From Pseudofrankia saprophytica (lineage in GTDB: Bacteria; Actinomycetota; Actinomycetes; Frankiales; Frankiaceae): a stretch of 64,000 nucleotides of DNA. The notes beneath the pieces were generated by a model. It was not told the DNA's origin, ran no database searches, and saw only the letters and a program-made list of their open reading frames with translations. Below are positions 1 through 64,000 of the stretch, piece by piece (within the stretch, counting starts at the first letter, position 1; every line of letters starts with the position of its first letter). Both the position numbers and the translations under genes were made by a program. Location of the stretch: positions 1,621,686 to 1,685,685 of the forward strand of contig NZ_KI912266.1 of assembly GCF_000235425.2 (NCBI RefSeq), in the 5' to 3' direction.

Positions 1-897
1 GGGCCGGCCCTGGCGCTGGAACTGGTGCGGCTGGCGGCCGAGGACGACGACCGGGCCGTCGACGCGGGCCGAGCGGCGGCCCCCGGCGCCGGTCCGGCGG
101 CCACCGGCACCGGGGCCGACCGCTACGCGGTGCCGGCGGCCACGGCGCATACGGCGGGCTGGCTCGCGTGGCTCGGGAACGAGCCGGCGTTCGCCGGACA
201 GCTGCGACCGTTCGCCGACGCCATCGCGGGCAGTCTCGATCAGAAGGCTTTCGGTGAGCTGTTGCGGGGGATGGACCCCGGCTACCCGCTGGTCGTGTTC
301 CGCCTGGCCCGGCTCGCCGGCCGCGCCCAGCCACTGCGCCGGCAGGTGTGGCTGTGGCTGAGGGACACGTGGGTCGAACGACCGCCGCCCAAGGTGCCCT
401 CCGACCTGGAGCGGGCCTGGGCGGACGAGCTGTCCAAGCTGCCGGCGCGCCACCCCCGGGAGAGCGGCGTGCCCAAGGAGGAGGCAGAGCTCGATCTTTG
501 CGGGGTGCTCCTCGGCACCGGACCGGTCGAGGCGCTGAAGGCCCGGATGATGAGCCTGTACTGGACCGAGTACCGCGGATCCGTCCACATGCTGTTTCGC
601 GACCTGGTCAACCGGTACGGCTCCGGCGTGGCGGGCCTACCCATCCTGGAGGCGGTGATGGACGGGCTGGCGGCCTCGTTGGACAGCGATGGCTGGCCCG
701 AAGACTCCTACCGTGCCGACGACACGCTGATGCTGCTGGGCTGGCTGGCGCAGGATGCGATGAGTGTTTCGCCCGGCCTGGCGAAGATCGTTACCCGATA
801 CCTGGGTGCGAAGCCGAAGCCTCGTCTGCGCCATGAGACGGCGAAGACCTGGAAGATGCTGCTCGAGGCCTACGTGGTTCCGCGCAGGGACCGGTAG
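1..897 (+). CDS. Hypothetical protein, cut by the left edge
   Basis: The reading frame is open from the first base, so the true start lies outside the window; an internal GTG at 25 is only one possible start. About 298 residues are visible. I do not recognise the family. The chain is soluble, without a signal peptide or membrane segment, and rich in Trp, Leu and Arg. It begins with an Ala/Gly-rich stretch (to about residue 45 of the visible part) and continues as a predicted mainly helical domain containing WLWLRDTW and TWKMLLEAY. It ends in a basic tail. It converges on the DUF4407 gene, 55 bases away. Coding is supported by strong third-position G/C bias. A helical-repeat or regulatory protein is possible, but nothing in the sequence names a function. 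Confidence 0.6.
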   Translation, partial: GPALALELVRLAAEDDDRAVDAGRAAAPGAGPAATGTGADRYAVPAATAHTAGWLAWLGNEPAFAGQLRPFADAIAGSLDQKAFGELLRGMDPGYPLVVFRLARLAGRAQPLRRQVWLWLRDTWVERPPPKVPSDLERAWADELSKLPARHPRESGVPKEEAELDLCGVLLGTGPVEALKARMMSLYWTEYRGSVHMLFRDLVNRYGSGVAGLPILEAVMDGLAASLDSDGWPEDSYRADDTLMLLGWLAQDAMSVSPGLAKIVTRYLGAKPKPRLRHETAKTWKMLLEAYVVPRRDR

Positions 898-952
898 CGG
901 GCAGGGCAACGGCGCGAAGCGGCGCGGGCACCCGGCCCGCGCCGCGCCGGCG

Positions 953-2854
953 TCACCACAGGTCGGGACCCTCGTCGAACCCGCCCTCCGTCGGGTCCGC
1001 GGATCGATCCCGCCTCGCCTGGCCCGGTGGCACCGGTCCGGCGGGGCGCGCCTGGTCAGCGCGGGCCGCGTCAGCGCGCGTCGCGTCAGGGCGGGCCCGG
1101 TCAGCGCGGGCCGCGTCAGCAGGAACCGGGCCTGGCCCCGCGGGTCGCTGCCGCCCACCACCCTCGGCACCGCGCGTCGCCCGTCCGCCAGCGCCGTTCG
1201 GCTCGGCGCGGTTCGGCTCGGTCGCCGGGACGCGTGGGACGAAGCCGGGTGCGTCGCCGGCGGGGCGAGCCGGGCCTGGCCTGCCGTCCGCCGGGGCGAC
1301 CGGTCGCTCGGCGCCGCGTCGCGGCTGCTCGTCCCTCCTCGGCGGTGGCCACTCCCGCCGCCGCAGGTCATCCATACCGGCGCGTCCGCCAGCGCCGTTC
1401 CGCGCGTCCTCCCAGTTCTCGGGCGGCTGCCGCTGGGAGGGCGGGAGCAGGGTAGGCGCCGGCGTCGGGCCGTTCGCCAGATACTCGCCGGGGTCACGCT
1501 GGATGCGCCTGCGCTGCTCCTGGGTCCAGCGGTCGAGCGCGTCCTCGGCGAGCTTCACCTGGCTGTCGATGGTCTTGTTGGCCAGCTCCTCGATCGCGGC
1601 GTCCCGCCTGTCCCTGGCCGCCTGTGCCTCCCGCAGCGCGTCCTGGTCGTAGATCAGCGCCGCGGCCCGCTTCTGCCGGCTCTGTGCCTGGGAGATGGCG
1701 AGATGCTCCCGCTCCTCGATCTCCAGTGCCTCCTCGTACTTGTTCTTCTTCCCGAGCGACATGAACAGCTTGAACAGGATCGGCAGGCACTCGATCGCGG
1801 TGATGAACAGCAGCAGCAACAGATGGGCGGTGCGCATCGACGGACGCTCGCTGGTGAGCCTGTCCAGCGCCTCGATCCGGATCAGCAGGCCGGTGTCGTC
1901 GGCGTTCTGGTCTCGGAAACGTTTCGTGTCGGCGTCGACCGCGGTTCGCAGCGTGCGCAGTTCGGTCTCGACCCTCGTGATGTTCGCGGTGATGGAGGGA
2001 CGCTCCGTCCCGGTGGAGCTGTTGTACGCCGCGAGCGCGTTGTCGTGGGCCGTGGTGTATTTGCCCTGGGCGGTCGTGAGGGCGGTCTGGGCCCGGTCCC
2101 TGATGCCGGAGAGCTGCTGGAGGTAGGGGCCGTCGCCGGGTTTGCCGGAGGCACCGATCGGGCTGCCGCAGTCTGACCGGCCAAGGTACTCACAGGTGTA
2201 GTTGTTATCGGCGGTGGTGAAGTCGTCCTGCGCCTTCTTCAGGTCGGCCTTCGCGGTCCGGACGGGCTCGTAGTCGTCCTCGTTGAACGGCTTCCCAAGA
2301 TCTTGCAGCTGCTTCTTGAAGGCGGCGTCCTGCTTTTCCAACGCATCGATCCGGGCGCCGCGCTGGTCAGTGCTGGACTTCTGGATGAACGCCGCCTCCC
2401 GTTCGGCGTGGATAAAGTTGATCTCTGAACTGATCTCCGGCTGGAACATCTGCAGAACGAACGGCGTCGAGACGACGATGCCGATGAGGACGGCGAGCCC
2501 GGCGCGCGGCAGCAGGAGCAACAGGTTGCCGCGCCCGGCGGTGGCGAGCAGCCAGCGGTCGAAGCCCAGGATCGCGCAGCCCCAGAGGAAGCCGGCGATC
2601 ACGCAGATCGCCACCGGCAGCTTCAGCCCCATGTGCAGCGCGAAGGACGCCGAGACGGCGGCCACCGACGAGGTGATGAACACCGAGCTGCCGAGGCCTA
2701 TGTACTTCGGCCGGTCGGACGGGAAACGTTCCAGAACCTCGAGGTTCGCCGTGGAAAGCCACAACATGAACCGGCCCATGGCCCGAAACGGCGCGCCGAT
2801 GAGCGGCCCGGCGCCTGTCATCGGCGGGCGCGCCTGATCTGAGCTCGATCGCAT
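953..2854 (-). CDS. DUF4407 membrane protein with long coiled coil and Arg/Pro/Ala-rich tail
   Basis: 633 residues with the layout of the DUF4407 family, which has no established biochemical role. Hydrophobic segments lie at about 53-75, 79-98 and 111-136, with a fourth at about 344-365. Between the third and fourth is a charged, mostly helical, coiled-coil-like region (140-340) that includes two Cys near 221-229. A second charged helix (about 372-455) follows, rich in Glu, Arg and Ala. The last 165 residues are disordered, built of degenerate RAD/ARP/DRA units, and end in acidic residues. It is probably an inner-membrane protein with a long helical domain between TM3 and TM4. ATG at 2854 is preceded by a GAGAG purine run. 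It stands 84 bases downstream of the next minus-strand gene and could share its transcript. The family call is from fold layout and remembered motif similarity. Confidence 0.8.
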   Translation of the reverse strand: MRSSSDQARPPMTGAGPLIGAPFRAMGRFMLWLSTANLEVLERFPSDRPKYIGLGSSVFITSSVAAVSASFALHMGLKLPVAICVIAGFLWGCAILGFDRWLLATAGRGNLLLLLPRAGLAVLIGIVVSTPFVLQMFQPEISSEINFIHAEREAAFIQKSSTDQRGARIDALEKQDAAFKKQLQDLGKPFNEDDYEPVRTAKADLKKAQDDFTTADNNYTCEYLGRSDCGSPIGASGKPGDGPYLQQLSGIRDRAQTALTTAQGKYTTAHDNALAAYNSSTGTERPSITANITRVETELRTLRTAVDADTKRFRDQNADDTGLLIRIEALDRLTSERPSMRTAHLLLLLFITAIECLPILFKLFMSLGKKNKYEEALEIEEREHLAISQAQSRQKRAAALIYDQDALREAQAARDRRDAAIEELANKTIDSQVKLAEDALDRWTQEQRRRIQRDPGEYLANGPTPAPTLLPPSQRQPPENWEDARNGAGGRAGMDDLRRREWPPPRRDEQPRRGAERPVAPADGRPGPARPAGDAPGFVPRVPATEPNRAEPNGAGGRATRGAEGGGRQRPAGPGPVPADAARADRARPDATRADAARADQARPAGPVPPGQARRDRSADPTEGGFDEGPDLW

Positions 2855-2938
2855 TTCTCTCAGTCCCCCGTCATTCGCGCCGCGATCGTCCCGCGCGGTC
2901 GCGCGCCGCCGCCACGGCTGGAGCTGACCGCTCCGCGG

Positions 2939-3583
2939 TCACCGCCACCACAGCCACCGTCGTTTTCTGCCGACGCCGGTATTCTCGTCGTCCTCGCCGC
3001 GGGCCTGATCGGCGCCTGGCTCCGCCGTCGCGTCGAGTGCCCGCACCCGCTGGAAATGCGCGTTCCACGACTGGCTCCGGCCGGGAGTGCGTCCAAACCG
3101 GCTGGTCAGCGCGGCCGATGGCTTTAGCCAACTGGACGGATGGACCGTCGGCATGCCGTCGGCTCGCTCACCCACGCTGCCCCGGGGGCTGGGCGGCCGG
3201 TACCTGGCCAGCAGTTCGTTGGGAGTGGGCGCCTCGGCGCCGAGCCAATGCGTATCGCGCCGGCCGCCGCCCAGCGCGCGGCGCGGCCAATCAGGCAGGA
3301 CCAGGCCCACGGCGGGTTCGGCGAAGGTGATGGTCTGCGGGCTGAGTTCGCGGTTGGCGCCGCCGGGGCCGTGGGCCGTCAACCAGCGCCGCGGGACGTC
3401 GTCGAAAGCCACCATGACCGAGCCGATCGGGCCGTGTACGCCGTATCCTTCGAGCTCGACAGCGGTGGCGCCGATCGCGACCCAGCTAAGTTCATACGTC
3501 CTGCCACGGGGGCCGGCGCGTGGTTTTGCTTGGATGCTGGTGAAGTGGGGTGCGACGCCGCGAGCGCGGGGCATGTTCGCCAT
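2939..3583 (-). CDS. Hypothetical protein of 214 residues
   Basis: I chose the ATG at 3583 because GGAGGGG sits 7 bases upstream; a longer frame reaches 3667 without a ribosome site. Residues 1-115 look like a compact beta-rich domain (segments such as YELSWVAIGATAVEL and GSVMVAFDDVPRRWLTAHG). The C-terminal half is basic, Arg/Pro-rich and probably disordered, ending in RKRRWLWWR. No signal peptide or membrane segment is seen. I do not recognise the family. It lies 84 bases upstream of the DUF4407 gene on the same strand, so the two may be co-transcribed. The well-placed Shine-Dalgarno sequence and the non-random N-terminal half support a real gene; the low-complexity tail makes the 3' part less certain. 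Confidence 0.5.
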   Translation of the reverse strand: MANMPRARGVAPHFTSIQAKPRAGPRGRTYELSWVAIGATAVELEGYGVHGPIGSVMVAFDDVPRRWLTAHGPGGANRELSPQTITFAEPAVGLVLPDWPRRALGGGRRDTHWLGAEAPTPNELLARYRPPSPRGSVGERADGMPTVHPSSWLKPSAALTSRFGRTPGRSQSWNAHFQRVRALDATAEPGADQARGEDDENTGVGRKRRWLWWR

Positions 3584-4088
3584 TCGGTCCCCCTCCGGAC
3601 GCATCCGAGTTGGGGATCGGAATCCGTCAACCGGCCCGGGTGACTGGGCGGCTTGGCGTGTAGCCATTTCCGCTGGTCACCGGTCTGGCGGTCACCGTAC
3701 CGCGTGGCGACCGTGCCGCCCGGTGATCGGGCTGCCCCGTCGAGATGCCATCCGGTGACCGTGCCGCCGTATCCCCGTCCCACAGCGTCACATCGACAGG
3801 ATACGCGGGGCAGACCAACCAGAAAGCGGTCTGTTCACGCTTCCCGCCATTCATCGACCAAACAGCGCGAAACCCTACCCGGAGGTCGTAGGTTCCCTCC
3901 GTGGTCCGGATGCGTGATGGCCGGTCCAGGAGCCCTGCTCAGCCCATGACCCGCCGATCGGCTGGGTGAGGAGGTGGCGATCGTTCATACGGTCGCGCCC
4001 ACCCACTCGGCGGCCGATCGGCGGGGACCGCCGGAAGCGTCGGTCCGTCGGTCCGCCTGTCAGTGCTCGTCGGTCCGTCGGTCAGTGC

Positions 4089-4199
4089 TGACACCGCCGG
4101 CGGTCTCGCCGAAGACGCCCTCGGTGCGGGCGAGCAGCCGCATGCCCTCGACGGTCTCGCCGTCGGTGGCGTCGGTGGCGTCGGTGATCACGCTGCCGG
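4089..4199 (-). pseudogene. Partial duplicate of threonine synthase (thrC) 3' region
   Basis: This 111-base stretch repeats bases 4503-4604 of thrC with only scattered substitutions plus a 9-base in-frame addition (a tandem gtggcgtcg). On the minus strand it still reads SVITDATDATDGETVEG, then the same MRLLARTEG block with FGETAGGV, against VITDVTDDEIVEG in the intact gene. The flanks are unrelated to thrC, so it is an isolated fragment, not a full second copy. It lies about 120 bases beyond the thrC stop. The frame is open from 4302 to 4060, but there is no start signal or complete domain. I call it a duplication scar that has drifted modestly while keeping frame. Confidence 0.7.
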
Positions 4200-4227
4200 C
4201 GCGGCTTGTCGCCGCTGGTCGCTGTGC

Positions 4228-4268
4228 GCCGCTCTGCCGGATCGACGTCGGCGATCCGGCAGAGCGGC
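4228..4268 (-). terminator. Perfect 17-bp hairpin downstream of thrC
   Basis: Bases 4228-4244 (GCCGCTCTGCCGGATCG) are exactly complementary to 4252-4268, with a 7-base loop. The structure starts 53 bases past the thrC stop codon. No U tract follows on either strand, which is common for GC-rich actinobacterial terminators. Terminator function is inferred from position and stem strength. Confidence 0.6.
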
Positions 4269-4320
4269 TGAACGCCCCGCGCTGACGCGGCGCGGCTCGC
4301 ATACGCGTCCGTACCGGGTA

Positions 4321-5607
4321 TCAGTCGTCGCCGAGCCCGGCCGCCTCGAAGGCGGACAGGGTTGGCGGGATGGTGGCCGTCGGGACGGTGTTGCCGATGA
4401 GGGGGTCGAGGGTCTTCAGGCCGTCGCCGGTGTTGTAGATGACGGTCTCGGCCTCGGGGTCGAGCAGGCCCTCGCGCAGCTGGCGGCGCAGGTTGGCGAC
4501 GGTGACGCCGCCGGCGGTCTCGCCGAAGATGCCCTCGGTGCGGGCGAGCAGGCGCATGCCCTCGACGATCTCGTCGTCGGTGACGTCGGTGATCACGCCG
4601 CCGGTGCGCCGGGCGACGTCGAGGGCGTACGGGCCGTCGGCCGGGTTGCCGATCGAGAGCGACTTGGCGATCGTCGACGGGCGGACCGGCGCGACCGTGT
4701 CGGTGCCGCGGGCGAACGCCGCCGCGACCGGGTTGCAGCCGGCGGCCTGCGCGCCGAACACCTTGTACGGCGACTCCTCGACGAGCCCGAGCCTGATCAG
4801 CTCGCGGAACGCCTTGTCGATCTTGGTCAACAGCGAGCCGGACGCGATCGGCACGACGACCTGTTGGGGCAGGCGCCAGCCGAGCTGTTCGGCGACCTCG
4901 TAGCCGAGCGTCTTCGAGCCCTCGGCGTAGAACGGCCGGACGTTGACGTTGACGAACGCCCACTCGTACTCGTCGGCGAGCTGGCTGCACAGCTTGTTGA
5001 CGTCGTCGTAGTTGCCCTTGATCGCGACGAGGGTGCCGCCGTAGACGGCGGTGGAGACGATCTTTCCGTTCTCCAGGTCCTGCGGGACCAGCACGATCGA
5101 GCGCAGGCCGGCGTGGGCGGCGTGCGCGGCGACGGAGTGCGCCAGGTTGCCGGTGGAGGCGCAGGCGACGGTGGTGAAGCCGAGGTCGCGGGCGGCCGAC
5201 AGCGCGACGGAGACGACCCGGTCCTTGAAGGAGTGCGTCGGGTTGGCGCTGTCGTCCTTGACCCAGAGGGTCTTCATGCCGAGCTCGGCGGCCAGCCGCG
5301 GCGCCGGGCGCAGCGGGGTGAAGCCGGCGTCGAGGGATACGCGGCGGGCCGGGTCGTGGCCGGCGGGAAGGAGGCCGACGTAGCGCCACAGGTTGCGCGG
5401 GCCAGCCTCGATGGAGGCCCGGGTGACGCGGCGCAGCCGGTCCTCGTCGTAGGAAATCTCCAGCGGAGCGAAGCACTCGATGCAGACGTGCGAGGGTGCC
5501 AGAGGGTAGGTTGCGCCGCAGTTGCGACAGGACAGACCTACCGCTGGGTTCGCGGTGTCATCTGAGGTGAAGCCCGACTGGGCAGAGCGCTCCGGCGCAA
5601 GAGTCAT
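4321..5607 (-). CDS. thrC: Threonine synthase
   Basis: 428 residues, normal length for the family. The pyridoxal-phosphate enzyme converts O-phosphohomoserine to threonine in the cytosol. The N-terminus has a small zinc-ribbon-like CxxC...CxxC (Cys27, 30, 42, 45), seen in many prokaryotic threonine synthases. The PLP-lysine motif NPTHSFKDR has Lys128. A phosphate-binding loop (ASTGNLAHS) and the C-terminal GIFGETAGGV block are intact. ATG at 5607 has GAGGAG at 5618-5613. That ribosome site overlaps the 3' strand of the riboswitch closing helix, so translation is probably blocked when S-adenosylmethionine binds. The gene seems to be transcribed alone, because a hairpin follows the stop and the next gene upstream is divergent. 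Identity is clear from the continuous match to the family pattern. Confidence 0.97.
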   Translation of the reverse strand: MTLAPERSAQSGFTSDDTANPAVGLSCRNCGATYPLAPSHVCIECFAPLEISYDEDRLRRVTRASIEAGPRNLWRYVGLLPAGHDPARRVSLDAGFTPLRPAPRLAAELGMKTLWVKDDSANPTHSFKDRVVSVALSAARDLGFTTVACASTGNLAHSVAAHAAHAGLRSIVLVPQDLENGKIVSTAVYGGTLVAIKGNYDDVNKLCSQLADEYEWAFVNVNVRPFYAEGSKTLGYEVAEQLGWRLPQQVVVPIASGSLLTKIDKAFRELIRLGLVEESPYKVFGAQAAGCNPVAAAFARGTDTVAPVRPSTIAKSLSIGNPADGPYALDVARRTGGVITDVTDDEIVEGMRLLARTEGIFGETAGGVTVANLRRQLREGLLDPEAETVIYNTGDGLKTLDPLIGNTVPTATIPPTLSAFEAAGLGDD

Positions 5608-5615
5608 TGGAACTC

Positions 5616-5853
5616 CTCATCTTTCCCGGGGCCGCCATGGCACCACGGGTCGGAATTGGCACCTGCCGCGGAGGTGCGCTCGCGTCGTCCGGTTGCCCTG
5701 CCTGTCCCGTCGCGCGGAGCGCGACACTGGGTCCAGGGGCCGCCTCCCAGGGGGAGATACGGCTAGGACGAACCGCCCGAAGGGCGGCGAGCACACTCAT
5801 CCGCTCGGTTGCCGGGGCTTCACTGGGCCGTTCCCTCTGCCCCTCTGGATGAG
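5616..5853 (-). promoter_or_regulatory. SAM-I (S-box) riboswitch with very long P3 arm, controlling thrC
   Basis: Read on the minus strand, the element opens with CTCATC (5853-5848), then AGAGGGGCAGAGGGAACGGC and CCAGTGAAGCCCCGGCAACC, the canonical P2/kink-turn/pseudoknot core of SAM-I riboswitches. Near the end it has GGTGCCAATTCC (J3/4) and GGGAAAGATGAG; GATGAG (5621-5616) pairs exactly with the opening CTCATC to form P1. Between the core and J3/4 lies about 145 nt where most family members have a short P3 hairpin. This insert carries its own hairpins at 5709-5725 (GTCGCGC stem) and 5773-5787 (CCGCCC stem). The thrC Shine-Dalgarno sequence GAGGAG (5618-5613) shares bases with P1, so SAM binding should hide the ribosome site. 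No intrinsic terminator is seen, which favours translational control. Confidence 0.85.
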
Positions 5854-6128
5854 CCATCTTCAGTTGTGTCTCCGTACTGTAGACCGACGCACCTCCGAGC
5901 GCACCGCACTTCTTGGCGTATGCACTGTGACGCCGCTTGCGTCCTAGCGCTCGCCCGGGCATCGGCGGGCCCTCTTGGCGGATGCTGTCCCGTGGGACTG
6001 CCGGCCTGAGCGCGAGCCCACCGGAGGTCCACCAGCGTCGCTGGGACATTGCAGATCCAGGCCTGTGGCCGCGGGGCCGACGATGATCGGACCGCGCGAC
6101 CAGTGGGCCCTCGGGAGGAGCCGCGCAC

Positions 6129-6977
6129 GTGAGTGTCCGTGTCGTCTACACCGACCTCGACGGGACCATGGTCGGGCCAAAGGGCTCGTTCTTCCTGGCC
6201 GAAGCGTCTCCCGACGACGCGCTGCGCGGATCTCCGGGGACGTTGACGCTCGCGGCCGCGCAGGCGCTGCTCGACCTGCACACCGCCGGCATCGTGCTGG
6301 TCCTGGTCAGCGGGCGGACGCGGCCGCAGCTCGTCGAGGCCGCGGCGATCTTCGGCGCCGACGGCTTCATCGGTGAGCTTGGCGCCATCGTCGGCTGGGA
6401 CCAGGGCCGCCAGAGCGAGATCCTGCGCGGCGCCATGCCCGAGCGTTTCAGCCAGGTGCCCGAGGACCTGCTGCACGAGCTGATCGCCGCTCATCCGGGC
6501 CGCCTGGAACTACACACCCCGTGGCACACCGGGCGTGAGCTGGACGTGATGTTCCGCGGCAAGGTCGACATCGCCGCCACCGACGCCTGGCTGCGCGCCG
6601 CCGGCTATGGCTGGCTCTCGCTGCGCGACAACGGGCTGATCGCGCCCGCCCACATGCCGGACCTCGGCGTCAACCCGCACGTCTACCACCTCGTGCCCGA
6701 CGGCGTGGGCAAGGGCGAGGCGGTCGCCTGGGATCTCAAACGGCGCGGCATCGACCCGTCGGACGCCATCGCGATCGGAGACTCCGCCAGCGACCTGAGC
6801 ATGGCCAGCCACGTCGGCCAGATGCATCTGGTCGCCAACGCCCTGCGCCACCCGGACATCGCGGGCCTGCTGCCCGCGTACGACAACGTCGTCGTCGAGA
6901 AGGAGCCGGTGACCCTCGGCTGGGCGAGCGCCGTCCGCGCTGCGGTCGCGACCTGGCAGTCCCCACCGATCGGGTAG
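6129..6977 (+). CDS. HAD-superfamily phosphatase (Cof / mannosyl-phosphoglycerate phosphatase-like)
   Basis: 282 residues with all four HAD motifs: DLDGT at Asp9/Asp11 (nucleophile and acid), VSGR with Ser61, the conserved lysine at about 195, and GDSASD with Asp218/Asp222 for Mg2+. The insert between motifs II and III (about 80-185) makes a C2-type cap, placing it in the IIB group with Cof-like sugar phosphatases and mannosyl-3-phosphoglycerate phosphatase. It is cytosolic, with no signal peptide. The GTG start has GGGAGGAG 8 bases upstream. The substrate cannot be read from sequence; the convergent trehalose synthase gene 18 bases away only suggests a sugar phosphate. It is divergent from thrC, so the 275 bases before it must hold promoters in both directions. 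Confidence 0.85.
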   Translation: MSVRVVYTDLDGTMVGPKGSFFLAEASPDDALRGSPGTLTLAAAQALLDLHTAGIVLVLVSGRTRPQLVEAAAIFGADGFIGELGAIVGWDQGRQSEILRGAMPERFSQVPEDLLHELIAAHPGRLELHTPWHTGRELDVMFRGKVDIAATDAWLRAAGYGWLSLRDNGLIAPAHMPDLGVNPHVYHLVPDGVGKGEAVAWDLKRRGIDPSDAIAIGDSASDLSMASHVGQMHLVANALRHPDIAGLLPAYDNVVVEKEPVTLGWASAVRAAVATWQSPPIG

Positions 6978-6995
6978 GGGCTGCCCCGGTCCCGA

Positions 6996-8786
6996 TCAGT
7001 CTGCGCGACCGCCGATTAGCGGGAGTAGCGGGACCTCCGCGGGCGGGGCGGCCGGAAGGGCGGCCAGCTGTTGGCGGAACCAGTCGCCGGGAGGGAGCCT
7101 GGCGGCGAGCGTGGCGAGGTGGCGGGCGCGTCGGCGGCGTTCGGCGGTCGGCATGCGCAGGGCAGCGTCCATCGCTTCGGCGGTCTCGGTCACGTCGTAC
7201 GGGTTGACCACCAGCGCGTCCGCGGCCAGCTCCGCGTAGGCACCGGCCTCCCGGGAGAGAACCAGCGCGACGTCGCGACCGGAAATCGTGGGGCCTTCCT
7301 TGGCGACGAGGTTCATGCCGTCGCGAATGGGGTTCACGACGAGGACGTCCGCCAATGTCAGCGCCGCCAGCGAGCGTGGGTAGTCGTCGGTCACCTCGAG
7401 GCGCAGCGGCAGCCAGCCGTCGGTGGCGAACTCGTCCTCGATCTCGGTCGCGATCCGCTGCACGGCCGCCGTGTACTCGCGGTACTCGGGCAGGTCGTGC
7501 CGGGAGGGGTAGGCGCAGACCAGGTGGGTCACGCGCCCTCGCCAGACCGGATGGTTGCGCAGAAGCTCCCGATAGGCGTCCAGGCCGCGGACGATGTTCT
7601 TCGACAGTTCGGTGCGGTCGATCCGTACGATCAGCCGCCGGTCGCCGACCAGCTCGCGCAGCTCGGCCGCGCGGGTGACGACGTCCTTGGCCGCGGCCCG
7701 CGCGCGCAGCGCCACCGCGTCGACCCCGAGCGGATGGATCCCGATCCTGACTCGGTGGCCGATGTGCCCAAGGGGGGCGTTCGGCCGGGCGGCCTCGCCC
7801 TGTCCGTCCTCCTCGTCGGGCGCGGTCCGCTGCTCGACGATCGGGACGGTCTCGCCCAGGGCCGCGGGCACGGTGGCCGCGGGCACGGTGGTGATGACGG
7901 CTGGACTCTCGCCGTCGCTCGGGAGCCGGTCGTCGATCTGGATACGGTCGTCGATCTCGATCTCGTCACCGAACAGCGCGCGGGCGCAGTCGCGGAACGC
8001 CGTCGCCCAGCGAGCGGTCAGGAAGCCGAGCCGATCGGCGCCGAGCATCCCGCCGATCACCGCACGCGACACCCGATCCGGCAGGATTCGGAAGTAGTCC
8101 GGCGGTGCCCAGGGAGTGTGGGTGAAGTGCGAGATTCGCAGGTCCGGGCGCAGCTTGCGTAGCAGACCAGGTGTCAGCGTCAGGTGGTAGTCCTGGATCA
8201 GCACCGCGGCGCCGGGCGCGGCCTCGGCTGCCAGCGCCTCGGCGAACATCGCGTTGTAGGCCTCATAGGCCTCCCAGTCCCGCCAGAACACCGCGCCGAA
8301 GCTCGGCTCGGCCGCCGGCGCGAACAGCAGGTGCAGGACGAACCACAGGGTGCGGTTCGCGACCCCGTTGTAGGCCCGGTCGAACACGACGCGGTCGACG
8401 TCGAGCATCCGCACCGCAGCGCCGCCGGTGTCGAACCTCGCCCGGTCCAGCCGCCCGTCCGGCGACTCGCGCGTCGCCTTGCGGTCGGCGTCGCTGAGCG
8501 CCGCGCAGACCCACACGATGCCGGACGGGGGATCGCCGCCGTCACCGTCGGCCGCGTCCCCGAGCTCGGCGGCGGCCGCCCCGGTGCCCGCGGCGGTCGC
8601 GGCGGCGTCGCGGATGACCTCCTGCATGCCGCTGACGAGCCCGCCGCTGCCGCGCCGGGCCACCAACATGCCAGTCTCCGAGAAGGAGAAGGCGACTGGA
8701 CCTCGGTTGGAGGCGACGAGCACCCGCGCGGTGCCGGCGGCCGCTGGATCAGGCCCCGCCACCGCGGCTCGGCTCAGGTATGGCAC
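6996..8786 (-). CDS. otsA: Trehalose-6-phosphate synthase (GT20) with two low-complexity inserts
   Basis: 596 residues; family members are often 460-500. It transfers glucose from a nucleotide sugar (UDP- or GDP-glucose) to glucose 6-phosphate. Recognised motifs are SNRGPVAF near the N-terminus, QDYHL (198-202), FTHTPW (221-226), RIDRTELSKN (388-397; Arg and Lys for the donor phosphates) and NPIRDGMNLVAKE. Two extra stretches explain the length: an Ala/Gly/Asp-rich loop at about 62-88 and an acidic/Val/Pro/Thr-rich loop at about 275-343. Both sit between conserved blocks and are probably surface loops. The start is a GTG at 8786 without a convincing ribosome site, so the start is uncertain. 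otsB lies 150 bases upstream on the same strand; the two form a pathway pair for osmo- and desiccation protection. Confidence 0.93.
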   Translation of the reverse strand: MPYLSRAAVAGPDPAAAGTARVLVASNRGPVAFSFSETGMLVARRGSGGLVSGMQEVIRDAAATAAGTGAAAAELGDAADGDGGDPPSGIVWVCAALSDADRKATRESPDGRLDRARFDTGGAAVRMLDVDRVVFDRAYNGVANRTLWFVLHLLFAPAAEPSFGAVFWRDWEAYEAYNAMFAEALAAEAAPGAAVLIQDYHLTLTPGLLRKLRPDLRISHFTHTPWAPPDYFRILPDRVSRAVIGGMLGADRLGFLTARWATAFRDCARALFGDEIEIDDRIQIDDRLPSDGESPAVITTVPAATVPAALGETVPIVEQRTAPDEEDGQGEAARPNAPLGHIGHRVRIGIHPLGVDAVALRARAAAKDVVTRAAELRELVGDRRLIVRIDRTELSKNIVRGLDAYRELLRNHPVWRGRVTHLVCAYPSRHDLPEYREYTAAVQRIATEIEDEFATDGWLPLRLEVTDDYPRSLAALTLADVLVVNPIRDGMNLVAKEGPTISGRDVALVLSREAGAYAELAADALVVNPYDVTETAEAMDAALRMPTAERRRRARHLATLAARLPPGDWFRQQLAALPAAPPAEVPLLPLIGGRAD

Positions 8787-8936
8787 ATGGGCACACTAGA
8801 CGAGTAAGCCCCCGCCGTTGACCAAGTAGCGCTACACGACGGTGCCAAAAGTTAACTTGGTGGACAGGCTGCTGTGACAGGTCTGTGGACTTGGTGACGT
8901 CGGGGATTGACCTGGGTCAGCGGAGGCAGTCGGCAC

Positions 8937-9845
8937 TCACCGCAGGCGGTTGGTGAGGACGCGCAGGAGGGCGACGACGCCGGTCGGCCCGTCGACGACC
9001 AGGTCGGCGCGGTCGCGCAGCACCGCGGGGACCTCTGGACCGTCGCTGCAGACGGTGAGGCCGGCGACGCCGGCCCGGCGCAGCTCGTCGACGGCGTCGA
9101 ACGCCGGCAGGTCACCGAGGTCGTCGCCCGCGACCAGCACCGAGCGGGCGGCCCGCTCCTCGACCAGCCCGCGCAGCGCCCTGCCCTTGTCGTGGTGCGG
9201 CGGGCGCAGCTCCAGCACCTTCTTGCCCGGCGCCGCCTCGAGCCCGTGCTCCTCGGCGAGGCGGCGCAGGGCCGGCGCCAGCGCGCCGAGCGCCGCGTCC
9301 GGGTCGGCGGCGCGCCGGACATGCACCACCAGGGCCTGGACCTTGTCCTCGACGGTCACGCCAGGCGGTGCGTCGCGCAGCACCTCGGGCAGCAGCGCGC
9401 GCACGGCGGCGACCCCCGGCAGCGGCTCGGGGCTGCTCGTCACCCCGGTCGCGCCGTCCCAGCGCTGCAGCCCGTACTGACCGAGGACCGTCAGGTTGGT
9501 GAGCGCCTTCGCGGGCGTCTCCGGCGCGGCGCCGTTGCCGGCGGTGGCCTTCCTCCTGGCACCGCCGTTCTCGGCTCCGTTGCGCGGCGCGAGGCCGGTG
9601 AGCTCGAGGACCGCGTCCACCGGCCGGCCGGTGATGATCGCGCACGTGCCCACCCGGTCCGCGAGCGCCCGCAGGGCGTCCACCGCGCCCGGGGCGGGCA
9701 CCGCGTCCGACGGCCGGGACACGATCGGCGAGAGCGTGCCGTCGTAGTCCAGTGCCACCAGCGCGGTCTCCGGCGCCGTGATCAGCGCGGCGAGCCCCGC
9801 GCCACCGGCCGGGGTGCGTGGGGCGGGGGTGGGAACAGTTGTCAT
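8937..9845 (-). CDS. otsB: Trehalose-6-phosphate phosphatase
   Basis: 302 residues of the HAD-type trehalose phosphatase family, which dephosphorylates trehalose 6-phosphate to free trehalose. Visible motifs are ALDYDGTLSP (Asp33 nucleophile, Asp35), IITGRP, the family block PGKKVLELRPPHHDKGRAL with its conserved Lys, and AGDDLGDLPAF for Mg2+. An Ala/Gly-rich loop (about 93-112) splits the first third of the protein. No signal peptide is present. It precedes otsA on the same strand, so synthase and phosphatase are probably made together. The ATG at 9845 has no strong purine tract nearby. Confidence 0.93.
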   Translation of the reverse strand: MTTVPTPAPRTPAGGAGLAALITAPETALVALDYDGTLSPIVSRPSDAVPAPGAVDALRALADRVGTCAIITGRPVDAVLELTGLAPRNGAENGGARRKATAGNGAAPETPAKALTNLTVLGQYGLQRWDGATGVTSSPEPLPGVAAVRALLPEVLRDAPPGVTVEDKVQALVVHVRRAADPDAALGALAPALRRLAEEHGLEAAPGKKVLELRPPHHDKGRALRGLVEERAARSVLVAGDDLGDLPAFDAVDELRRAGVAGLTVCSDGPEVPAVLRDRADLVVDGPTGVVALLRVLTNRLR

Positions 9846-10060
9846 GACGCTGCCTCAGTTGGGCCTACCTGGGCGACCATGGCAACAAGTGTGCCGGTGG
9901 CGTCAGATCGGCCACGCACCGACCACCCAACGAGACCTCAGAGTAACCACACCTGTCGCCTCTCCCGCCCCACTGGGCGGCTTCCCCCGCCGCCTCGTCC
10001 GCGAGGTCGTGCAGGATGCCGGGCTGGTCAGGGGATGCCCGGGCGCGGCCAGCGCGAGCG

Positions 10061-10819
10061 TCAGGGCCTGGGGCTGGGATTGGGGTAGTACTTGGTGATG
10101 ACGAGGAGGAGCGTGTCGTGCTCGCCTGCCGGGCGTACCAGATCGGCCGGGTCGACCTTGCGGACCTCGTCGATGCCGGGAACGAGGCGCTGCAGGGTGC
10201 GTGCCGCCGGCAGCAGGTCGTCCTTCTCGTAGAGGACGACGGTGCGGGGGACGTTGATCGAGCCTCCCCAACCACCGATGCGCGTCACCGTGAAGCCGGC
10301 CGCCTCGACGCGTGAGCGGGCGTCCGAGGCGAGTCCCTCGACCTTGGAGTTGTTGAGGATCACGACCGGGGCGAAGGCTTGTTCACCGCCGGCCGGGGTC
10401 GGCGGGCGGGTGGCGGGTGTGGCCGGCGCCGAGGTGGTGGTGGGGGCGGCCGACGGGGTGGCGGTGGGGCTCGCGGTCGGGCTGGCGGTCGCGGAGGCGC
10501 TGGCCGTGGTGGTGGTCGCCGTGGTGGTGGTCGCCGACGGGCGGGCGGTGGCCTGGTCGGCGTCGTCATCGGGGTTGTGCAGCAGGTTCACCAGCAGGAT
10601 GCCGGCGCTGACCGCGAGAATGGCGATCAGGGCGCCCCACAGCCCGCGCGGCCCGCGGCTGGGCGGTGGCCGGCGCCGGCCACCGCCACCGCTGCCCGTG
10701 GCGCCGCCGGAGCTGGAGGCGCTGCCAGCGGCGCCCGCGGTCCCGGCGGTTCCCGCGGTCCCGGTGCCGCCGCGGGCGGCGCCGGCGCGCGGGGCGGGTG
10801 TCGGGTCGGTTTCGCTCAT
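10061..10819 (-). CDS. LytR C-terminal domain (LytR_C) membrane-anchored protein
   Basis: 252 residues. Residues 1-58 are Gly/Ala/Thr-rich and end in a basic cluster. One membrane segment lies at about 60-80, followed by a Thr/Ser/Ala/Pro linker (85-145) and a compact C-terminal domain (146-245) with VVILNNSKVEGLA and a Tyr/Pro-rich end, the pattern of the LytR_C family. It therefore has a cytoplasmic N-terminus and an extracellular C-terminal domain. The LCP catalytic domain of full LytR proteins is absent, so it is not itself a cell-wall polymer transferase; a wall-associated accessory role is a guess. Its ATG overlaps the stop of the DUF3263 gene by four bases (ATGA), so the two are translationally coupled, a pairing I recall from other actinobacteria. 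Confidence 0.85.
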   Translation of the reverse strand: MSETDPTPAPRAGAARGGTGTAGTAGTAGAAGSASSSGGATGSGGGGRRRPPPSRGPRGLWGALIAILAVSAGILLVNLLHNPDDDADQATARPSATTTTATTTTASASATASPTASPTATPSAAPTTTSAPATPATRPPTPAGGEQAFAPVVILNNSKVEGLASDARSRVEAAGFTVTRIGGWGGSINVPRTVVLYEKDDLLPAARTLQRLVPGIDEVRKVDPADLVRPAGEHDTLLLVITKYYPNPSPRP

Positions 10820-11151
10820 GCCCGGTCGGCTGGCTGGGAGCCGCTCGCGGACGCGGACGCGGTCGGCGTGGCCGGGGACCAGCCCTGGCGGCGGGCGGCG
10901 CGCAGGCGGGACAGGCGGCCGACCAGCATGGGCTCGGCGGCCAGGGCCGCGGGGGATTCGATCAGCACGTTGAGAAGCTGGTAATAGCGCGCGGGGGACA
11001 GGCCGAACTCGGCGCGGATGGCCTCGTCCTTGGCAGCCGGGTACCGCCAGGTGCGCTGCTCGAACCGCAGCACCCGGGTGTCGCGCTCCGACAGCCCTGG
11101 CACGGTTGGTTCGGACGTCCCGGCGACCGCTGTCGGCTCGCCGTCATCCAT
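10816..11151 (-). CDS. DUF3263 family protein
   Basis: 111 residues. The core (about 18-85) has GLSERDTRVLRFE, then WRYPAAKDEAIRAEFG, then LSPARYYQLLN, a pattern like a small helix-turn-helix domain and typical of DUF3263. The C-terminus is Ser/Ala-rich. It is small, soluble and possibly DNA-binding, but no function is established for the family. It is the first gene of a two-gene unit with the LytR_C protein and overlaps it by four bases. The ATG at 11151 has a purine-rich tract (AAGGGGG) somewhat far upstream. Confidence 0.85.
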   Translation of the reverse strand: MDDGEPTAVAGTSEPTVPGLSERDTRVLRFEQRTWRYPAAKDEAIRAEFGLSPARYYQLLNVLIESPAALAAEPMLVGRLSRLRAARRQGWSPATPTASASASGSQPADRA

Positions 11152-11390
11152 GGCCCAACCCCCTTCGGCCCGTAGGTGCCGCGGGTCCCGCGTCGACGGG
11201 ACCGCTCCAGTCGCCTGATTCCCGCGAACGCGGCTATCAGGCTGGACGTCACTATTTCACCCCCTGGCCCCGACAAACCGGGGAGCCCCCACCAGCCCTC
11301 CGATGTCAGGATCTGGCCGGGCCGGGCCGGGCCAGTGGCGGGCGGCGCGGGCAGGAAACGGTGAGCGGCGGCTGGTGGGCGAGCGGTGGG

Positions 11391-12722
11391 TCACTGGTCC
11401 GGAAGGCGCTTGCCGCACCATCGGTCGGCGCCGCCGGGGTCCTTGACCAGTTCGTAGTCGGTGCCCTGGTCGTTGACCCGCACGAACGTGTAGCAGAGGT
11501 TCAGCTGTCCCCAGTTCTTGAAGTCGACCGGGCCGGGCAGGAGGCCACCCGCGTTGTAGTCGGTGACGCCGCGCAGGGTCCTGATGTAGCTGGCGCGGGT
11601 CGGGCAGGCGGGGCCCCGGAGCAGGCCGGTCAGGAAGATGTCGGTGCTGAGGTAGGCGATGAGGGCGAGCTCCTGGTCCGGCGGCTGCAGCTCCGGTGCG
11701 TAGGCGCGCATCGCGTCGATGTAGAGGTCGTGGGCGGGAGTTCGGTTCAGGAAAGGCACATAGTTCATGTAGGTGTACAGGCCGGCGATGGTCGCGCCCT
11801 TCTCCTGGAGCACCCCGCGGTCGTAGCCGGCGGCCGACAGGAAGACCTTCACCACGGCGCCCGCCTCGTGCGCTCCTGCCATGACCTCGCTGGTGTCCGC
11901 GGCGGACAGGGCGCCGGCGACCGTGTCCACGCCGGCGTTCTTCAGCTGCTCGCCGAGCTGGCTCCGGCTGGTGTGGGTCGGGTTGTAGATGAACTTCGTC
12001 GGGGACACCTCGATGCCCGCCGCCCGCAGGCTGTCGGTGACCTTCTCGCTGATCTGGTTGGAGACCTGGTCGGTGTCGCTGAGCACGATGGCGGCCTTCG
12101 TGCCGCCCCGGGCCTTGACGAAGGTGCCGAACGTGTCGACCGACGGGCCACTGGTGATCACGTAGGCGTGGGCGAACATGTTGTCGTAGAAGTGCTCAGC
12201 CCAGATTGCCTCAGCCGGCAGGCCCGCCACCGGGACCTCCTGCTCGTGCAGATAGTCGGCGCCGCCCGCGGCGGCGGTCGTCGACTCGACCACCCCGAAG
12301 ACGTGCTCGTTCTCGACGAGGTCGCGCATCGCCTCGAGGTTCTGGGCCCCGCTGCCGACGTCGTCCCGCCATGCGAACGTGAGTTTTCGGCCGTGGATCC
12401 CGCCGGCTGCGTTCTGTTGCTCGACCCGGGCGACGAATCCGGAGCGGGCCGCGCCCAGGGCCTGGGCCAGCGGCCCGGTGTCGGGATAGACCCAGCCGAG
12501 TTTGATCGAGTCGGGGCTGAAACCGGGGGTGGTGCAGGGCGCCGGGCCGGTGGCGGCGCTGCCTGAGGTCCCGCAGCCGGCCAGGAGGGCGGTGGCCATG
12601 GTGACCGCGGCGAACAGCGCGGTTCTTCGCAACCGGGTCGGCGGCTGTAACCGGCCCGGGCTTTGTAACCGGGTCGGGCGTTTCGGCCGGACGGCCCGGG
12701 ACCGGGTACGCGAATGGCGCAT
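11391..12722 (-). CDS. ABC transporter substrate-binding lipoprotein, branched-chain amino acid type
   Basis: 443 residues. A long basic N-region (1-33) contains a repeated RPTRLQSPGRLQPPTRLR pattern. It is followed by a hydrophobic core and lipobox LLAGC (Cys50), so the mature protein is lipid-anchored outside the membrane. The rest resembles the Peripla_BP_6 (LivJ-like) fold: IKLGWVYPDTGPLA, an AGGIHGRKL segment, VVESTTAAAG, and a C-terminal half with conserved Tyr and Asp. The ligand cannot be predicted. The ATG at 12722 has AAGGAG 8 bases upstream. No permease or ATPase genes flank it, so it is an orphan binding protein; many actinobacteria have such orphans. Confidence 0.88.
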   Translation of the reverse strand: MRHSRTRSRAVRPKRPTRLQSPGRLQPPTRLRRTALFAAVTMATALLAGCGTSGSAATGPAPCTTPGFSPDSIKLGWVYPDTGPLAQALGAARSGFVARVEQQNAAGGIHGRKLTFAWRDDVGSGAQNLEAMRDLVENEHVFGVVESTTAAAGGADYLHEQEVPVAGLPAEAIWAEHFYDNMFAHAYVITSGPSVDTFGTFVKARGGTKAAIVLSDTDQVSNQISEKVTDSLRAAGIEVSPTKFIYNPTHTSRSQLGEQLKNAGVDTVAGALSAADTSEVMAGAHEAGAVVKVFLSAAGYDRGVLQEKGATIAGLYTYMNYVPFLNRTPAHDLYIDAMRAYAPELQPPDQELALIAYLSTDIFLTGLLRGPACPTRASYIRTLRGVTDYNAGGLLPGPVDFKNWGQLNLCYTFVRVNDQGTDYELVKDPGGADRWCGKRLPDQ

Positions 12723-12895
12723 ACGAGACGCTCCTTACCTCCTGGCCGGATTCCGGCAGACGATAGTCGGACCGATGATCGCGACGTGAGGTACCCCGGT
12801 GTTTTCCGAGTTCTGGAGAGTCCCGGTTGATGCTGAATTAATGATTGGCCCCCGTTCGGGGGCCTGGACCACGTCGCGCGGGCTACGGTGGGTCC

Positions 12896-13276
12896 GTGGC
12901 CCGCAGGTTCACCCGCACCACCGAGGACTTCGACTGCCTGGTGTGCGGTACCCCGGTACGGGGCGACGGCTACACCAACCACTGCCCGCGGTGCCTGTGG
13001 TCCCGGCACGTCGACGTCCAGCCGGGTGACCGGGAGGCCGGCTGCGGCGGCCTGATGCGCCCGGTCGGGGTCGAGGCCCGCGCCCATGACACGGTGCTCA
13101 CCCATGTCTGCGAGCGCTGCGGCCACCGGCGGCGCAACCGGGCCTCGCCCGTGGACGATCAGCAGGCCCTGCTGCGCCTGGCGGCCGAGGCGGCGAGCGC
13201 GGCCCTCGCCGGCGGCATCGACGGCGCCGTGGCGAGGTCCGCCGCCAGCGCCAGGGAGCGGCGCCGGCGGCGATAG
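12896..13276 (+). CDS. RNHCP-domain zinc-ribbon protein
   Basis: 126 residues from the GTG at 12896; an upstream TTG frame exists but adds only a low-quality extension. The RNHCP pattern is clear: FDCLVCGTPV, then TNHCPRCLWSRHVD, PGDREAGCGGLM and a closing HVCERCGHRRRNRASPVDD. Four Cys pairs suggest two zinc sites. The family-naming Arg is Thr here (TNHCP). The function is unknown; a nucleic-acid or protein-binding zinc ribbon is plausible. The C-terminal 40 residues are Ala-rich and basic. It converges on the glutamate dehydrogenase gene, 7 bases away. Its promoter must lie in the 173 bases shared with the divergent lipoprotein gene. Confidence 0.8.
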   Translation: MARRFTRTTEDFDCLVCGTPVRGDGYTNHCPRCLWSRHVDVQPGDREAGCGGLMRPVGVEARAHDTVLTHVCERCGHRRRNRASPVDDQQALLRLAAEAASAALAGGIDGAVARSAASARERRRRR

Positions 13277-13283
13277 CGATCCC

Positions 13284-14537
<1,254 letters not shown>

Positions 14538-14660
14538 TGGCCCTCCTATGTGGCCCGCGGGGACGAAGACCCGCCGCGAGAGCCACCCGGCAGGTAGGCG
14601 CGCCGGGCGAGCCCGCGACCTACCTGACCGGCTCCACCGATCCGGGACCTCCCAGCAGAT

Positions 14661-14709
14661 CCGCCGGCGGACCCCCGGATCGGCGGACCGATCCGGGGGC
14701 CGCCGGCGG
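14661..14709. repeat. 22-bp-stem inverted repeat between divergent genes
   Basis: The inner arms 14672-14683 (CCCCCGGATCGG) and 14688-14699 are perfectly complementary around a 4-base loop. The outer arms 14661-14670 and 14700-14709 are both CCGCCGGCGG, a self-complementary word, so the stem continues with one bulged A. It lies 124 bases before the glutamate dehydrogenase start and about 270 bases before the GT87 gene. Being between divergent genes, it is unlikely to be an ordinary terminator; a protein-binding site or cruciform-prone spacer is possible. Confidence 0.6.
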
Positions 14710-14978
14710 GAACCCCGTGAACTCCGTGGCGGGAGAGCCCCCGCGAGCGCATCGCCGTTGATGCACTAAGTCACGCACGGTACCCGCCTTGAGCGATCCC
14801 CTCCACGCGGCCCGGCGTGGTCGGCCGGTACGGTCCGCGATATGCGCCCTGATTCGCCACGGCGAGACAACGCGTGGGCGGCGCGCGCCGTGGCCGCTCG
14901 TCGCCGGACGGCAGGGAAGATCGCTCCTCGCGCGGCGGTGGCCGACTTCGAGACACGGTCGGTGGCGTGGTGAAGGAC

Positions 14979-16451
14979 ATGGAGCGTGTCGTCCCCGAGC
15001 GTGTCGCCGATCTCGCCGCGCACGGCGGCGGCGCGGTGCCGCCCGCGGGCGTCGGCGAGAGCCGCGGCTGGTCCGCCCGGGCCATGGGCAGGTGGCGTGA
15101 ACCGTGGTCGCGGCGGCGGTTGTGGACCTTCTGGGCGGCCAGCCGGGCCGTTCTGCTGACGTTGGTCTTCGCCGGCCGGGTGCTCGGCGCCCAGCAGGGC
15201 GTCCTCGGCGACGTCCGCCTCTACGCCGGCTGGGGGGAGGCGTTCGTCCACAGCCACGGCCTGCCGGTCGCCGACGAGACCTGGCAGTACCCGCCGGGCG
15301 CGGTCCTCGTCTTCGCTGTCCCGGCGCTCGTCCACGCCGTCGTGGGCCTGTCCTACCGGGTCGGCTTCCCGCTGTTCATGGTCGCCATCGACGCCGCGGT
15401 CACCGCCGCCCTCGCCCGTGCCGGCGGGCGACCGGGACTGCCGGGGCCCGGGGCGCGGATCTGGCTGGTGGGCACCCTGCTGCTCGGGCCGGTGACGCTC
15501 GCCCGGTTCGACCTCGTGCCCGCGGCCTGCGTCGTCGCGGGGCTGCTCGCTCTCGGCGCCGGGCGGCCCGGCCGGACGGGCTTCGCCGCGATGGTCGGCA
15601 CCCTGGTCAAGGCCTGGCCCGCCTTCCTTCTGGTCGCCGTCGGCCGGCCTTCGGCCCGCGCCCTGGCGCGGATGGCCGTCGGGGCGGCCGTCGCCGTCGC
15701 CGCCGTGGGGCTGGCGCTCGTCGCGGCCGGGGCGGGTGGCGACCTGCTCGGTTTCCTCGGCGCCCAGCGAGCCCGGGGCCTGCAGCTGGAGGCCGTGCCG
15801 GCAACCGTGCTCGTCGTCATCCGGATGTTCGGAGCCGGCGAGACGGCTCGGTACTCCTACGGCTCGCTGCAGTTCGGCGACTCCACCGCCCGCACGGTCG
15901 CGACCGTCTGCACCGTGGTCGAGCTGGTGGTGGTCGCGGCCGTCGTCGTCCGCTGGTGGCTGCTGCCCGCCAGAACGCCCGCCGCGGCCGGTGCCGCCCG
16001 CGCCCCGGCCGACGCCTCGGCCGGCTGGGCGGTGATCGTCTGCGACCGGCTGCTGGCGCTGCTGCTCGTCGTGCTCGTGACGTCACGGGTGCTCAGCCCG
16101 CAGTACCTGCTCTGGGTGCTGGCGGTCGCCGTCACCGGCGTCGCCCTCGCGGCCGGGACCGGGAGCGACGCCAGGGCCGGGGCCGGAGCCGATCCGGCGA
16201 CGTCCGAGGTCGGCCGGGACGCCCGCGGGCGGCGGCGGACGTGTCTGGTCATGCTGCTGGCGGTGGTCGCGATCAGCCAGCTGGTCTACCCGTGGCGTTA
16301 CAACGACGTCATCCAGGGCCGGGTGGTGATGAGCCTGGTCCTCGTGGGGCGCAACGCGCTGCTGCTCGTCGCCACCTGGCACGCCGTCCGGGTCAGTCTG
16401 GCGCGGCCCGGTGGTGAGCCCGTCGCGTCGCCACGGCGCCGGTGGCCGTGA
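14979..16451 (+). CDS. GT87-like / DUF2029 polytopic mannosyltransferase
   Basis: 490 residues from the ATG at 14979. The frame is open from 14874 and GTGs occur at 14967 and 14970, so the start is uncertain. It has many hydrophobic segments, an early extracytoplasmic loop with GDVRLYAGWGEAF and WQYPPGAVLVF, and a late SPQYLLWVLA motif. This matches the GT-C-fold GT87 family of polyprenol-phosphate-mannose-dependent mannosyltransferases that build lipomannan-type glycans on the outer membrane face. A disordered Ala/Gly-rich cytoplasmic loop precedes the last two segments. Its 3' end overlaps the convergent MptB-like gene by 59 bases. Substrate and linkage are inferred from family only. Confidence 0.8.
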   Translation: MERVVPERVADLAAHGGGAVPPAGVGESRGWSARAMGRWREPWSRRRLWTFWAASRAVLLTLVFAGRVLGAQQGVLGDVRLYAGWGEAFVHSHGLPVADETWQYPPGAVLVFAVPALVHAVVGLSYRVGFPLFMVAIDAAVTAALARAGGRPGLPGPGARIWLVGTLLLGPVTLARFDLVPAACVVAGLLALGAGRPGRTGFAAMVGTLVKAWPAFLLVAVGRPSARALARMAVGAAVAVAAVGLALVAAGAGGDLLGFLGAQRARGLQLEAVPATVLVVIRMFGAGETARYSYGSLQFGDSTARTVATVCTVVELVVVAAVVVRWWLLPARTPAAAGAARAPADASAGWAVIVCDRLLALLLVVLVTSRVLSPQYLLWVLAVAVTGVALAAGTGSDARAGAGADPATSEVGRDARGRRRTCLVMLLAVVAISQLVYPWRYNDVIQGRVVMSLVLVGRNALLLVATWHAVRVSLARPGGEPVASPRRRWP

Positions 16452-18417
16452 CGAGCGCGGCCGCGACGGCCAGCGTCACCACCAGCGGGGCCGGGAAGGC
16501 CGGCCCGTGCGGACCGAGCAGCCGCCACGTCTGCGCCAGCGGAGACAGCGTCGCCCCGCACAGCAACACCGAGGTGAAGCACACGACCGCCACGCCGGCC
16601 CGGCAACGCCTCCGGGCGGGCCCCGCCGCGTCCCGTGTCCGGACGTGCTCGTCGGCGATGAGGACGGCGAGCATCGGCAGAGCCGGGCCGAGGTACCAGG
16701 GGTAGAGCACCGGGCTGCCGATCGCCACCGCGAACCCGCCGATCCCCAGCACGGCGAGCCCATCCCGGTCGCCGGCCGTGGCCGCGGAGGTCCGCGGGCG
16801 CCGCCAGGCCCGCCACAGCAGGACAGCGACGACCGCCGCGGCGGCCGCGAGGGTCACGGCGCGGCAGTCGGTCAGCAGGGCCGAATCGCGCCCAGCCGGG
16901 ACACGCCAGCCCACCAGGCCCGCCCCGGCCGCGACGAGGGTGGCGAGGAGCGACGCGGGCGCGATCCCGGTCGTCAGCTCGCCCGAGGTGGCCAGTGCCT
17001 TGATCCAGGTCGGCGGGAACCCGCTGGCCAGCACGCTCAGCCCGAGCACCGCCGCCGCCACGGCCAGGTCGACCGCCACGGCCGCCGCCGCGAGCCACCA
17101 CCGGTTCCCAGCCGCGGCCCGGCTACCCGGGCCGACGGCCGGCGGTTCCGAAGCCGCCGGTCCCGGAGCCGTCGGCCGGGGCGCGTCCGAAGCCGGGGCG
17201 AGCCGCATGGCGTCGCGGGCGTGCGCCACGACCAGCCAGGCGAGTCCGAGCAGAGCCGTCACCTTGATCATGCCCGCGAAGCAGGCCAGCGCCGTCGCCG
17301 CCACCGCGGCGCCGGAGACGACCCGGCGGGCGTTCCCGCCGAAAGGCCCTCCACTCGGCTCTACCCCCGGCCCTCCGGCCGGTCTCTCGATGGGAACGTC
17401 GTCGCCGGCCCGGCGTCGATCGATCAGCAGCGCCCCGGCCAGCGCGGCGGCGGCCAGCGCGTCCAGGTGCATCCCGCCGACGAGGTGGATCACCGTCACC
17501 GGATTCGCGGCCACGAGCGCGAGCACGACGGCCCTGGCGAGGGCGCCGTCCCCCGCGCCGTCCCGGTGGCCCTGGCGGCGGCCCTCGCCGGCCGGGCCGG
17601 CGGTGCGCGGCAGGCGGCCGACCAGGCGGACGGCGCACGCGACCATCACCACCACCGCGACGACCGCGACGACCCGCAACGTCACCAGTGCCGTCGTCGG
17701 CCCGCCGCCGAGCAGATGGCCAACCGTCGCGGCGAACCTCTCCACGGCCACCGCTCCGCCGCCGTACGGCGTGTGCGTGTCCCGCCAGCGTGGGTCGACG
17801 GCGTCGCTGAACGCGGCGCCCAGGGTTCCAGCCGGATGGGGGGAGCCGGTGCCGGGCGCCGGTCCGCCGGCCGCCAGGGCAGCCACCCCGTGGGTCGCCG
17901 GGTCGAGGCCACGCCGGGCGAGCTCGCCCTGCGCCGCGTAGGCGTAGGCGTCCCGGCTGAACAGCGGCGGGCCGAGCGCGAACGGCAGGGCCCAGGTGAG
18001 GGCGGCCGCCAGCGCGGCGCGCGGACCCGCCCGACCGGACAAGGCTCGCCGGACCAGGGTGATCCAGCACACGCACAGGGCGATGACCGCGAGTGCGGCG
18101 ATACCGGCAAGGGCGCCCCTTGTGGTGCCGGTGGGCGGAGTGGATGGGAGAATGCCCCACCAGGGTGTCGGGTCGATTGCGCGCGGATCACGTGGCCCGA
18201 GCCGGCCCTCCGCAGTAACAGCCGCAATGGCCGCACCAGTGCCCGCGACGACCAGCCAGACAGTCGCGGAACCGGCTCGGTCGGTCGCCCAGCCGGGGAG
18301 TGGGCGAGGACTCGGGAACGTCTGGGAGGTAGCACCGGGTGGCAGGACCCCTCGCCATACCCGGATCCTCGACGGGCCCCCAGCGTGCCCGTCCGCCGTC
18401 GGAGCCGCGGGAGGCAT
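16393..18417 (-). CDS. MptB-type polyprenol-phosphomannose alpha-1,6-mannosyltransferase family protein
   Basis: About 674 residues from the ATG at 18417. The frame runs back to 18717, but that extension is Arg/Pro-rich and covers the 5' part of the opposite gene; a GTG at 18360 is another option. Many membrane segments are present. The first luminal loop carries PPLFSRDAYAYAAQGELARR, with the Asp expected for a GT-C glycosyltransferase, followed by DPRWRDTHTPYGGG. These match the MptB family that elongates mannan backbones using polyprenyl-phosphate mannose. The YPWYLGPALP block near the C-terminus is also typical. Two loops are Ala/Pro-rich and disordered. It overlaps both neighbours at the DNA level: 59 bases at the 3' end and, with this start, 79 bases at the 5' end. 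Confidence 0.82.
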   Translation of the reverse strand: MPPAAPTADGHAGGPSRIRVWRGVLPPGATSQTFPSPRPLPGWATDRAGSATVWLVVAGTGAAIAAVTAEGRLGPRDPRAIDPTPWWGILPSTPPTGTTRGALAGIAALAVIALCVCWITLVRRALSGRAGPRAALAAALTWALPFALGPPLFSRDAYAYAAQGELARRGLDPATHGVAALAAGGPAPGTGSPHPAGTLGAAFSDAVDPRWRDTHTPYGGGAVAVERFAATVGHLLGGGPTTALVTLRVVAVVAVVVMVACAVRLVGRLPRTAGPAGEGRRQGHRDGAGDGALARAVVLALVAANPVTVIHLVGGMHLDALAAAALAGALLIDRRRAGDDVPIERPAGGPGVEPSGGPFGGNARRVVSGAAVAATALACFAGMIKVTALLGLAWLVVAHARDAMRLAPASDAPRPTAPGPAASEPPAVGPGSRAAAGNRWWLAAAAVAVDLAVAAAVLGLSVLASGFPPTWIKALATSGELTTGIAPASLLATLVAAGAGLVGWRVPAGRDSALLTDCRAVTLAAAAAVVAVLLWRAWRRPRTSAATAGDRDGLAVLGIGGFAVAIGSPVLYPWYLGPALPMLAVLIADEHVRTRDAAGPARRRCRAGVAVVCFTSVLLCGATLSPLAQTWRLLGPHGPAFPAPLVVTLAVAAALVTATGAVATRRAHHRAAPD

Positions 18418-20435
18418 CGCCGCCACCGGCCGCCTCGCCTCCGCCGCAGGTCGGGCCGCCTCCGGAGACCGCGGAACCGCTGACAGACCACCAGGGGCCG
18501 AGCCATCCCGCGCTGGGCGATGATCCGGCTCCGTCACTCCCACAGACCTCCTCGGTCGTTGATGCCAGCCCCCCGGCCGTCGAGGTCCCGGCGGTGGAGA
18601 CCCAGACCGTCGATTCTCTGCCCGTCGATCCCCCGGCCGTCGAGGTCCTGGTCGTCGAGACCCTGGCGGACGCCGCCCCGGCCAGCCTCGATCGTGCCCT
18701 ATCGGTGCACCCGCCATCCGCCTCGGCTTCGGCTTCCGCCCCGACCTCGGCCTCGACCGAGGCGCGGGCTGGCGAGCCGGGGGACGCCGGCGAACGGCAC
18801 ACGTCCACCGGCGGGTGGGCCGGCCGGTGGGGGGCCGTCCGCCGGGCGGTGGTCGGATCCGGGCTGTTCGTCGGCCGCGCCGTGCGGGCGCGGCCCTGGC
18901 TGCTGACGGCCGCGCTGTGCGCGCTGACGCTGGGTCTCGGCCTCACCGGGCCGGACACGCCGGCGCAGGAGTACCGGGTCTGGCTGTTCGAGCACGGCGG
19001 CGCGCGGCTCTGGGACAACCAGTGGTACGGCGGGCACACGGTGCTCGGCTACAGCGTGCTGTTCCCGCCCCTCGGCGCGCTGTTCGGAACCCGGCTGCTC
19101 GGGGCGCTGTCCTGCGTCGCGTCGACGATGCTGGTGGCGCGGCTGCTGCGCGGTCCACGCCGCCGCAGCGGCCACCACGATCTCGCGGTCGTCTGGTTCG
19201 CCGTCGTGACCGTCGCGAACCTCGTCGTCGGCCGCGGCGCGTTCGCGCTGGGGATGGCGTTCGGGGCGCTCGCGCTGGTCGGGGTGCGGGAGCGACGCGG
19301 CTGGGTGGCCTGGGCCGGGGCGATCTGCTCATCGCTGTCCTCGCCGCTGTCCGGCGCGTTCGTGCTGCTGGTGGCGGCGGCGCTGGTCGGCAGCCTGCCG
19401 TGGCGGCGGATCCTGCCGATGGTGGGAGCGCTCAGTGGCCTGGTGGTGTCGCTGGTCTTTCCCGAGGAGGGCGTCCAGCCCTTTCCCGCGCTCACCTTTC
19501 TCTGTCTGCTGGCGCTGATCGGCGGCGGCCTGCTGGTGGTGCCGCGCCGGGAGCGGGCGGTGCGCCGTGGCCTGCTGCTGTGGGCGGCGGCGGCGACGGT
19601 GTTCTTCTTCGTGCCGTCGTCGGTCGGCGGCAACATCACCCGGCCGGCGACGCTGCTGGCCGGGCCGATGGCCGCCGTGCTGCTCGCCCGCCGGCCGCGG
19701 GTCCTGCTGGTCGTCGCGGCACCGCTGATCGGCTGGTCGATCGGGCCGGTGCACGGCGCGCTGATAACCCAGGGCGACCCATCCGCCTCTCCCGGCTACT
19801 ACAACGGGCTGCTCAGCTACCTCGATCGCGACGACGGCCTGGTCCCGGCCGGCCGGGTCGAGATCCCGTTCACCAAGGCGCACTGGGAGGCCCGCTACGT
19901 CGCGCCGCACGCGGAGATGGCCCGCGGTTGGCTGCGCCAGCTGGACACGAAGGACAACACGCTCTTCTACGACGGCACGCTGACGGCCAGCACGTACCAC
20001 GACTGGCTGCTGGCCCGGGGCGTCACCTACGTGGCGCTGCCGAACGTGCCGCTGGACGCGTCGGGGCAGGCCGAGGCCGAGCTGCTGCGGTCCGGGCTGC
20101 CCTACCTCGACCTTGCCTGGCAGGACGCCAACTGGAAGGTCTGGATCGTCACCGACTCGAGCGGCCTGGTGCGGGGACCGGCGACGCTGACCGAGCTCGG
20201 CGTCAGCTCGATCGCGGTCGACTTCCAGACGCCGGGCGTGGCGACCGTCCTGGTGCACTTCACCTCCCTCTGGTCGATCACGGAGGGCAACGTCTGCGTG
20301 TTCCGCGCCGCCGGCGACTGGACCGGGATCCTGGCCGAGACCCCGGGACCGGTGCGGCTGTCGGCACGCCTGTCGGTCGACGGCCTGACCAAGGCCAGCG
20401 CCCTGGACTGTCCCGCCGATCAGCGCGTGCACTGA
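18339..20435 (+). CDS. Polytopic membrane protein with long Pro/Ala/Val-rich N-terminal region
   Basis: 698 residues. The GTG at 18339 has GGGAGGT 8 bases upstream, which favours this start even though it overlaps the opposite gene. Residues 1-165 are low-complexity (Pro, Ala, Ser, with repeated PAVEV and VET units) and presumably cytoplasmic. From about 188 there are about ten hydrophobic segments, with an early WLFEHGGARLWDNQWYGGHT loop. The last third (about 480-690) is a soluble extracytoplasmic domain. This layout resembles actinobacterial GT-C-like or YfhO-like membrane proteins working on lipid-linked sugars, but no catalytic motif is certain. Its neighbours are two mannosyltransferase-like proteins, so a role in surface glycan assembly is plausible. 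Function remains unassigned. Confidence 0.7.
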   Translation: MAGPLAIPGSSTGPQRARPPSEPREASPPPAASPPPQVGPPPETAEPLTDHQGPSHPALGDDPAPSLPQTSSVVDASPPAVEVPAVETQTVDSLPVDPPAVEVLVVETLADAAPASLDRALSVHPPSASASASAPTSASTEARAGEPGDAGERHTSTGGWAGRWGAVRRAVVGSGLFVGRAVRARPWLLTAALCALTLGLGLTGPDTPAQEYRVWLFEHGGARLWDNQWYGGHTVLGYSVLFPPLGALFGTRLLGALSCVASTMLVARLLRGPRRRSGHHDLAVVWFAVVTVANLVVGRGAFALGMAFGALALVGVRERRGWVAWAGAICSSLSSPLSGAFVLLVAAALVGSLPWRRILPMVGALSGLVVSLVFPEEGVQPFPALTFLCLLALIGGGLLVVPRRERAVRRGLLLWAAAATVFFFVPSSVGGNITRPATLLAGPMAAVLLARRPRVLLVVAAPLIGWSIGPVHGALITQGDPSASPGYYNGLLSYLDRDDGLVPAGRVEIPFTKAHWEARYVAPHAEMARGWLRQLDTKDNTLFYDGTLTASTYHDWLLARGVTYVALPNVPLDASGQAEAELLRSGLPYLDLAWQDANWKVWIVTDSSGLVRGPATLTELGVSSIAVDFQTPGVATVLVHFTSLWSITEGNVCVFRAAGDWTGILAETPGPVRLSARLSVDGLTKASALDCPADQRVH

Positions 20436-20460
20436 ATATCTTCAGCCGTCGACCGACCGC

Positions 20461-20503
20461 CTGAACGCCGCAAAAGGGTGACTGAACACCGCGAAAAGGG
20501 TGA
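20461..20503 (+). repeat. Two-copy 21/22-base tandem repeat
   Basis: ctgaacgccgcaaaagggtga (20461-20481) is followed immediately by a 22-base near-copy (20482-20503) differing by one substitution and one added base. It lies 26 bases past the membrane-protein stop, in a 323-base gap before the PP2C gene. The remainder of the gap shows nothing recognisable apart from the PP2C ribosome site. Confidence 0.6.
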
Positions 20504-20758
20504 CGGGCCCGCCATTACGCGGGGGTTGCCATGCGGACGGGCGGTTCGGGTGGAAGATGGCCAGATGGCCAAGCCGGTGTCGGTGTTCCGACACTTACCC
20601 TCGCGGCCATGGTCTGACGTCTTTCTTAGGACCAACGGGACAGATACCGGCGGTCGGGCATGCCCGCGATCTGGCAGCATGACCGGCACGATCAGTGTGA
20701 CGAGTGGCGGCCCGCGTCAGGTCGGCCTGATCGATGGCACGGCGGGGGTACGGAGGCC

Positions 20759-22273
20759 ATGAAGAGCTCACTGCTACCGATTATGTTGATCGTCGTGCTC
20801 CTCGTGGGCGCCACGGTCTTCGTCGTGCTGTCCAGTCGTTCGGGCCGCACGCAGTACGGCCCCGGCGGTCAGCGGCCGCCCGCCGACGAGCCCGGGCGGG
20901 ACGACGGCCTGCCGGGCCGCCGGGCCGGCCGCCGCCGAGCCGGCCGCGGCAACGCCGGCGGTGGTGCCGGCGGCGCGCGCCGGCCCGCCCCGGACGACCG
21001 CTACTCCTCGGACGCGGCGAACCTCATACCGGGCTTCGGGCCAACCGTGCCCGCCGGCGGCCGCGCCGGAACACAGGCGAGCGCGCCCGGAGGCGGGCCA
21101 GCCGCCGCGGCCGGCGGCGCCGCCGGCCCGGGACCTGACCCCGACCTTGACGCGCGCGGCGCTGACCATGCCTGGAGTGATGACGTGACGACGCAGGTTC
21201 CCACCGGCGGCGACGGCGGCTGGCCGGACGACGACCGCGACCCGGAGTCCACCGGCTGGGCCCCGCCGCCCAGCGGGCCGCCGCATCCCCGGGCGGCCCC
21301 GCCCGAGCCGGCCACCGTCAGCTCGACGGCGCCGACGGATGGCGTGGACCCCGCCTGGGTGGCCGACGACGCCGCGTGGACCGTCCAGTCGCCCTCGAAC
21401 CGCACGCCGCTACCCGAGGTGCCGGCTGCCCCGCCGGCGCCTGCCGCAGCGGCAGCTCCTTTCCCATCAGCCCCGACCGAGCCGGCGCCCGCGGCGCCCC
21501 CAGCGGCATCGGCGGGCATCACGAGCACCGGGCCCGGGCCATACGTCGCCGAGGAGCCCGAGCACTTCAGCGCGCCACCGCTGCGGCTGGCCGCGGCCGG
21601 GCGGACGCGGCGCGGCAAGCGCGGCGGGCCCAACGAGGACGCCTTCGTCGTCGTCGACGGCCTGCTCGCCGTCGCCGACGGCGTGGGCGGCGAGGCGGCG
21701 GGGCAGATCGCCTCCACGCTCGCCGTCACGACGGTCGCCGGCTTCCGGCCGCAGTATGCCGCCGACCCCCGGGAGGGGCTGCGCGCGGCGGTGGAGCGCG
21801 CGAACCGGGTGGTACGGCAGCGTCCCAAGTCCGAGCCCTCCTGGCGCGGCATGGCCTGCACCCTCGACGTCGTCGTGCTCGGCAGGCAGGAGACGACCGG
21901 GCGGACCATCACCGTCGCGCATGTCGGCGACAGCACGGTCTGGCTGCAGCCGGGCAAGGGCGAGCCGCGCCAGCTCACCACCCCGCACGCCATCACCGGG
22001 GGTCCGCTGCTCAACGCGGTGGGCCTGGCCGACGAGATCGAGATGGACCTCTTCCAGGTCGAGGTCCGGGCCGGCGACCGGGTGGTGCTCTCCAGCGACG
22101 GCATGACCAAGGTCATGAAGCCCGAGCAGCTGTACGGCCTGCTCCACCAGCTCGCCAGCGATCCGCCCGAGCGCGCCGCCGACGCCCTCGTCGAGGCTGC
22201 GCTGCTCGCCGGCGCCAGGGACGACACCACCGTCGTCGTCGCGGACCTGGTTCCCGAACCGACGCCGCGCTGA
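20759..22273 (+). CDS. Membrane-anchored PP2C-family protein phosphatase
   Basis: 504 residues from the ATG at 20759, with GGAGG just upstream. Residues 3-24 form one membrane segment. A 230-residue Pro/Ala/Gly/Asp-rich linker follows, and the catalytic PP2C domain fills about 262-500. Metal and catalytic motifs are GPNEDAF, VADGVGGEAAG (DGxGG), AHVGDST, VVLSSDGM and GARDDTTVVV; all expected metal-binding Asp are present. It should remove phosphate from Ser/Thr of proteins at the cytoplasmic membrane face. Known actinobacterial PstP has the catalytic domain first and the membrane helix last; here the order is reversed. No kinase gene is adjacent. A long hairpin follows the stop codon. Confidence 0.9.
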   Translation: MKSSLLPIMLIVVLLVGATVFVVLSSRSGRTQYGPGGQRPPADEPGRDDGLPGRRAGRRRAGRGNAGGGAGGARRPAPDDRYSSDAANLIPGFGPTVPAGGRAGTQASAPGGGPAAAAGGAAGPGPDPDLDARGADHAWSDDVTTQVPTGGDGGWPDDDRDPESTGWAPPPSGPPHPRAAPPEPATVSSTAPTDGVDPAWVADDAAWTVQSPSNRTPLPEVPAAPPAPAAAAAPFPSAPTEPAPAAPPAASAGITSTGPGPYVAEEPEHFSAPPLRLAAAGRTRRGKRGGPNEDAFVVVDGLLAVADGVGGEAAGQIASTLAVTTVAGFRPQYAADPREGLRAAVERANRVVRQRPKSEPSWRGMACTLDVVVLGRQETTGRTITVAHVGDSTVWLQPGKGEPRQLTTPHAITGGPLLNAVGLADEIEMDLFQVEVRAGDRVVLSSDGMTKVMKPEQLYGLLHQLASDPPERAADALVEAALLAGARDDTTVVVADLVPEPTPR

Positions 22274-22309
22274 CGCCGCGGACCACCCCGTACCACCCGC
22301 ACCACCCGC

Positions 22310-22367
22310 GAGGCCCGGCCAGGGCGGACGCGGACGCCCGACCGGCGTCCCGCCCCGGCCGGGCCTC
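22310..22367 (+). terminator. Long GC-rich hairpin after the PP2C gene
   Basis: GAGGCCCGGCC (22310-22320) pairs perfectly with 22357-22367. The 36 bases between them contain further partly complementary GGGCGGACGC and GCGTCCCGCC segments. It is 36 bases past the stop and is followed by gtcgtttccg, a short T-rich tail, so an intrinsic terminator is likely. Confidence 0.7.
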
Positions 22368-22442
22368 GTCGTTTCCGAGGTGTGCCAGGGATCTCGGCCT
22401 GTTCTCCGTGCTGGGCCACGGCAAGGCCCGTGCCCGCGGTTA

Positions 22443-22478
22443 TTCTACGGTCCGTAGAACTTTCTACGTTACGTAGAA
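22443..22478. promoter_or_regulatory. Two tandem 17-bp palindromes upstream of cydA
   Basis: TTCTACGG-T-CCGTAGAA (22443-22459) and TTCTACGT-T-ACGTAGAA (22462-22478) are both perfect inverted repeats around a single base. They share the frame TTCTACGnTnCGTAGAA and are separated by two bases (centres 19 bp apart). They end 48 bases before the cydA ATG in a locally AT-richer stretch, the expected place for an operator overlapping the promoter. They look like sites for a dimeric repressor, perhaps of the BlaI/CopY type. They do not match the Rex site pattern. No regulator gene is in the window. Confidence 0.7.
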
Positions 22479-22526
22479 GATAGAGCCGGTCATCTCGGGG
22501 CACGGCCGGCTCGGAAGGGACCACGG

Positions 22527-24023
22527 ATGGTCCTCGACTCGCCGGTGGTCGCCGAGGCCGCCACCCAGCTCGCCGGCGCCCAGCTCGCCGGCTCGCTCGC
22601 GCTGGCGCGGGGCCAGACCGCCTTCAGCCTCGCGTTCCACATCTGCTTCGCGGTCTTCGGCGTCGGCATCCCCTGGCTCTTGCTGTACACCGAGGGCCGG
22701 TGGTTGCGGACCGGCGACGAGATCTGGCTCGCCCTGACGAAGAAGTGGTCCCGAGCGTTCGCCGTGCTCTTCGCCGTCGGCGCCGTGTCCGGCACGGTGC
22801 TCTCGTTCGAGTTCGGGCTGCTCTGGCCGGCGTTCATGGCCCGTTACGGCGGTGCGCTCGGGCTCTCGTTCACCCTCGAGGGCTTCGCGTTCTTCGCCGA
22901 GGCGATCTTCCTCGGGATGTACCTCTACGGCTGGAGGCGCCTCTCGCCTCGAGCCCACTGGCTGACGCTCTGGCCGATCGCGATCGCCGGGACGCTGTCG
23001 ACGCTGTTCATCATCACCGCGAACGCCTGGATGAACGTGCCGGGCGGGATCGTGGAGACGGCGGACGGCCAGGTCGTCGCGGCCGAGCCGCTGGCGCCCC
23101 TGCGCAGCCCGTCCGCGCCGCCCCAGGTCGCGCACATGCTGCTCGCCGCGCTGATGTGCACCGGTGGGGTGGTCGCGGGGATCTACGCCGTCGGAATGCT
23201 CCGGGGCCGCCGCGACACGTACCACCACAGGGGCCTGCGAGTCGGCCTCGTCGTCGTGCTGGTCTGCGCGCCGCTCCAGCTCGTGGTCGGTGACTGGGCG
23301 GCCCGGGTCGTCGGCGCCCGCCAGCCGGCCAAACTGGCCGCGATCGAAGGACTGTATGACACGCGGGACCACGCGCCGCTCACGATCGGCGGTCTGTACG
23401 ACCCGAAGACCGGTGACGTCCGGTACGGCATCGAGATCCCGGACGGGCTGTCGCTGCTGGAAGGGTTCGACCCCGACCATGTGATCACAGGGCTGGACTC
23501 GGTACCGGCGGACGAGCGGCCGAACGCGACGATCGTGCATCTCGCGTTCGACACCATGGTGGGGCTCGGCACCGGGCTGATCGCGCTGTCGGCGCTGGTC
23601 GCCGCGGTGGCACTGCGCCGCCGACGGCGCGGGCTGCGACCGTTGCTCCCCACCGGTCGGCCCTGGCTGCTCGCGGCCGTGGCGAGCGGGCCGGCGTCGG
23701 TGCTCGCGATGCTCGCGGGATGGGAGGTCACCGAGGGCGGCCGGCAGCCCTGGATCGTCCAGGGCCGGATGCGGGTGGCCGACGCGGTCACCGCCACCGG
23801 CGGGATCGGCTGGATCTTCGCCGGCACCCTCGCGCTCTACCTCGGCCTCGCCACCGCGCTCGTACTCATCCTGCGGCGGATGGCGACCGGCGGCCCCGGC
23901 TACGAGCCCCGGACTCCGACCGAAGGACCGCCGAGCGAGCCGTACCCGCCCGACCCCGACCGCCCGGATCCGGACGTCGCGCCGGCGGGGCGGGCCGCGC
24001 GGGACGGCGGGGCGGGGCGATGA
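22527..24023 (+). CDS. cydA: Cytochrome bd-type quinol oxidase subunit I
   Basis: 498 residues with about nine membrane segments. It carries the haems and oxidises quinol while reducing oxygen to water with high affinity. Recognised family blocks are the N-terminal RGQTAFSLAFHICFAVFGVG with the haem-ligand His38, WSRAFAVLFAVGAVSGTVLSFEFG, TLEGFAFFAEAIFLGMYLYGW, ITANAWMNVPGG and EGGRQPWIVQG. The periplasmic Q-loop (about 265-330) is the short type. The C-terminal 45 residues are Pro/Asp/Arg-rich and outside the fold. ATG at 22527 has GGAAGGGA upstream. Its stop overlaps the cydB start (ATGA), so the subunits are coupled. The tandem palindromes just upstream suggest regulation. No cydDC transporter genes follow. 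Confidence 0.95.
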   Translation: MVLDSPVVAEAATQLAGAQLAGSLALARGQTAFSLAFHICFAVFGVGIPWLLLYTEGRWLRTGDEIWLALTKKWSRAFAVLFAVGAVSGTVLSFEFGLLWPAFMARYGGALGLSFTLEGFAFFAEAIFLGMYLYGWRRLSPRAHWLTLWPIAIAGTLSTLFIITANAWMNVPGGIVETADGQVVAAEPLAPLRSPSAPPQVAHMLLAALMCTGGVVAGIYAVGMLRGRRDTYHHRGLRVGLVVVLVCAPLQLVVGDWAARVVGARQPAKLAAIEGLYDTRDHAPLTIGGLYDPKTGDVRYGIEIPDGLSLLEGFDPDHVITGLDSVPADERPNATIVHLAFDTMVGLGTGLIALSALVAAVALRRRRRGLRPLLPTGRPWLLAAVASGPASVLAMLAGWEVTEGGRQPWIVQGRMRVADAVTATGGIGWIFAGTLALYLGLATALVLILRRMATGGPGYEPRTPTEGPPSEPYPPDPDRPDPDVAPAGRAARDGGAGR

Positions 24024-25117
24024 GCGCGGCGGACCTGCTCGTCGTCGTCATGGTCGTCGGCCTGACCGTGTATGCCCTGCTCGCCGGCGCGGACTTCGGC
24101 GGCGGCCTCTGGGACCTGCTGGCCCGTGGCCGGGACGCCGCGGACCAGCGGGCGCTGGTCGCCGGCTCCCTCGGCCCGGTCTGGGAGGCCAACCACGTCT
24201 GGCTGATCTTCGTGATCGTCGCCCTGTTCAGCGGGTTCCCGGCCGCGTTCGGCGTCGTCGGGTCGACGCTGGAGGTGCCGCTGGTGGGCGCGCTGCTCGG
24301 GATCGTGCTGCGCGGCGCTGCCTACGTGTACCGCGCGTACGGTGGCGGCGCCGCCGGCCCGGACCACTGGTGGGGGCGAGTGTTCGCCGCCGCGTCCGTG
24401 CTCACGCCGTTCTCGCTCGGGGTGGCGGGCGCCGCGCTGGCCACCGGTGACCTGGCCGAGGGCGCCCCGTTCGCCCCGCTCACCAACGCCTTCGGGGTGG
24501 TCTGCGGGTTGTTCACGGTCGCGGTCACCGCGTTTCTCGCCGCGGTCTACCTGTGCCGGGACGCGGCGGCGCGGCCGGCGGCCGCCCATCTCGTCGCCGG
24601 CTTCCGGCGCCGGGCACTGGCCGCGGCGGTGGTGGCCGGCCTGCTCGCGGCGGTGCTGCTGCCGCTGCTCTGGTCGGACGCGCCCGTCGTCGCGGACCGG
24701 TTCGCCGCCCGGTCCGTGCCGCTCGTCGCGGTGTCGGCCCTCGGTGGTCTCGGGGCGGTGGCGCTGGTGTGGCGGCGGCGGTTCACGGCGGCGCGGATCG
24801 CCGCGGGGCTGGCGGCCGCCGGAGTGCTGTGGGGCTGGGCGGTCGCTCAGTACCCGGATCTCGTGGTCGGCCGAGCCACCGTCGACGGTGCGGCGGCACC
24901 GGCGGCGAACCTGCGCGCCCTGCTGGTCGCGATCGCCGCCGGCATGCTGGTGATCCTGCCGTCGCTGGTCGCGCTGCTCAGGCTGTTCGCACACCCTGAA
25001 CCGGCGGGATCAACGGGGCCGTCCGGGCCGTCCGGGCTGTCCGGACCATCCGGACCATCCGGGCCGTCTGGACCGACTGGACGGGCGGGATCGGCGGGGC
25101 TGGAGGGGCACCGCTGA
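24020..25117 (+). CDS. cydB: Cytochrome bd-type quinol oxidase subunit II
   Basis: 365 residues, eight or so membrane segments. It is the partner of CydA that stabilises the haem core. Typical features are the N-terminal VVVGLTVYALLAGADFGGGLWDLL block, GPVWEANHVWLIFVIV, and FPAAFGVVGSTLEVPL. The ATG at 24020 lies inside the cydA stop (ATGA, four-base overlap). The C-terminus carries seven Gly-Pro-Ser-like triplets (residues 333-353) from a 9-bp DNA repeat, after the last helix and therefore in a soluble tail. It is followed after 22 bases by the convergent phosphatase gene. Confidence 0.94.
   Translation: MSAADLLVVVMVVGLTVYALLAGADFGGGLWDLLARGRDAADQRALVAGSLGPVWEANHVWLIFVIVALFSGFPAAFGVVGSTLEVPLVGALLGIVLRGAAYVYRAYGGGAAGPDHWWGRVFAAASVLTPFSLGVAGAALATGDLAEGAPFAPLTNAFGVVCGLFTVAVTAFLAAVYLCRDAAARPAAAHLVAGFRRRALAAAVVAGLLAAVLLPLLWSDAPVVADRFAARSVPLVAVSALGGLGAVALVWRRRFTAARIAAGLAAAGVLWGWAVAQYPDLVVGRATVDGAAAPAANLRALLVAIAAGMLVILPSLVALLRLFAHPEPAGSTGPSGPSGLSGPSGPSGPSGPTGRAGSAGLEGHR
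25016..25078 (+). repeat. Seven 9-bp tandem repeats in cydB 3' end
   Basis: Seven consecutive variants of gggccgtcc (also gggctgtcc, ggaccatcc, gggccgtct, ggaccgact) are in frame with cydB and encode (Gly-Pro/Leu-Ser/Thr)7. The array is a minisatellite-like tail that could vary in copy number between strains. Confidence 0.75.
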
Positions 25118-25139
25118 GGACCGCGGGCGGCCGTTCCGG

Positions 25140-26774
25140 TCAGTCCGGGACGGCATCGTGGCGGGGGCGGGTGAAGAGCACCTCGTCGAACGGCGGCTCG
25201 TCCGGCGTGAGCGAGTCGTGGACGGTGAGCCGGATGGTCGTCGTCCCGCCGGGGATGCCGGGGTCGACGTGGAGGGCGGCGAACGCGTAGGGGTGGTCGG
25301 TGGAGCGCGCGGCGAGCCACGGCGCTCCCTCCGTCACGTGGATGGTGCGCCGGCGGCTGACCGGGCTCTTCCCGAACCGGCGGCGGCCGGGACCGGCCGG
25401 CGGGTCCGGCGGCTCCGGCTCGATGACCACCTGGCCGGCCGGCGGGTGGAACAGCGCCCCCGTGCTCGGCGACGACGAGCCGCCGGTGCCGATGGTGACA
25501 TGCACGGTTCCGGAGGTCGTGTCCACGACCTCGCCGGCGAGCGCCAGCCCGGGTGGTGTCGCGGTTCGCGCCGCCATCGGCACCGTGGGCGCGGTCGGCG
25601 ACACCGCCGCGTCGGCCGTCGCGGCGGTGCTGGTGCTCACGGGCACGACCGGCCGTGGCGTCAGCACCCTTGAGCCTGGGACGACGCCGCGGACCGGGTG
25701 GGTCCGCTCGTAGTGGTGCTCATGCCCGCAAAGAACCAGATCGACCTCGTAGCGGTCGAACAGCGGCAGCCACTCCTCGCGCAGGCCAAGATCACCGCCG
25801 TTGTGGTAGGCGGCGGTGGACATCGCCACCTGGTGCATCGCGACGATCACCCAGTCGATCTCGGGGTCGGCGCGGGCGGCGCGCAGGGTCTGCTCCAGCC
25901 AGGCGGTCTGCCGGCCGCCGCTGAAGCCGCGCAAATAGACCAGCCCGTGCTCCTGGTAGCAGGCATCCTCACCGAAGAGCACGACGAAGCGGACGCGGCC
26001 GACGGTGAACGCGTACCAGAGGCCCTGGAAGTCGCCGCCGGCGCCGTTGTCCGGCAGCTGGAAGTAGGCCTGGTACGAGTCGAGCCCGAACCGGCCGAGC
26101 CCACGCTCGCTCTCGTGGTTCCCGGCGACCGGCATCCACGGCCGCCGGCTGGCCGACGGGGCGATCATTCGGAACCAGTCCGCCCAGACCTCGGCGGGGT
26201 CGCGCCGCAGGCTCGCGTACGACAGGTCGCCAAGGGCGAGGTGGAACAGCGGGGCCAGCATGTCGACCGCGGCGACGACCGCCCCGGAGGCCGGCGTGCC
26301 GTACGGGTCGTCCTCCTGGTCCGTGCCGTGGTCACCGAAGCAGGTGAACGTGAAGGCCGAGCCGTCCGCCTCCGAGGCGCCCGCCCCTGAGCCGTCCGCG
26401 CCCTCGCCGGTGCCGCCAGCGCGGGGGGCCGTGCGGAAGTCGCCGGTCGGGGTTCCCGCCCGGGAGGTCCGCTGGGAGGCCGGCGGCTCGGATCCGCCGA
26501 GCGCGGGGGAGATCTCGTAGCGATAGTGGACGCCCGGCCGCAGCCCGACCAGCGTGGCGTGCTGGACGTAGACCCTTCGGCGGTCGGCGTCCCGGTAGGT
26601 GCTGGTCGTCGCGTACGCCTCGCCCGGCTCGGCCGCGTCCGGGTCGACCGGCGCGAACCGCACCATGGGCCGGCTCACGGGGCCGTCCGTCAGCCAGGAC
26701 ACGACCATCGATCTGGCCGGGTCCGCCCCGAACGCCAGGTGAACCCCACCGCCGTCCGCCACCCGCCGCGTCAC
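25140..26774 (-). CDS. Purple acid phosphatase-like metallophosphoesterase
   Basis: 544 residues from the GTG at 26774, which has GGGGGC 9 bases upstream. The frame runs to 26834 but that extension crosses the hairpin after clpC, so it is unlikely to be used. An N-terminal fibronectin-like domain (about 1-110, with VHLAFGADPARSMVVSWLTDGP) precedes the catalytic domain, as in purple acid phosphatases. Metal motifs are CFGDHG, LALGDLSYA, VAGNHES, MHQVAMS and CGHEHHYERTHP. An Ala/Thr/Val/Pro-rich insertion (about 385-440) precedes the last strands. No signal peptide is visible, in contrast to the Tat-exported relative at 41.4 kb. Likely a phosphomonoesterase or phosphodiesterase; substrate unknown. 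It is 22 bases from the convergent cydB. Confidence 0.87.
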   Translation of the reverse strand: MTRRVADGGGVHLAFGADPARSMVVSWLTDGPVSRPMVRFAPVDPDAAEPGEAYATTSTYRDADRRRVYVQHATLVGLRPGVHYRYEISPALGGSEPPASQRTSRAGTPTGDFRTAPRAGGTGEGADGSGAGASEADGSAFTFTCFGDHGTDQEDDPYGTPASGAVVAAVDMLAPLFHLALGDLSYASLRRDPAEVWADWFRMIAPSASRRPWMPVAGNHESERGLGRFGLDSYQAYFQLPDNGAGGDFQGLWYAFTVGRVRFVVLFGEDACYQEHGLVYLRGFSGGRQTAWLEQTLRAARADPEIDWVIVAMHQVAMSTAAYHNGGDLGLREEWLPLFDRYEVDLVLCGHEHHYERTHPVRGVVPGSRVLTPRPVVPVSTSTAATADAAVSPTAPTVPMAARTATPPGLALAGEVVDTTSGTVHVTIGTGGSSSPSTGALFHPPAGQVVIEPEPPDPPAGPGRRRFGKSPVSRRRTIHVTEGAPWLAARSTDHPYAFAALHVDPGIPGGTTTIRLTVHDSLTPDEPPFDEVLFTRPRHDAVPD

Positions 26775-26822
26775 GGCTGTTCGCCCCCGTTCCCATCCTG
26801 GTGACCTGCTCCCGACACGCCA

Positions 26823-26853
26823 GAGGGCGGCCACGGACTCCGTGGCCGCCCTC
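26823..26853 (-). terminator. 15-bp hairpin between clpC and the phosphatase gene
   Basis: GAGGGCGGCCACGGA (26823-26837) is perfectly complementary to 26839-26853 across a single unpaired base; in practice the top pairs open into a five-base loop. It lies 50 bases past the clpC stop and just upstream of the phosphatase start, so it is the likely clpC terminator. Confidence 0.7.
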
Positions 26854-26903
26854 CCGCTTTCGATCAGTCGCCGCCGGCGGCTACCAGCGGCGCTCTGGCC
26901 GCC

Positions 26904-29414
<2,511 letters not shown>

Positions 29415-30262
29415 GTGCGCTCCTTCGAGCTGCGACCGACCACACGACAGCCGGTATCCGCATGCTAGCTCCGCCGAGGCATGTCCTCACGCATCGAACA
29501 GAAACCTACCCGCCAGAACCCGTCCACCTCGTCGCGGACGGGGCCGACATCGCTGTCGTGCCCCGATGGGTCCAGACGTCTACTGCAACGTCTATGGCAA
29601 CCGTGGCGGAGCAGGCATGATTCCGTCACGGGGTTCCGCCGAGAGCGGAAACGCGCAGGCCGACGACCGGCGTCCGTCTCGGCGGCTCGAACCGCCGCCC
29701 CCGGCTGCTGGGTCCTGGCTGCGCGGAGGCACGGCGGCGCGGGCGGGCGAGGGAGGGAACAGAACCCTCGCTTCCCAGCGCGGCCGTCACCGTATGTTAC
29801 AGATCGCGGGACGCCTTCGTGGAGTGTGCTGGTCGTGATTCACGTCGGACAATCGCGCTTTGTGTTTGCCATGATGCTTTACGTGATGGCGCGGCGACCG
29901 GATCGTGCTGGTTCCGGAAACGTGCCGGCGTCGACATCTTGAAGCTCACGGACGAGACCGACGGGCGGCGCATGGCCGGGCCGTCCGTTGGGCGTTCGCC
30001 GTGCGCGCCGCGGGCCGCGCCACACCGCGCGCCGTGGCATCGCGAGAGCGCGGCGCGGGTGGCGCGAGCCGGGGCCTGACGTCGCGGGCGGGGGCCTGGC
30101 CACCGCGAGCGGGGCCGGGCGCCGACGACGGCGTGCTGGTGGCGAGGCAGGTCAGCGGTTCATGCCGAGGCGCCGGGAGACGCCGCCGGTGCGGGCCGGC
30201 CCACACCGGCCCACACCGGTCCGCGCCGGCCGGCTGGCGGCCCGGAAATGCTCTTGGCGTTG
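29415..30262. other. 848-base gap upstream of clpC
   Basis: No gene is supported. Open frames here are Arg/Ala/Pro-rich and lack ribosome sites. The left part should hold the clpC promoter and a long leader. Around 30192-30235 there is a short run of caccggcc/ccggcc-type repeats. It marks the border between the housekeeping block and the surface-polysaccharide island. No tRNA or attachment-site-like structure was seen. Confidence 0.5.
29634..29650 (-). promoter_or_regulatory. ClgR-box-like palindrome upstream of clpC
   Basis: TTCCGC-CGAGA-GCGGAA (29634-29650) is a perfect 6-bp inverted repeat with a five-base spacer; the core CGC-N5-GCG, with purine and pyrimidine positions as in reported ClgR sites, is met, while the outer flanks fit less well. 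ClgR activates clp genes in several actinobacteria. At 220 bases from the clpC ATG it implies a long leader if used. Confidence 0.4.
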
Positions 30263-30715
30263 TCAGCCGACGGCGGCGGAGGCATCCGACGCGTCCGGGC
30301 CGACTCGTTGGCTGAGGAACCGCCGAAGCAGGGTGCTGGACGTGTGGACCGTATACGGGAAATAGATGATTCGTGCACCAACGGTCGCGAGATCGGCCTC
30401 GAGCTTCTGCGCTTTCGCGGTACCGCGCCAGTCGTCGCCCTTGAATAGCACGTCGTAACGGACGGACGGCCACATGTCGAACTTGTCCCGGTGGGGATCG
30501 GCGACCACCTCGTCCACGAGCCGAAGGCTGCCGACGATCTCGATGCGCTCGACGAGTGGAATGACGGGAGGCCGCCCCTTCACCGCCAGCACGACCTCGT
30601 CGGTCACCACCCCCGCCACCAGCCGGTCGCACTCCAGCCGGGCGCGCCGGACGATGTTGAGATGCCCGATGTGGAACATGTCGAAGACGCCGGGCACGTA
30701 GCCCACTGTGGTCAT
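30263..30715 (-). CDS. Cytidylyltransferase-like nucleotidyltransferase (TagD / GCT type)
   Basis: 150 residues. It starts MTTVGYVPGVFDMFHIGH, the nucleotidyltransferase HxGH motif, and later has the Arg-Thr/Ser-Thr type block (VHTSSTLLRRF) that binds the nucleotide triphosphate. Such enzymes join CTP to a phosphorylated alcohol such as glycerol 3-phosphate or phosphoethanolamine. Its ATG at 30715 overlaps the stop of the CDP-alcohol phosphotransferase gene by four bases (ATGA), so the two are coupled and probably act in sequence: one makes a CDP-alcohol and the other uses it. The exact alcohol is unknown. The C-terminus ends in an Asp/Ala/Ser tail. Confidence 0.87.
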   Translation of the reverse strand: MTTVGYVPGVFDMFHIGHLNIVRRARLECDRLVAGVVTDEVVLAVKGRPPVIPLVERIEIVGSLRLVDEVVADPHRDKFDMWPSVRYDVLFKGDDWRGTAKAQKLEADLATVGARIIYFPYTVHTSSTLLRRFLSQRVGPDASDASAAVG

Positions 30716-31563
30716 CCCGAGCTTCCGTTTCCTGGTCGTGCCGGCGCCGCCGAGGGCGCCAGCGCGGTCATGGTTCCGTACCACCTGACCAGCGCCGCGA
30801 GCAGGAACAGCAGGTTCGCCGCCGCCAGGACGCCGTAACCGACGGCGAACACGCCGCCGAAGGTGCCGCCGACACCGAGCAGGGCGAAAAGAAGGCAGAG
30901 GAGCCCGTAGTCGCTGGGTACCACCGCGAGTGACCGCCAGACGGGTGCGTGCACCGCTACCGGCTGGTTGCTGACGGGGAGCCCGGCGCGCGCGGCCTGG
31001 CGCTGGCGCAGCAGATCGTTGAGGATCATTCCGAAGAACGCCACCGCGTTTATGACGGCGTACCCGAGAGGCACCAGCAGGTAGCTGCCGCGACCGAGGT
31101 CGGAGAACCGGTAGCAGGACACCGCGACCGCGAGATGCAGCGACGAGATCTTCGCGGCGTCCACTATGTGGTCGAGCCACTCGCCGGCCAGCGAGCCGCC
31201 GCCCCGTAGCCGGGCAAGCTGCCCGTCGGCCGCGTCGAACGCGTAGCCGAGCACCAGGGCCAGGCAGATCACGACGCCGATCGGCACGGTCGGCCGGACC
31301 AGGGCGAGGAGCGAGATGCCGCCGAACGTGAACACGGCGCTGATCGCGGTTACCTGGTTCGGGGTGAGCCCGACGACGTAGGCCCCGGCCGCGAGCAGCC
31401 GGCCGATGCGCCTGTTGACGAACCGGGAGTAGGCCGGGGCGCCCTTGACGGTCTTCTGCGCCAGCCGCAGGCGGGCGAGCGCCTGCCGGTAGGTCAGCCG
31501 CTCCGGTCGCGCCGGCGGCGCGCCGGCCGCCCGGTGCGGCTCGGCGGAGGTGTCGACACTCAT
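30712..31563 (-). CDS. CDP-alcohol phosphatidyltransferase family membrane enzyme
   Basis: 283 residues from the ATG at 31563 (GAGG five bases upstream); a longer frame to 31665 is His/Gly/Asp-rich and unlikely. The complete family signature DGx2ARx8Gx3Dx3D is present with Asp113, Gly114, Ala117, Arg118, Gly127, Asp131 and Asp135, plus Asp110 just before it. About six membrane segments follow or surround it. These enzymes move a phospho-alcohol from a CDP carrier to an acceptor alcohol in the inner membrane. Coupling to the cytidylyltransferase gene suggests a dedicated head group, possibly for a special phospholipid or a lipid anchor of the surface polymer. That link is inference from position. 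Confidence 0.88.
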   Translation of the reverse strand: MSVDTSAEPHRAAGAPPARPERLTYRQALARLRLAQKTVKGAPAYSRFVNRRIGRLLAAGAYVVGLTPNQVTAISAVFTFGGISLLALVRPTVPIGVVICLALVLGYAFDAADGQLARLRGGGSLAGEWLDHIVDAAKISSLHLAVAVSCYRFSDLGRGSYLLVPLGYAVINAVAFFGMILNDLLRQRQAARAGLPVSNQPVAVHAPVWRSLAVVPSDYGLLCLLFALLGVGGTFGGVFAVGYGVLAAANLLFLLAALVRWYGTMTALAPSAAPARPGNGSSG

Positions 31564-31724
31564 CGGCGCCTCAGGACTTCCGTGTCCGTCCCGAGCACCT
31601 TCGTGTCTGTTATGACCGCCGTGCCCGTCGGGTGTGGGCGCGCTCCGTTCATCACGTCCGTCCACTCACTTCGTCGGAAACGGCTGAGGGTATTGGCAGG
31701 TCATGGGCAGCGCGGCACCGGCCG

Positions 31725-33092
31725 TCAGGAGGCGATGGGCTGCTGGTCCGGTGCCGGCTCCTCCGCCAGCGGTTCGACCATCCGCGGTTCGGTCAACCGC
31801 GGTTCCGTCATCCGGGGCTCGGTCGACCGGGGCTCGACCGGTCGCGTGTCGGGTCCGGACTGTCCGGGGGCGCTCGACGGCACGTCGGCGGCCGGGGTCT
31901 CGTCGTGCCGCGGGGGCGGCACCAGGGCCGTGGGCACCCACTCGATCCCACGCACGTCGGAGGAACGGCGCAGTGACGTGATCAGGCCGGGGCGCTTCGG
32001 CGGCTTGCGTTCGGCCAGCCGTAGGCAGAGCCGCTCGTAGCCCGCCGCCACGTCGTCCCAGTCGAACTCGCGCGCGGCGCGGGCGCGGGCCTTGTCGCCA
32101 TACAGCGGCCCGATCGAGGCGTCCCGTTCGGTCAACTCGAGCAGCTCGGTCAGCTGGTCGGCGTCCTCCCAGAAGAATCCCGCGTCGCCGAGCACCTCGC
32201 GGTTGAACCGGTTGCCGATCGCGAGGACGGTCGCCCGCCCTCCCATCGCGCGCAGCAGCGACGGGTTCGTGCCGCCGACGCTGTGACCATGGCTGTAGGT
32301 CCGGCTGGTCTGGTACAGGGCGTTGAGCAGCTCCTGGTCATAGACCCCGCCGAGCGGCCTGATCTGGTCCTCGTCCTGGAACGACGCCATCAGGCCCCGG
32401 GTGTAGTCCGTCGGGTAGGGGTTGCCGCCGACGATCACCAGCGGGTACCGGCAGGAGCTGTTCCGGTAGGCCTGGGCGATGAGGTCGATGTTGTTCTCGG
32501 GCTCCAGGCGCGCGACCACCAGGTGGAACTCCCCCGGCCGCAGGCCGACCTCGGCCAGGCGATGGGCAGCCGGCTCGTCGAGCAGGGGCGCGCCGTAGGT
32601 CAGCACGGTCGACTCGACCTGGAACTTCCACCGGTAGTAGTCGGCGATCGCGACGCAGTCCGCGATGAGGTACTGCGCCCACGCGACCGAGAGCGCCTCG
32701 GCGGCCAGGTAGTACCTGCGTCCCGCGCCGGCCCACTTCCCGCGCTTCCACTCCAGGCCGTCGACGTGCACGGCCGTGGGGATCCGCCGCAGCTTGAGCA
32801 GCGGGAGCAGCGGAGCGTTGGCCGCGTTGAAGACGAGGGCGACGTCCGGTTTGTGCCGCAATGCGTGCAGGCAGCTGAAGCCGGTGTGCGAGAGCGTTTC
32901 GAGTGATCGCCTGCGCATCGCCGGGACCTGAACCCGGCGCATTCCGAGGTACTCCTGGGCGCCCCCGGAACGGCAGTAGACCGTGACCTCGTGGCCGAGC
33001 TTGACGAGGCGGTGGCCCACTTCCTCGACAGCGGTCTCGAACCCGCCATAGTTCGCGGGCACGCCTCGAGTGCCCATCAAAGCTATATGCAC
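31725..33092 (-). CDS. Glycosyltransferase family 4-like with DUF1972-type N-terminus and repeat tail
   Basis: 455 residues. The N-terminus MHIALMGTRGVPANYGGFET is the hallmark of DUF1972 rhamnosyl/galactosyltransferase-like proteins of capsule and EPS loci. A GT-B fold follows, with VARLEPENNIDLIAQAY, VIVGG, and the donor-binding region SVGGTNPSLLRAMG. It is predicted soluble or membrane-peripheral and should add a sugar to a lipid-linked acceptor; the sugar is not predictable. The C-terminal 90 residues are disordered and include five copies of a Glu-Pro-Arg-x-Thr/Val-like pentad from a 15-bp repeat. The ATG at 33092 has GGGGG a few bases upstream. Confidence 0.9.
   Translation of the reverse strand: MHIALMGTRGVPANYGGFETAVEEVGHRLVKLGHEVTVYCRSGGAQEYLGMRRVQVPAMRRRSLETLSHTGFSCLHALRHKPDVALVFNAANAPLLPLLKLRRIPTAVHVDGLEWKRGKWAGAGRRYYLAAEALSVAWAQYLIADCVAIADYYRWKFQVESTVLTYGAPLLDEPAAHRLAEVGLRPGEFHLVVARLEPENNIDLIAQAYRNSSCRYPLVIVGGNPYPTDYTRGLMASFQDEDQIRPLGGVYDQELLNALYQTSRTYSHGHSVGGTNPSLLRAMGGRATVLAIGNRFNREVLGDAGFFWEDADQLTELLELTERDASIGPLYGDKARARAAREFDWDDVAAGYERLCLRLAERKPPKRPGLITSLRRSSDVRGIEWVPTALVPPPRHDETPAADVPSSAPGQSGPDTRPVEPRSTEPRMTEPRLTEPRMVEPLAEEPAPDQQPIAS
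31771..31845 (-). repeat. Five 15-bp tandem repeats in the glycosyltransferase tail
   Basis: Five consecutive 15-base units (31771-31785, -31800, -31815, -31830, -31845), variants of ggttcggtcaaccgc on the plus strand, stay in frame on the minus strand and encode TEPRM/TEPRL/VEPRS-like pentads. The unit length keeps the frame, so copy number could change without breaking the protein. Confidence 0.75.
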
Positions 33093-33720
33093 GCCAGCCC
33101 CCGCTGAATCTAGCGCCGCGCTCGGTGGCAGCCGCGCGCGGTCGTCGTTCCTGGCGCCGGTTTTCCGGCATTGCGCCGCGGACCGTCGATACCCGCTGGC
33201 CAGGTGAATGGCCGCCGCCGGTCGACGGCCGTGGCTCGCCAGCTGTTCACGGTTGGATCATGAAATGATCATGTGCCCGTCAGCTGGGTCTGATGTCGGC
33301 TGTTGTCGGACTGAAGGCTACCTTAAATCAACGCGCGAGTCATGGTCTAGACACTCCACGTTCATGGCATGCCCGATGGGCGATCCTGGTGAGTTTGGGG
33401 GGTTGTGCGGGCCGCCCGTACCGCGCTGCGACGTGCCGACCCGCCAACGGACGGTCACGGGTCCGTCACCTATTTTGCCGATGAACACATCCTGGCCTGG
33501 TATTTTTCCCAAACTATACGCAGCGGTCATGCGGTCGACATGTTCCCGGCGATTGCGGTCGTGGGCTCGTCGCGCCTGTGTCGCGAGCCTCAGTTCACTG
33601 ACATCCGGCCCAGGGCGGTGAACGAATCACACTGCCTGGCATCTTTGACTGGTCGCCAACAAAGCCGGTCGCGGCCCTCGAAGCGCCCGCGCGGGCGGAC
33701 CTGCATCCATTTCAAACGCC

Positions 33721-33758
33721 CGTGGGCTCCACCGCTCGACCGAGCGGTGGAGCCCACG
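33721..33758 (-). terminator. 18-bp perfect hairpin after the LamG/PKD gene
   Basis: CGTGGGCTCCACCGCTCG (33721-33738) pairs perfectly with 33741-33758 around a two-base loop. It lies 70 bases past the stop of the 1490-residue protein and is followed on the minus strand by GGCGTTTGAAAT, so it is a good intrinsic terminator for that gene. Confidence 0.8.
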
Positions 33759-33763
33759 GTTTG

Positions 33764-33803
33764 TCGGGCCATCTCGGGCCATCTCGGGCCGCTTCGGGCC
33801 ACT
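33764..33803. repeat. Four 10-bp tandem repeats beside the hairpin
   Basis: tcgggccatc, tcgggccatc, tcgggccgct, tcgggccact run head to tail between the hairpin and the LamG/PKD stop codon. The first two units are identical. They are untranslated. Confidence 0.7.
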
Positions 33804-33828
33804 TCGATGGCTAGTGGTGGCTAATTCG

Positions 33829-36800
33829 TCATGGGACGGTGACCGTCCTGGTCGTGACGTCGGTCCAGCCGAAGGTGTTCGTCACGGTCAGGGTTATCCG
33901 ATATGTCCCGGCCGCGGCGAACGTGTGGTTCGACGTGACCCCGGTCGTGACCGTCCCGTCGGCCCAACTCCAGGTGTACGAGCTGATGGCGTTGTTCGGG
34001 TCGGTCGAGGCCGAGGCGTCCGCCGAGCACGCCAGGGCGGTGCACGAGGTGGTGAAGGACGCGGTCGGCGCCCCGGCCGTCGGCGCCGACGCGAAGGCGC
34101 TGAACTGCGTCACCACCGGGGCGTTGGTCGCCGACCCGGACAGGAACGAGCTCAGGCCGACCGAGCCCGCGGCCTGGAGGGTCGCGGTGCTGTCGGTCGC
34201 CGTCCGCGTCCAGGTCCCGGGTTCGGCGACGCTCGCCGGCCACACCTTCAGCCGCAGCGTCGTCGGAGACGTCCCGACCACCTGGAGACGCACCTTCAGC
34301 TGCAGGCCCGGCGTGTAGGTGACACCCGCCAGGCTGACCTCGGTCGCCAGCGTCGCCTCGGTCGAGGAGTTCAGCAGCCCGGTGATCGCCACGGCGACGG
34401 TGTTCGACGAGGTCAGCCGGATCCGGCCGCGGTACTCGTTGTTCGACGCCGTCCGCCGGCCGACGGTGTAGATGTAGACGCCGTTGCCGGTACCCACCTT
34501 GTCCGTCGTGACGGTCACCGTCGTGTCGCTGTCCGTCTTCGAGACGCCGCCGAGGTAGGCACCCGTCTGGGAGCCCGTGGTCGCCGTCGCGAACGAGGCC
34601 ACCCCGGCGGAGACGGTCCGTGGACCGGCGCCGAAGTAGTTCGTCCACGCCCCGCCCGTGTCGGCCGTCCCGACGCTGTTGCCCGTGACGGTCCGGTTGA
34701 ACGCGTCGAGGGCGAACGGCGACGGCGATGGGTTGGCGGGTGGCCGTGGCGCGACGACCTGGGTGACGGTGCCGGTCGCGCCAAGGTTGTCGGTCACCGT
34801 CAGGGCCACCGTGTAGTCGCCCGCGGCGGCGTAGGTGTGTGACGGGGTGGAGCCGGTGCCCGTGGTTCCGTCACCGAAGTTCCAGGCGTAGCTGGCCACG
34901 GTGCCGTCCGGGTCCGACGAGCCGGAGCCGTCGAACGAGAGGGCGAGCTCGCCGCCGCTCGACGTGAAGCTAGCCGTCGGAGCCCCGTTCGTCGGCTGTG
35001 TCGGCGAGACCGTGTGGGTCACGGTGCCGGTCGCGCCGAGGTTGTCGGTCACCGTCAGGGTCACCGTCCGGTCGCCGGCGGCCGCGTAGGTGTGTGACGG
35101 GGTGGAGCCGGTGCCCGTGGTCCCGTCACCGAAGTCCCACGCGTAGCTGGCCACGGTCCCGTCCGGGTCCGACGAGCCGGAACCGTCGAAGGTGCAGGCC
35201 AGGCCCGTGCAGGTCTGCGTGAACGCGGCGGTCGGCGCCGTGTTCACCCCACTCCCAAGCGAGTAGTGCGCCGCCACCTGGTTCGCGGTGAGCTCGGCGG
35301 AGTAGACCGCCACCTCGTCGACTGTGCCGGCGAAGTAGTTGCTGCTGGCGCCGCCCCAGGTGTTGTCGCCGCCGACTCGCCAGCGGCCGGTGTAGCCCTG
35401 CGCCTGGGTCTGGGGATTGGTGCCGACCAGGGTGCCGTCGACATAGAGCTTCATGCCCGCGCCGCTTTGGGTGGCGACCAGATGGTGCCACTGGCCGTTG
35501 TTGTAGCTGGTCGGCGAGGTGATGGTGTTGGTCTGGCCCGTCCACACCCCGAACTCGAGCTGGCCCGAGTTCAGCATCCAGACGTGCCGGTCGTAGTTGC
35601 TGCTGTTGCCGCTGACCGCGTCACCAAAGCCGATCAGCTTGCCACCCGAGGTGGTCGCGGTCTTGAACCACAGCTCCTCGGAGTACACGGTGGGGTTGGT
35701 CACCGGAGTGTTGCTCACGATCAGGCCGTTGGAACCGTTGAGCGTGACGCCCTTCCCGCTCGCCCCGGTCACCGTGCTCGGGACGTTGTAGGTCACCCCG
35801 CCGCTGTAGGTGCCGGCAGAGCCGTTCGGCGAGGCGTCCGCGGCCGTCGGGCCCGACGCGTCGTCCAGCCGCCAGTACAGGTCGGGACCCGCGCCGTAGA
35901 TGCTCGCGCCGTAGGCGTCCGCCGGGGCCTGCGGGATGTTGAGCGTGTAGCCCGCGTCGACGTAGTGCTTCTGGACCTGGGTCGAGGTCAGCGCGGTCGG
36001 GTAGACGGCGACGTCGTCGATCGAGCCGTTCAGGAAGTCGCTGCTCGGTCGCGACGGCCAGCTGCCCAGGTTGTCGCCGCCGATACGCCAGTAGCCGGCA
36101 TACGGCTGGCCAGAGGTCGTTCCGGTGTCCCGGCCCACCCGCTTGCCGTCGACGTAGAGAACCATTCCGCCGCTCGACAGCGTGGCGACCACGTGGTGCC
36201 ACTGCCCGTCGTTGTAGGTGCCCGGGCTGGACACCGTCCGAACGGCGTTCGGGTAGACGCCGAAGATGAAGTGCCCGGCGTTGTCCATGTAGACGTGGCG
36301 GTCGTAGCTCGACGACGTTCCGGTGTTCCGGTCGCCGAAGCCGATGACCTTGCCGCCGCTGGTCGAGGTCGTCTTGACCCACGCCTCGGCGGTGAAGGTG
36401 TTCGGTCCCGGCTGCGTCGTGCTCTGCGCGGCTGTGCCCGTCGCGCTGCCGTCGAAGGTGGACGCGGTGTTCGCGTCGCCGCCGATCGCGCCCGCCGCGC
36501 CGCGGGTCACCGTGCTGCCCGCCGTGAGGTCGCTGAACCCGGCCCAGTCGTACACCGCGGTTCCGGATGGCTCACCAAGGCGCCAGTAGTCGCTGGCTCC
36601 ATCCCCCTGTACGTCCTGGACGTACTGACCGGCCGTCGCCGAGGAGATGGTCACCGCCGCGCTCGTCGGTCCGTTGGTCGTGTTGTTGTACGGGTCGTAG
36701 ACATAGACCTTGTACGTATGTGAGCTGCCGGGTGCCAGGCCGGTGTCGACGAAGCCGGTCGGTTTGAGCTGCCAGAAGGTCGAGTTGACGGTCGTGGTGT

Positions 36801-38301
36801 ACACGGGGTTGGCGGTGTTGCCGTCCCGGACGACCTTGTAGGTCAACGCCTCGTTGTCCGGGTCCCAGGTGGGCGTCCAGGCGACCCGGGCGGTGCCGGC
36901 CGCCAGCGAGACGACGTTCGGCTGCAGGCTGGTCGAGTACTGCGGGCCGACGTGGTTCGGGGCGAGGTTCTTCACGGCGAAGCGCACGAGGCCCTGCTGC
37001 GCGGTCCCGTTCACGGACGGGAACTCGCCGCCTAGGGAGATGTAGCTCCCGTTACCGGTGATCGACCAGGCGGCCTGGCTCTGCCCGGTGTAGGTGCCGG
37101 CCGGCAGCGTGGGGTACCAGTCGAGCTGGGTCGGGCTCGGGTTGCCGAAGAAGTCGTAGTAGCCGCCGACCGAGTTGTGCTGGACCGTCCCGGTCGCCGC
37201 CTTCGTGAACGCGGTCGCGCGGTGGAAGGTCCAGGGATCGGTCTGCGGCCAGGCGCCGATGTTGCCACAGAAGTGCTCATGGCTGACCGTGTACACCGAG
37301 TCGCCGAGCGCGAAGGTTCCGTAGGAGTCGCCGTGGCAGTCCTCGACCCAGACGAGGTTGCCCGTGTTGGGGGAGGCGGCGAAGACACCCTCGAGGTTGC
37401 CGCCGGGGCCGAACACCCAGCCGGTGCCGTAGATGTTGGTGCCGTCGGTGTACAGGCTGTTGAATCCGGCGTCGTTCCCCGAGTTCTGGAGGAGCTGGTT
37501 GGCGGCCCAGGGCACGGTGGCACCGGTGGTCGCGTCGATGGCGCCCAGGCCCTTCGCCGGCACGCCGTTGAGGGTGCTGAACTGGCCACCGACGATGACG
37601 AGCGACTTGTCCGGCGTGAGCACGAGCGCGGTGACCTGGTTGTCGTCCGCGGTGGGCGCCCAGTTCAGCAGCGCGCCGTTGGTGGCCGAGTAGGCGGCCA
37701 GTCGCGCGCGGGAGTTCCCCATCGCCGAAGCGAAGATGCCGCCGACGTAGACGGTCGAGTTCGTCGCGGTCACCGCGCGCGCGGACGCCGCGGTGCCGCC
37801 CGTGAAGCTGTTCACCAGCGAGCCGTCGGCGGTGTTGAAGGCGGCGACGCGGTTGTGCGTCTGCCCGTCGACGGTGGTGAAGTCGCCGACCACGTAGACC
37901 CGGGTGCCGTCCGGTGAGGCGGTGATCGCGCGCCCCTGCGCGTTGAGCGTGTGGTTGAAGCTCGTGATCAGGTTGCCGGTGGTGATGTCGTAGGCCAGCA
38001 GGTTCGCCCGCGCGGTCTCGTTGCTGCCGGCGGGCGAGCCGGCGGGCCGGGCCGAGGTGAAGCTACCCGTCGCATACACCGTGTTGCCAACGGTGACCTG
38101 TGCCCACACGACGCCGTTGATCTGGACCGTCGGCAGCGCGTCGGCACTCACCGTCTCCGGCGTGCCTGGATTAGGCGGCGCGGTGTCCGCGCGCGCTGGT
38201 GGTGCCGCCGCCAGGACGACAGCGGCGCCCACCGCGACCAGCGTGCTCGCCGACAGGGCGGCGATGGCACGTCTGGCCGCACGGGTAGCTCGACCCCGCA
38301 T
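33829..38301 (-). CDS. Large secreted beta-propeller / Fn3 / LamG / PKD protein
   Basis: 1490 residues. A signal peptide (1-39, ending PARADT) exports it; no lipobox, membrane tail or sortase motif is seen, so it is probably released or wall-bound. Domains in order: a seven-bladed-type propeller with delta-60-like repeats (about 55-445, for example RVYVVGDFTTVDGQTHNRVA); Fn3 (455-555); LamG-like (565-780); LamG-like (800-1015); PKD (1022-1100); PKD (1106-1186); a third jelly-roll, LamG-like (1197-1405); and PKD (1410-1490). The first two PKD copies share almost identical GSGSSDPDGTVASYAW and GDGTTGTGSTPSHTYAAAGD blocks. Such modules bind carbohydrate or mediate adhesion. Placed in the EPS island, it may bind the surface polymer or a host/soil glycan. 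No catalytic motif was found. Confidence 0.88.
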   Translation of the reverse strand: MRGRATRAARRAIAALSASTLVAVGAAVVLAAAPPARADTAPPNPGTPETVSADALPTVQINGVVWAQVTVGNTVYATGSFTSARPAGSPAGSNETARANLLAYDITTGNLITSFNHTLNAQGRAITASPDGTRVYVVGDFTTVDGQTHNRVAAFNTADGSLVNSFTGGTAASARAVTATNSTVYVGGIFASAMGNSRARLAAYSATNGALLNWAPTADDNQVTALVLTPDKSLVIVGGQFSTLNGVPAKGLGAIDATTGATVPWAANQLLQNSGNDAGFNSLYTDGTNIYGTGWVFGPGGNLEGVFAASPNTGNLVWVEDCHGDSYGTFALGDSVYTVSHEHFCGNIGAWPQTDPWTFHRATAFTKAATGTVQHNSVGGYYDFFGNPSPTQLDWYPTLPAGTYTGQSQAAWSITGNGSYISLGGEFPSVNGTAQQGLVRFAVKNLAPNHVGPQYSTSLQPNVVSLAAGTARVAWTPTWDPDNEALTYKVVRDGNTANPVYTTTVNSTFWQLKPTGFVDTGLAPGSSHTYKVYVYDPYNNTTNGPTSAAVTISSATAGQYVQDVQGDGASDYWRLGEPSGTAVYDWAGFSDLTAGSTVTRGAAGAIGGDANTASTFDGSATGTAAQSTTQPGPNTFTAEAWVKTTSTSGGKVIGFGDRNTGTSSSYDRHVYMDNAGHFIFGVYPNAVRTVSSPGTYNDGQWHHVVATLSSGGMVLYVDGKRVGRDTGTTSGQPYAGYWRIGGDNLGSWPSRPSSDFLNGSIDDVAVYPTALTSTQVQKHYVDAGYTLNIPQAPADAYGASIYGAGPDLYWRLDDASGPTAADASPNGSAGTYSGGVTYNVPSTVTGASGKGVTLNGSNGLIVSNTPVTNPTVYSEELWFKTATTSGGKLIGFGDAVSGNSSNYDRHVWMLNSGQLEFGVWTGQTNTITSPTSYNNGQWHHLVATQSGAGMKLYVDGTLVGTNPQTQAQGYTGRWRVGGDNTWGGASSNYFAGTVDEVAVYSAELTANQVAAHYSLGSGVNTAPTAAFTQTCTGLACTFDGSGSSDPDGTVASYAWDFGDGTTGTGSTPSHTYAAAGDRTVTLTVTDNLGATGTVTHTVSPTQPTNGAPTASFTSSGGELALSFDGSGSSDPDGTVASYAWNFGDGTTGTGSTPSHTYAAAGDYTVALTVTDNLGATGTVTQVVAPRPPANPSPSPFALDAFNRTVTGNSVGTADTGGAWTNYFGAGPRTVSAGVASFATATTGSQTGAYLGGVSKTDSDTTVTVTTDKVGTGNGVYIYTVGRRTASNNEYRGRIRLTSSNTVAVAITGLLNSSTEATLATEVSLAGVTYTPGLQLKVRLQVVGTSPTTLRLKVWPASVAEPGTWTRTATDSTATLQAAGSVGLSSFLSGSATNAPVVTQFSAFASAPTAGAPTASFTTSCTALACSADASASTDPNNAISSYTWSWADGTVTTGVTSNHTFAAAGTYRITLTVTNTFGWTDVTTRTVTVP

Positions 38302-38738
38302 GGTTTTCTCTCCCCCAAGGTGCGTTCAACGCTTCCCACGGGGGCCACGTCACTGGCTCGCCTCCTGGCGACCACTCCTGGTGACCGCACACGACCGGAG
38401 GCGACCCCCTGCTACCCCCGTTGTCGGGGCAGTGTGCCACAGCGGGACGGAACGGGCCATGGGCGGTGACAACCGGCTGACCAACAGGTGACGGGCAGAT
38501 GGTACGAATCTGCCCGAGCTGGGGCATTGTGTCCTGTCGACAGGGCACGACGGGGCCGCCGCCGCGCGCTATCGCCGGGGGCGCGGTTCTTCCCGGAATT
38601 CTGGAAAACGCGGCGGTCGAGGTCGGGATTTCGTCCGTTTCGACACTATTGCGCAGGCGGGCGTTCCGCCGTATGGCCCGCGCGGCAGAAATGGCCCGAT
38701 CGGGCGGTGGCGGGTGCTGCCCGGCAGACGAGGTCCGA
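38302..38738. other. 437-base gap before the LamG/PKD gene
   Basis: This gap lies upstream of the LamG/PKD gene and downstream of a minus-strand lipoprotein gene. No gene is supported. It should hold the promoter of the large secreted protein; no clear -10/-35 pair or operator was recognised. Frames across it are Arg-rich. Confidence 0.4.
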
Positions 38739-39293
38739 TCAGCCGACGTGGCCCGTAAGGACCACAGCGGGCTGGGACGCGTCGTAACTGATGACGGTCG
38801 CGACGTTCTCCCGCTGGTCCTCGGGGATGAGGAAGACGTAGACGCCGCTCGCCGCCGCCCCCGATTTCAGCGTCCCGCGCATCGGTTTGTTCTCGGGGCC
38901 GGAATCGGCGGTCGCCGGCGTGGACGTCGCCCCGTAGGACACGGTGACGGTGACCGGGCCCAGGTCGATGGTGTGTCCGGAGTCGTTGCGCAGCTCGATG
39001 GTGAACGCCACGGCCGGCTTGTTGGCCAGCTCGCCTGGGCCGGTGCCGCCCGAGCGGATGGACCGCGTGCCGGGGACGGACACCGTCACCTTGTTGCCGA
39101 AGTCGACCGCCGCGGTGATCGGCAACGGGCTGGCGGTCGCGGCGGTGCCCGCGGGCACCGGCGCCAGGGCCGTCGGAAACGGTCCCTGGTCCTTGTACGG
39201 GTCATTGTCGCTGTCGCAGCCGACGACGGTGAGAACGAGCGCCAGCGCGACAGGAGGGACAACAAGCCAGCTGGCGACACCATGGTGCTTCAC
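38739..39293 (-). CDS. Putative lipoprotein with DUF4352-like domain
   Basis: About 184 residues from the GTG at 39293, the start that places the lipobox VLTVVGC (Cys26) at a normal distance. The frame continues to an ATG at 39446, so a form with a 51-residue extension is possible. After the lipobox comes an Asp/Asn/Pro-rich spacer and then a beta-rich domain (about 75-180) with FTIELRNDSGHTIDLGPVTV, YVFLIPEDQRENVATVISYD and a repeated Thr/Val pattern. This resembles the immunoglobulin-like DUF4352 fold of secreted lipoproteins. It would be anchored outside the cytoplasmic membrane. Function unknown; neighbours suggest the cell envelope. It is divergent from the beta-helix lipoprotein gene. 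Confidence 0.6.
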   Translation of the reverse strand: MKHHGVASWLVVPPVALALVLTVVGCDSDNDPYKDQGPFPTALAPVPAGTAATASPLPITAAVDFGNKVTVSVPGTRSIRSGGTGPGELANKPAVAFTIELRNDSGHTIDLGPVTVTVSYGATSTPATADSGPENKPMRGTLKSGAAASGVYVFLIPEDQRENVATVISYDASQPAVVLTGHVG

Positions 39294-39549
39294 CCGGGAC
39301 CGGTTCACCCGGAATATGGCCGTGCCCGTGGCACCGGAGATGGCTGTGGAGCTGGGCGAGGTCGGGCCGCCCTTCCCGGATGCCCGCGGCCTGCCCGGCC
39401 CGCCGTCGTCTTGAGTGGATGTCGCGCGCCGGTTCACTGTTCTCATGCCCCCCGTCGTGCCCCGCCGTCATACCCGTGGCACGGTCATGATGCCTGCTGG
39501 ATACCGGGGTTTCCGGATCCCGGATTCCCAGTTTCGCGTCACTGTGTGT

Positions 39550-39555
39550 TATATT
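39550..39555 (+). promoter_or_regulatory. Possible -10 element (TATATT) in a divergent AT-rich spacer
   Basis: Between the divergent lipoprotein genes lies one of the most AT-rich stretches of the window (about 39535-39565, with gttatattttggttac). TATATT is 86 bases before the beta-helix ATG. No convincing -35 partner is seen, so this is tentative. Confidence 0.3.
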
Positions 39556-39641
39556 TTGGTTACGTCTACGGTCGATTCGCTCCCTGTTAGCGGCAGTTCG
39601 CCCGTGGTCGCGTATCGTAGCCCTGCCACGTCGGGGGGCGG

Positions 39642-41375
39642 ATGCAAGGGGATTGCGTGCGCGTTGTCGGAGCGAAAGTTCATCGCGCTACGAGGTTCTT
39701 CCCGCTGATTGTCGTGATCTCGGCACTCGTGGCGGGGGCGCTGACCGGATGCAAGCCGGGGGCCCCCTCAGGGACCGGATCCACGCAGTCCACCGGTGCT
39801 GGTCCAGGAACGCCCCATCCCACTGGCCCGACGACCGGCGCCGCCGGAACGCCGCCGGCCTCCGCCGCGCCTCCCACCGCGACGACGCCGGGGACGACGC
39901 CGTCAGGCGAGGTCCCCGCCCAGGTTCCGCCGGCCTCACTGGTGCCCGGCGCCGCCGGCTATCCGGCGCCGGCCGGTGCCGTGTTCGCCGCGCCGGCGGG
40001 CTCGGACGACGCGCCGGGAACCCTGGAGCAGCCGTTGCGGACCGTCGCGGCCGCCCTCGCGAAGGCGCCCCCTGGCGGCACCGTGGTCCTGCGCGGCGGG
40101 GACTACCGCGAGACGGTCGCCAGCGTGACCAAGCCGGTGACGATTCAGCCCTACCAGCGCGAACAGGCCTGGCTCAACGGGGCCGACATCGTCAAGGACT
40201 GGGCGCCGCTGCCCGACGGCTGGGCCACGGCGACGTTCCGGAGCACCCTCTGCCGGACCTGCTACTACGAGAAGGCGGTCGACCCCGCCCGCCCACTCGC
40301 CGGCAGCCCGAACCAGGTCTTCGTCAACGGCAAGGCGCTGAAGGAAGTGGCCGGGGACGCGCAGCTGGACTCCGGCTCGTTCTACGTCATGGACGACGGC
40401 ACGGTCGTGATCGGTACCGACCCGGCGGGCGTGACGGTCCAGATTTCGGTCCGCTGGAAGGCCATCCAGTTCGACGGGGGCGCCAGCGGGAGCGTCGTAC
40501 GCGGAATAGGTGTCCGCGGCTACGCCCCGGTCTGGATCGAGTCGCAGCAGCTCGCCGCCGTCATTCTCAACGCCCCCGGCGTCAGGTTCACCGGCAATGT
40601 CCTCACCGATGTCGCCGGGACGGCCCTGGCCGTGACCCGGCCGGGCGCGGTCGTGACCGGCAACGTCGTCATCCGAAACGGTCTGCGCGGGATGGTCGCC
40701 AACCGGGCCGACGGCCTGGTCGTCACCGGCAACAGGTTCGACCTGAACAACACGGCTGGCTTCGCCACGACGACCTGCGGGGCGGTCTGTGTCATCGCGG
40801 GGCTCAAGATCACCCGCACGCGGGGGCTCACGGTCAAGGGAAACTCGTTCTCGAACAACGACGGCGCCGGCGTCTGGTGCGACCTCGGGTGCATCGACGC
40901 GACCGTGACCGGCAACCTGGTGTCCGGGAACACCGGCAACGGCATGTTCTACGAGCTCTCGACGAACGCCGTCTTCGACGGCAACACCATCACCCGTAAC
41001 GGCAGGGGCCTGAAGATCGCCGGATCGGACCGGGTCACGGTGAACGGAAACCATTTCACCGACAACGGCATCGATCTCGGCGTGTACGACGACCCGCGCA
41101 GCCCGAGCGTCGAGAAGTACTCCGAGCAGAACGGGCTGACCTGGGACACCCGTCAGGTCACGGTCACCGGCAACAGCTTCGTCGGTGCCGGCGGGACCGA
41201 CGACGTGCTGCTGGAAACGAACAGGACGGCGCAGGTGACCGCACCGGACATGATCGGGCGTTTCGTCTCCAACACCTTCCAGCCCGCCGCCGGGGGCCGG
41301 GTGTACTGGTGCTCATCGAGCTGCATGTACTTCCCGACGGTGACGGCTTTCCTGGCGTCTGGCGCGCTGGGGTGA
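39642..41375 (+). CDS. Right-handed beta-helix lipoprotein
   Basis: 577 residues. The ATG at 39642 has GGGGGGCGG just upstream. A signal with lipobox LTGC (Cys37) anchors it to the outer face of the membrane. A Thr/Pro/Gly/Ala-rich spacer (38-108) leads to a right-handed parallel beta-helix (about 115-560). The coils carry repeated xVTGNxF-type turns such as VVTGNRFDLNN, LTVKGNSFSNND, ATVTGNLVSGN and VTVNGNHFTDN, typical of pectate-lyase-like and NosD-like folds. Two Cys pairs (CRTCYY and CSSSC) may form disulfides. Such proteins bind or cleave polysaccharides; catalytic residues cannot be assigned. The EPS context suggests a lyase, epimerase or binding protein for the polymer. A second, different beta-helix lipoprotein is at 60 kb. 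Confidence 0.87.
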   Translation: MQGDCVRVVGAKVHRATRFFPLIVVISALVAGALTGCKPGAPSGTGSTQSTGAGPGTPHPTGPTTGAAGTPPASAAPPTATTPGTTPSGEVPAQVPPASLVPGAAGYPAPAGAVFAAPAGSDDAPGTLEQPLRTVAAALAKAPPGGTVVLRGGDYRETVASVTKPVTIQPYQREQAWLNGADIVKDWAPLPDGWATATFRSTLCRTCYYEKAVDPARPLAGSPNQVFVNGKALKEVAGDAQLDSGSFYVMDDGTVVIGTDPAGVTVQISVRWKAIQFDGGASGSVVRGIGVRGYAPVWIESQQLAAVILNAPGVRFTGNVLTDVAGTALAVTRPGAVVTGNVVIRNGLRGMVANRADGLVVTGNRFDLNNTAGFATTTCGAVCVIAGLKITRTRGLTVKGNSFSNNDGAGVWCDLGCIDATVTGNLVSGNTGNGMFYELSTNAVFDGNTITRNGRGLKIAGSDRVTVNGNHFTDNGIDLGVYDDPRSPSVEKYSEQNGLTWDTRQVTVTGNSFVGAGGTDDVLLETNRTAQVTAPDMIGRFVSNTFQPAAGGRVYWCSSSCMYFPTVTAFLASGALG

Positions 41376-41438
41376 GCAGATCCTTGCCGCTGGACGAGGG
41401 GGACGACAGGTGAGGACCGGAACGCCGGCAGAGCCGCC

Positions 41439-43037
41439 ATGCTGACCCCCTTCGGGGAGATCCCGGACCGGCTCGCCCGGCACATGACCATGGCCGAGCA
41501 GCACGAGTACCTGCGGCGGCGCCGTCCGAGCAGGCGGGCCGTGCTCGGCTCGGCGCTCGCCGCGGTCGCCGGGCCCACCCTGCTGGCGGGTACCGCCAGG
41601 GCCTCGGTCACGACGCCGGCGCAGGTCGGCCCGCGTTACCTCGCGTTCGGCGGCGACCCGGCGCGCGCGATGACGGTCTCCTTCTCGACCCCGGCGCGGT
41701 TCGGCCGTGCGCTGGTCCGTTACGGCCCCGTGGCCGAGACCGGGGAGGCCACCGACCTCGGTGCCACCGCCGAGGTCGAGCTGGCGAACGTGGATCTGGC
41801 CACGACGTCGTACGGACACGCCAACCTCACGGCGCTGGCGCCGGCCACGGCCTACCGTTACCGGCTCTCGGTCGACGGGGCCGAAGGTCCCGAGGGCACC
41901 TTCACGACCGCTCCCGACGGCCCGGCGCCCTTCACGTTCACCGCCTTCGGCGACCAGGACGTCACAGCCGACGCGGTAGCGATCCTCGGCCAGGTGGCCG
42001 GCGCGAAGCCGGCCTTCCACCTGCACGCGGGTGATCTGTGTTACGCGGCCGGCGGGAGCGGACTGCTGACGGAGTCATTCTCCATCCGCCGCTGGGACCG
42101 CTGGCTGGACCAGATCTCCCCGGTCGCGTCGAAGGTGCCCTGGATGCCGGCGGTCGGCAACCACGAGATGGAGCCCGGCTACGACATCCACGGATATGGC
42201 GGGGTGCTGGGCCGGCTCGCGGTGCCCACCGGCGGCGCGCCGGGCTGCCCCGCCACCTACGCGTTCCGCTATGGGAACGTCGGCTTCATCTCGCTCGACA
42301 GCAACGACGTGTCGTACGAGATCCCGGCGAACTTCGGCTACTCGGCGGGCAGCCAGCTCCGCTGGCTCGAAGCGATCCTCGCCAGGTACCGGCGGGACCG
42401 CTCGGGAGTCGACTTCATAGTCGTCTACTTCCATCACTGCGCGTTCAGCACGAGCAACGCCCACGGTTCCGAGGGCGGGGTCCGGGAGCTGTGGGTGCCG
42501 CTGTTCGACCGGTACGCGGTCGACCTCGTCATCAACGGCCACAACCACAGCTACGAGCGGACCCTGCCGCTGCGCGCCGGGAGGCCGGTCGCGGGCGGGG
42601 CCGGCGAGGTCGACTCGACGGTCGGCACGACCTACGTCACCGCTGGCGGCGGTGGAGCGGCGCGTACCCCCGGCTTCGGGCATGTCAGCGGCAGCAGCAC
42701 GATCTGGCAGTCGGACGGGCGGCCGTACTCCGAGGCCGTGGACTGGTCGATGCCGACGGGGGCGGACCAGTACTCGGTGCTCATCGCCGAGGTCGCTCCC
42801 GGCCCGGCCGCCGGCGGGGAGACGACGATGAAGCTGCGGGCGGTCGGAGCCGACGGCACGGTCCTCGACCGGGTCACCCTGCGCCGTCCGGCGCGGCCCC
42901 ATGAACCAGCCGCGGCCCAGGCGGAGGGCGGCGGTGACGGGGTGGCGCCGTGGGCGATCGGCGGCGCGGCCGCGCTCGCGACGGTGGTCGCGGCCGGTGG
43001 CGGCTACGCGGTCCACCGCCACCTGACCACGCGCTGA
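41439..43037 (+). CDS. Tat-exported purple acid phosphatase-like metallophosphoesterase
   Basis: 532 residues. The N-terminus has a twin-arginine signal (RRRRPSRRAVLGSA, Arg32-Arg33, then a hydrophobic run and AxA-like end), so the folded metalloenzyme leaves by the Tat route. A fibronectin-like domain (about 60-145) precedes the metal-binding domain with FGDQD, LHAGDLCYA, AVGNHEM, YFHHCAFS and NGHNHSYERT. A C-terminal hydrophobic helix (about 505-525) with a basic end may keep it at the membrane. The gene lies 63 bases after the beta-helix lipoprotein, probably in one transcript. It is a clear relative of the cytosolic-looking enzyme at 25.1 kb. Substrate unknown; removal of phosphate from surface polymers or scavenging are options. 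Confidence 0.88.
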   Translation: MLTPFGEIPDRLARHMTMAEQHEYLRRRRPSRRAVLGSALAAVAGPTLLAGTARASVTTPAQVGPRYLAFGGDPARAMTVSFSTPARFGRALVRYGPVAETGEATDLGATAEVELANVDLATTSYGHANLTALAPATAYRYRLSVDGAEGPEGTFTTAPDGPAPFTFTAFGDQDVTADAVAILGQVAGAKPAFHLHAGDLCYAAGGSGLLTESFSIRRWDRWLDQISPVASKVPWMPAVGNHEMEPGYDIHGYGGVLGRLAVPTGGAPGCPATYAFRYGNVGFISLDSNDVSYEIPANFGYSAGSQLRWLEAILARYRRDRSGVDFIVVYFHHCAFSTSNAHGSEGGVRELWVPLFDRYAVDLVINGHNHSYERTLPLRAGRPVAGGAGEVDSTVGTTYVTAGGGGAARTPGFGHVSGSSTIWQSDGRPYSEAVDWSMPTGADQYSVLIAEVAPGPAAGGETTMKLRAVGADGTVLDRVTLRRPARPHEPAAAQAEGGGDGVAPWAIGGAAALATVVAAGGGYAVHRHLTTR

Positions 43038-43101
43038 CGACGCTGGCCGCTCGCGCTCCCGCTCCACGCCCGCTCGCCGAACCGGAGCGCGGGCGGCTGG
43101 C

Positions 43102-44301
43102 TCAGCGCGTGGCCGCCAGACCGTCGACGACCGCGGCGATCCTGGTTTGGTACTGCTCGATTCCGAACCGTTCGGCCGCCTCGGCCTGGCCGGCCGCCGC
43201 GAGCCGGGTGGCGAGCGGCCAGTCGTCCAGCAGGCGGGCGATCGCGGCGGCCAGCGCCTCGGGATCGTCCGGGGCGACGAGCAGCCCGGTCCGTCCGTCG
43301 TCGATGATCTCGACGAGCCCCTGCGTCGCGCTCGCGATGACCGGCCGTCCGGCGAGCAGGGCCTCGACCGCGACGTTGCCGAACGGCTCGACCCGGGAAG
43401 GCACCAGGACGAGGTCGGCTGTGCGGAAGAAGCTCTCGGCGTCGGCCTGGAAGCCGTGGAAGTTCACCCGGCCTGAAAGCGGCGGCTCGTCGGCGAGGAT
43501 CCGCAGCTCCTTCTCGAACCACTCGTAGCCGTCGAACGTGCTGCCAACCAGGTCCAGCCGCACATCCCGGCCGTCCGCGCGCAGCCGCTGGACGGCCTTG
43601 ACCGCGACGTCGCTGCCCTTGCGCGGGGAAAGCCGGCCGACCAGCACCAGCCGGGCGGGCGCGCCGGGGCGTGTGCGCATCGGCTCGGTCCTCGCCGGCG
43701 CCGCCACCCCGTTGTAGACGAGCTCGATCCTGGCCGCCAGGCCCGGCATGGAGGCCACCAGGGCCGCCGAGGCGGCGGAGCTGTTGACCACGACGATCCG
43801 GGCCAGCCGTAGCGGGGCGGTCAGCGCGAGCCCGACGAGCCGTCCGGTCTGCTCCGCCTCGTGCACATGGACCAGGCAGGTCCGGCGGGTCAGCCGGGCG
43901 GCGGCCAGCCAGGCCGGGATCGTCAGCGTGTTCACGTAGACCACCGCCGGCTCGACCTGCCGGATCAGCCGACGGAGCTCGACGATGGCGCGCGCCATCC
44001 TGGCCGCCAGGCCGAGCGCCCGGGCCGGGCGCAGGTACTGCTTGCGCAGGACCGGGACGTCATAGGTCCGGATCTCGGCTCCCGCCCGCTCGAGCAGGGG
44101 GCGCAGCGGCCCGTCGCCCGGCAGCACGACGACCGCCCGGTCACCGGCGGCCACGACGGCGCGCACCGAATCGACGAGCATCCGGTCGGAACCGTAGAGC
44201 TCGACCGATGGGTGGGCGAACAACACCGTCCGCGGGCCGGCCACGGGAGGGACCGCCGTCGCCGTCACAGGACCTCCGCGATTCGCTGGAAGGGTGGGCA
44301 T
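43102..44301 (-). CDS. Glycosyltransferase family 4 (GT-B)
   Basis: 399 residues. The N-domain starts TVLFAHPSVELYGSDRMLVDS, the acceptor-side GT4 pattern, and the C-domain has LVLVGRLSPRKGSDVAVKAV, then the donor-binding block VLVPSRVEPFGNVAVEALLAGRPVI with the conserved E-x7-E region. It is soluble and acts at the inner membrane face, adding a sugar to lipid-linked intermediates. Its ATG follows the stop of the Wzx-Wzy fusion gene with no spacer (TGA then ATG), so it is translationally coupled to it. That makes three minus-strand genes in one unit: Wzz-like, fusion, transferase. The sugar is not predictable. Confidence 0.92.
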   Translation of the reverse strand: MPTLPANRGGPVTATAVPPVAGPRTVLFAHPSVELYGSDRMLVDSVRAVVAAGDRAVVVLPGDGPLRPLLERAGAEIRTYDVPVLRKQYLRPARALGLAARMARAIVELRRLIRQVEPAVVYVNTLTIPAWLAAARLTRRTCLVHVHEAEQTGRLVGLALTAPLRLARIVVVNSSAASAALVASMPGLAARIELVYNGVAAPARTEPMRTRPGAPARLVLVGRLSPRKGSDVAVKAVQRLRADGRDVRLDLVGSTFDGYEWFEKELRILADEPPLSGRVNFHGFQADAESFFRTADLVLVPSRVEPFGNVAVEALLAGRPVIASATQGLVEIIDDGRTGLLVAPDDPEALAAAIARLLDDWPLATRLAAAGQAEAAERFGIEQYQTRIAAVVDGLAATR

Positions 44302-47103
44302 TCAGGGCACCGGAACCCGTGGGGCTGGCGGCCGCGCCGCCTGCGCCGATGCCGGCGAGGGCGACAGCGACGGCGACGGCGGTGTCGTGGGGCTTCGCGG
44401 CGTCGTCGGCCTTCCCGGTGGCGTCCGGCCTCGCGTCGCCGGCTGGCGCCGCGGCTGCGGCCGCGGTCGTGGCGGTGGCGGTGGCGGCAGGGCGCGCCGA
44501 CGCGCGGACACGCGCAGCAGCGTGCCGGTCCAGCCCACGAGCACGAACAGCAGGATGTTCGCGACGTTCGCGGGCGCGGCCATGTGCTCGGCCGTCAGAC
44601 CGTCGATCAGGAGGAACACCACGAGCGCGGTCAGCATGGTGAGGTCGGCCCGCTCGGTCGGCGCCACCCGTCGCCACAGATGCCGGAGCGCGACCGCGAG
44701 CCCACCGAGCATCGCGAGCCAGAGCACGACGCCGACCAGGCCGCCGTCGACCATGATGTTGATGAACGCGTTGTGGCCGCCGCCGAGGCCGATCTGGCTG
44801 TAGAAGATTCCGCGTGAGGCCGTGAAGCCCCAGCCAGTCAACGGTTTCTGCTCGAACGCCTGGTAGGCGAGGGTCCACAGGTTCGTACGGTCGTTGAGCG
44901 TGGCCAACTGCTCGGTCGACTCGCCCCGCGTCAGATAGCCGAGGATCGTGTCCGACGAGGTGATCACGCCGATGGTGGCCAGGATGCCGATCGTGAGCAG
45001 CAGGTCCGCGCGCCGCGCGCCGCGCGCGCCCAGGACGATCACCAGCAGGATGGCGACCACCGCGCCCGAGAGCGCGCCGCGGGTCTGGGTCGCCAGCAGT
45101 CCGTACCCGACGATGACGAGCAGGACCCGGTAGACCCAGTCCGGCCACACCCGGTGCGGCCGGCCGGCCCGGACCAGGTAGCCAGTCACGATCACCGTGG
45201 CCGCGCCCGCGTAGATCCCGGCCACCACGGGATGGACGTAGAGCCAGGTGAAGCGGCCCGCCGTCAGGTTGCTCACCGGGGGGAACGGATGGACGCGGCC
45301 GAAGAGCACCGAGGCGGCGACCAGCGCCACGAAGGCGTGCGCGAGCCCGTGAAGCTGCCGGCGACTGGCGCGCCGCGCGATGGTCTGGGCGATCGCGACG
45401 GTGAGCAGCAGCTGGGCGCCTCGGACGAGCGCGAGCTGACGGTAGGGCGACCAGAGCCCCGCGCACACGCAGTAGATCGCGAAGATCCACGCCAGGTTGA
45501 TGACCGTCGCGCTTCGGCGCCCGGCCGGCGCGCGCGCGACGGTGAGCAGGAGGACGGCCGCGACCGCCGCGTAGACGCCGATCTCTATGAAGATGAAGAT
45601 GTCCGGCTGCCCGGACACGGTCGCCTGCTGGTCACGCAGCCGCAGCTTGTAGTCGCTGGCCAGCATCAGCGGCAGGATGACGAACGCCAGCGCCCACCGG
45701 TTCTCGCTCGGCAGCAGCCGTGGCATGGGCATCCGAACCGGCCAGAGCGACCGCTCCCGGGCCAGGGCGCGGGCCCAACCCGGCCCGGCGGCGGCCGTGG
45801 TCGTAGGGGTGGCCGTGGCGCGTGACGGGTCAGCTGGGTCGGGTCGGCCGGCGAGCCGCTGGAGCCACAGCGCGCTGCCGGCCCGCGCGGCCGCGAGCGC
45901 GGCGGGAGCCAGCGCCGGGTGGTCGGCCGCCAACAGGCCGAGCAGCAGGGCGAGGCCGACCAGGGCGTCGAGGAAGCGGGCGACGAAGACCGTTCGGGAC
46001 CGCCGGCGCGCGACGAGCGCGGTCGACGCCGGGAGCCCGAGCGCCTGGGTGCAGGTGTACAGGGCCCAGGCCAGCACCGCCACGGACGGCACCGTGATCT
46101 CCGGCCCCACGACCAGCCTCGACAGCGGGCCGGAACCGGCGACGGCGACCGCCCCGACCAGCACGGTGGTGCCGATCAGCAGGGCACTGGCCCGCCTGAC
46201 CCGCTGCCCGGCCCGGCCCGCGCCCGCGGCGTAGAGCGGCAGCAGGACGTTTCCCGCGGCGTTCACCACCAGCTGCGCCGGCGCGAGCAGCAGCCGGGCC
46301 GCCTCGACCCGGCCGAGGGTGGCCCGGCCGGCCAGCACGCCGATGAGCACGCGTGCCACGAACAGGAGCGCGGGAGCGAGCCCGGCCTGCAGCGACCGCC
46401 ACAGCGCGAACGAGACGATCTCGCGAAGCAGCTCCGGCCGTGGCCGGCCGAGCCGCAGCCGCGCCAGGGGGAGCTGGCCGAGGGCGACGAGGATGGCGAC
46501 CACCGCTCCCGCGGCCATCGCCAGCACGACCACGACGAGGCTGATCGAGATTCCCGCGGCCGTCGCCCCCGCGAGCGCCGCCAGCGTGGCGCCGACGTAG
46601 ACCGCGTCGTTGGCCGCGAGCTTCCAGAACTCCAGCCTGGCCATGAGCACCCGGCGGCACAGCTCCTCGTTCAGCCAGAGCAGGACCAGCGCAGCGAAGG
46701 CCACCGCCCCGACCGGTTCGAGCTCGCCGAGCGAGATGGCGACTCCATAGCCGACGCCGGCGGCGAGCATCGACAGGACGGCGTGCAGGGCGAGCACCGT
46801 GCCGCGCAGGTGTGGGTCCTGGCGGTCGAGCACGGTGAGCGAGTCGCCGACGAACGCCGTGTACAGCGCGGTGAGCAGCACCAGCGACGAGGTGAGCAGC
46901 GTCAGCGAGCCGAAGGTGTGGGCGCCGAGTGCCCGGGCCGTCGCGATCTGGATGACCAGGCTGCCGCCGGCGTTCACCGCCTGCGAGGCGACGGCGCCGG
47001 CGGCACGACCGCCGATCCGGCCTGGCCGCGGGAGGCGCGAGCGGGGCGGCGTCTCGCGTGCTTCACGACCCTCCAGCCGGGATGGCCGTGGGAGTCGGGA
47101 CAT
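44302..47103 (-). CDS. Fused Wzx-like flippase and Wzy / O-antigen ligase-like protein
   Basis: 933 residues in one uninterrupted frame. Residues 30-420 have about twelve hydrophobic segments and the polysaccharide flippase pattern (ASQAVNAGGSLVIQIATARALG near the start). After a 45-residue Pro/Thr/Ala-rich link with a basic cluster, residues 466-865 form a second membrane domain with the Wzy_C/O-antigen ligase pattern: GRFTWLYVHPVVAGIYAG, QTRGALSG, LNDRTNLW and GWGFTASRG with GGHNAFINIMVDGG. The last 68 residues are Pro/Ser-rich. Normally flippase and polymerase/ligase are separate proteins. I checked the junction: there is no stop, and an internal start is not obvious (several GTG/ATG exist around residue 458-460). 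It is coupled to genes on both sides. Confidence 0.88.
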   Translation of the reverse strand: MSRLPRPSRLEGREARETPPRSRLPRPGRIGGRAAGAVASQAVNAGGSLVIQIATARALGAHTFGSLTLLTSSLVLLTALYTAFVGDSLTVLDRQDPHLRGTVLALHAVLSMLAAGVGYGVAISLGELEPVGAVAFAALVLLWLNEELCRRVLMARLEFWKLAANDAVYVGATLAALAGATAAGISISLVVVVLAMAAGAVVAILVALGQLPLARLRLGRPRPELLREIVSFALWRSLQAGLAPALLFVARVLIGVLAGRATLGRVEAARLLLAPAQLVVNAAGNVLLPLYAAGAGRAGQRVRRASALLIGTTVLVGAVAVAGSGPLSRLVVGPEITVPSVAVLAWALYTCTQALGLPASTALVARRRSRTVFVARFLDALVGLALLLGLLAADHPALAPAALAAARAGSALWLQRLAGRPDPADPSRATATPTTTAAAGPGWARALARERSLWPVRMPMPRLLPSENRWALAFVILPLMLASDYKLRLRDQQATVSGQPDIFIFIEIGVYAAVAAVLLLTVARAPAGRRSATVINLAWIFAIYCVCAGLWSPYRQLALVRGAQLLLTVAIAQTIARRASRRQLHGLAHAFVALVAASVLFGRVHPFPPVSNLTAGRFTWLYVHPVVAGIYAGAATVIVTGYLVRAGRPHRVWPDWVYRVLLVIVGYGLLATQTRGALSGAVVAILLVIVLGARGARRADLLLTIGILATIGVITSSDTILGYLTRGESTEQLATLNDRTNLWTLAYQAFEQKPLTGWGFTASRGIFYSQIGLGGGHNAFINIMVDGGLVGVVLWLAMLGGLAVALRHLWRRVAPTERADLTMLTALVVFLLIDGLTAEHMAAPANVANILLFVLVGWTGTLLRVSARRRALPPPPPPRPRPQPRRQPATRGRTPPGRPTTPRSPTTPPSPSLSPSPASAQAARPPAPRVPVP

Positions 47104-48881
47104 CAGTGCCGGGTGGCTATGGGCCGCGCCGCCGGGGTGTCGGCGCCGGTGCCGTTACCGGTGCCAACGGGCTCGGCTTCCGCGGTCGGGCCGGCCTCTG
47201 GCGTCGCGGTGGCCGCTGTGGCCGCTGTGTCCGCCTCGGCTTCGGTGAGCCCGGCTTCGGCGGGCACGGTGCGGTTCGGCGCCTGCTCGGCGCCTGCCTT
47301 CGGGCCGGTGGGCGTACCGAACCCGTCCGCTGGGCGAGGCGTCTCCGCGACGATGGGCTCGCGGTCGTCAAGGGCCCGGTAGGTGGAGCGTTCCTTGGCC
47401 ATTCGGGTGATCACCACGCCGACGATGGGGAGATCCGCGGCGGCGGTCTGCGTGCGCAGCCGGTGCAGCGGACGGGCCGGCGTGCGCCGGCGCACCACCG
47501 CCACCATTCCGGTCGCGGCGGTGGCCAGTGCGAAGACGTCCACCGTCGCGCCAGCGGCCGGGGTGTCGACCAGTACCACGTCGAAGGTGTCCCGCAGCTG
47601 GTCCAGCGCGTCGGTCAGGGCTCGTCGACGCAGCAGGCCGGCCGGTTCGCCGACCGCGCGGCCGCGCCCTACCACGGCCAGCTCGCCGCCTTCGGCCGCC
47701 GGAACCGTCCGGATGGCGGCGGCGAGCGTCGTGGTTGCGGCAGCGAGCTGCGCCAGGCCGGTCGCGCCGGGCTCCGTCGGGAACCGGCTCGTCAGCTGGC
47801 CGGTCCGCAGGTCGCCGTCGACGATGGCGACCCGGGTCCCGCCGGCGGCCAGCGCGGTCGCGAGGCCGATGGTCGTCACGGTGCGTCCGTCCCGGCGGCC
47901 CGAGCCGGCCACCAGGTACAGCCCGTTCCCGGCGGTCGCGGCCAGGGCGTCGGCGACCGCGTAGTAACCGGGCAGCGCCCCGTGGGCGGGATCGGCCAGG
48001 CCGGCCCGCCGGCGCGCGTCGACGGTGGGGATCTCGCCGAGCAGCGGGGCCTGGAGCAGCTGCGCGGCCTCGGCGCCGTCCTCGACCTCTCGGCGCCGCC
48101 CGGCCCAGGTCCAGGACGCGGCGCCCGCGATCAGCAGACCCACCAGCGCTCCGAGCATGCCCGCGCGGGCGGCCCTGGCCACCTTGCCGGGGCGTGGCTG
48201 CGCGGTGGCGGGGTCGATGAACGTCGTGCCCGAACCGAAGAGCGCCGCCTCGGTCTGCGTCTGGGCGGCCTTCTGCTGCAGCGAACCAAGGGCGGCGGTC
48301 GCGGCCTGGACCGCGGCGGTGTCGACGGCGTTGTTCGTCCTGATGCCGGCGAGTTCCTTGTTGAGCTGCGCCCTGGCCACGGAGACGGCTCCCAGCGCGC
48401 GGTTCACCGCGTCGTTCGCGGCTCGCAGCGTGAGGCTCTGGTAGGCGGTGACGACCGCGTCCGCGCGACGCATCGCCTGCCGCGGGGTGTCTCCGTCGGC
48501 CGTCACGACCAAGATGTCGGCCGATGCCGAGGCGGTGACATTCACGTTCGCGCGCAGGGTGCGGACCGATGTTCCGTCGCCGAGCTCGTTGGCGGCCTCT
48601 CCGAGAACGTCCGTGCCCTCGGCGAAGCGCTCCTGGCCGTCCGCATAACGGCCAAGATCGGCCCCGGAACTACCACCGCCAAGAAACAGCGCCAGGCTGC
48701 GCGGGTTCGCCAGGCCCATACGGGCGACGGCCTTCGTCGGCGGCGCGTTCACCACCCCGACAACCGCGGCCACCAGCACGCTGGCCAGCACCATGAAGGC
48801 CGAGAAGGCACGGTGACGCCACAGAGATGACAGCGGACCCGGACCGGTGTCGTACTCCGCGGCAAGATCGGAATCCTGCAC
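47103..48881 (-). CDS. Wzz / BY-kinase-like chain-length protein with altered P-loop
   Basis: 592 residues from the GTG at 48881 (GGGGG six bases upstream); the longer frame to 49037 lacks support. Two membrane helices (about 26-46 and 242-260) flank an extracytoplasmic helical domain, as in Wzz co-polymerases. The cytoplasmic C-terminal part resembles CpsD/BY-kinases: VAIVDGDLR (Walker A', about 351-359) and VVLVDTPAAG (Walker B). The P-loop position reads AGSGRRDGRTVTT, so the invariant lysine (GKT/GKS) is Arg333. The tail is Ala/Thr/Glu/Pro-rich with no Tyr cluster, so autophosphorylation as in typical BY-kinases is doubtful. Its stop overlaps the next ATG by one base. It probably sets polymer length with the Wzx-Wzy fusion. 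Confidence 0.82.
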   Translation of the reverse strand: MQDSDLAAEYDTGPGPLSSLWRHRAFSAFMVLASVLVAAVVGVVNAPPTKAVARMGLANPRSLALFLGGGSSGADLGRYADGQERFAEGTDVLGEAANELGDGTSVRTLRANVNVTASASADILVVTADGDTPRQAMRRADAVVTAYQSLTLRAANDAVNRALGAVSVARAQLNKELAGIRTNNAVDTAAVQAATAALGSLQQKAAQTQTEAALFGSGTTFIDPATAQPRPGKVARAARAGMLGALVGLLIAGAASWTWAGRRREVEDGAEAAQLLQAPLLGEIPTVDARRRAGLADPAHGALPGYYAVADALAATAGNGLYLVAGSGRRDGRTVTTIGLATALAAGGTRVAIVDGDLRTGQLTSRFPTEPGATGLAQLAAATTTLAAAIRTVPAAEGGELAVVGRGRAVGEPAGLLRRRALTDALDQLRDTFDVVLVDTPAAGATVDVFALATAATGMVAVVRRRTPARPLHRLRTQTAAADLPIVGVVITRMAKERSTYRALDDREPIVAETPRPADGFGTPTGPKAGAEQAPNRTVPAEAGLTEAEADTAATAATATPEAGPTAEAEPVGTGNGTGADTPAARPIATRH

Positions 48882-49511
48882 GCGACCCCCAGATAGACGC
48901 GTCAACGTTAACACGAGGGCGGTAGACCGTGAACGGGAGGCGGCCAGTGAGCCACCAACGGGCGAGTTTGACCCCGTCACAACCACCAGGTGGCGCGATG
49001 TGATGCGGGCGTCGGACCGCCCGTGCCACCGCGCCATTTTGGCGCTTCACAGGGTTGTAGATGCGGTCGGCCGCCGAGGTTCCGGCCGCTCGTCGACGCC
49101 GGTCGGCAATGGTCGGGATTCCATCGACGAGATCCTTGGACGCGATGCCGTGGAATGCCTCCGTTGTTGTTTCCGGTGACGTGGTGGACCTACCGCCGCG
49201 GATCACTTCTCTAAATTGGGTTTTCGTCGTTCAGGCCGCCTCGTGCGGGCCTGGCCCGGCGCGGTTTCCGCCGATCCGCCGATCCGCCATCGGCCTGGTG
49301 CCGGCTGCCGGGTCGGTAGGCTGGACATGGGTACCGTCGGTAGCCACCCACGCTCCGCTCACGGCCGGCCTCGCGCGCGGCCGTTCGCGCACGCGCGGCG
49401 AAGCAGCTTGCCGCGGTCGTCCAGGTTGGTCCTGACGGCTGATCGGAAGGCGGGTGCGGTGGCGGCGACGGTCCGGGTTATCACCCACGACGGCGAGAAG
49501 GTGCGGGTTCG
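48882..49511. other. 630-base gap between the Wzz-like gene and lysS
   Basis: This is a divergent promoter region. An AT-richer patch (49200-49235, with ctctaaattgggttttcg) is a candidate lysS promoter region, about 290 bases before the ATG. No T-box, tRNA or small gene was recognised. An open frame into lysS from 49454 is in another phase and has no ribosome site. Confidence 0.45.
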
Positions 49512-51062
49512 ATGACAGCCGACGGGTCCGGGGCGCCGCTGCCCCGATCCGGGTACCAGACCGACACGGTGGCCCGGGACGTCCAGACCGCTCCAGACGG
49601 CACGCCGGCGCGGATCGCCGGGCGGCTGGTGCTGTGGCGCCGGATGGGTGGCCTGGTCTTCGGGCATCTGCAGGACCGCAGCGGTCGGGTGCAGATCTCG
49701 CTGGCGCGCAACGACCTCGGCGAGGAGACCTTCAAGGCGTGGCACAGCTCCGCGCGGGTCGGTGACTTCGTCGGCGTCACGGGCACCGTCTTCACCACGC
49801 GCAAGGGCGAGCGTACGGTCGCCGCGAGTGACTTCACCGTGCTCAACAAGGCGGTGCGGGCGCTGCCGGACAAGTGGCACGGCGTCGCGGACGTGGAGAC
49901 CCGCTACCGGCGCCGCTACCTGGACCTGCTGGCGAACCCCGAGTCGCGCGAGCGGTTCCAAGTCCGCTCACGGGTGATCAGCAGGATCCGCCGCTTCCTC
50001 GACGAGGCGGACTTCCTCGAGGTCGAGACCCCGATCCTGACCGAGGCCGCCTCGGGAGCCGCCGCGCGCCCGTTCGTCACCCGGCACAACGCCCTCGGTG
50101 AGGACTTCTACCTCCGCATCTCGCCGGAGACCTACCTCAAGCGGCTGGTCGCGGGCTCGCTCGACCGCGTGTACGAGATCGGCCGGAACTTCCGCAACGA
50201 GGGGATCGACCCCTCGCACCTGCAGGAGTTCACGATGCTGGAGTGGTACGCGGCCTACTGGGACTACCACGACAACATGAGCTTCGTGCGTGAGCTGATC
50301 CTCGCCGTCCTCGACGACGTGCTCGGCTCCCGAACGGTCACGTACGAGGGCGTCAAGCTCGACTTCGGCGCCGACTGGCCGGTGGTGGACTACCGCGAGG
50401 AGGTGGCCCGGCGCACCGGCGTCGACCTGCGCGTCGTCCGCGACTTCGAGACTCTCCGGGAGAAGTGCGCCGCCCTTGGCCTGGACGTCACCAAGGCGGC
50501 CTCGTACGCGGCGCTGGTCGACCTGCTCTACAAGAAGACGGTCCGTCCCGAGCTGGTGGCGCCGTGTTTCCTCGTCGGGCACCCGGTCGAGCTCGTGCCG
50601 CTGGCGCGGCGCACGGACGAGGACCCGACCCGGCTCGACATCTTCCAGGTCGTCGTCAACGGCTGGGAGATCGTCAAGGCCTACTCCGAGCTGGTCGACC
50701 CGGTCGACCAGCGGGCCCGGCTGGAGGAGCAGGCCGAACTGCGGGCGGCCGGCGACGACGAGACGATGATGCTGGAAGAGGACTTCATCGAGGCGATGGA
50801 GTACGGCATGCCGCCGATGTCCGGCCTCGGCCTCGGCATCGACCGGTTCGTCGCCCTGATCACGGACGCGCCGACGCTGCGTGACGTGGTTCTCTTCCCC
50901 TCCATGCGAGGCGCCAAGGGAACCGGCGGGGACAACGCGGCCGCTGTGGACAACGCCGCCGCCGCGGACGGTTCCGCCACCGCGGACGGTTCCGGGGCTG
51001 TGGACGGTTCCGGGGCCGGCGAATCCGGCCGCTCCGAACCGTCCGGCGTTCCCGACATCTGA
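49512..51062 (+). CDS. lysS: Lysyl-tRNA synthetase, class II
   Basis: 516 residues. It charges tRNA-Lys in the cytosol. The N-terminal OB-fold tRNA-binding domain (about 30-125) has [22 protein letters not shown]. The class II core follows, with motif 1 around [20 protein letters not shown], motif 2 [13 protein letters not shown] with [11 protein letters not shown], and motif 3 [14 protein letters not shown]. All are intact, so it should be functional. The last 50 residues are a low-complexity Ala/Asp/Gly/Ser tail outside the usual end of the family. The ATG has GAGAAGG some distance upstream. In mycobacteria lysS-lsr2-clpC1 are adjacent; here lysS sits alone inside an EPS island, 20 kb from clpC and on the other strand. 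Confidence 0.95.
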
Positions 51063-51063
51063 C

Positions 51064-51099
51064 CGGCCCACTCGGTCCGCGCGGCCCACTCGGTCCGCG
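51064..51099 (+). repeat. 18-bp perfect tandem duplication after lysS
   Basis: cggcccactcggtccgcg occurs twice in a row (51064-51081 and 51082-51099) immediately past the lysS stop codon. The second copy forms one arm of the adjoining hairpin. Confidence 0.8.
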
Positions 51100-51115
51100 C
51101 GGTCGTCGCGGACCG
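51091..51115. terminator. Hairpin between convergent lysS and glycosylphosphotransferase genes
   Basis: CGGTCCGCG (51091-51099) pairs with 51107-51115 around a 7-base loop. A second stem follows (CTTCCGCC at 51118-51125 with 51142-51149). The pair lies between two convergent genes and may stop transcription from both sides. No U tract is present. Confidence 0.5.
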
Positions 51116-51159
51116 GTCTTCCGCCAGCGGTCTCCACCGCGGGCGGAAGGCCGGTCCGG

Positions 51160-52560
51160 TCACCGGCCTCTGGCGAAGCACACCTCTCGAACGGTCATCA
51201 AGATGATCTTCACGTCGAGCCAGAGTGACCAGTTCTCGATGTAGAAATTGTCGAACCGGGCCCGGTCCTCGATCGACGTATCGCCGCGAAGACCGCTGAC
51301 CTGCGCCAGGCCGGTCAGGCCCGAGGGCACTCGATGCCGGTGTCGGTAGACGGGAAACTCCGCCGCGAAACGGTCCACGAAGTGCGGGCGCTCGGGCCGC
51401 GGGCCGACCAGCGTCATGTCTCCCCGGAGAATGTTCCACAGCTGTGGTAGCTCGTCGAGCGACGTCCGGCGCAGAAAGCGCCCGACGGCGCCGAGGCGGT
51501 CGTCGGTGGAGATGTTCCAGCGAGTGGCGGACTCGGCGTCGTCGACCGGCTTGAGACTGCGGAACTTCAGCAGCTCGAAGTGGCTGCCATCCTTGCCGAC
51601 CCGGATCTGCCGGAACAGCACTCCCGCCGGGTCCTCCAGCCACACGGCAATCGCGGTCACCGCCAGCACGGGCGCGAGGAGGACCAGCGCGGTGGCGCTC
51701 AGGACGACGTCCAGCATCCGCTTTATCAGCCAGGACGGGCCGCTGCGCCGTGGATAGCGGATACGGGCGACCGGAATGGCCCCGATATGGTCGCGCAGTC
51801 CCCGGGCCGGCTGGATCTCGAAGAGGCGTGGAACGACGAAGATCTCGCAGGGCCGGTCCGCCGTCGCCCGCAGCATCTCCACCACGCGGGCATCGGAGCT
51901 CTGGCTGAACCCGACCAGCACGACCTCGACGCCGTAACCGCGCAGAATGATCGGAAGATCGTCGAGGCGGCCCAGGCGTGGTACGAACCGTTCGGCGGGC
52001 CGGTCGCCGGAGGCGGCGTCCAGCAGCCCGATCAGCCGCAGCCCGTAGCCCGGATTCGCCGTCAGGGTGGCGGCAAGCTGCGCGCTGACGGATTCCGTTC
52101 CGATGAGCAGGGCCGTCCTACTGCCGAAACCCTTCCTTCGGACGCCGCTGATGAAGCGGTACGCCAGGGCGCGCGCGAGGGGCTGCGTCGCGATCGCGGT
52201 CAGCGCCAGGGCGGCGAACACCTTCGTGCCCGGGCGCATCCCCAGCAGCTCCACCCCCACGCCGCCCAGGAGGGCCGCCGACAGGCTCCTGGATATCAAC
52301 GACGGCATCTCGTCCAGGACGGACAGATGCAGGTGCGGACGGTAGAGACGGCCTCCGTGGAAGAAGAGCAGACAGACTACCGTGAAGGCCGCGAGTGGAA
52401 GCCGTCCTTCGCGTAGCAGCGCCGCTGGCCAGGCCAGTCCGGCCACATCCGCGACCAGCACCACGAGCCAACTGTGATGACGTCGGATTGTCCTTTTTCC
52501 GTCGGAGGCGAGGATCTCCCCGTCGGTGCGCTGTCGCGGGACCGCGAGCTGGTCCATCAC
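51160..52560 (-). CDS. Polyprenyl glycosylphosphotransferase (EPS initiating enzyme)
   Basis: 466 residues. Four hydrophobic segments lie in the first 120 residues, then a Rossmann-like CoA-binding-type domain (about 140-250), a fifth hydrophobic segment (about 285-310), and the catalytic bacterial sugar transferase domain. The catalytic part shows the basic KRMLDVVLS entry, LLKFRSLKP, RRTSLDELPQLWNILRGDMTLVGPRPERP and the GLTGLAQVSG block. It moves a hexose 1-phosphate from a nucleotide sugar to undecaprenyl phosphate, the committed first step of repeat-unit synthesis. This is the only initiating enzyme in the island, so it may serve both export sets. The start is GTG at 52560 or the next ATG at 52557. 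Confidence 0.93.
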   Translation of the reverse strand: MMDQLAVPRQRTDGEILASDGKRTIRRHHSWLVVLVADVAGLAWPAALLREGRLPLAAFTVVCLLFFHGGRLYRPHLHLSVLDEMPSLISRSLSAALLGGVGVELLGMRPGTKVFAALALTAIATQPLARALAYRFISGVRRKGFGSRTALLIGTESVSAQLAATLTANPGYGLRLIGLLDAASGDRPAERFVPRLGRLDDLPIILRGYGVEVVLVGFSQSSDARVVEMLRATADRPCEIFVVPRLFEIQPARGLRDHIGAIPVARIRYPRRSGPSWLIKRMLDVVLSATALVLLAPVLAVTAIAVWLEDPAGVLFRQIRVGKDGSHFELLKFRSLKPVDDAESATRWNISTDDRLGAVGRFLRRTSLDELPQLWNILRGDMTLVGPRPERPHFVDRFAAEFPVYRHRHRVPSGLTGLAQVSGLRGDTSIEDRARFDNFYIENWSLWLDVKIILMTVREVCFARGR

Positions 52561-52914
52561 GAATCACCGGCGACCGTTGCCGGTACCGGCGGAACGGAGG
52601 GACATCTCGTTGGCCCGCGATCTACTGCGGATGAGAGCCACGCGCGCGACGGACCCATGGCGGGCCGTCGATGGCGCAGTGAGCTGCTTCATTTCTTCCC
52701 CTTGCGTGACGGTGCGCTACTGCCGCACCTGGCGGGTTGAATCGGTGGGAGAAACTCGTCGGACCACGCGCGTGATCGATCGTGTTGGGTCGGGTTTTGC
52801 CGATTTGGTGATCGCCGGCTGACCTGAAAACAGCCGACGACCACCCAGCGGATTCCTGACGACTTCGCGCCGGAATTGGGACCGCGATACGACGTGATAT
52901 CGCGGGCCGGCCCT
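52561..52914. other. 354-base gap upstream of the glycosylphosphotransferase
   Basis: No gene is supported. The segment around 52690-52830 is AT-richer than average (gatcgtgttgggtcgggttttgccgatttgg) and probably carries the promoter for the minus-strand glycosylphosphotransferase. No palindromic operator was noticed. Confidence 0.4.
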
Positions 52915-55668
52915 TTACGCGGCAGGGCGTCCTGTCCGCGTTCCGGTCGTGGCCAGGCGCTGGCCGGCGCCGGTCCGCCGAAGCATCTCGATCTCACCGC
53001 GCAGCCGGTCCGCGATCGTGTTCACGTGTGGTTCACGCCAGATCGAGTGATGATCGCCGGCGACGTTCTCGAAGCGCCATTCGCCGGTGAGGACGCTGCT
53101 CCAGTGCAGGTTGTCCGCCTGGGTGGCGTTGTCCGCGGCGACGAAGACCAGGGTGCGGCCGGCCCAGGCCTGCATCCGGTAGCACCTGCTGGCGACCAGG
53201 CCCTTGCACAGGAACACGTCATAGTGCGTGGTGCCGGCAAACCGGAAGAGCCCGGCGAACGGCAGCCGGTGCATGTTGCGAAGGATCTTCACAACCGGCC
53301 GCTCACTGTGCCGGATCCGGCGGATGACCCGGAACCTCGCCAGCCGTCCGGGCGGCTGGGCGACCGACCGCTGCTGATCACCGCGCTGCCGCGGAATGGC
53401 CTCCGCCAAGGCCTGCTCGGTCCCCTTCCGCTGGGGTGGCTTGAGGACGGTACCCGGCAGGACGGTGTCGAACGTCCCGAGAAGGACGACCTCCTCTCCC
53501 GCGGCCCGCAGCCGGCGCGCGGTCTCGTAGGCCACCAGGCCGCCGAACGAGTAGCCGAGAAGCGTGTAGGGGCCCCGCGGCTGGATGTGGCGTATCGCCG
53601 TCAGGTGCCGGCGCGCGGCCCTGCCCACCGACCAGTCCGGCCAGCCGCGTCCCTCCAGCCCGTACTCCTGCAGGCCCCAGGCGGGCTGGTCGTCGCCCAG
53701 CCGGCGCACCAGCGGAAGGAACGTCAGCGCGAGCCCGCCCGCCCCGGCGAAGCAGAAGAGCGGCGGCCGCGAGCCGGTGGGCTTCAGCGGGACCAGGGTG
53801 GGAAACCGCGACCACTGCGCGGGCTCGGCGGAATCGCCCGTCGGCCCGGGCCCGCGGCCGGTGGTGATGGCGTGTTCCGCGAACGTGGCGAACTCGGCGA
53901 TGGTGGGAGCCTGCAGGAGCGCCGCCGACGGAAGCCGTACTCCCAGCTCTCGGTCGATGAGGGCGAGGATCTCCTGGGCGACCAGCGAGTCACCACCGAG
54001 CTCGGAGAAGTCGTCGTGGACGCCGATCTCGTCGAGATGCAGCACCCGGGACCAGATCTCCGCCACCGAGGTCTCCCACGGGGTCCGCGGCGCCACGAAA
54101 CCGGCGACCGGTCCCTTGGGCGGCGCCGGCAGGGCGGAGACGTCGACCTTCCCGCGCTCATTCCGGGGAAGCGCGTCGAGCTGGATGATGATCGAGGGAA
54201 TCATCCACGTCGGCATCTTCACGCGTAGCTGCATGCGGATGGTCGCCGGGGACAGCCTGGACGCCGGCGGGCAGGCGACGTAGGCGACGAGCCTGGTCGA
54301 GGACGACCGCCGTTCTCCGAGGACCACCGCCTCCGTCACGTCGTCGATGTCCATCAGCGCGGACTCGACCTCGATCGGCTCGACCAGATAGCCGTTGATC
54401 TTCAAGGCGTGGTCGACCCGGCCCAGCAGCTCGAGCTGCCCGCCGCTCGTCAACCGGCCCAGGTCGCCCATGTGGTACGTGCGCCGGCCGTCCGCCGCCC
54501 GGCCGAACTTGGCGGCGGTGCGCTTCTCGTCGTGCCAGTACCCGTCGGCGATGTAGGGCGAGACGACCGTGACCTCGCCCGGCTCACCGGGTCCCCGGGC
54601 CGTACCGGTCTCCGACTCGATCAGCACGGCCTTGTCGGGCACCGGAGATCCGCTGTTGATGACGCCTTCCGGCAGCGGATCCACCGACCGCACCAGGTTG
54701 AACGCCAGGGTGCCCACCTCGGACGCCCCCGTCCAGTTGACGAAGACGGACGCCGGCGGCAGGTGTTCGCGCAGCGCCGCCACCTCCCTGCCGTGTACCG
54801 GCTCGGCGCACGTCATGACCATCCGGAGATCGGGCAGCACCTGGCCGGGCGTCACGTTGGCGAGCAGCGACCGCAGCAGCGACGGGGTCGAGTGGATCGT
54901 GGTGATCCGATGCTCGAGCAGCCATTCGAGCATTTCGCTGGTGGACCGTAGCCGAGGGTTGAAGATGTGCAGCGCGGCGCCGCTGCGCAGGGCCCAGGTG
55001 ACGACGCCCATTCCGGCCGAGAAGGAGAACGGGAGTACCAGGGCCATCCGGTCGGTCGGCCCGAAGCCCAGCGCGTCGACGCCGGACGACGCCTCACAGG
55101 TGATCATCCGTTGGCTCCAGGCCACACCCTTCGGCAGGCCGGTGGAGCCGGAGGTGAAGAAGATGAAACCGATGTCCGCTGGCCGCGGTACCGCCCGCGG
55201 CCCAGTGGGATCGTCGGCCGTCTCGACCTCGAGGACCGAACCGTCGGCCACCCGGAGGCTGTCCACCACGAGTCGATGCCTCTGGTCGGTCAGGATCGTG
55301 GTGGCCCGGCTCAGCTCGTGCATCGTGGCCAGCCGGGCTGTGGGAATGAGCGGGTCCAGCGGAACGACCGGCCGACCGGTCTTCAGCGCGCCCAGAACAC
55401 CCATCAGGCCGGTGTCGTCGTGCCCGAGCACGGCCGCGATCGGCCCGGTGTGGTCGCCAGCCTGGTTCAGGATGAGGTTGGCGATCATGTTTGTCTGCCG
55501 GTCCAGGACCGCGTACGTCGTCACCCGGCCTTCGTGGACGAGAGCCGGGGCGTCCGGCGCGGCGGCCGCCGCCTCGGCTATCCGGGTGACGAGGGCGGGG
55601 CCATCATGGTGTCCCGGGACCGTCGACCAGTCGACATCGTTTACAGATGTGTGCGACGGGCTTGACAT
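52915..55668 (-). CDS. NRPS-like adenylation - carrier - thioesterase enzyme
   Basis: 917 residues from the ATG at 55668 (GGGGAAAG just upstream). The adenylation domain (about 25-515) has the P-loop FFTSGSTGLPKG (171-182), a WTGASEVG A5-like block, YHMGDLGR (398-405), GRVDHALKINGYLVEP (416-431) and the catalytic Lys507 in NERGKVD. The residue matching the Asp that grips the alpha-amino group in amino-acid A-domains is Ser217 (PFSFSAGM), so a carboxylic acid without an alpha-amine is more likely. The carrier domain has LGGDSL (Ser561 for phosphopantetheine). The thioesterase has LGYSFGG (Ser707), Asp734 and a GDHHSIW His. No condensation domain is present. The setting among EPS genes suggests acyl decoration of the polymer or a small released acid/ester. 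That is inference. Confidence 0.88.
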   Translation of the reverse strand: MSSPSHTSVNDVDWSTVPGHHDGPALVTRIAEAAAAAPDAPALVHEGRVTTYAVLDRQTNMIANLILNQAGDHTGPIAAVLGHDDTGLMGVLGALKTGRPVVPLDPLIPTARLATMHELSRATTILTDQRHRLVVDSLRVADGSVLEVETADDPTGPRAVPRPADIGFIFFTSGSTGLPKGVAWSQRMITCEASSGVDALGFGPTDRMALVLPFSFSAGMGVVTWALRSGAALHIFNPRLRSTSEMLEWLLEHRITTIHSTPSLLRSLLANVTPGQVLPDLRMVMTCAEPVHGREVAALREHLPPASVFVNWTGASEVGTLAFNLVRSVDPLPEGVINSGSPVPDKAVLIESETGTARGPGEPGEVTVVSPYIADGYWHDEKRTAAKFGRAADGRRTYHMGDLGRLTSGGQLELLGRVDHALKINGYLVEPIEVESALMDIDDVTEAVVLGERRSSSTRLVAYVACPPASRLSPATIRMQLRVKMPTWMIPSIIIQLDALPRNERGKVDVSALPAPPKGPVAGFVAPRTPWETSVAEIWSRVLHLDEIGVHDDFSELGGDSLVAQEILALIDRELGVRLPSAALLQAPTIAEFATFAEHAITTGRGPGPTGDSAEPAQWSRFPTLVPLKPTGSRPPLFCFAGAGGLALTFLPLVRRLGDDQPAWGLQEYGLEGRGWPDWSVGRAARRHLTAIRHIQPRGPYTLLGYSFGGLVAYETARRLRAAGEEVVLLGTFDTVLPGTVLKPPQRKGTEQALAEAIPRQRGDQQRSVAQPPGRLARFRVIRRIRHSERPVVKILRNMHRLPFAGLFRFAGTTHYDVFLCKGLVASRCYRMQAWAGRTLVFVAADNATQADNLHWSSVLTGEWRFENVAGDHHSIWREPHVNTIADRLRGEIEMLRRTGAGQRLATTGTRTGRPAA

Positions 55669-55770
55669 GTATCTTTCCCCCCAGCGGGACGTTCGGAACG
55701 CCCTATTGGACGGTCCGGGCGCCACCAGGGGCGCGCGAACCGTTTTGGCGGAATGGCGTCCGCCGCGGCG

Positions 55771-57228
55771 TCATCGTTCGACTGGAATCGGGTCCTCTAC
55801 CGGCGCGGTGGCCATCGGGTGCTGCTGGGCGGGCAGACCCTCGTGAAGCGGGCGGCCGGTTCTTGTCGAAGACCTTCGCCTGCGGTGGAGCGGCGGCTCG
55901 TTCAGCACCACTCCATGCGGAGCGACACCGGCGATCGTCAGCTCGAGAAGGGCGTCCCGCACCTCGTCATAGGTGCTCCGGCCAAGCCCCACGACAAGCA
56001 CGAGGACATCGGCGCCGCGAGCGGCCTGAATTGCCTCGCCCGACGAGCTCAGGACAGGCGAGTCGACGATTTTGACCGTCGGGCGCAGGCGCGGTTCGTT
56101 TTCCGGAGTCGACGTGGAATCATCGACGACCTCCGCGCCGCGCCGCGCCGCCGAGGCCATGAACCGCCGGGCGACGAACGTTCCGCCCACTCCCGGAGCG
56201 ACCGCGAGCACCGCGATCACGAGATCAATCGGGCCATCCAGCCCCGCGCGTTGGTTCAGGTGCAGGCGCACGGCCCGGTCCGCCGCCGCCAGCCTGCGCC
56301 GTCGGGTGGCGGGCGATCGCCATCCGGCCAGATTGGGCAGCACCGTCGTTGGCTGGATCGCGAGATCACCCAGGTCGTCCGCGCGGTAGATGACACGTCG
56401 CCGGCGGCGCCGCAGCATCGCCAGCCCGAAGCCGGCCAGGGCGCCGAGCATCGCCAGAAGACCCACCATTACCGAGGAAGGGCCGTCCGTCGAGGTGACC
56501 GTTCCCCGCTTCACGATCTCCACCAGCCCAGTGGTCTGGTCGGCGGCGAGCCGGAGCTGCTCCTCCTGGCCGAGGAGCTGCTGATACTGGGTGCTGAGCG
56601 CCTGGAGCTGTGCCTCCTGACCGGGCCCGGAAGTGGCGGGGAAGTCCCTGAGCTGGACCGCCAGGGTCCCTGCTCTTTGTTCGACTCCGCCGATGGCCGC
56701 GGTGTAACGCGCGGCCGAGGTACGCTGCCGGTCGGCCGCGTACAGCGTCGCCGCGGTATCGGCGATCCGGCGCGCCTGATTTTCGTCGTCGGCAGTGACG
56801 GAAATCCGCATGACGTCGGTGAGCGCGACCTGCGTGACCTGGAAATCGGTCACGTCAGGTAGACCCAGGCGAGCCGCCACCTCAGCCTGGAACTCGTCGC
56901 TGGAAACCACCAGGACCTGATTCTGGACGAATCTTTGAGCGGTTTCGCTGGTGACCTGCTGGCTATCGCCGAGCAACGGCGGATCGGGGGCGACGAGCAC
57001 CTCCGATGCCGCATGTACTTTTGAGCCGCCGAGATGGCTCAAACCAAGACCGAGGACGCCGCCCAAGAGGGCGCCCACGGTGGCCGTGACGACGACCCTC
57101 CTCGGCCAGATGGCGCTTTGATAACGCGAGATGAACGGTTGGTGGATCTCTGCGGAATTGTCGGCCTGCTCAGCTGCTGTGGCTTGCTGAGAAGCACGGT
57201 CGAAGGCACTCTCGGCGGCGAACGCCAT
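55771..57228 (-). CDS. Second Wzz-like chain-length protein with degenerate nucleotide-binding domain
   Basis: 485 residues. Membrane helices at about 45-66 and 252-272 flank an extracytoplasmic domain with a long helical, Gln-rich stretch (about 150-235), as in Wzz proteins. The cytoplasmic part after a poly-Arg run (273-278) aligns in layout with BY-kinases, but the P-loop position is VAPGVGGTFVARR, with Gly replacing the lysine, and the following Walker A' reads EVVDDST. It probably cannot hydrolyse ATP in the usual way. The tail is basic and Pro-rich. ATG at 57228 has GGGGACGG upstream. It is 102 bases upstream of the A-T-TE gene on the same strand and likely co-transcribed with it. Confidence 0.8.
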   Translation of the reverse strand: MAFAAESAFDRASQQATAAEQADNSAEIHQPFISRYQSAIWPRRVVVTATVGALLGGVLGLGLSHLGGSKVHAASEVLVAPDPPLLGDSQQVTSETAQRFVQNQVLVVSSDEFQAEVAARLGLPDVTDFQVTQVALTDVMRISVTADDENQARRIADTAATLYAADRQRTSAARYTAAIGGVEQRAGTLAVQLRDFPATSGPGQEAQLQALSTQYQQLLGQEEQLRLAADQTTGLVEIVKRGTVTSTDGPSSVMVGLLAMLGALAGFGLAMLRRRRRRVIYRADDLGDLAIQPTTVLPNLAGWRSPATRRRRLAAADRAVRLHLNQRAGLDGPIDLVIAVLAVAPGVGGTFVARRFMASAARRGAEVVDDSTSTPENEPRLRPTVKIVDSPVLSSSGEAIQAARGADVLVLVVGLGRSTYDEVRDALLELTIAGVAPHGVVLNEPPLHRRRRSSTRTGRPLHEGLPAQQHPMATAPVEDPIPVER

Positions 57229-57687
57229 CCGTCCCCACTCGACAACTCAAGTGGTCCACCCCCCCTGTGGTTTGGACCCTGCTGCTATCATTGTAACGAG
57301 GCGCGACGGGTTGTCAATGAGAACGACCCGCACTCATCTGCGCGCTCATCTGCTTCGTCGAGGTTACTGTCGAAGTTACTGTGTACCGACAGCCGGCATC
57401 GAGTCGACGACTTCTGGCTAAACGGCCTGATGGTGGGGGCGCTGGATGCCGGCGGACGGGGGACGGGGGATGGCGATGAGGCGTGACTTTGCTTGCGCAT
57501 ACGCAAGCCCGCTGGGCCACGAGTTCCGGCCGGGTTACCGCTGTTGGCGACGCGAAGGCCACACCCTTTCGATTGTGTTTCAGCCAGATGAAATTCCACA
57601 TACCAATTTCGATGAATTGGTGGCCGGCCTCGGGCCGCCGCCCGCCTTCATCCGCGTACGGGCGTCGCCGGCCCTGGGCGCGGTCCG
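57229..57687. other. 459-base divergent region with direct repeat and a possible small gene
   Basis: The region separates the Wzz-like gene (minus) from the flippase (plus). gttactgt occurs twice (57363-57370 and 57375-57382, 12-base period). The surrounding 57270-57420 is AT-richer and probably contains both promoters. The possible small gene is listed separately. Confidence 0.45.
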
Positions 57688-57691
57688 GTGA
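57476..57691 (+). CDS. Possible 71-residue protein coupled to the flippase gene
   Basis: The ATG at 57476 has GGGGGA six bases upstream. The frame ends in a TGA that overlaps the flippase GTG (GTGA), the same coupling used elsewhere in this island. The product has no membrane segment and no known motif; the middle (HTLSIVFQPDEIPHTNFDELVAGL) looks protein-like, but codon usage is weaker than in flanking genes. It may be a leader that couples translation or simply a chance frame. Confidence 0.25.
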   Translation: MRRDFACAYASPLGHEFRPGYRCWRREGHTLSIVFQPDEIPHTNFDELVAGLGPPPAFIRVRASPALGAVR

Positions 57692-59028
57692 AGCCCTCCA
57701 ACCGGACACTCTGGTTCCTGGTCGCGCAGGCCGCGTCCCGGCTCTCGTCGATCTGGATCTTTGCCGTCGTCGCGCACAACACCTCGTTGCAGGGGCTGGG
57801 GGCGCTGTCGGTCGCGACGGCGATGGCGGCCACGGCGCAGGCGATAGCCCCCGCGGTCATCGGCAAGCCGATGGCCACCTTGCCTTCCCGGGAGGCGCGG
57901 GTCGCCGAGATACCCATGGCCTACTCGGCCACCGTCCTGCTGGGCCTGGTCGTCGGAGCGCTGCTCGGCGCGGCCTCGCTGGGGCTGCACGGCGCGGCCC
58001 AGCTGGCGCTGATCGGCGGGGCGTTCGGGGTGCCGGCGGGCCTGGTCGTCGAGGGCACCTTCTGGCGGCTCGTGTACGTCCGCGGCCCCCGAGCGGCGTC
58101 AATGACCTTGAGCGCCTGCTATGTCGCGCAGGCCGCGCTGGTGGCAGTGGCCGCCGGGTGGGTCTCGGCGACGTACCTGGTGGTCGCGCCATACCTCGCC
58201 CTCGCCGGTGTGGCGACCGTGTTGCTCCTCGTGAACCGCGGCGCGACCTGGCCCGCCGCGCGCGCCTGGATCGTGGGCCACTACCGGCGGTGGCTGCCCT
58301 ACGTCGGGGGGGCCGGGGCCAGTCTCGCGCTGGTGCAGGTCATCCCCATCGCCATCGCGGCCACCAGCGGCCTGGCGGCCGCCAGCACCTGGCGAGCGGG
58401 CGAGCTCGCGTTCGGGGTAACCAACCTCATTCTTGGGGCGAGCGCGCAGCTGTTGCTCGTGCGCGAGCACGATGGTGACCTTCGGGCCACCTATCGTCGG
58501 GGCGCGACCCTGCTCGGCTGTATCGCCCTCTGCAACGCCGCCGCGGTGGCCTTCGCGCCCCGCTCGTTCCTCAGGCTCTTCCTGGGTCCGGCGACCGATG
58601 AGCTGGAGTCAGTCCTCGCGCAGTTCACCGTGCAACGGGTGGCCATGTGCGTCGCGTCGGTCGGGACGCTCGTCCTGATCCCGGTTCTGCGCGCGGGGGT
58701 GGTGGGCGCGCTGGACCTCGGCTCGGCGCTGCTCAAGCTGGCCCTGCTCGTCGCCGGCGGCTGGATCGCCGGCGTCGCGGGCGGCATCTGGGGCCTCGCG
58801 GCCGCCGAGGTGCTGCTCGCCCTGGCCTGCACCGCGTTGCTGCTGGCCCGGACCAGAGCCGCGCCTCTCCCGCCACGCAGGCGCCACCGGCGCCACCGGC
58901 GGCGGAACACTCCCGGCGGGGGCGGGCAGACCGTACCCGCCGCCCGGGCGCCGTCCTCGTCCTCGGCCGCCTCCTCTGGCGGTCCTTCGACCACCTCGAC
59001 CCCGTACCAGGTTCAGGAGAGGCGATGA
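57688..59028 (+). CDS. Second Wzx-like polysaccharide flippase
   Basis: 446 residues starting at a GTG that overlaps the stop of the possible small upstream frame. About twelve membrane segments cover residues 8-400. The pattern (TLWFLVAQAASRLSSIWIFAVVAHNTSLQGLGALSV at the N-terminus, a mid-protein GHYRRWLPYVGGAG loop and a late WIAGVAGGIWGLAAAE) suits the MATE/MVF-like polysaccharide exporter superfamily. It should flip a polyprenyl-linked repeat unit across the membrane. The C-terminal 55 residues are Arg/Ser/Thr/Pro-rich and cytoplasmic. Its stop overlaps the next start (ATGA), coupling it to the GT2-like transferase. Family call is by topology; motifs in this superfamily are weak. Confidence 0.75.
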   Translation: MKPSNRTLWFLVAQAASRLSSIWIFAVVAHNTSLQGLGALSVATAMAATAQAIAPAVIGKPMATLPSREARVAEIPMAYSATVLLGLVVGALLGAASLGLHGAAQLALIGGAFGVPAGLVVEGTFWRLVYVRGPRAASMTLSACYVAQAALVAVAAGWVSATYLVVAPYLALAGVATVLLLVNRGATWPAARAWIVGHYRRWLPYVGGAGASLALVQVIPIAIAATSGLAAASTWRAGELAFGVTNLILGASAQLLLVREHDGDLRATYRRGATLLGCIALCNAAAVAFAPRSFLRLFLGPATDELESVLAQFTVQRVAMCVASVGTLVLIPVLRAGVVGALDLGSALLKLALLVAGGWIAGVAGGIWGLAAAEVLLALACTALLLARTRAAPLPPRRRHRRHRRRNTPGGGGQTVPAARAPSSSSAASSGGPSTTSTPYQVQERR

Positions 59029-59894
59029 CGGAGATTCGTCTGGGCCTGGTGGTGACCACCGTCGGCCGTCCCCAGCTGCGTCGGCTCCTGCTCTCGGCGG
59101 CAGCCGCCTCGCATCCGCCGGACGTCGTCGCCGTCGCCAACCAGTCCGGGCGGCCCCTCGGCCTCGATCTGCCGGACCTCCCGTTCGAGGTACGGGAGAT
59201 CGCGAGTTCCGGCGGAGCCAGCCGAGGCCGGAACGAGGCGTTCGAACTGGTCGCAAGTGAGACCGACGTCGTCGGTCTGCCGAACGACGACACCTGGTAC
59301 GAGCCCGGTGCGCTGGCCGCCGTCCGCGCCCTGTTCCGCGAGACCCCGGCACCGGACGCCGTCGCGGCCAGCCTCGTGGACGGCGGCCGACCGCGGCTCA
59401 CGCTGCCCGCCGACGGGACGCCGCTCGACCGCCGGACCGTGTGGCGGGCGATCGAACCGGGACTCTTCCTCAGGTCCGCGGTCTTCAAGGAGCTCCAGGG
59501 ATTCCGGGAGGACCTCGGCACCGGCGGGCCATCGCCCTGGCAGTCCGGCGAGGGGACCGATCTCCTGCTGCGCCTGCTCGCCGACGGCGGCCGAGTGGTG
59601 AGTGCTCCCTCGGTCCGGGCATTGTGTGACGGCGAGCGCCGGGACCTGACCAGGTCCGAATGGGTTCTCAAGCACCGCAGATATGCTCGGGGAACCGGAT
59701 ACGTATACAGGGTTCATGAATATCCGCTGCGGCGGCGGCTCACCATTGTCGCGGCGCCGTGGATGCGGGCGGTGGCTGCCCGTGGCCCGCTCGGCGAGCG
59801 TTTCCTGGTGGCTCGGGCCCGATCTCTCGGGCGGGTCGAAGGCCTGCTCGACCGGCCGCTTCGGACGGTGGCCAGCCCGCACCGGGCCCGCTGA
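59025..59894 (+). CDS. Glycosyltransferase family 2-like protein
   Basis: 289 residues from the ATG at 59025, with AGGAGAGG just upstream and a four-base overlap (ATGA) with the flippase stop. The N-terminal half has a GT-A pattern: GLVVTTVGRPQLRRLLLS, a short ASSGGASRGRNEAFE segment and the acidic VGLPNDDTWYEPGAL, whose Asp pair takes the place of the DxD metal site. The middle has LRSAVFKELQGFREDLGTGG and GEGTDLLLRLLADG, common in rhamnosyl/galactosyltransferase-like enzymes. A basic C-terminal helix may associate with the membrane. It should add one sugar of the repeat unit. A strong hairpin follows. Confidence 0.85.
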   Translation: MTEIRLGLVVTTVGRPQLRRLLLSAAAASHPPDVVAVANQSGRPLGLDLPDLPFEVREIASSGGASRGRNEAFELVASETDVVGLPNDDTWYEPGALAAVRALFRETPAPDAVAASLVDGGRPRLTLPADGTPLDRRTVWRAIEPGLFLRSAVFKELQGFREDLGTGGPSPWQSGEGTDLLLRLLADGGRVVSAPSVRALCDGERRDLTRSEWVLKHRRYARGTGYVYRVHEYPLRRRLTIVAAPWMRAVAARGPLGERFLVARARSLGRVEGLLDRPLRTVASPHRAR

Positions 59895-59920
59895 CCAGCC
59901 AGCCAAGGCTGAGCGAACCC

Positions 59921-59959
59921 GTCGGTGCCTGAGACGCTGGAAGCGTCTCAGGCACCGAC
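59921..59959. terminator. 18-bp perfect hairpin between convergent genes
   Basis: GTCGGTGCCTGAGACGCT (59921-59938) pairs perfectly with 59942-59959 around a GGA loop. It lies 27 bases after the GT2 stop and 50 bases after the beta-helix gene stop on the other strand, so it probably acts as a bidirectional terminator. Confidence 0.85.
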
Positions 59960-60009
59960 GAAGACCGCGAAAGCCCAGGACGGGAGACGGGCCAGGCCCA
60001 GCGGACTCG

Positions 60010-61563
60010 CTACTGCCGGACGTTGCAGTTCGCCGCCGCGCTGGCGACCGGCAGCGCGCGGCCGTCGCGCTCGATCTGGGTCAGCGAGTAGCCGGCGCTG
60101 TCGGAGTTCTTCCAGAAGACCGTGGCGGGGCCACCGGTGATCCGGATGCCGCTGATCCGTACATTGCTGACGCAGCTCGACCTGGTCAGGATGCCGAGCT
60201 GGCCAGGCGCCTCCGAACGGGTTCCGGAAATGCTCAGCCCCTGGATCGTGATGTTGGAGCTGACCGCGCCGGCCCGGTCGCTGAAGACCAGGACGGCACC
60301 GTGCTCGACCGAACCGTTCTGGTTCGCGTCGACGAGACTGCCGCCGGTCACCGAGATGTCCTGCACCGGGTAGGTGTTGTAGGAGGATTCCGAGGCTATG
60401 TAAAGGCCGGCCGCGCTCGAGGCCCTGCTGTAGATGTCGGTGAAGGTGATCCTGCTGCCACCGACGACAGAGAGGCCACGCCCCCAGACGTTGTCGTAGA
60501 CCCGGGGTGACGAGATCGTGATGTCGTGGCACAGGGCCCCGTCCAGGTACGACACGACCGCCACGCCGTCATCCCCGGAACGCGACACCTGCGGCCGGAC
60601 GACCTGGCCGGCGCTCGAACCGCCGGTGATGTGGATGCCGTCCGAGCGAGTGTCCGCCACCGTGACGTCCTGTATCAGGAACCTGGTGGCCCCTTCCACC
60701 TGGATGCCGGCGGCGGCCGAGCCCGTCACGTGGACCCCGACGAGCCGGGCACCCGAGCCACCATCCAGGACGAGCGCCGACTGCTGCGGCGCGGTCCAGC
60801 GCTTGGTCGTTCGGGCGATGCCGAACACCAGGCCCCCGTCCACGACGACGTCGTCCGCCTGCACCATGAACGCCGAGTGGGACTCGTCGGTCGCCTGCAG
60901 CGTCGCCGCGCCACTCACATGCGTACCGGCACGCCGGACCTGGAGCACCTGGGAATGCGCGTAGGTGTGCCCCTGCCGGAAAACCAGCGTCTCACCCGGG
61001 CGGGCGGCGTCGAGTGCGCGCTGGATCGCGGCCGAGTCGTCCGTGCGCCCGTCGCCGACCGCCCCGAAGGTCTCCACCGCGATCCGCGGGCCCGTCGGCG
61101 TGCTGGTCGTCTCCCCGGCCGATGGGCGGGGGCCGGACGGCGCGCTCGGGGCCGCGGTCGGGGAACCGGCGGTGGGGGGAGCGGGAGATCCGCCGCCGCT
61201 GGACGGACTGGCTGGCGTCGAGAGTGGGGCGGTCGTGGTCGGCAGCGGCCCGCCGGGCCCCGCCGGCCCGACCTTGCACGCGGACAGACCCGCGGACAGG
61301 CCGGCCGACAGGCCGAGCGCGACAGCCATCCGGACAATTCGCGACTTTCTCGCCCGGACCAACCCGACCTGGGTTCGCCTCTGTTCTGGCCGCCGGTGTT
61401 CTGCTTGCCGTTCTGCTTGCCCGCTCGCGATACCGGGCCGAATGCGGCTCCTTGACTCCAAGATCCGCGGCCAGCCCGGTGAGCCACACGATGGAACCTG
61501 GTCATCCTTCAGCGCGGTACTGCCTGCCCTGATGCGCTGCCGTGATGCGGCGAAATGCGTCAT
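60010..61563 (-). CDS. Second beta-helix (pectate-lyase-like) protein, probable lipoprotein
   Basis: 517 residues from the ATG at 61563, chosen because GGAGG lies 7 bases upstream. With this start the hydrophobic signal and lipobox LSAC (Cys96) sit unusually far inside; an ATG at 61329 (MAVALGLSAGLSAG) would give a short signal peptide but lacks a ribosome site. After a Pro/Ser/Thr-rich spacer (97-160) comes a pectate-lyase-3-type start, TFGAVGDGRTDDSAAIQRAL, and a right-handed beta-helix to about 500 with coils like GIHITGGSSAG and ITISSPRVYDN. It probably binds or cleaves a polysaccharide outside the cell. It stands between the GT2-like gene and the monooxygenase gene of set B, on the opposite strand to both. 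Confidence 0.82.
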   Translation of the reverse strand: MTHFAASRQRIRAGSTALKDDQVPSCGSPGWPRILESRSRIRPGIASGQAERQAEHRRPEQRRTQVGLVRARKSRIVRMAVALGLSAGLSAGLSACKVGPAGPGGPLPTTTAPLSTPASPSSGGGSPAPPTAGSPTAAPSAPSGPRPSAGETTSTPTGPRIAVETFGAVGDGRTDDSAAIQRALDAARPGETLVFRQGHTYAHSQVLQVRRAGTHVSGAATLQATDESHSAFMVQADDVVVDGGLVFGIARTTKRWTAPQQSALVLDGGSGARLVGVHVTGSAAAGIQVEGATRFLIQDVTVADTRSDGIHITGGSSAGQVVRPQVSRSGDDGVAVVSYLDGALCHDITISSPRVYDNVWGRGLSVVGGSRITFTDIYSRASSAAGLYIASESSYNTYPVQDISVTGGSLVDANQNGSVEHGAVLVFSDRAGAVSSNITIQGLSISGTRSEAPGQLGILTRSSCVSNVRISGIRITGGPATVFWKNSDSAGYSLTQIERDGRALPVASAAANCNVRQ

Positions 61564-61950
61564 GAGGACGCCTCCAGTTGTCAACCCCCCCGCCGAATGC
61601 CAACCCCTCCGCCGACAGCGACAGTGGGTGCATACTACCCGCCGCGGCGTATCCGACAAGCGGCCGTCACGGCCGGTGGGGCGGCAGCAGCCCGAGCGTG
61701 CCGTGGAAAACCCGACCGTGCCCTGGGAAAACAGTGGCCTTGTCGGGGACGCCGCCTAGGCAACTGAAACCCAGTACACTACGATTTGCCGGACCCAGGC
61801 GAACAGGATACATACGCTCTGGGGTGCGGGTCGGGTGCTGGACGCCGGGCCCGTGGTATCTATCACGTGGACGATCATGGTCCCAAGATGTGGCAGCTCC
61901 ATCCGTTCTTGTTTCAGACCTGTTTCGTCCTGTTGAATCCGGGGGTCAAC
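61564..61950. other. 387-base divergent gap
   Basis: The gap separates the beta-helix gene (minus) and the monooxygenase gene (plus). A frame continuous with the monooxygenase begins at 61786 but its first 55 residues are unconvincing. Mildly AT-richer bases at 61765-61860 may hold the monooxygenase promoter. Nothing else recognised. Confidence 0.4.
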
Positions 61951-63183
61951 ATGGCGAATGCGTTGACGCCAGATGAAGACCAGGTGTTGGTCGTCGGTGC
62001 GGGCCCAGTGGGCCTTACCGCGGCCCTGGCATTGCGCAGTCGCGGCCTGTCGGTAACCGTGCTCGAGGCGGAGATCGAGGGCCGTGAACGTCCTGGCAGT
62101 CGAGCTATTTTCGTGCACCGCGAGACCCTTGAGCACCTGGAGAAGCTGTTCTCCGGGCTTGGCCGGGCGATCGCCGACGAGGGCGTTCATTGGCTCGGTA
62201 AGCGCACGTTCTGGGGCGACCGCGAGGTCTTCGCCAGGACTTATCCACCGCCTCGGCCGGGGACGCTCCCGCACTCCACGAACCTGACCCAGGTCCGTAC
62301 CGAGGAGGTGCTCCTCGCCGCCTGCCGGGCCGTCGGTGTTCGCTTCCGGTGGCGTTTCCGGATCGAAGGCGTCGAGTCCGGGCCCAGGGGAGTGACGCTG
62401 CGCACCGACGACGGCCGGGCCTTCTCGGCGCCGTACGCCATCGCGGCGGACGGCGCCAGGTCGACGGTCCGTCAGGCGCTCGGAATCCCGCTCGAGGGCA
62501 ACCGTTCGGAGTCGTCGTTCGTGATCGTCGACGTCGAGGAGGCCGCCGACGAGCCGCTCCCGCTGGAACGGCGGTACCACTACGCACACCCCGCGGTCGG
62601 CAGGCGCAACGTGCTCCTCGTGCCCTTCGCCGGGGGTTGGCGGGCGGACCTGCAGTGCCTCCCCGACGACGATCCGGGCCAGTTCGGCGACGCCGAGGGG
62701 GTCCGTCGCTGGATCGCGAAGGTGCTGCCAACGCGGTACGCCGACCAGGTCAGGTGGGTGTCGACCTACCGTTTCCGCCAGGCGGTCGCGCGGGAGTTCG
62801 TGGACGAGGCGGGCCGGGTGTTGCTGGTCGGGGAGGCCGCACACCTGTTCGCGCCCTTCGGCGCGCGTGGGATGAACTCGGGGGTCGCCGACGCGGTCGC
62901 GGCGGCGGAGGCGATCGCCACCGCGCTTCGCCAGGGCGAAGGCGAGCCGGGCCCCGCGGACTCCATCCGAGCCTTCGACGCGCGGCGGCGCCAGGCCGCC
63001 GAGGGCAACCGCCGGGCCGCCGGGCTCGCGCTGGACCACATGCTGGCCCGCGACCGGAGAACCCGGCTGCGGCGTCGGGCGGCCGCGGAGCTCGCCCGCG
63101 TATGGGAGCCGGCCGGAGAGTGGCTGGACGCGGCCCCGTACGGCCCGAGGGGACGGGTCAACCCCGCGGGGGGCCGGTACTAG
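61951..63183 (+). CDS. FAD-dependent monooxygenase (PheA/UbiH-like)
   Basis: 410 residues from the ATG at 61951, with GGGGG five bases upstream. The FAD Rossmann motif is VLVVGAGPVGLTAA (Gly16, 18, 21). The second FAD site normally reads GD(A)AH; here it is VGEAAHLFAPFGARGMNSGVADA, with Glu for Asp. The middle domain has YAIAADGARSTVRQALG, the DG motif of flavoprotein hydroxylases. Such enzymes use NAD(P)H and oxygen to hydroxylate aromatic or related acids. No membrane segment is seen. Its stop overlaps the next start by one base (TAG/GTG), tying it to the polymerase-like gene. Together with the A-T-TE enzyme it suggests tailoring of a non-sugar group, which is inference. Confidence 0.9.
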   Translation: MANALTPDEDQVLVVGAGPVGLTAALALRSRGLSVTVLEAEIEGRERPGSRAIFVHRETLEHLEKLFSGLGRAIADEGVHWLGKRTFWGDREVFARTYPPPRPGTLPHSTNLTQVRTEEVLLAACRAVGVRFRWRFRIEGVESGPRGVTLRTDDGRAFSAPYAIAADGARSTVRQALGIPLEGNRSESSFVIVDVEEAADEPLPLERRYHYAHPAVGRRNVLLVPFAGGWRADLQCLPDDDPGQFGDAEGVRRWIAKVLPTRYADQVRWVSTYRFRQAVAREFVDEAGRVLLVGEAAHLFAPFGARGMNSGVADAVAAAEAIATALRQGEGEPGPADSIRAFDARRRQAAEGNRRAAGLALDHMLARDRRTRLRRRAAAELARVWEPAGEWLDAAPYGPRGRVNPAGGRY

Positions 63184-64000
63184 TGGTCGTCGTCCCGAAC
63201 GCTGCCGGCCACGAGGACGGGCCGTCTGCTCCGTCTGCTCCGTCTGCTCTGCCTGGTCGGCGGCCGGCGTCCTCCCGGCGAACACCGCCGGCCCGGCTGC
63301 TCCGGGCGCTGTGGTCCGACGACAGCCGGCCACGGCCGTCGCCGAGTGTCTGGTGGATCTCGCCGGTCGGCGCGACCCTGCTGATCGTTCCGTGGACGTT
63401 GCTGCTCACCTGGAACCTGACCGACGTCGGCTTCCGGCTCGGCTGGCGCACGCCGAAGCTGGTCACGAACTCGACGCTCCTGCTCTACGCCGCCGGCGTG
63501 ACCGTCATGCTGATCGGCGCGACCATTCCCCAGCTCGCCCGGCCGTCCGTGCGTCGTGACGCCGGCTGGCCAGGGTTCGGGCCGGGCAGCGAGCCGTTCA
63601 TTCGCGGCGCCGCCCGGGTGCTGTTCTGGCTCACCATGGTGGGTTATGCGGCATTTGCGCTGTCCGGGGTCAGGGGCGGTGTCACGCCGACGATGATCGT
63701 GGACGCGGTCATTCACCAGAGCACGTTCGGCGGAGACCTGAAACAGCGCTTCTCGTCCGTCGCCGGGATAACGACTCTCACCCAGGTGGGCATCGCCTTC
63801 GTCGTGGTCGCCGCGGTCGTCTGCCGCCGCGGCCGCGGGCGTGACCGGGTGTTGCGATGGCAGCTGGGGGTGGTCCTGGCCCTTGGCCTCGCCCGCGCCT
63901 ACCTCTTCGCCGAGCGGCTCGCCATCCTGGAGCTCGCGGTGCCGTTGGCGACGATCGTGGCGATGCGGCTGTTCGTCGGTGGACGGCGGCGTACCCGGGT
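63183..64000 (+). CDS. Polytopic membrane protein, probable oligosaccharide repeat-unit polymerase (Wzy-like), cut by right edge
   Basis: The GTG at 63183 shares its G with the monooxygenase stop and opens a frame with no stop up to base 64000; 272 residues are visible. After a Pro/Ala/Ser/Arg-rich start come at least six hydrophobic segments. A loop with GGDLKQRFSSVAGITTLTQ and a later ARAYLFAERLAILELAVP block resemble O-antigen polymerase-type proteins, in which Arg-rich periplasmic loops bind the growing chain. If so, the island has a second polymerase separate from the Wzx-Wzy fusion. The C-terminal part is missing, so the family call is tentative. Confidence 0.6.
   Translation, partial: MVVVPNAAGHEDGPSAPSAPSALPGRRPASSRRTPPARLLRALWSDDSRPRPSPSVWWISPVGATLLIVPWTLLLTWNLTDVGFRLGWRTPKLVTNSTLLLYAAGVTVMLIGATIPQLARPSVRRDAGWPGFGPGSEPFIRGAARVLFWLTMVGYAAFALSGVRGGVTPTMIVDAVIHQSTFGGDLKQRFSSVAGITTLTQVGIAFVVVAAVVCRRGRGRDRVLRWQLGVVLALGLARAYLFAERLAILELAVPLATIVAMRLFVGGRRRTR

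Follow-up and report, generated by a model that had tools for sequence, protein, structure and literature searches.

The RNA encoded at positions 5855-5614 on the minus strand of the window, the 64,000-nt stretch of Pseudofrankia saprophytica DNA analysed here, is a SAM-I riboswitch by its covariance score, and it very likely works as a translational OFF switch on methionine synthesis through the metM-like gene that follows it. We infer both SAM binding and the OFF direction of the response. When SAM is plentiful, P1 would be stabilised; the first half of the Shine-Dalgarno (SD) sequence, five bases before the ATG, lies in its 3′ strand, so that ribosome initiation would be blocked, metM translation would fall and less homocysteine would be made from O-phosphohomoserine. 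When SAM is scarce, P1 would open and metM would be translated. The translational OFF mechanism is known, because direct control of a ribosome-binding site (RBS) by SAM-I, with the RBS in the 3′ strand of P1, is described in PMC2258182. A point against the OFF-switch reading is that the exact P1 pairs span just half of the SD. The coordinates of the features are collected in Table 1.

Table 1. Positions of the riboswitch, its substructures and the downstream gene in the window.
Feature	Position	Strand	Basis or remark
metM-like gene (model name thrC), 428 aa, N-terminal CxxC..CxxC, PLP-enzyme fold	4321..5607	-	PF00291 235.9 bits; TIGR00260 278.5 bits; clade apart from ThrC
SAM-I riboswitch aptamer, full Rfam model span	5614..5855	-	RF00162 47.0 vs 44.4 bits
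P1 5′ strand CTCATC	5848..5853	-	exact complement of 5621-5616; pairs unchanged in 8/8 genus species
P1 3′ strand GATGAG	5616..5621	-	pairs exactly with CTCATC 5853-5848
Shine-Dalgarno GAGGAG	5613..5618	-	first three bases within P1; 5 nt before ATG at 5607
Possible -10 box TACAGT	5876..5881	-	TAnnnT pattern, by eye
P3 insert, 143 nt, between GGCAACC and GGTGCC	5664..5806	-	sequence; fold z -3.67 over 5812-5660
Candidate decoy GGATGAG	5796..5802	-	complement of CTCATCC 5853-5847
First insert hairpin CCGCCC-TTC-GGGCGG	5773..5787	-	predicted fold
Inner hairpin GTCGCGC-TCC-GCGCGAC	5709..5725	-	kept in 6/6 species whose aligned insert reaches that far

The match to RF00162 covered the full model (1-108) with an E value of 1.6e-9 and lay only 2.6 bits above the curated gathering cut-off. 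Helices P1, P2, P3 and P4 are present in order in the covariance alignment, and they are kept, nearly invariant, in all eight species of the genus. The Rfam scan of the window gave no other RNA match at gathering level, and a scan of the whole genome (9.98 Mb) returned only this SAM-I match and no second one. The first-pass annotation had read a SAM-I core on the minus strand from the letters alone, and its kink-turn side, its J3/4 and the exact pairing of P1 are all found where it had placed them; the covariance search that it had proposed returned the SAM-family match above the cut-off. It had also noted that GAGGAG overlaps P1. The overlap exists, but three bases, not four, are shared with the exact P1 pairs.

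Folding of a 276-nt leader gave a z of -1.85, with 10 of 200 shuffles as good, and P1 was absent from the unconstrained minimum fold; it was present when the segment from P1 to the ATG was folded without extra flank. Upstream of P1, the possible -10 box follows the actinobacterial consensus TAnnnT, and a sigma-70 scan found no promoter site. The short motif ACAAC (window 5867-5863, minus strand) precedes P1 by no more than 24 nt at 78 of the 107 metM-linked SAM-I loci, and at 59 of the 107 it sits at exactly -12 from P1; it is a conserved 5′ leader motif and perhaps marks the transcript start.

The derivation of the SD from the 3′ strand of P1, which the first-pass annotation had proposed, recurs in close relatives, where the P1/SD overlap is kept throughout: GATGAGGAG was found in all 35 family elements (those of genomes G000-G034, Frankiaceae). 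In 33 of these 35, the start codon lies 5-8 nt past GATGAGGAG, which leaves little room for a terminator. Premature termination of transcription is common in SAM-I elements of other phyla, and a SAM-I element before a metK-like gene, found in our phylum scan (L243), has a hairpin and a run of T behind it (by eye). For the window element, however, control by premature termination instead of translation is highly improbable, given the position of the start codon in the family and a search of 5560-6140 that found no terminator-like site (shuffles averaged 0.2); a transcription terminator for this element was rejected on that search. The direct SD-sequestering SAM switch that had been envisaged therefore stands as far as the overlap of the SD with the P1 3′ strand and the lack of a terminator in the region searched are concerned, but not in its target, as the gene is very probably not a threonine synthase.

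Outside the family but within the same class, GATGAGGAG was present in 37 of 72 elements, and in many of these leaders the start codon lies further downstream (by eye). Downstream of P1, many leaders outside the family (L077-L129) run on as GAGGAGAAAGG(G)CCTCGC or similar, again by eye. The CCTC in these leaders could pair with the GAGG of the P1 3′ strand, and a different expression platform is possible there.

The gene at 5607-4321 is a threonine-synthase homologue but very probably not a threonine synthase. The same genome holds a second thrC that scores higher on TIGR00260 (305.1 bits) and sits inside a separate hom-thrC-thrB cluster (hom and thrB named by eye), and each of the 12 genomes searched contains two thrC-model matches over the cut-off, one per kind. 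In a tree of 29 proteins, built from 12 ThrC-like proteins, 12 riboswitch-linked proteins and five named homologues with unchecked leaders, and without the S. albulus MetM sequence, the clade of the window protein was split from ThrC with a support of 100/100. ThrC proteins are only 36-40% identical to the window protein. The N-terminal CxxC..CxxC is present in 105 of the 106 riboswitch-linked proteins checked, the lone miss (L097) having a run of N that breaks the frame at that place, and it is present in none of the 12 ThrC reading frames.

The window protein fits MetM, a threonine-synthase-like homocysteine synthase, and we infer its reaction from this fit. MetM was reportedly found in 2024, in the work of Hasebe et al., to use O-phosphohomoserine together with thiocarboxylated MetO, which is encoded downstream. 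PMC12172450 describes the identification by Hasebe et al. of MetM as a homocysteine synthase in Streptomyces, a SAM riboswitch upstream of S. albulus metM, and a metO-like carrier gene adjoining the Microcystis homologue.

A SAM switch on threonine synthase, by which SAM would set threonine synthesis, was the view of the first-pass annotation, and it was not borne out. It can draw on the TIGR00260 score of the window protein, which is above the model cut-off, on the nearest solved structures by sequence, which are threonine synthases, and on the Microcystis homologue, which made threonine in vitro according to PMC12172450. The score and the in vitro activity also count against the MetM reading, as does the statement of PMC12172450 that this homologue did not fully fill the role of MetM in cells. 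That the gene is a real threonine synthase is nevertheless very unlikely, in view of the separate thrC in the hom-thrC-thrB cluster of the same genome, the pair of matches in all 12 genomes, the place of the window protein outside the clade of that ThrC, and the MetO-like neighbour found at about half of the metM-linked loci (see below). If the gene is metM, SAM would reduce the making of homocysteine, and O-phosphohomoserine would remain available for threonine. The earlier proposal that SAM sets the split of O-phosphohomoserine thus named the right branch point, but the branch that would be throttled is the opposite one.

Directly behind metM, at window 4081-4212 on the minus strand, lies a fragment of about 40 codons that is 71-73% identical to metM residues 331-371. 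No comparable metM fragment was seen behind metM in the DNA examined of the other seven species of the genus.

SAM-I matches were found in 118 of 146 genomes, the window's own genome included, at 123 places. A homologue of the window protein lies downstream of 107 of the 111 SAM-I elements examined in relatives, and these homologues are 58-100% identical to it, save one 52% match that is cut by a run of N. Other genes were also seen directly behind SAM-I: GNAT acetyltransferase-like genes in two different genera (L052, whose protein was scanned, and L090, by eye), a 2OG-oxygenase-like open reading frame (L127, by eye) and an ABC transporter ATPase frame (L128, by eye). In the phylum sample, SAM-I was present in 103 of 198 genomes, and the downstream gene was viewed in one of them (L243). 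The open-access literature searched yielded no paper linking a SAM riboswitch with Frankia.

A MetO-like frame follows metM within about 180 nt at 53 of the 72 class loci outside the family. These 53 are the only cases among the 107 loci: such a frame was found behind metM at none of the 35 family loci including the window, of which 25 covered the end of metM plus 500 nt. This counts against carrying the S. albulus case straight over to the family, although an adjacent metO belongs to the gene neighbourhood and does not define the enzyme. The sulphur carrier in the family would therefore have to come in trans. Candidate carriers elsewhere in the genome are 51% (L006) and 37% (L007) identical; the former lies close to a weak PALP match (C1:8127525-8127812), which is taken to be cysM. 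The genome also contains a metX-like gene with a score of 435.9 bits, under the model cut-off of 500, a value that no control genome passed. This gene adjoins a Cys_Met_Meta_PP enzyme. MetM would thus not be the sole route to methionine, and it is probably a second route.

The switch class and the RBS mechanism being already known, the unusual feature of the window element is its P3 arm. The first-pass annotation had estimated about 145 nt for this arm, in good agreement with the measured 143 nt, and the arm is structured beyond dinucleotide shuffles: for the stretch 5812-5660 the folding energy is -85.6 kcal/mol, whereas 200 dinucleotide shuffles average -71.05 and none of them was as good. 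The length of the P3 insert was measurable in 107 of the 111 elements. In the eight species of the genus it is 50, 89, 143, 146, 147, 198, 219 and 238 nt, compared with 16-25 nt in the 27 other family members; among the remaining metM-linked elements with a measured insert, none exceeds 70 nt. A long P3 as a trait unique to the genus was rejected: the metK-linked SAM-I element elsewhere in the phylum (L243, genome G321) has an independent insert of 131 nt, which makes a long P3 a rarity in these samples and no more than that. The Rfam family model shortened such elements, reporting four of the eight genus elements as 62 nt and one as 89 nt, and family-model scans can thus miss or shorten SAM-I elements with a long P3.

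The longest arms of the genus contain several hairpins, and that of G002 carries repeated GGTCAG-type hairpins (by eye). At the place of the first insert hairpin, G001-G004 have hairpins of other stem sequence, as seen by inspection of a poorly aligned region, and to the eye this hairpin looks re-paired; one pair of the inner hairpin is G-U in one species. Covariation in the P3 arm, a check that had been suggested with the first annotation, was weak. In the eight-sequence genus alignment, two-sided changes occur at 3 of 57 consensus pairs, with a covariation term close to zero, so strong covariation proof for the arm was not obtained. A repeated element as the source of the insert was rejected, as 136 nt from the insert region, searched against the genome it comes from, matched nowhere but at its own place. 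The long P3 is an enlargement, specific to the genus, of a helix in which changes of length are tolerated, and the arm is most simply viewed as a peripheral extension that may have grown by gain and duplication of hairpins.

A variant reading of the arm, suggestive and not our main claim, comes from a putative copy of the P1 3′ strand near the start of the insert. In folding models, this GGATGAG could pair with the P1 5′ strand once transcribed and hold P1, and P3 with it, open, which would delay closure or bias the switch ON. The P3 of the genus might then have been recruited into the expression platform, with a decoy at the beginning of a roughly 90-220-nt arm that would capture the P1 5′ strand during transcription and put off or counter the closing of P1 as a form of kinetic timing. 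We consider both the decoy and this recruitment rather doubtful. In their favour, exact complements of the P1 5′ strand lie near the insert start in six of the eight genus species (9 nt long in G001 and G003, 7 nt in G004-G006 and the window). The count covers the 104 metM-linked elements whose insert was measured at 8 nt or more, and in the 96 of these that lie outside the genus no complement run of at least 6 was found; the other 8 are those of the genus. However, the decoy has one mismatch in G002 and is absent in G007, it was noticed after the fact, and 1.6% of base-by-base shuffles, which keep base content only and not dinucleotides, reach a complement as in the window. When the two sub-groups of the genus are compared, identity is 95% in the decoy block and 57% in insert columns 63-160, but it reaches 100% in the neighbouring flank at the arm's base anyway, and a small local hairpin could also account for the conservation of the block. 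Rfam itself placed the P1 3′ strand on the decoy in the 62-nt matches of four species.

In predicted folds of partial transcripts, the decoy pair probability at length 66 was about 1 in the six species with the decoy, and none of 200 inserts from the same kind of base-by-base shuffling matched that capture in the three species in which shuffles were run (window, G001 and G004). At lengths 90 and 120, the capture was matched by 1 and 17 of 200 shuffles in the window, by 1 and 3 in G001, and by none in G004; the 17 at length 120 speak against the decoy. Equilibrium folds of the window gave almost full pairing of the P1 5′ strand with the decoy at 60-70 nt, values of 0.07-1.00 for transcripts of 75-180 nt and no more than 0.02 once 200 nt is reached, and the dip to 0.07 at length 80 is a further point against it. 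At full length, the modelled decoy state is the minimum in G001 and G003, by 4.2 and 9.3 kcal/mol, but in the window the true P1 is favoured by 9.1 kcal/mol, and in G004-G006 by 6.4-9.6 kcal/mol. The SD remains partly paired elsewhere in each of the six decoy states modelled, and the metK-linked SAM-I element has a 131-nt insert and no decoy. No paper title on a P3 decoy in a SAM riboswitch was found in the open-access literature searched.

With the translational OFF switch on metM as the preferred reading, thrC-model genes behind actinobacterial SAM riboswitches are probably metM, which would correct a likely misnaming; what SAM controls at the O-phosphohomoserine branch would then be methionine and not threonine. 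In the genus, one riboswitch arm on one gene occurs naturally in eight lengths (50 to 238 nt), a series that suits the question of whether co-transcriptional folding is altered by an internal decoy or by a peripheral arm as such. If the decoy reading were true, this would be a SAM-I switch with built-in kinetic timing.

Several known systems resemble parts of this arrangement. The metK-linked element of L243 likewise has a long P3, of independent origin, but differs from the window element in the hairpin with a T run that follows it and in its longest complement to its own P1 5′ strand, which is 5 nt. Ordinary SAM-I elements differ from the window element in the length of the P3 insert, as seen in the other family members and outside the genus. 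The S. albulus metM switch, as PMC12172450 presents it, is likewise a SAM riboswitch before a MetM gene of the threonine-synthase family, and MetM proteins that group with Kitasatospora, from genomes of a Streptomyces-like genus, share the clade of the window protein. The differences are that the P3 inserts at the seven loci of that Streptomyces-like genus are 31-67 nt and that no adjacent metO was found in the window's family. In its P1/P2/P3/P4 layout and in the RBS carried by the 3′ strand of P1, the window element is the same as the RBS-in-P1 type of SAM-I (RF00162) set out in PMC2258182.
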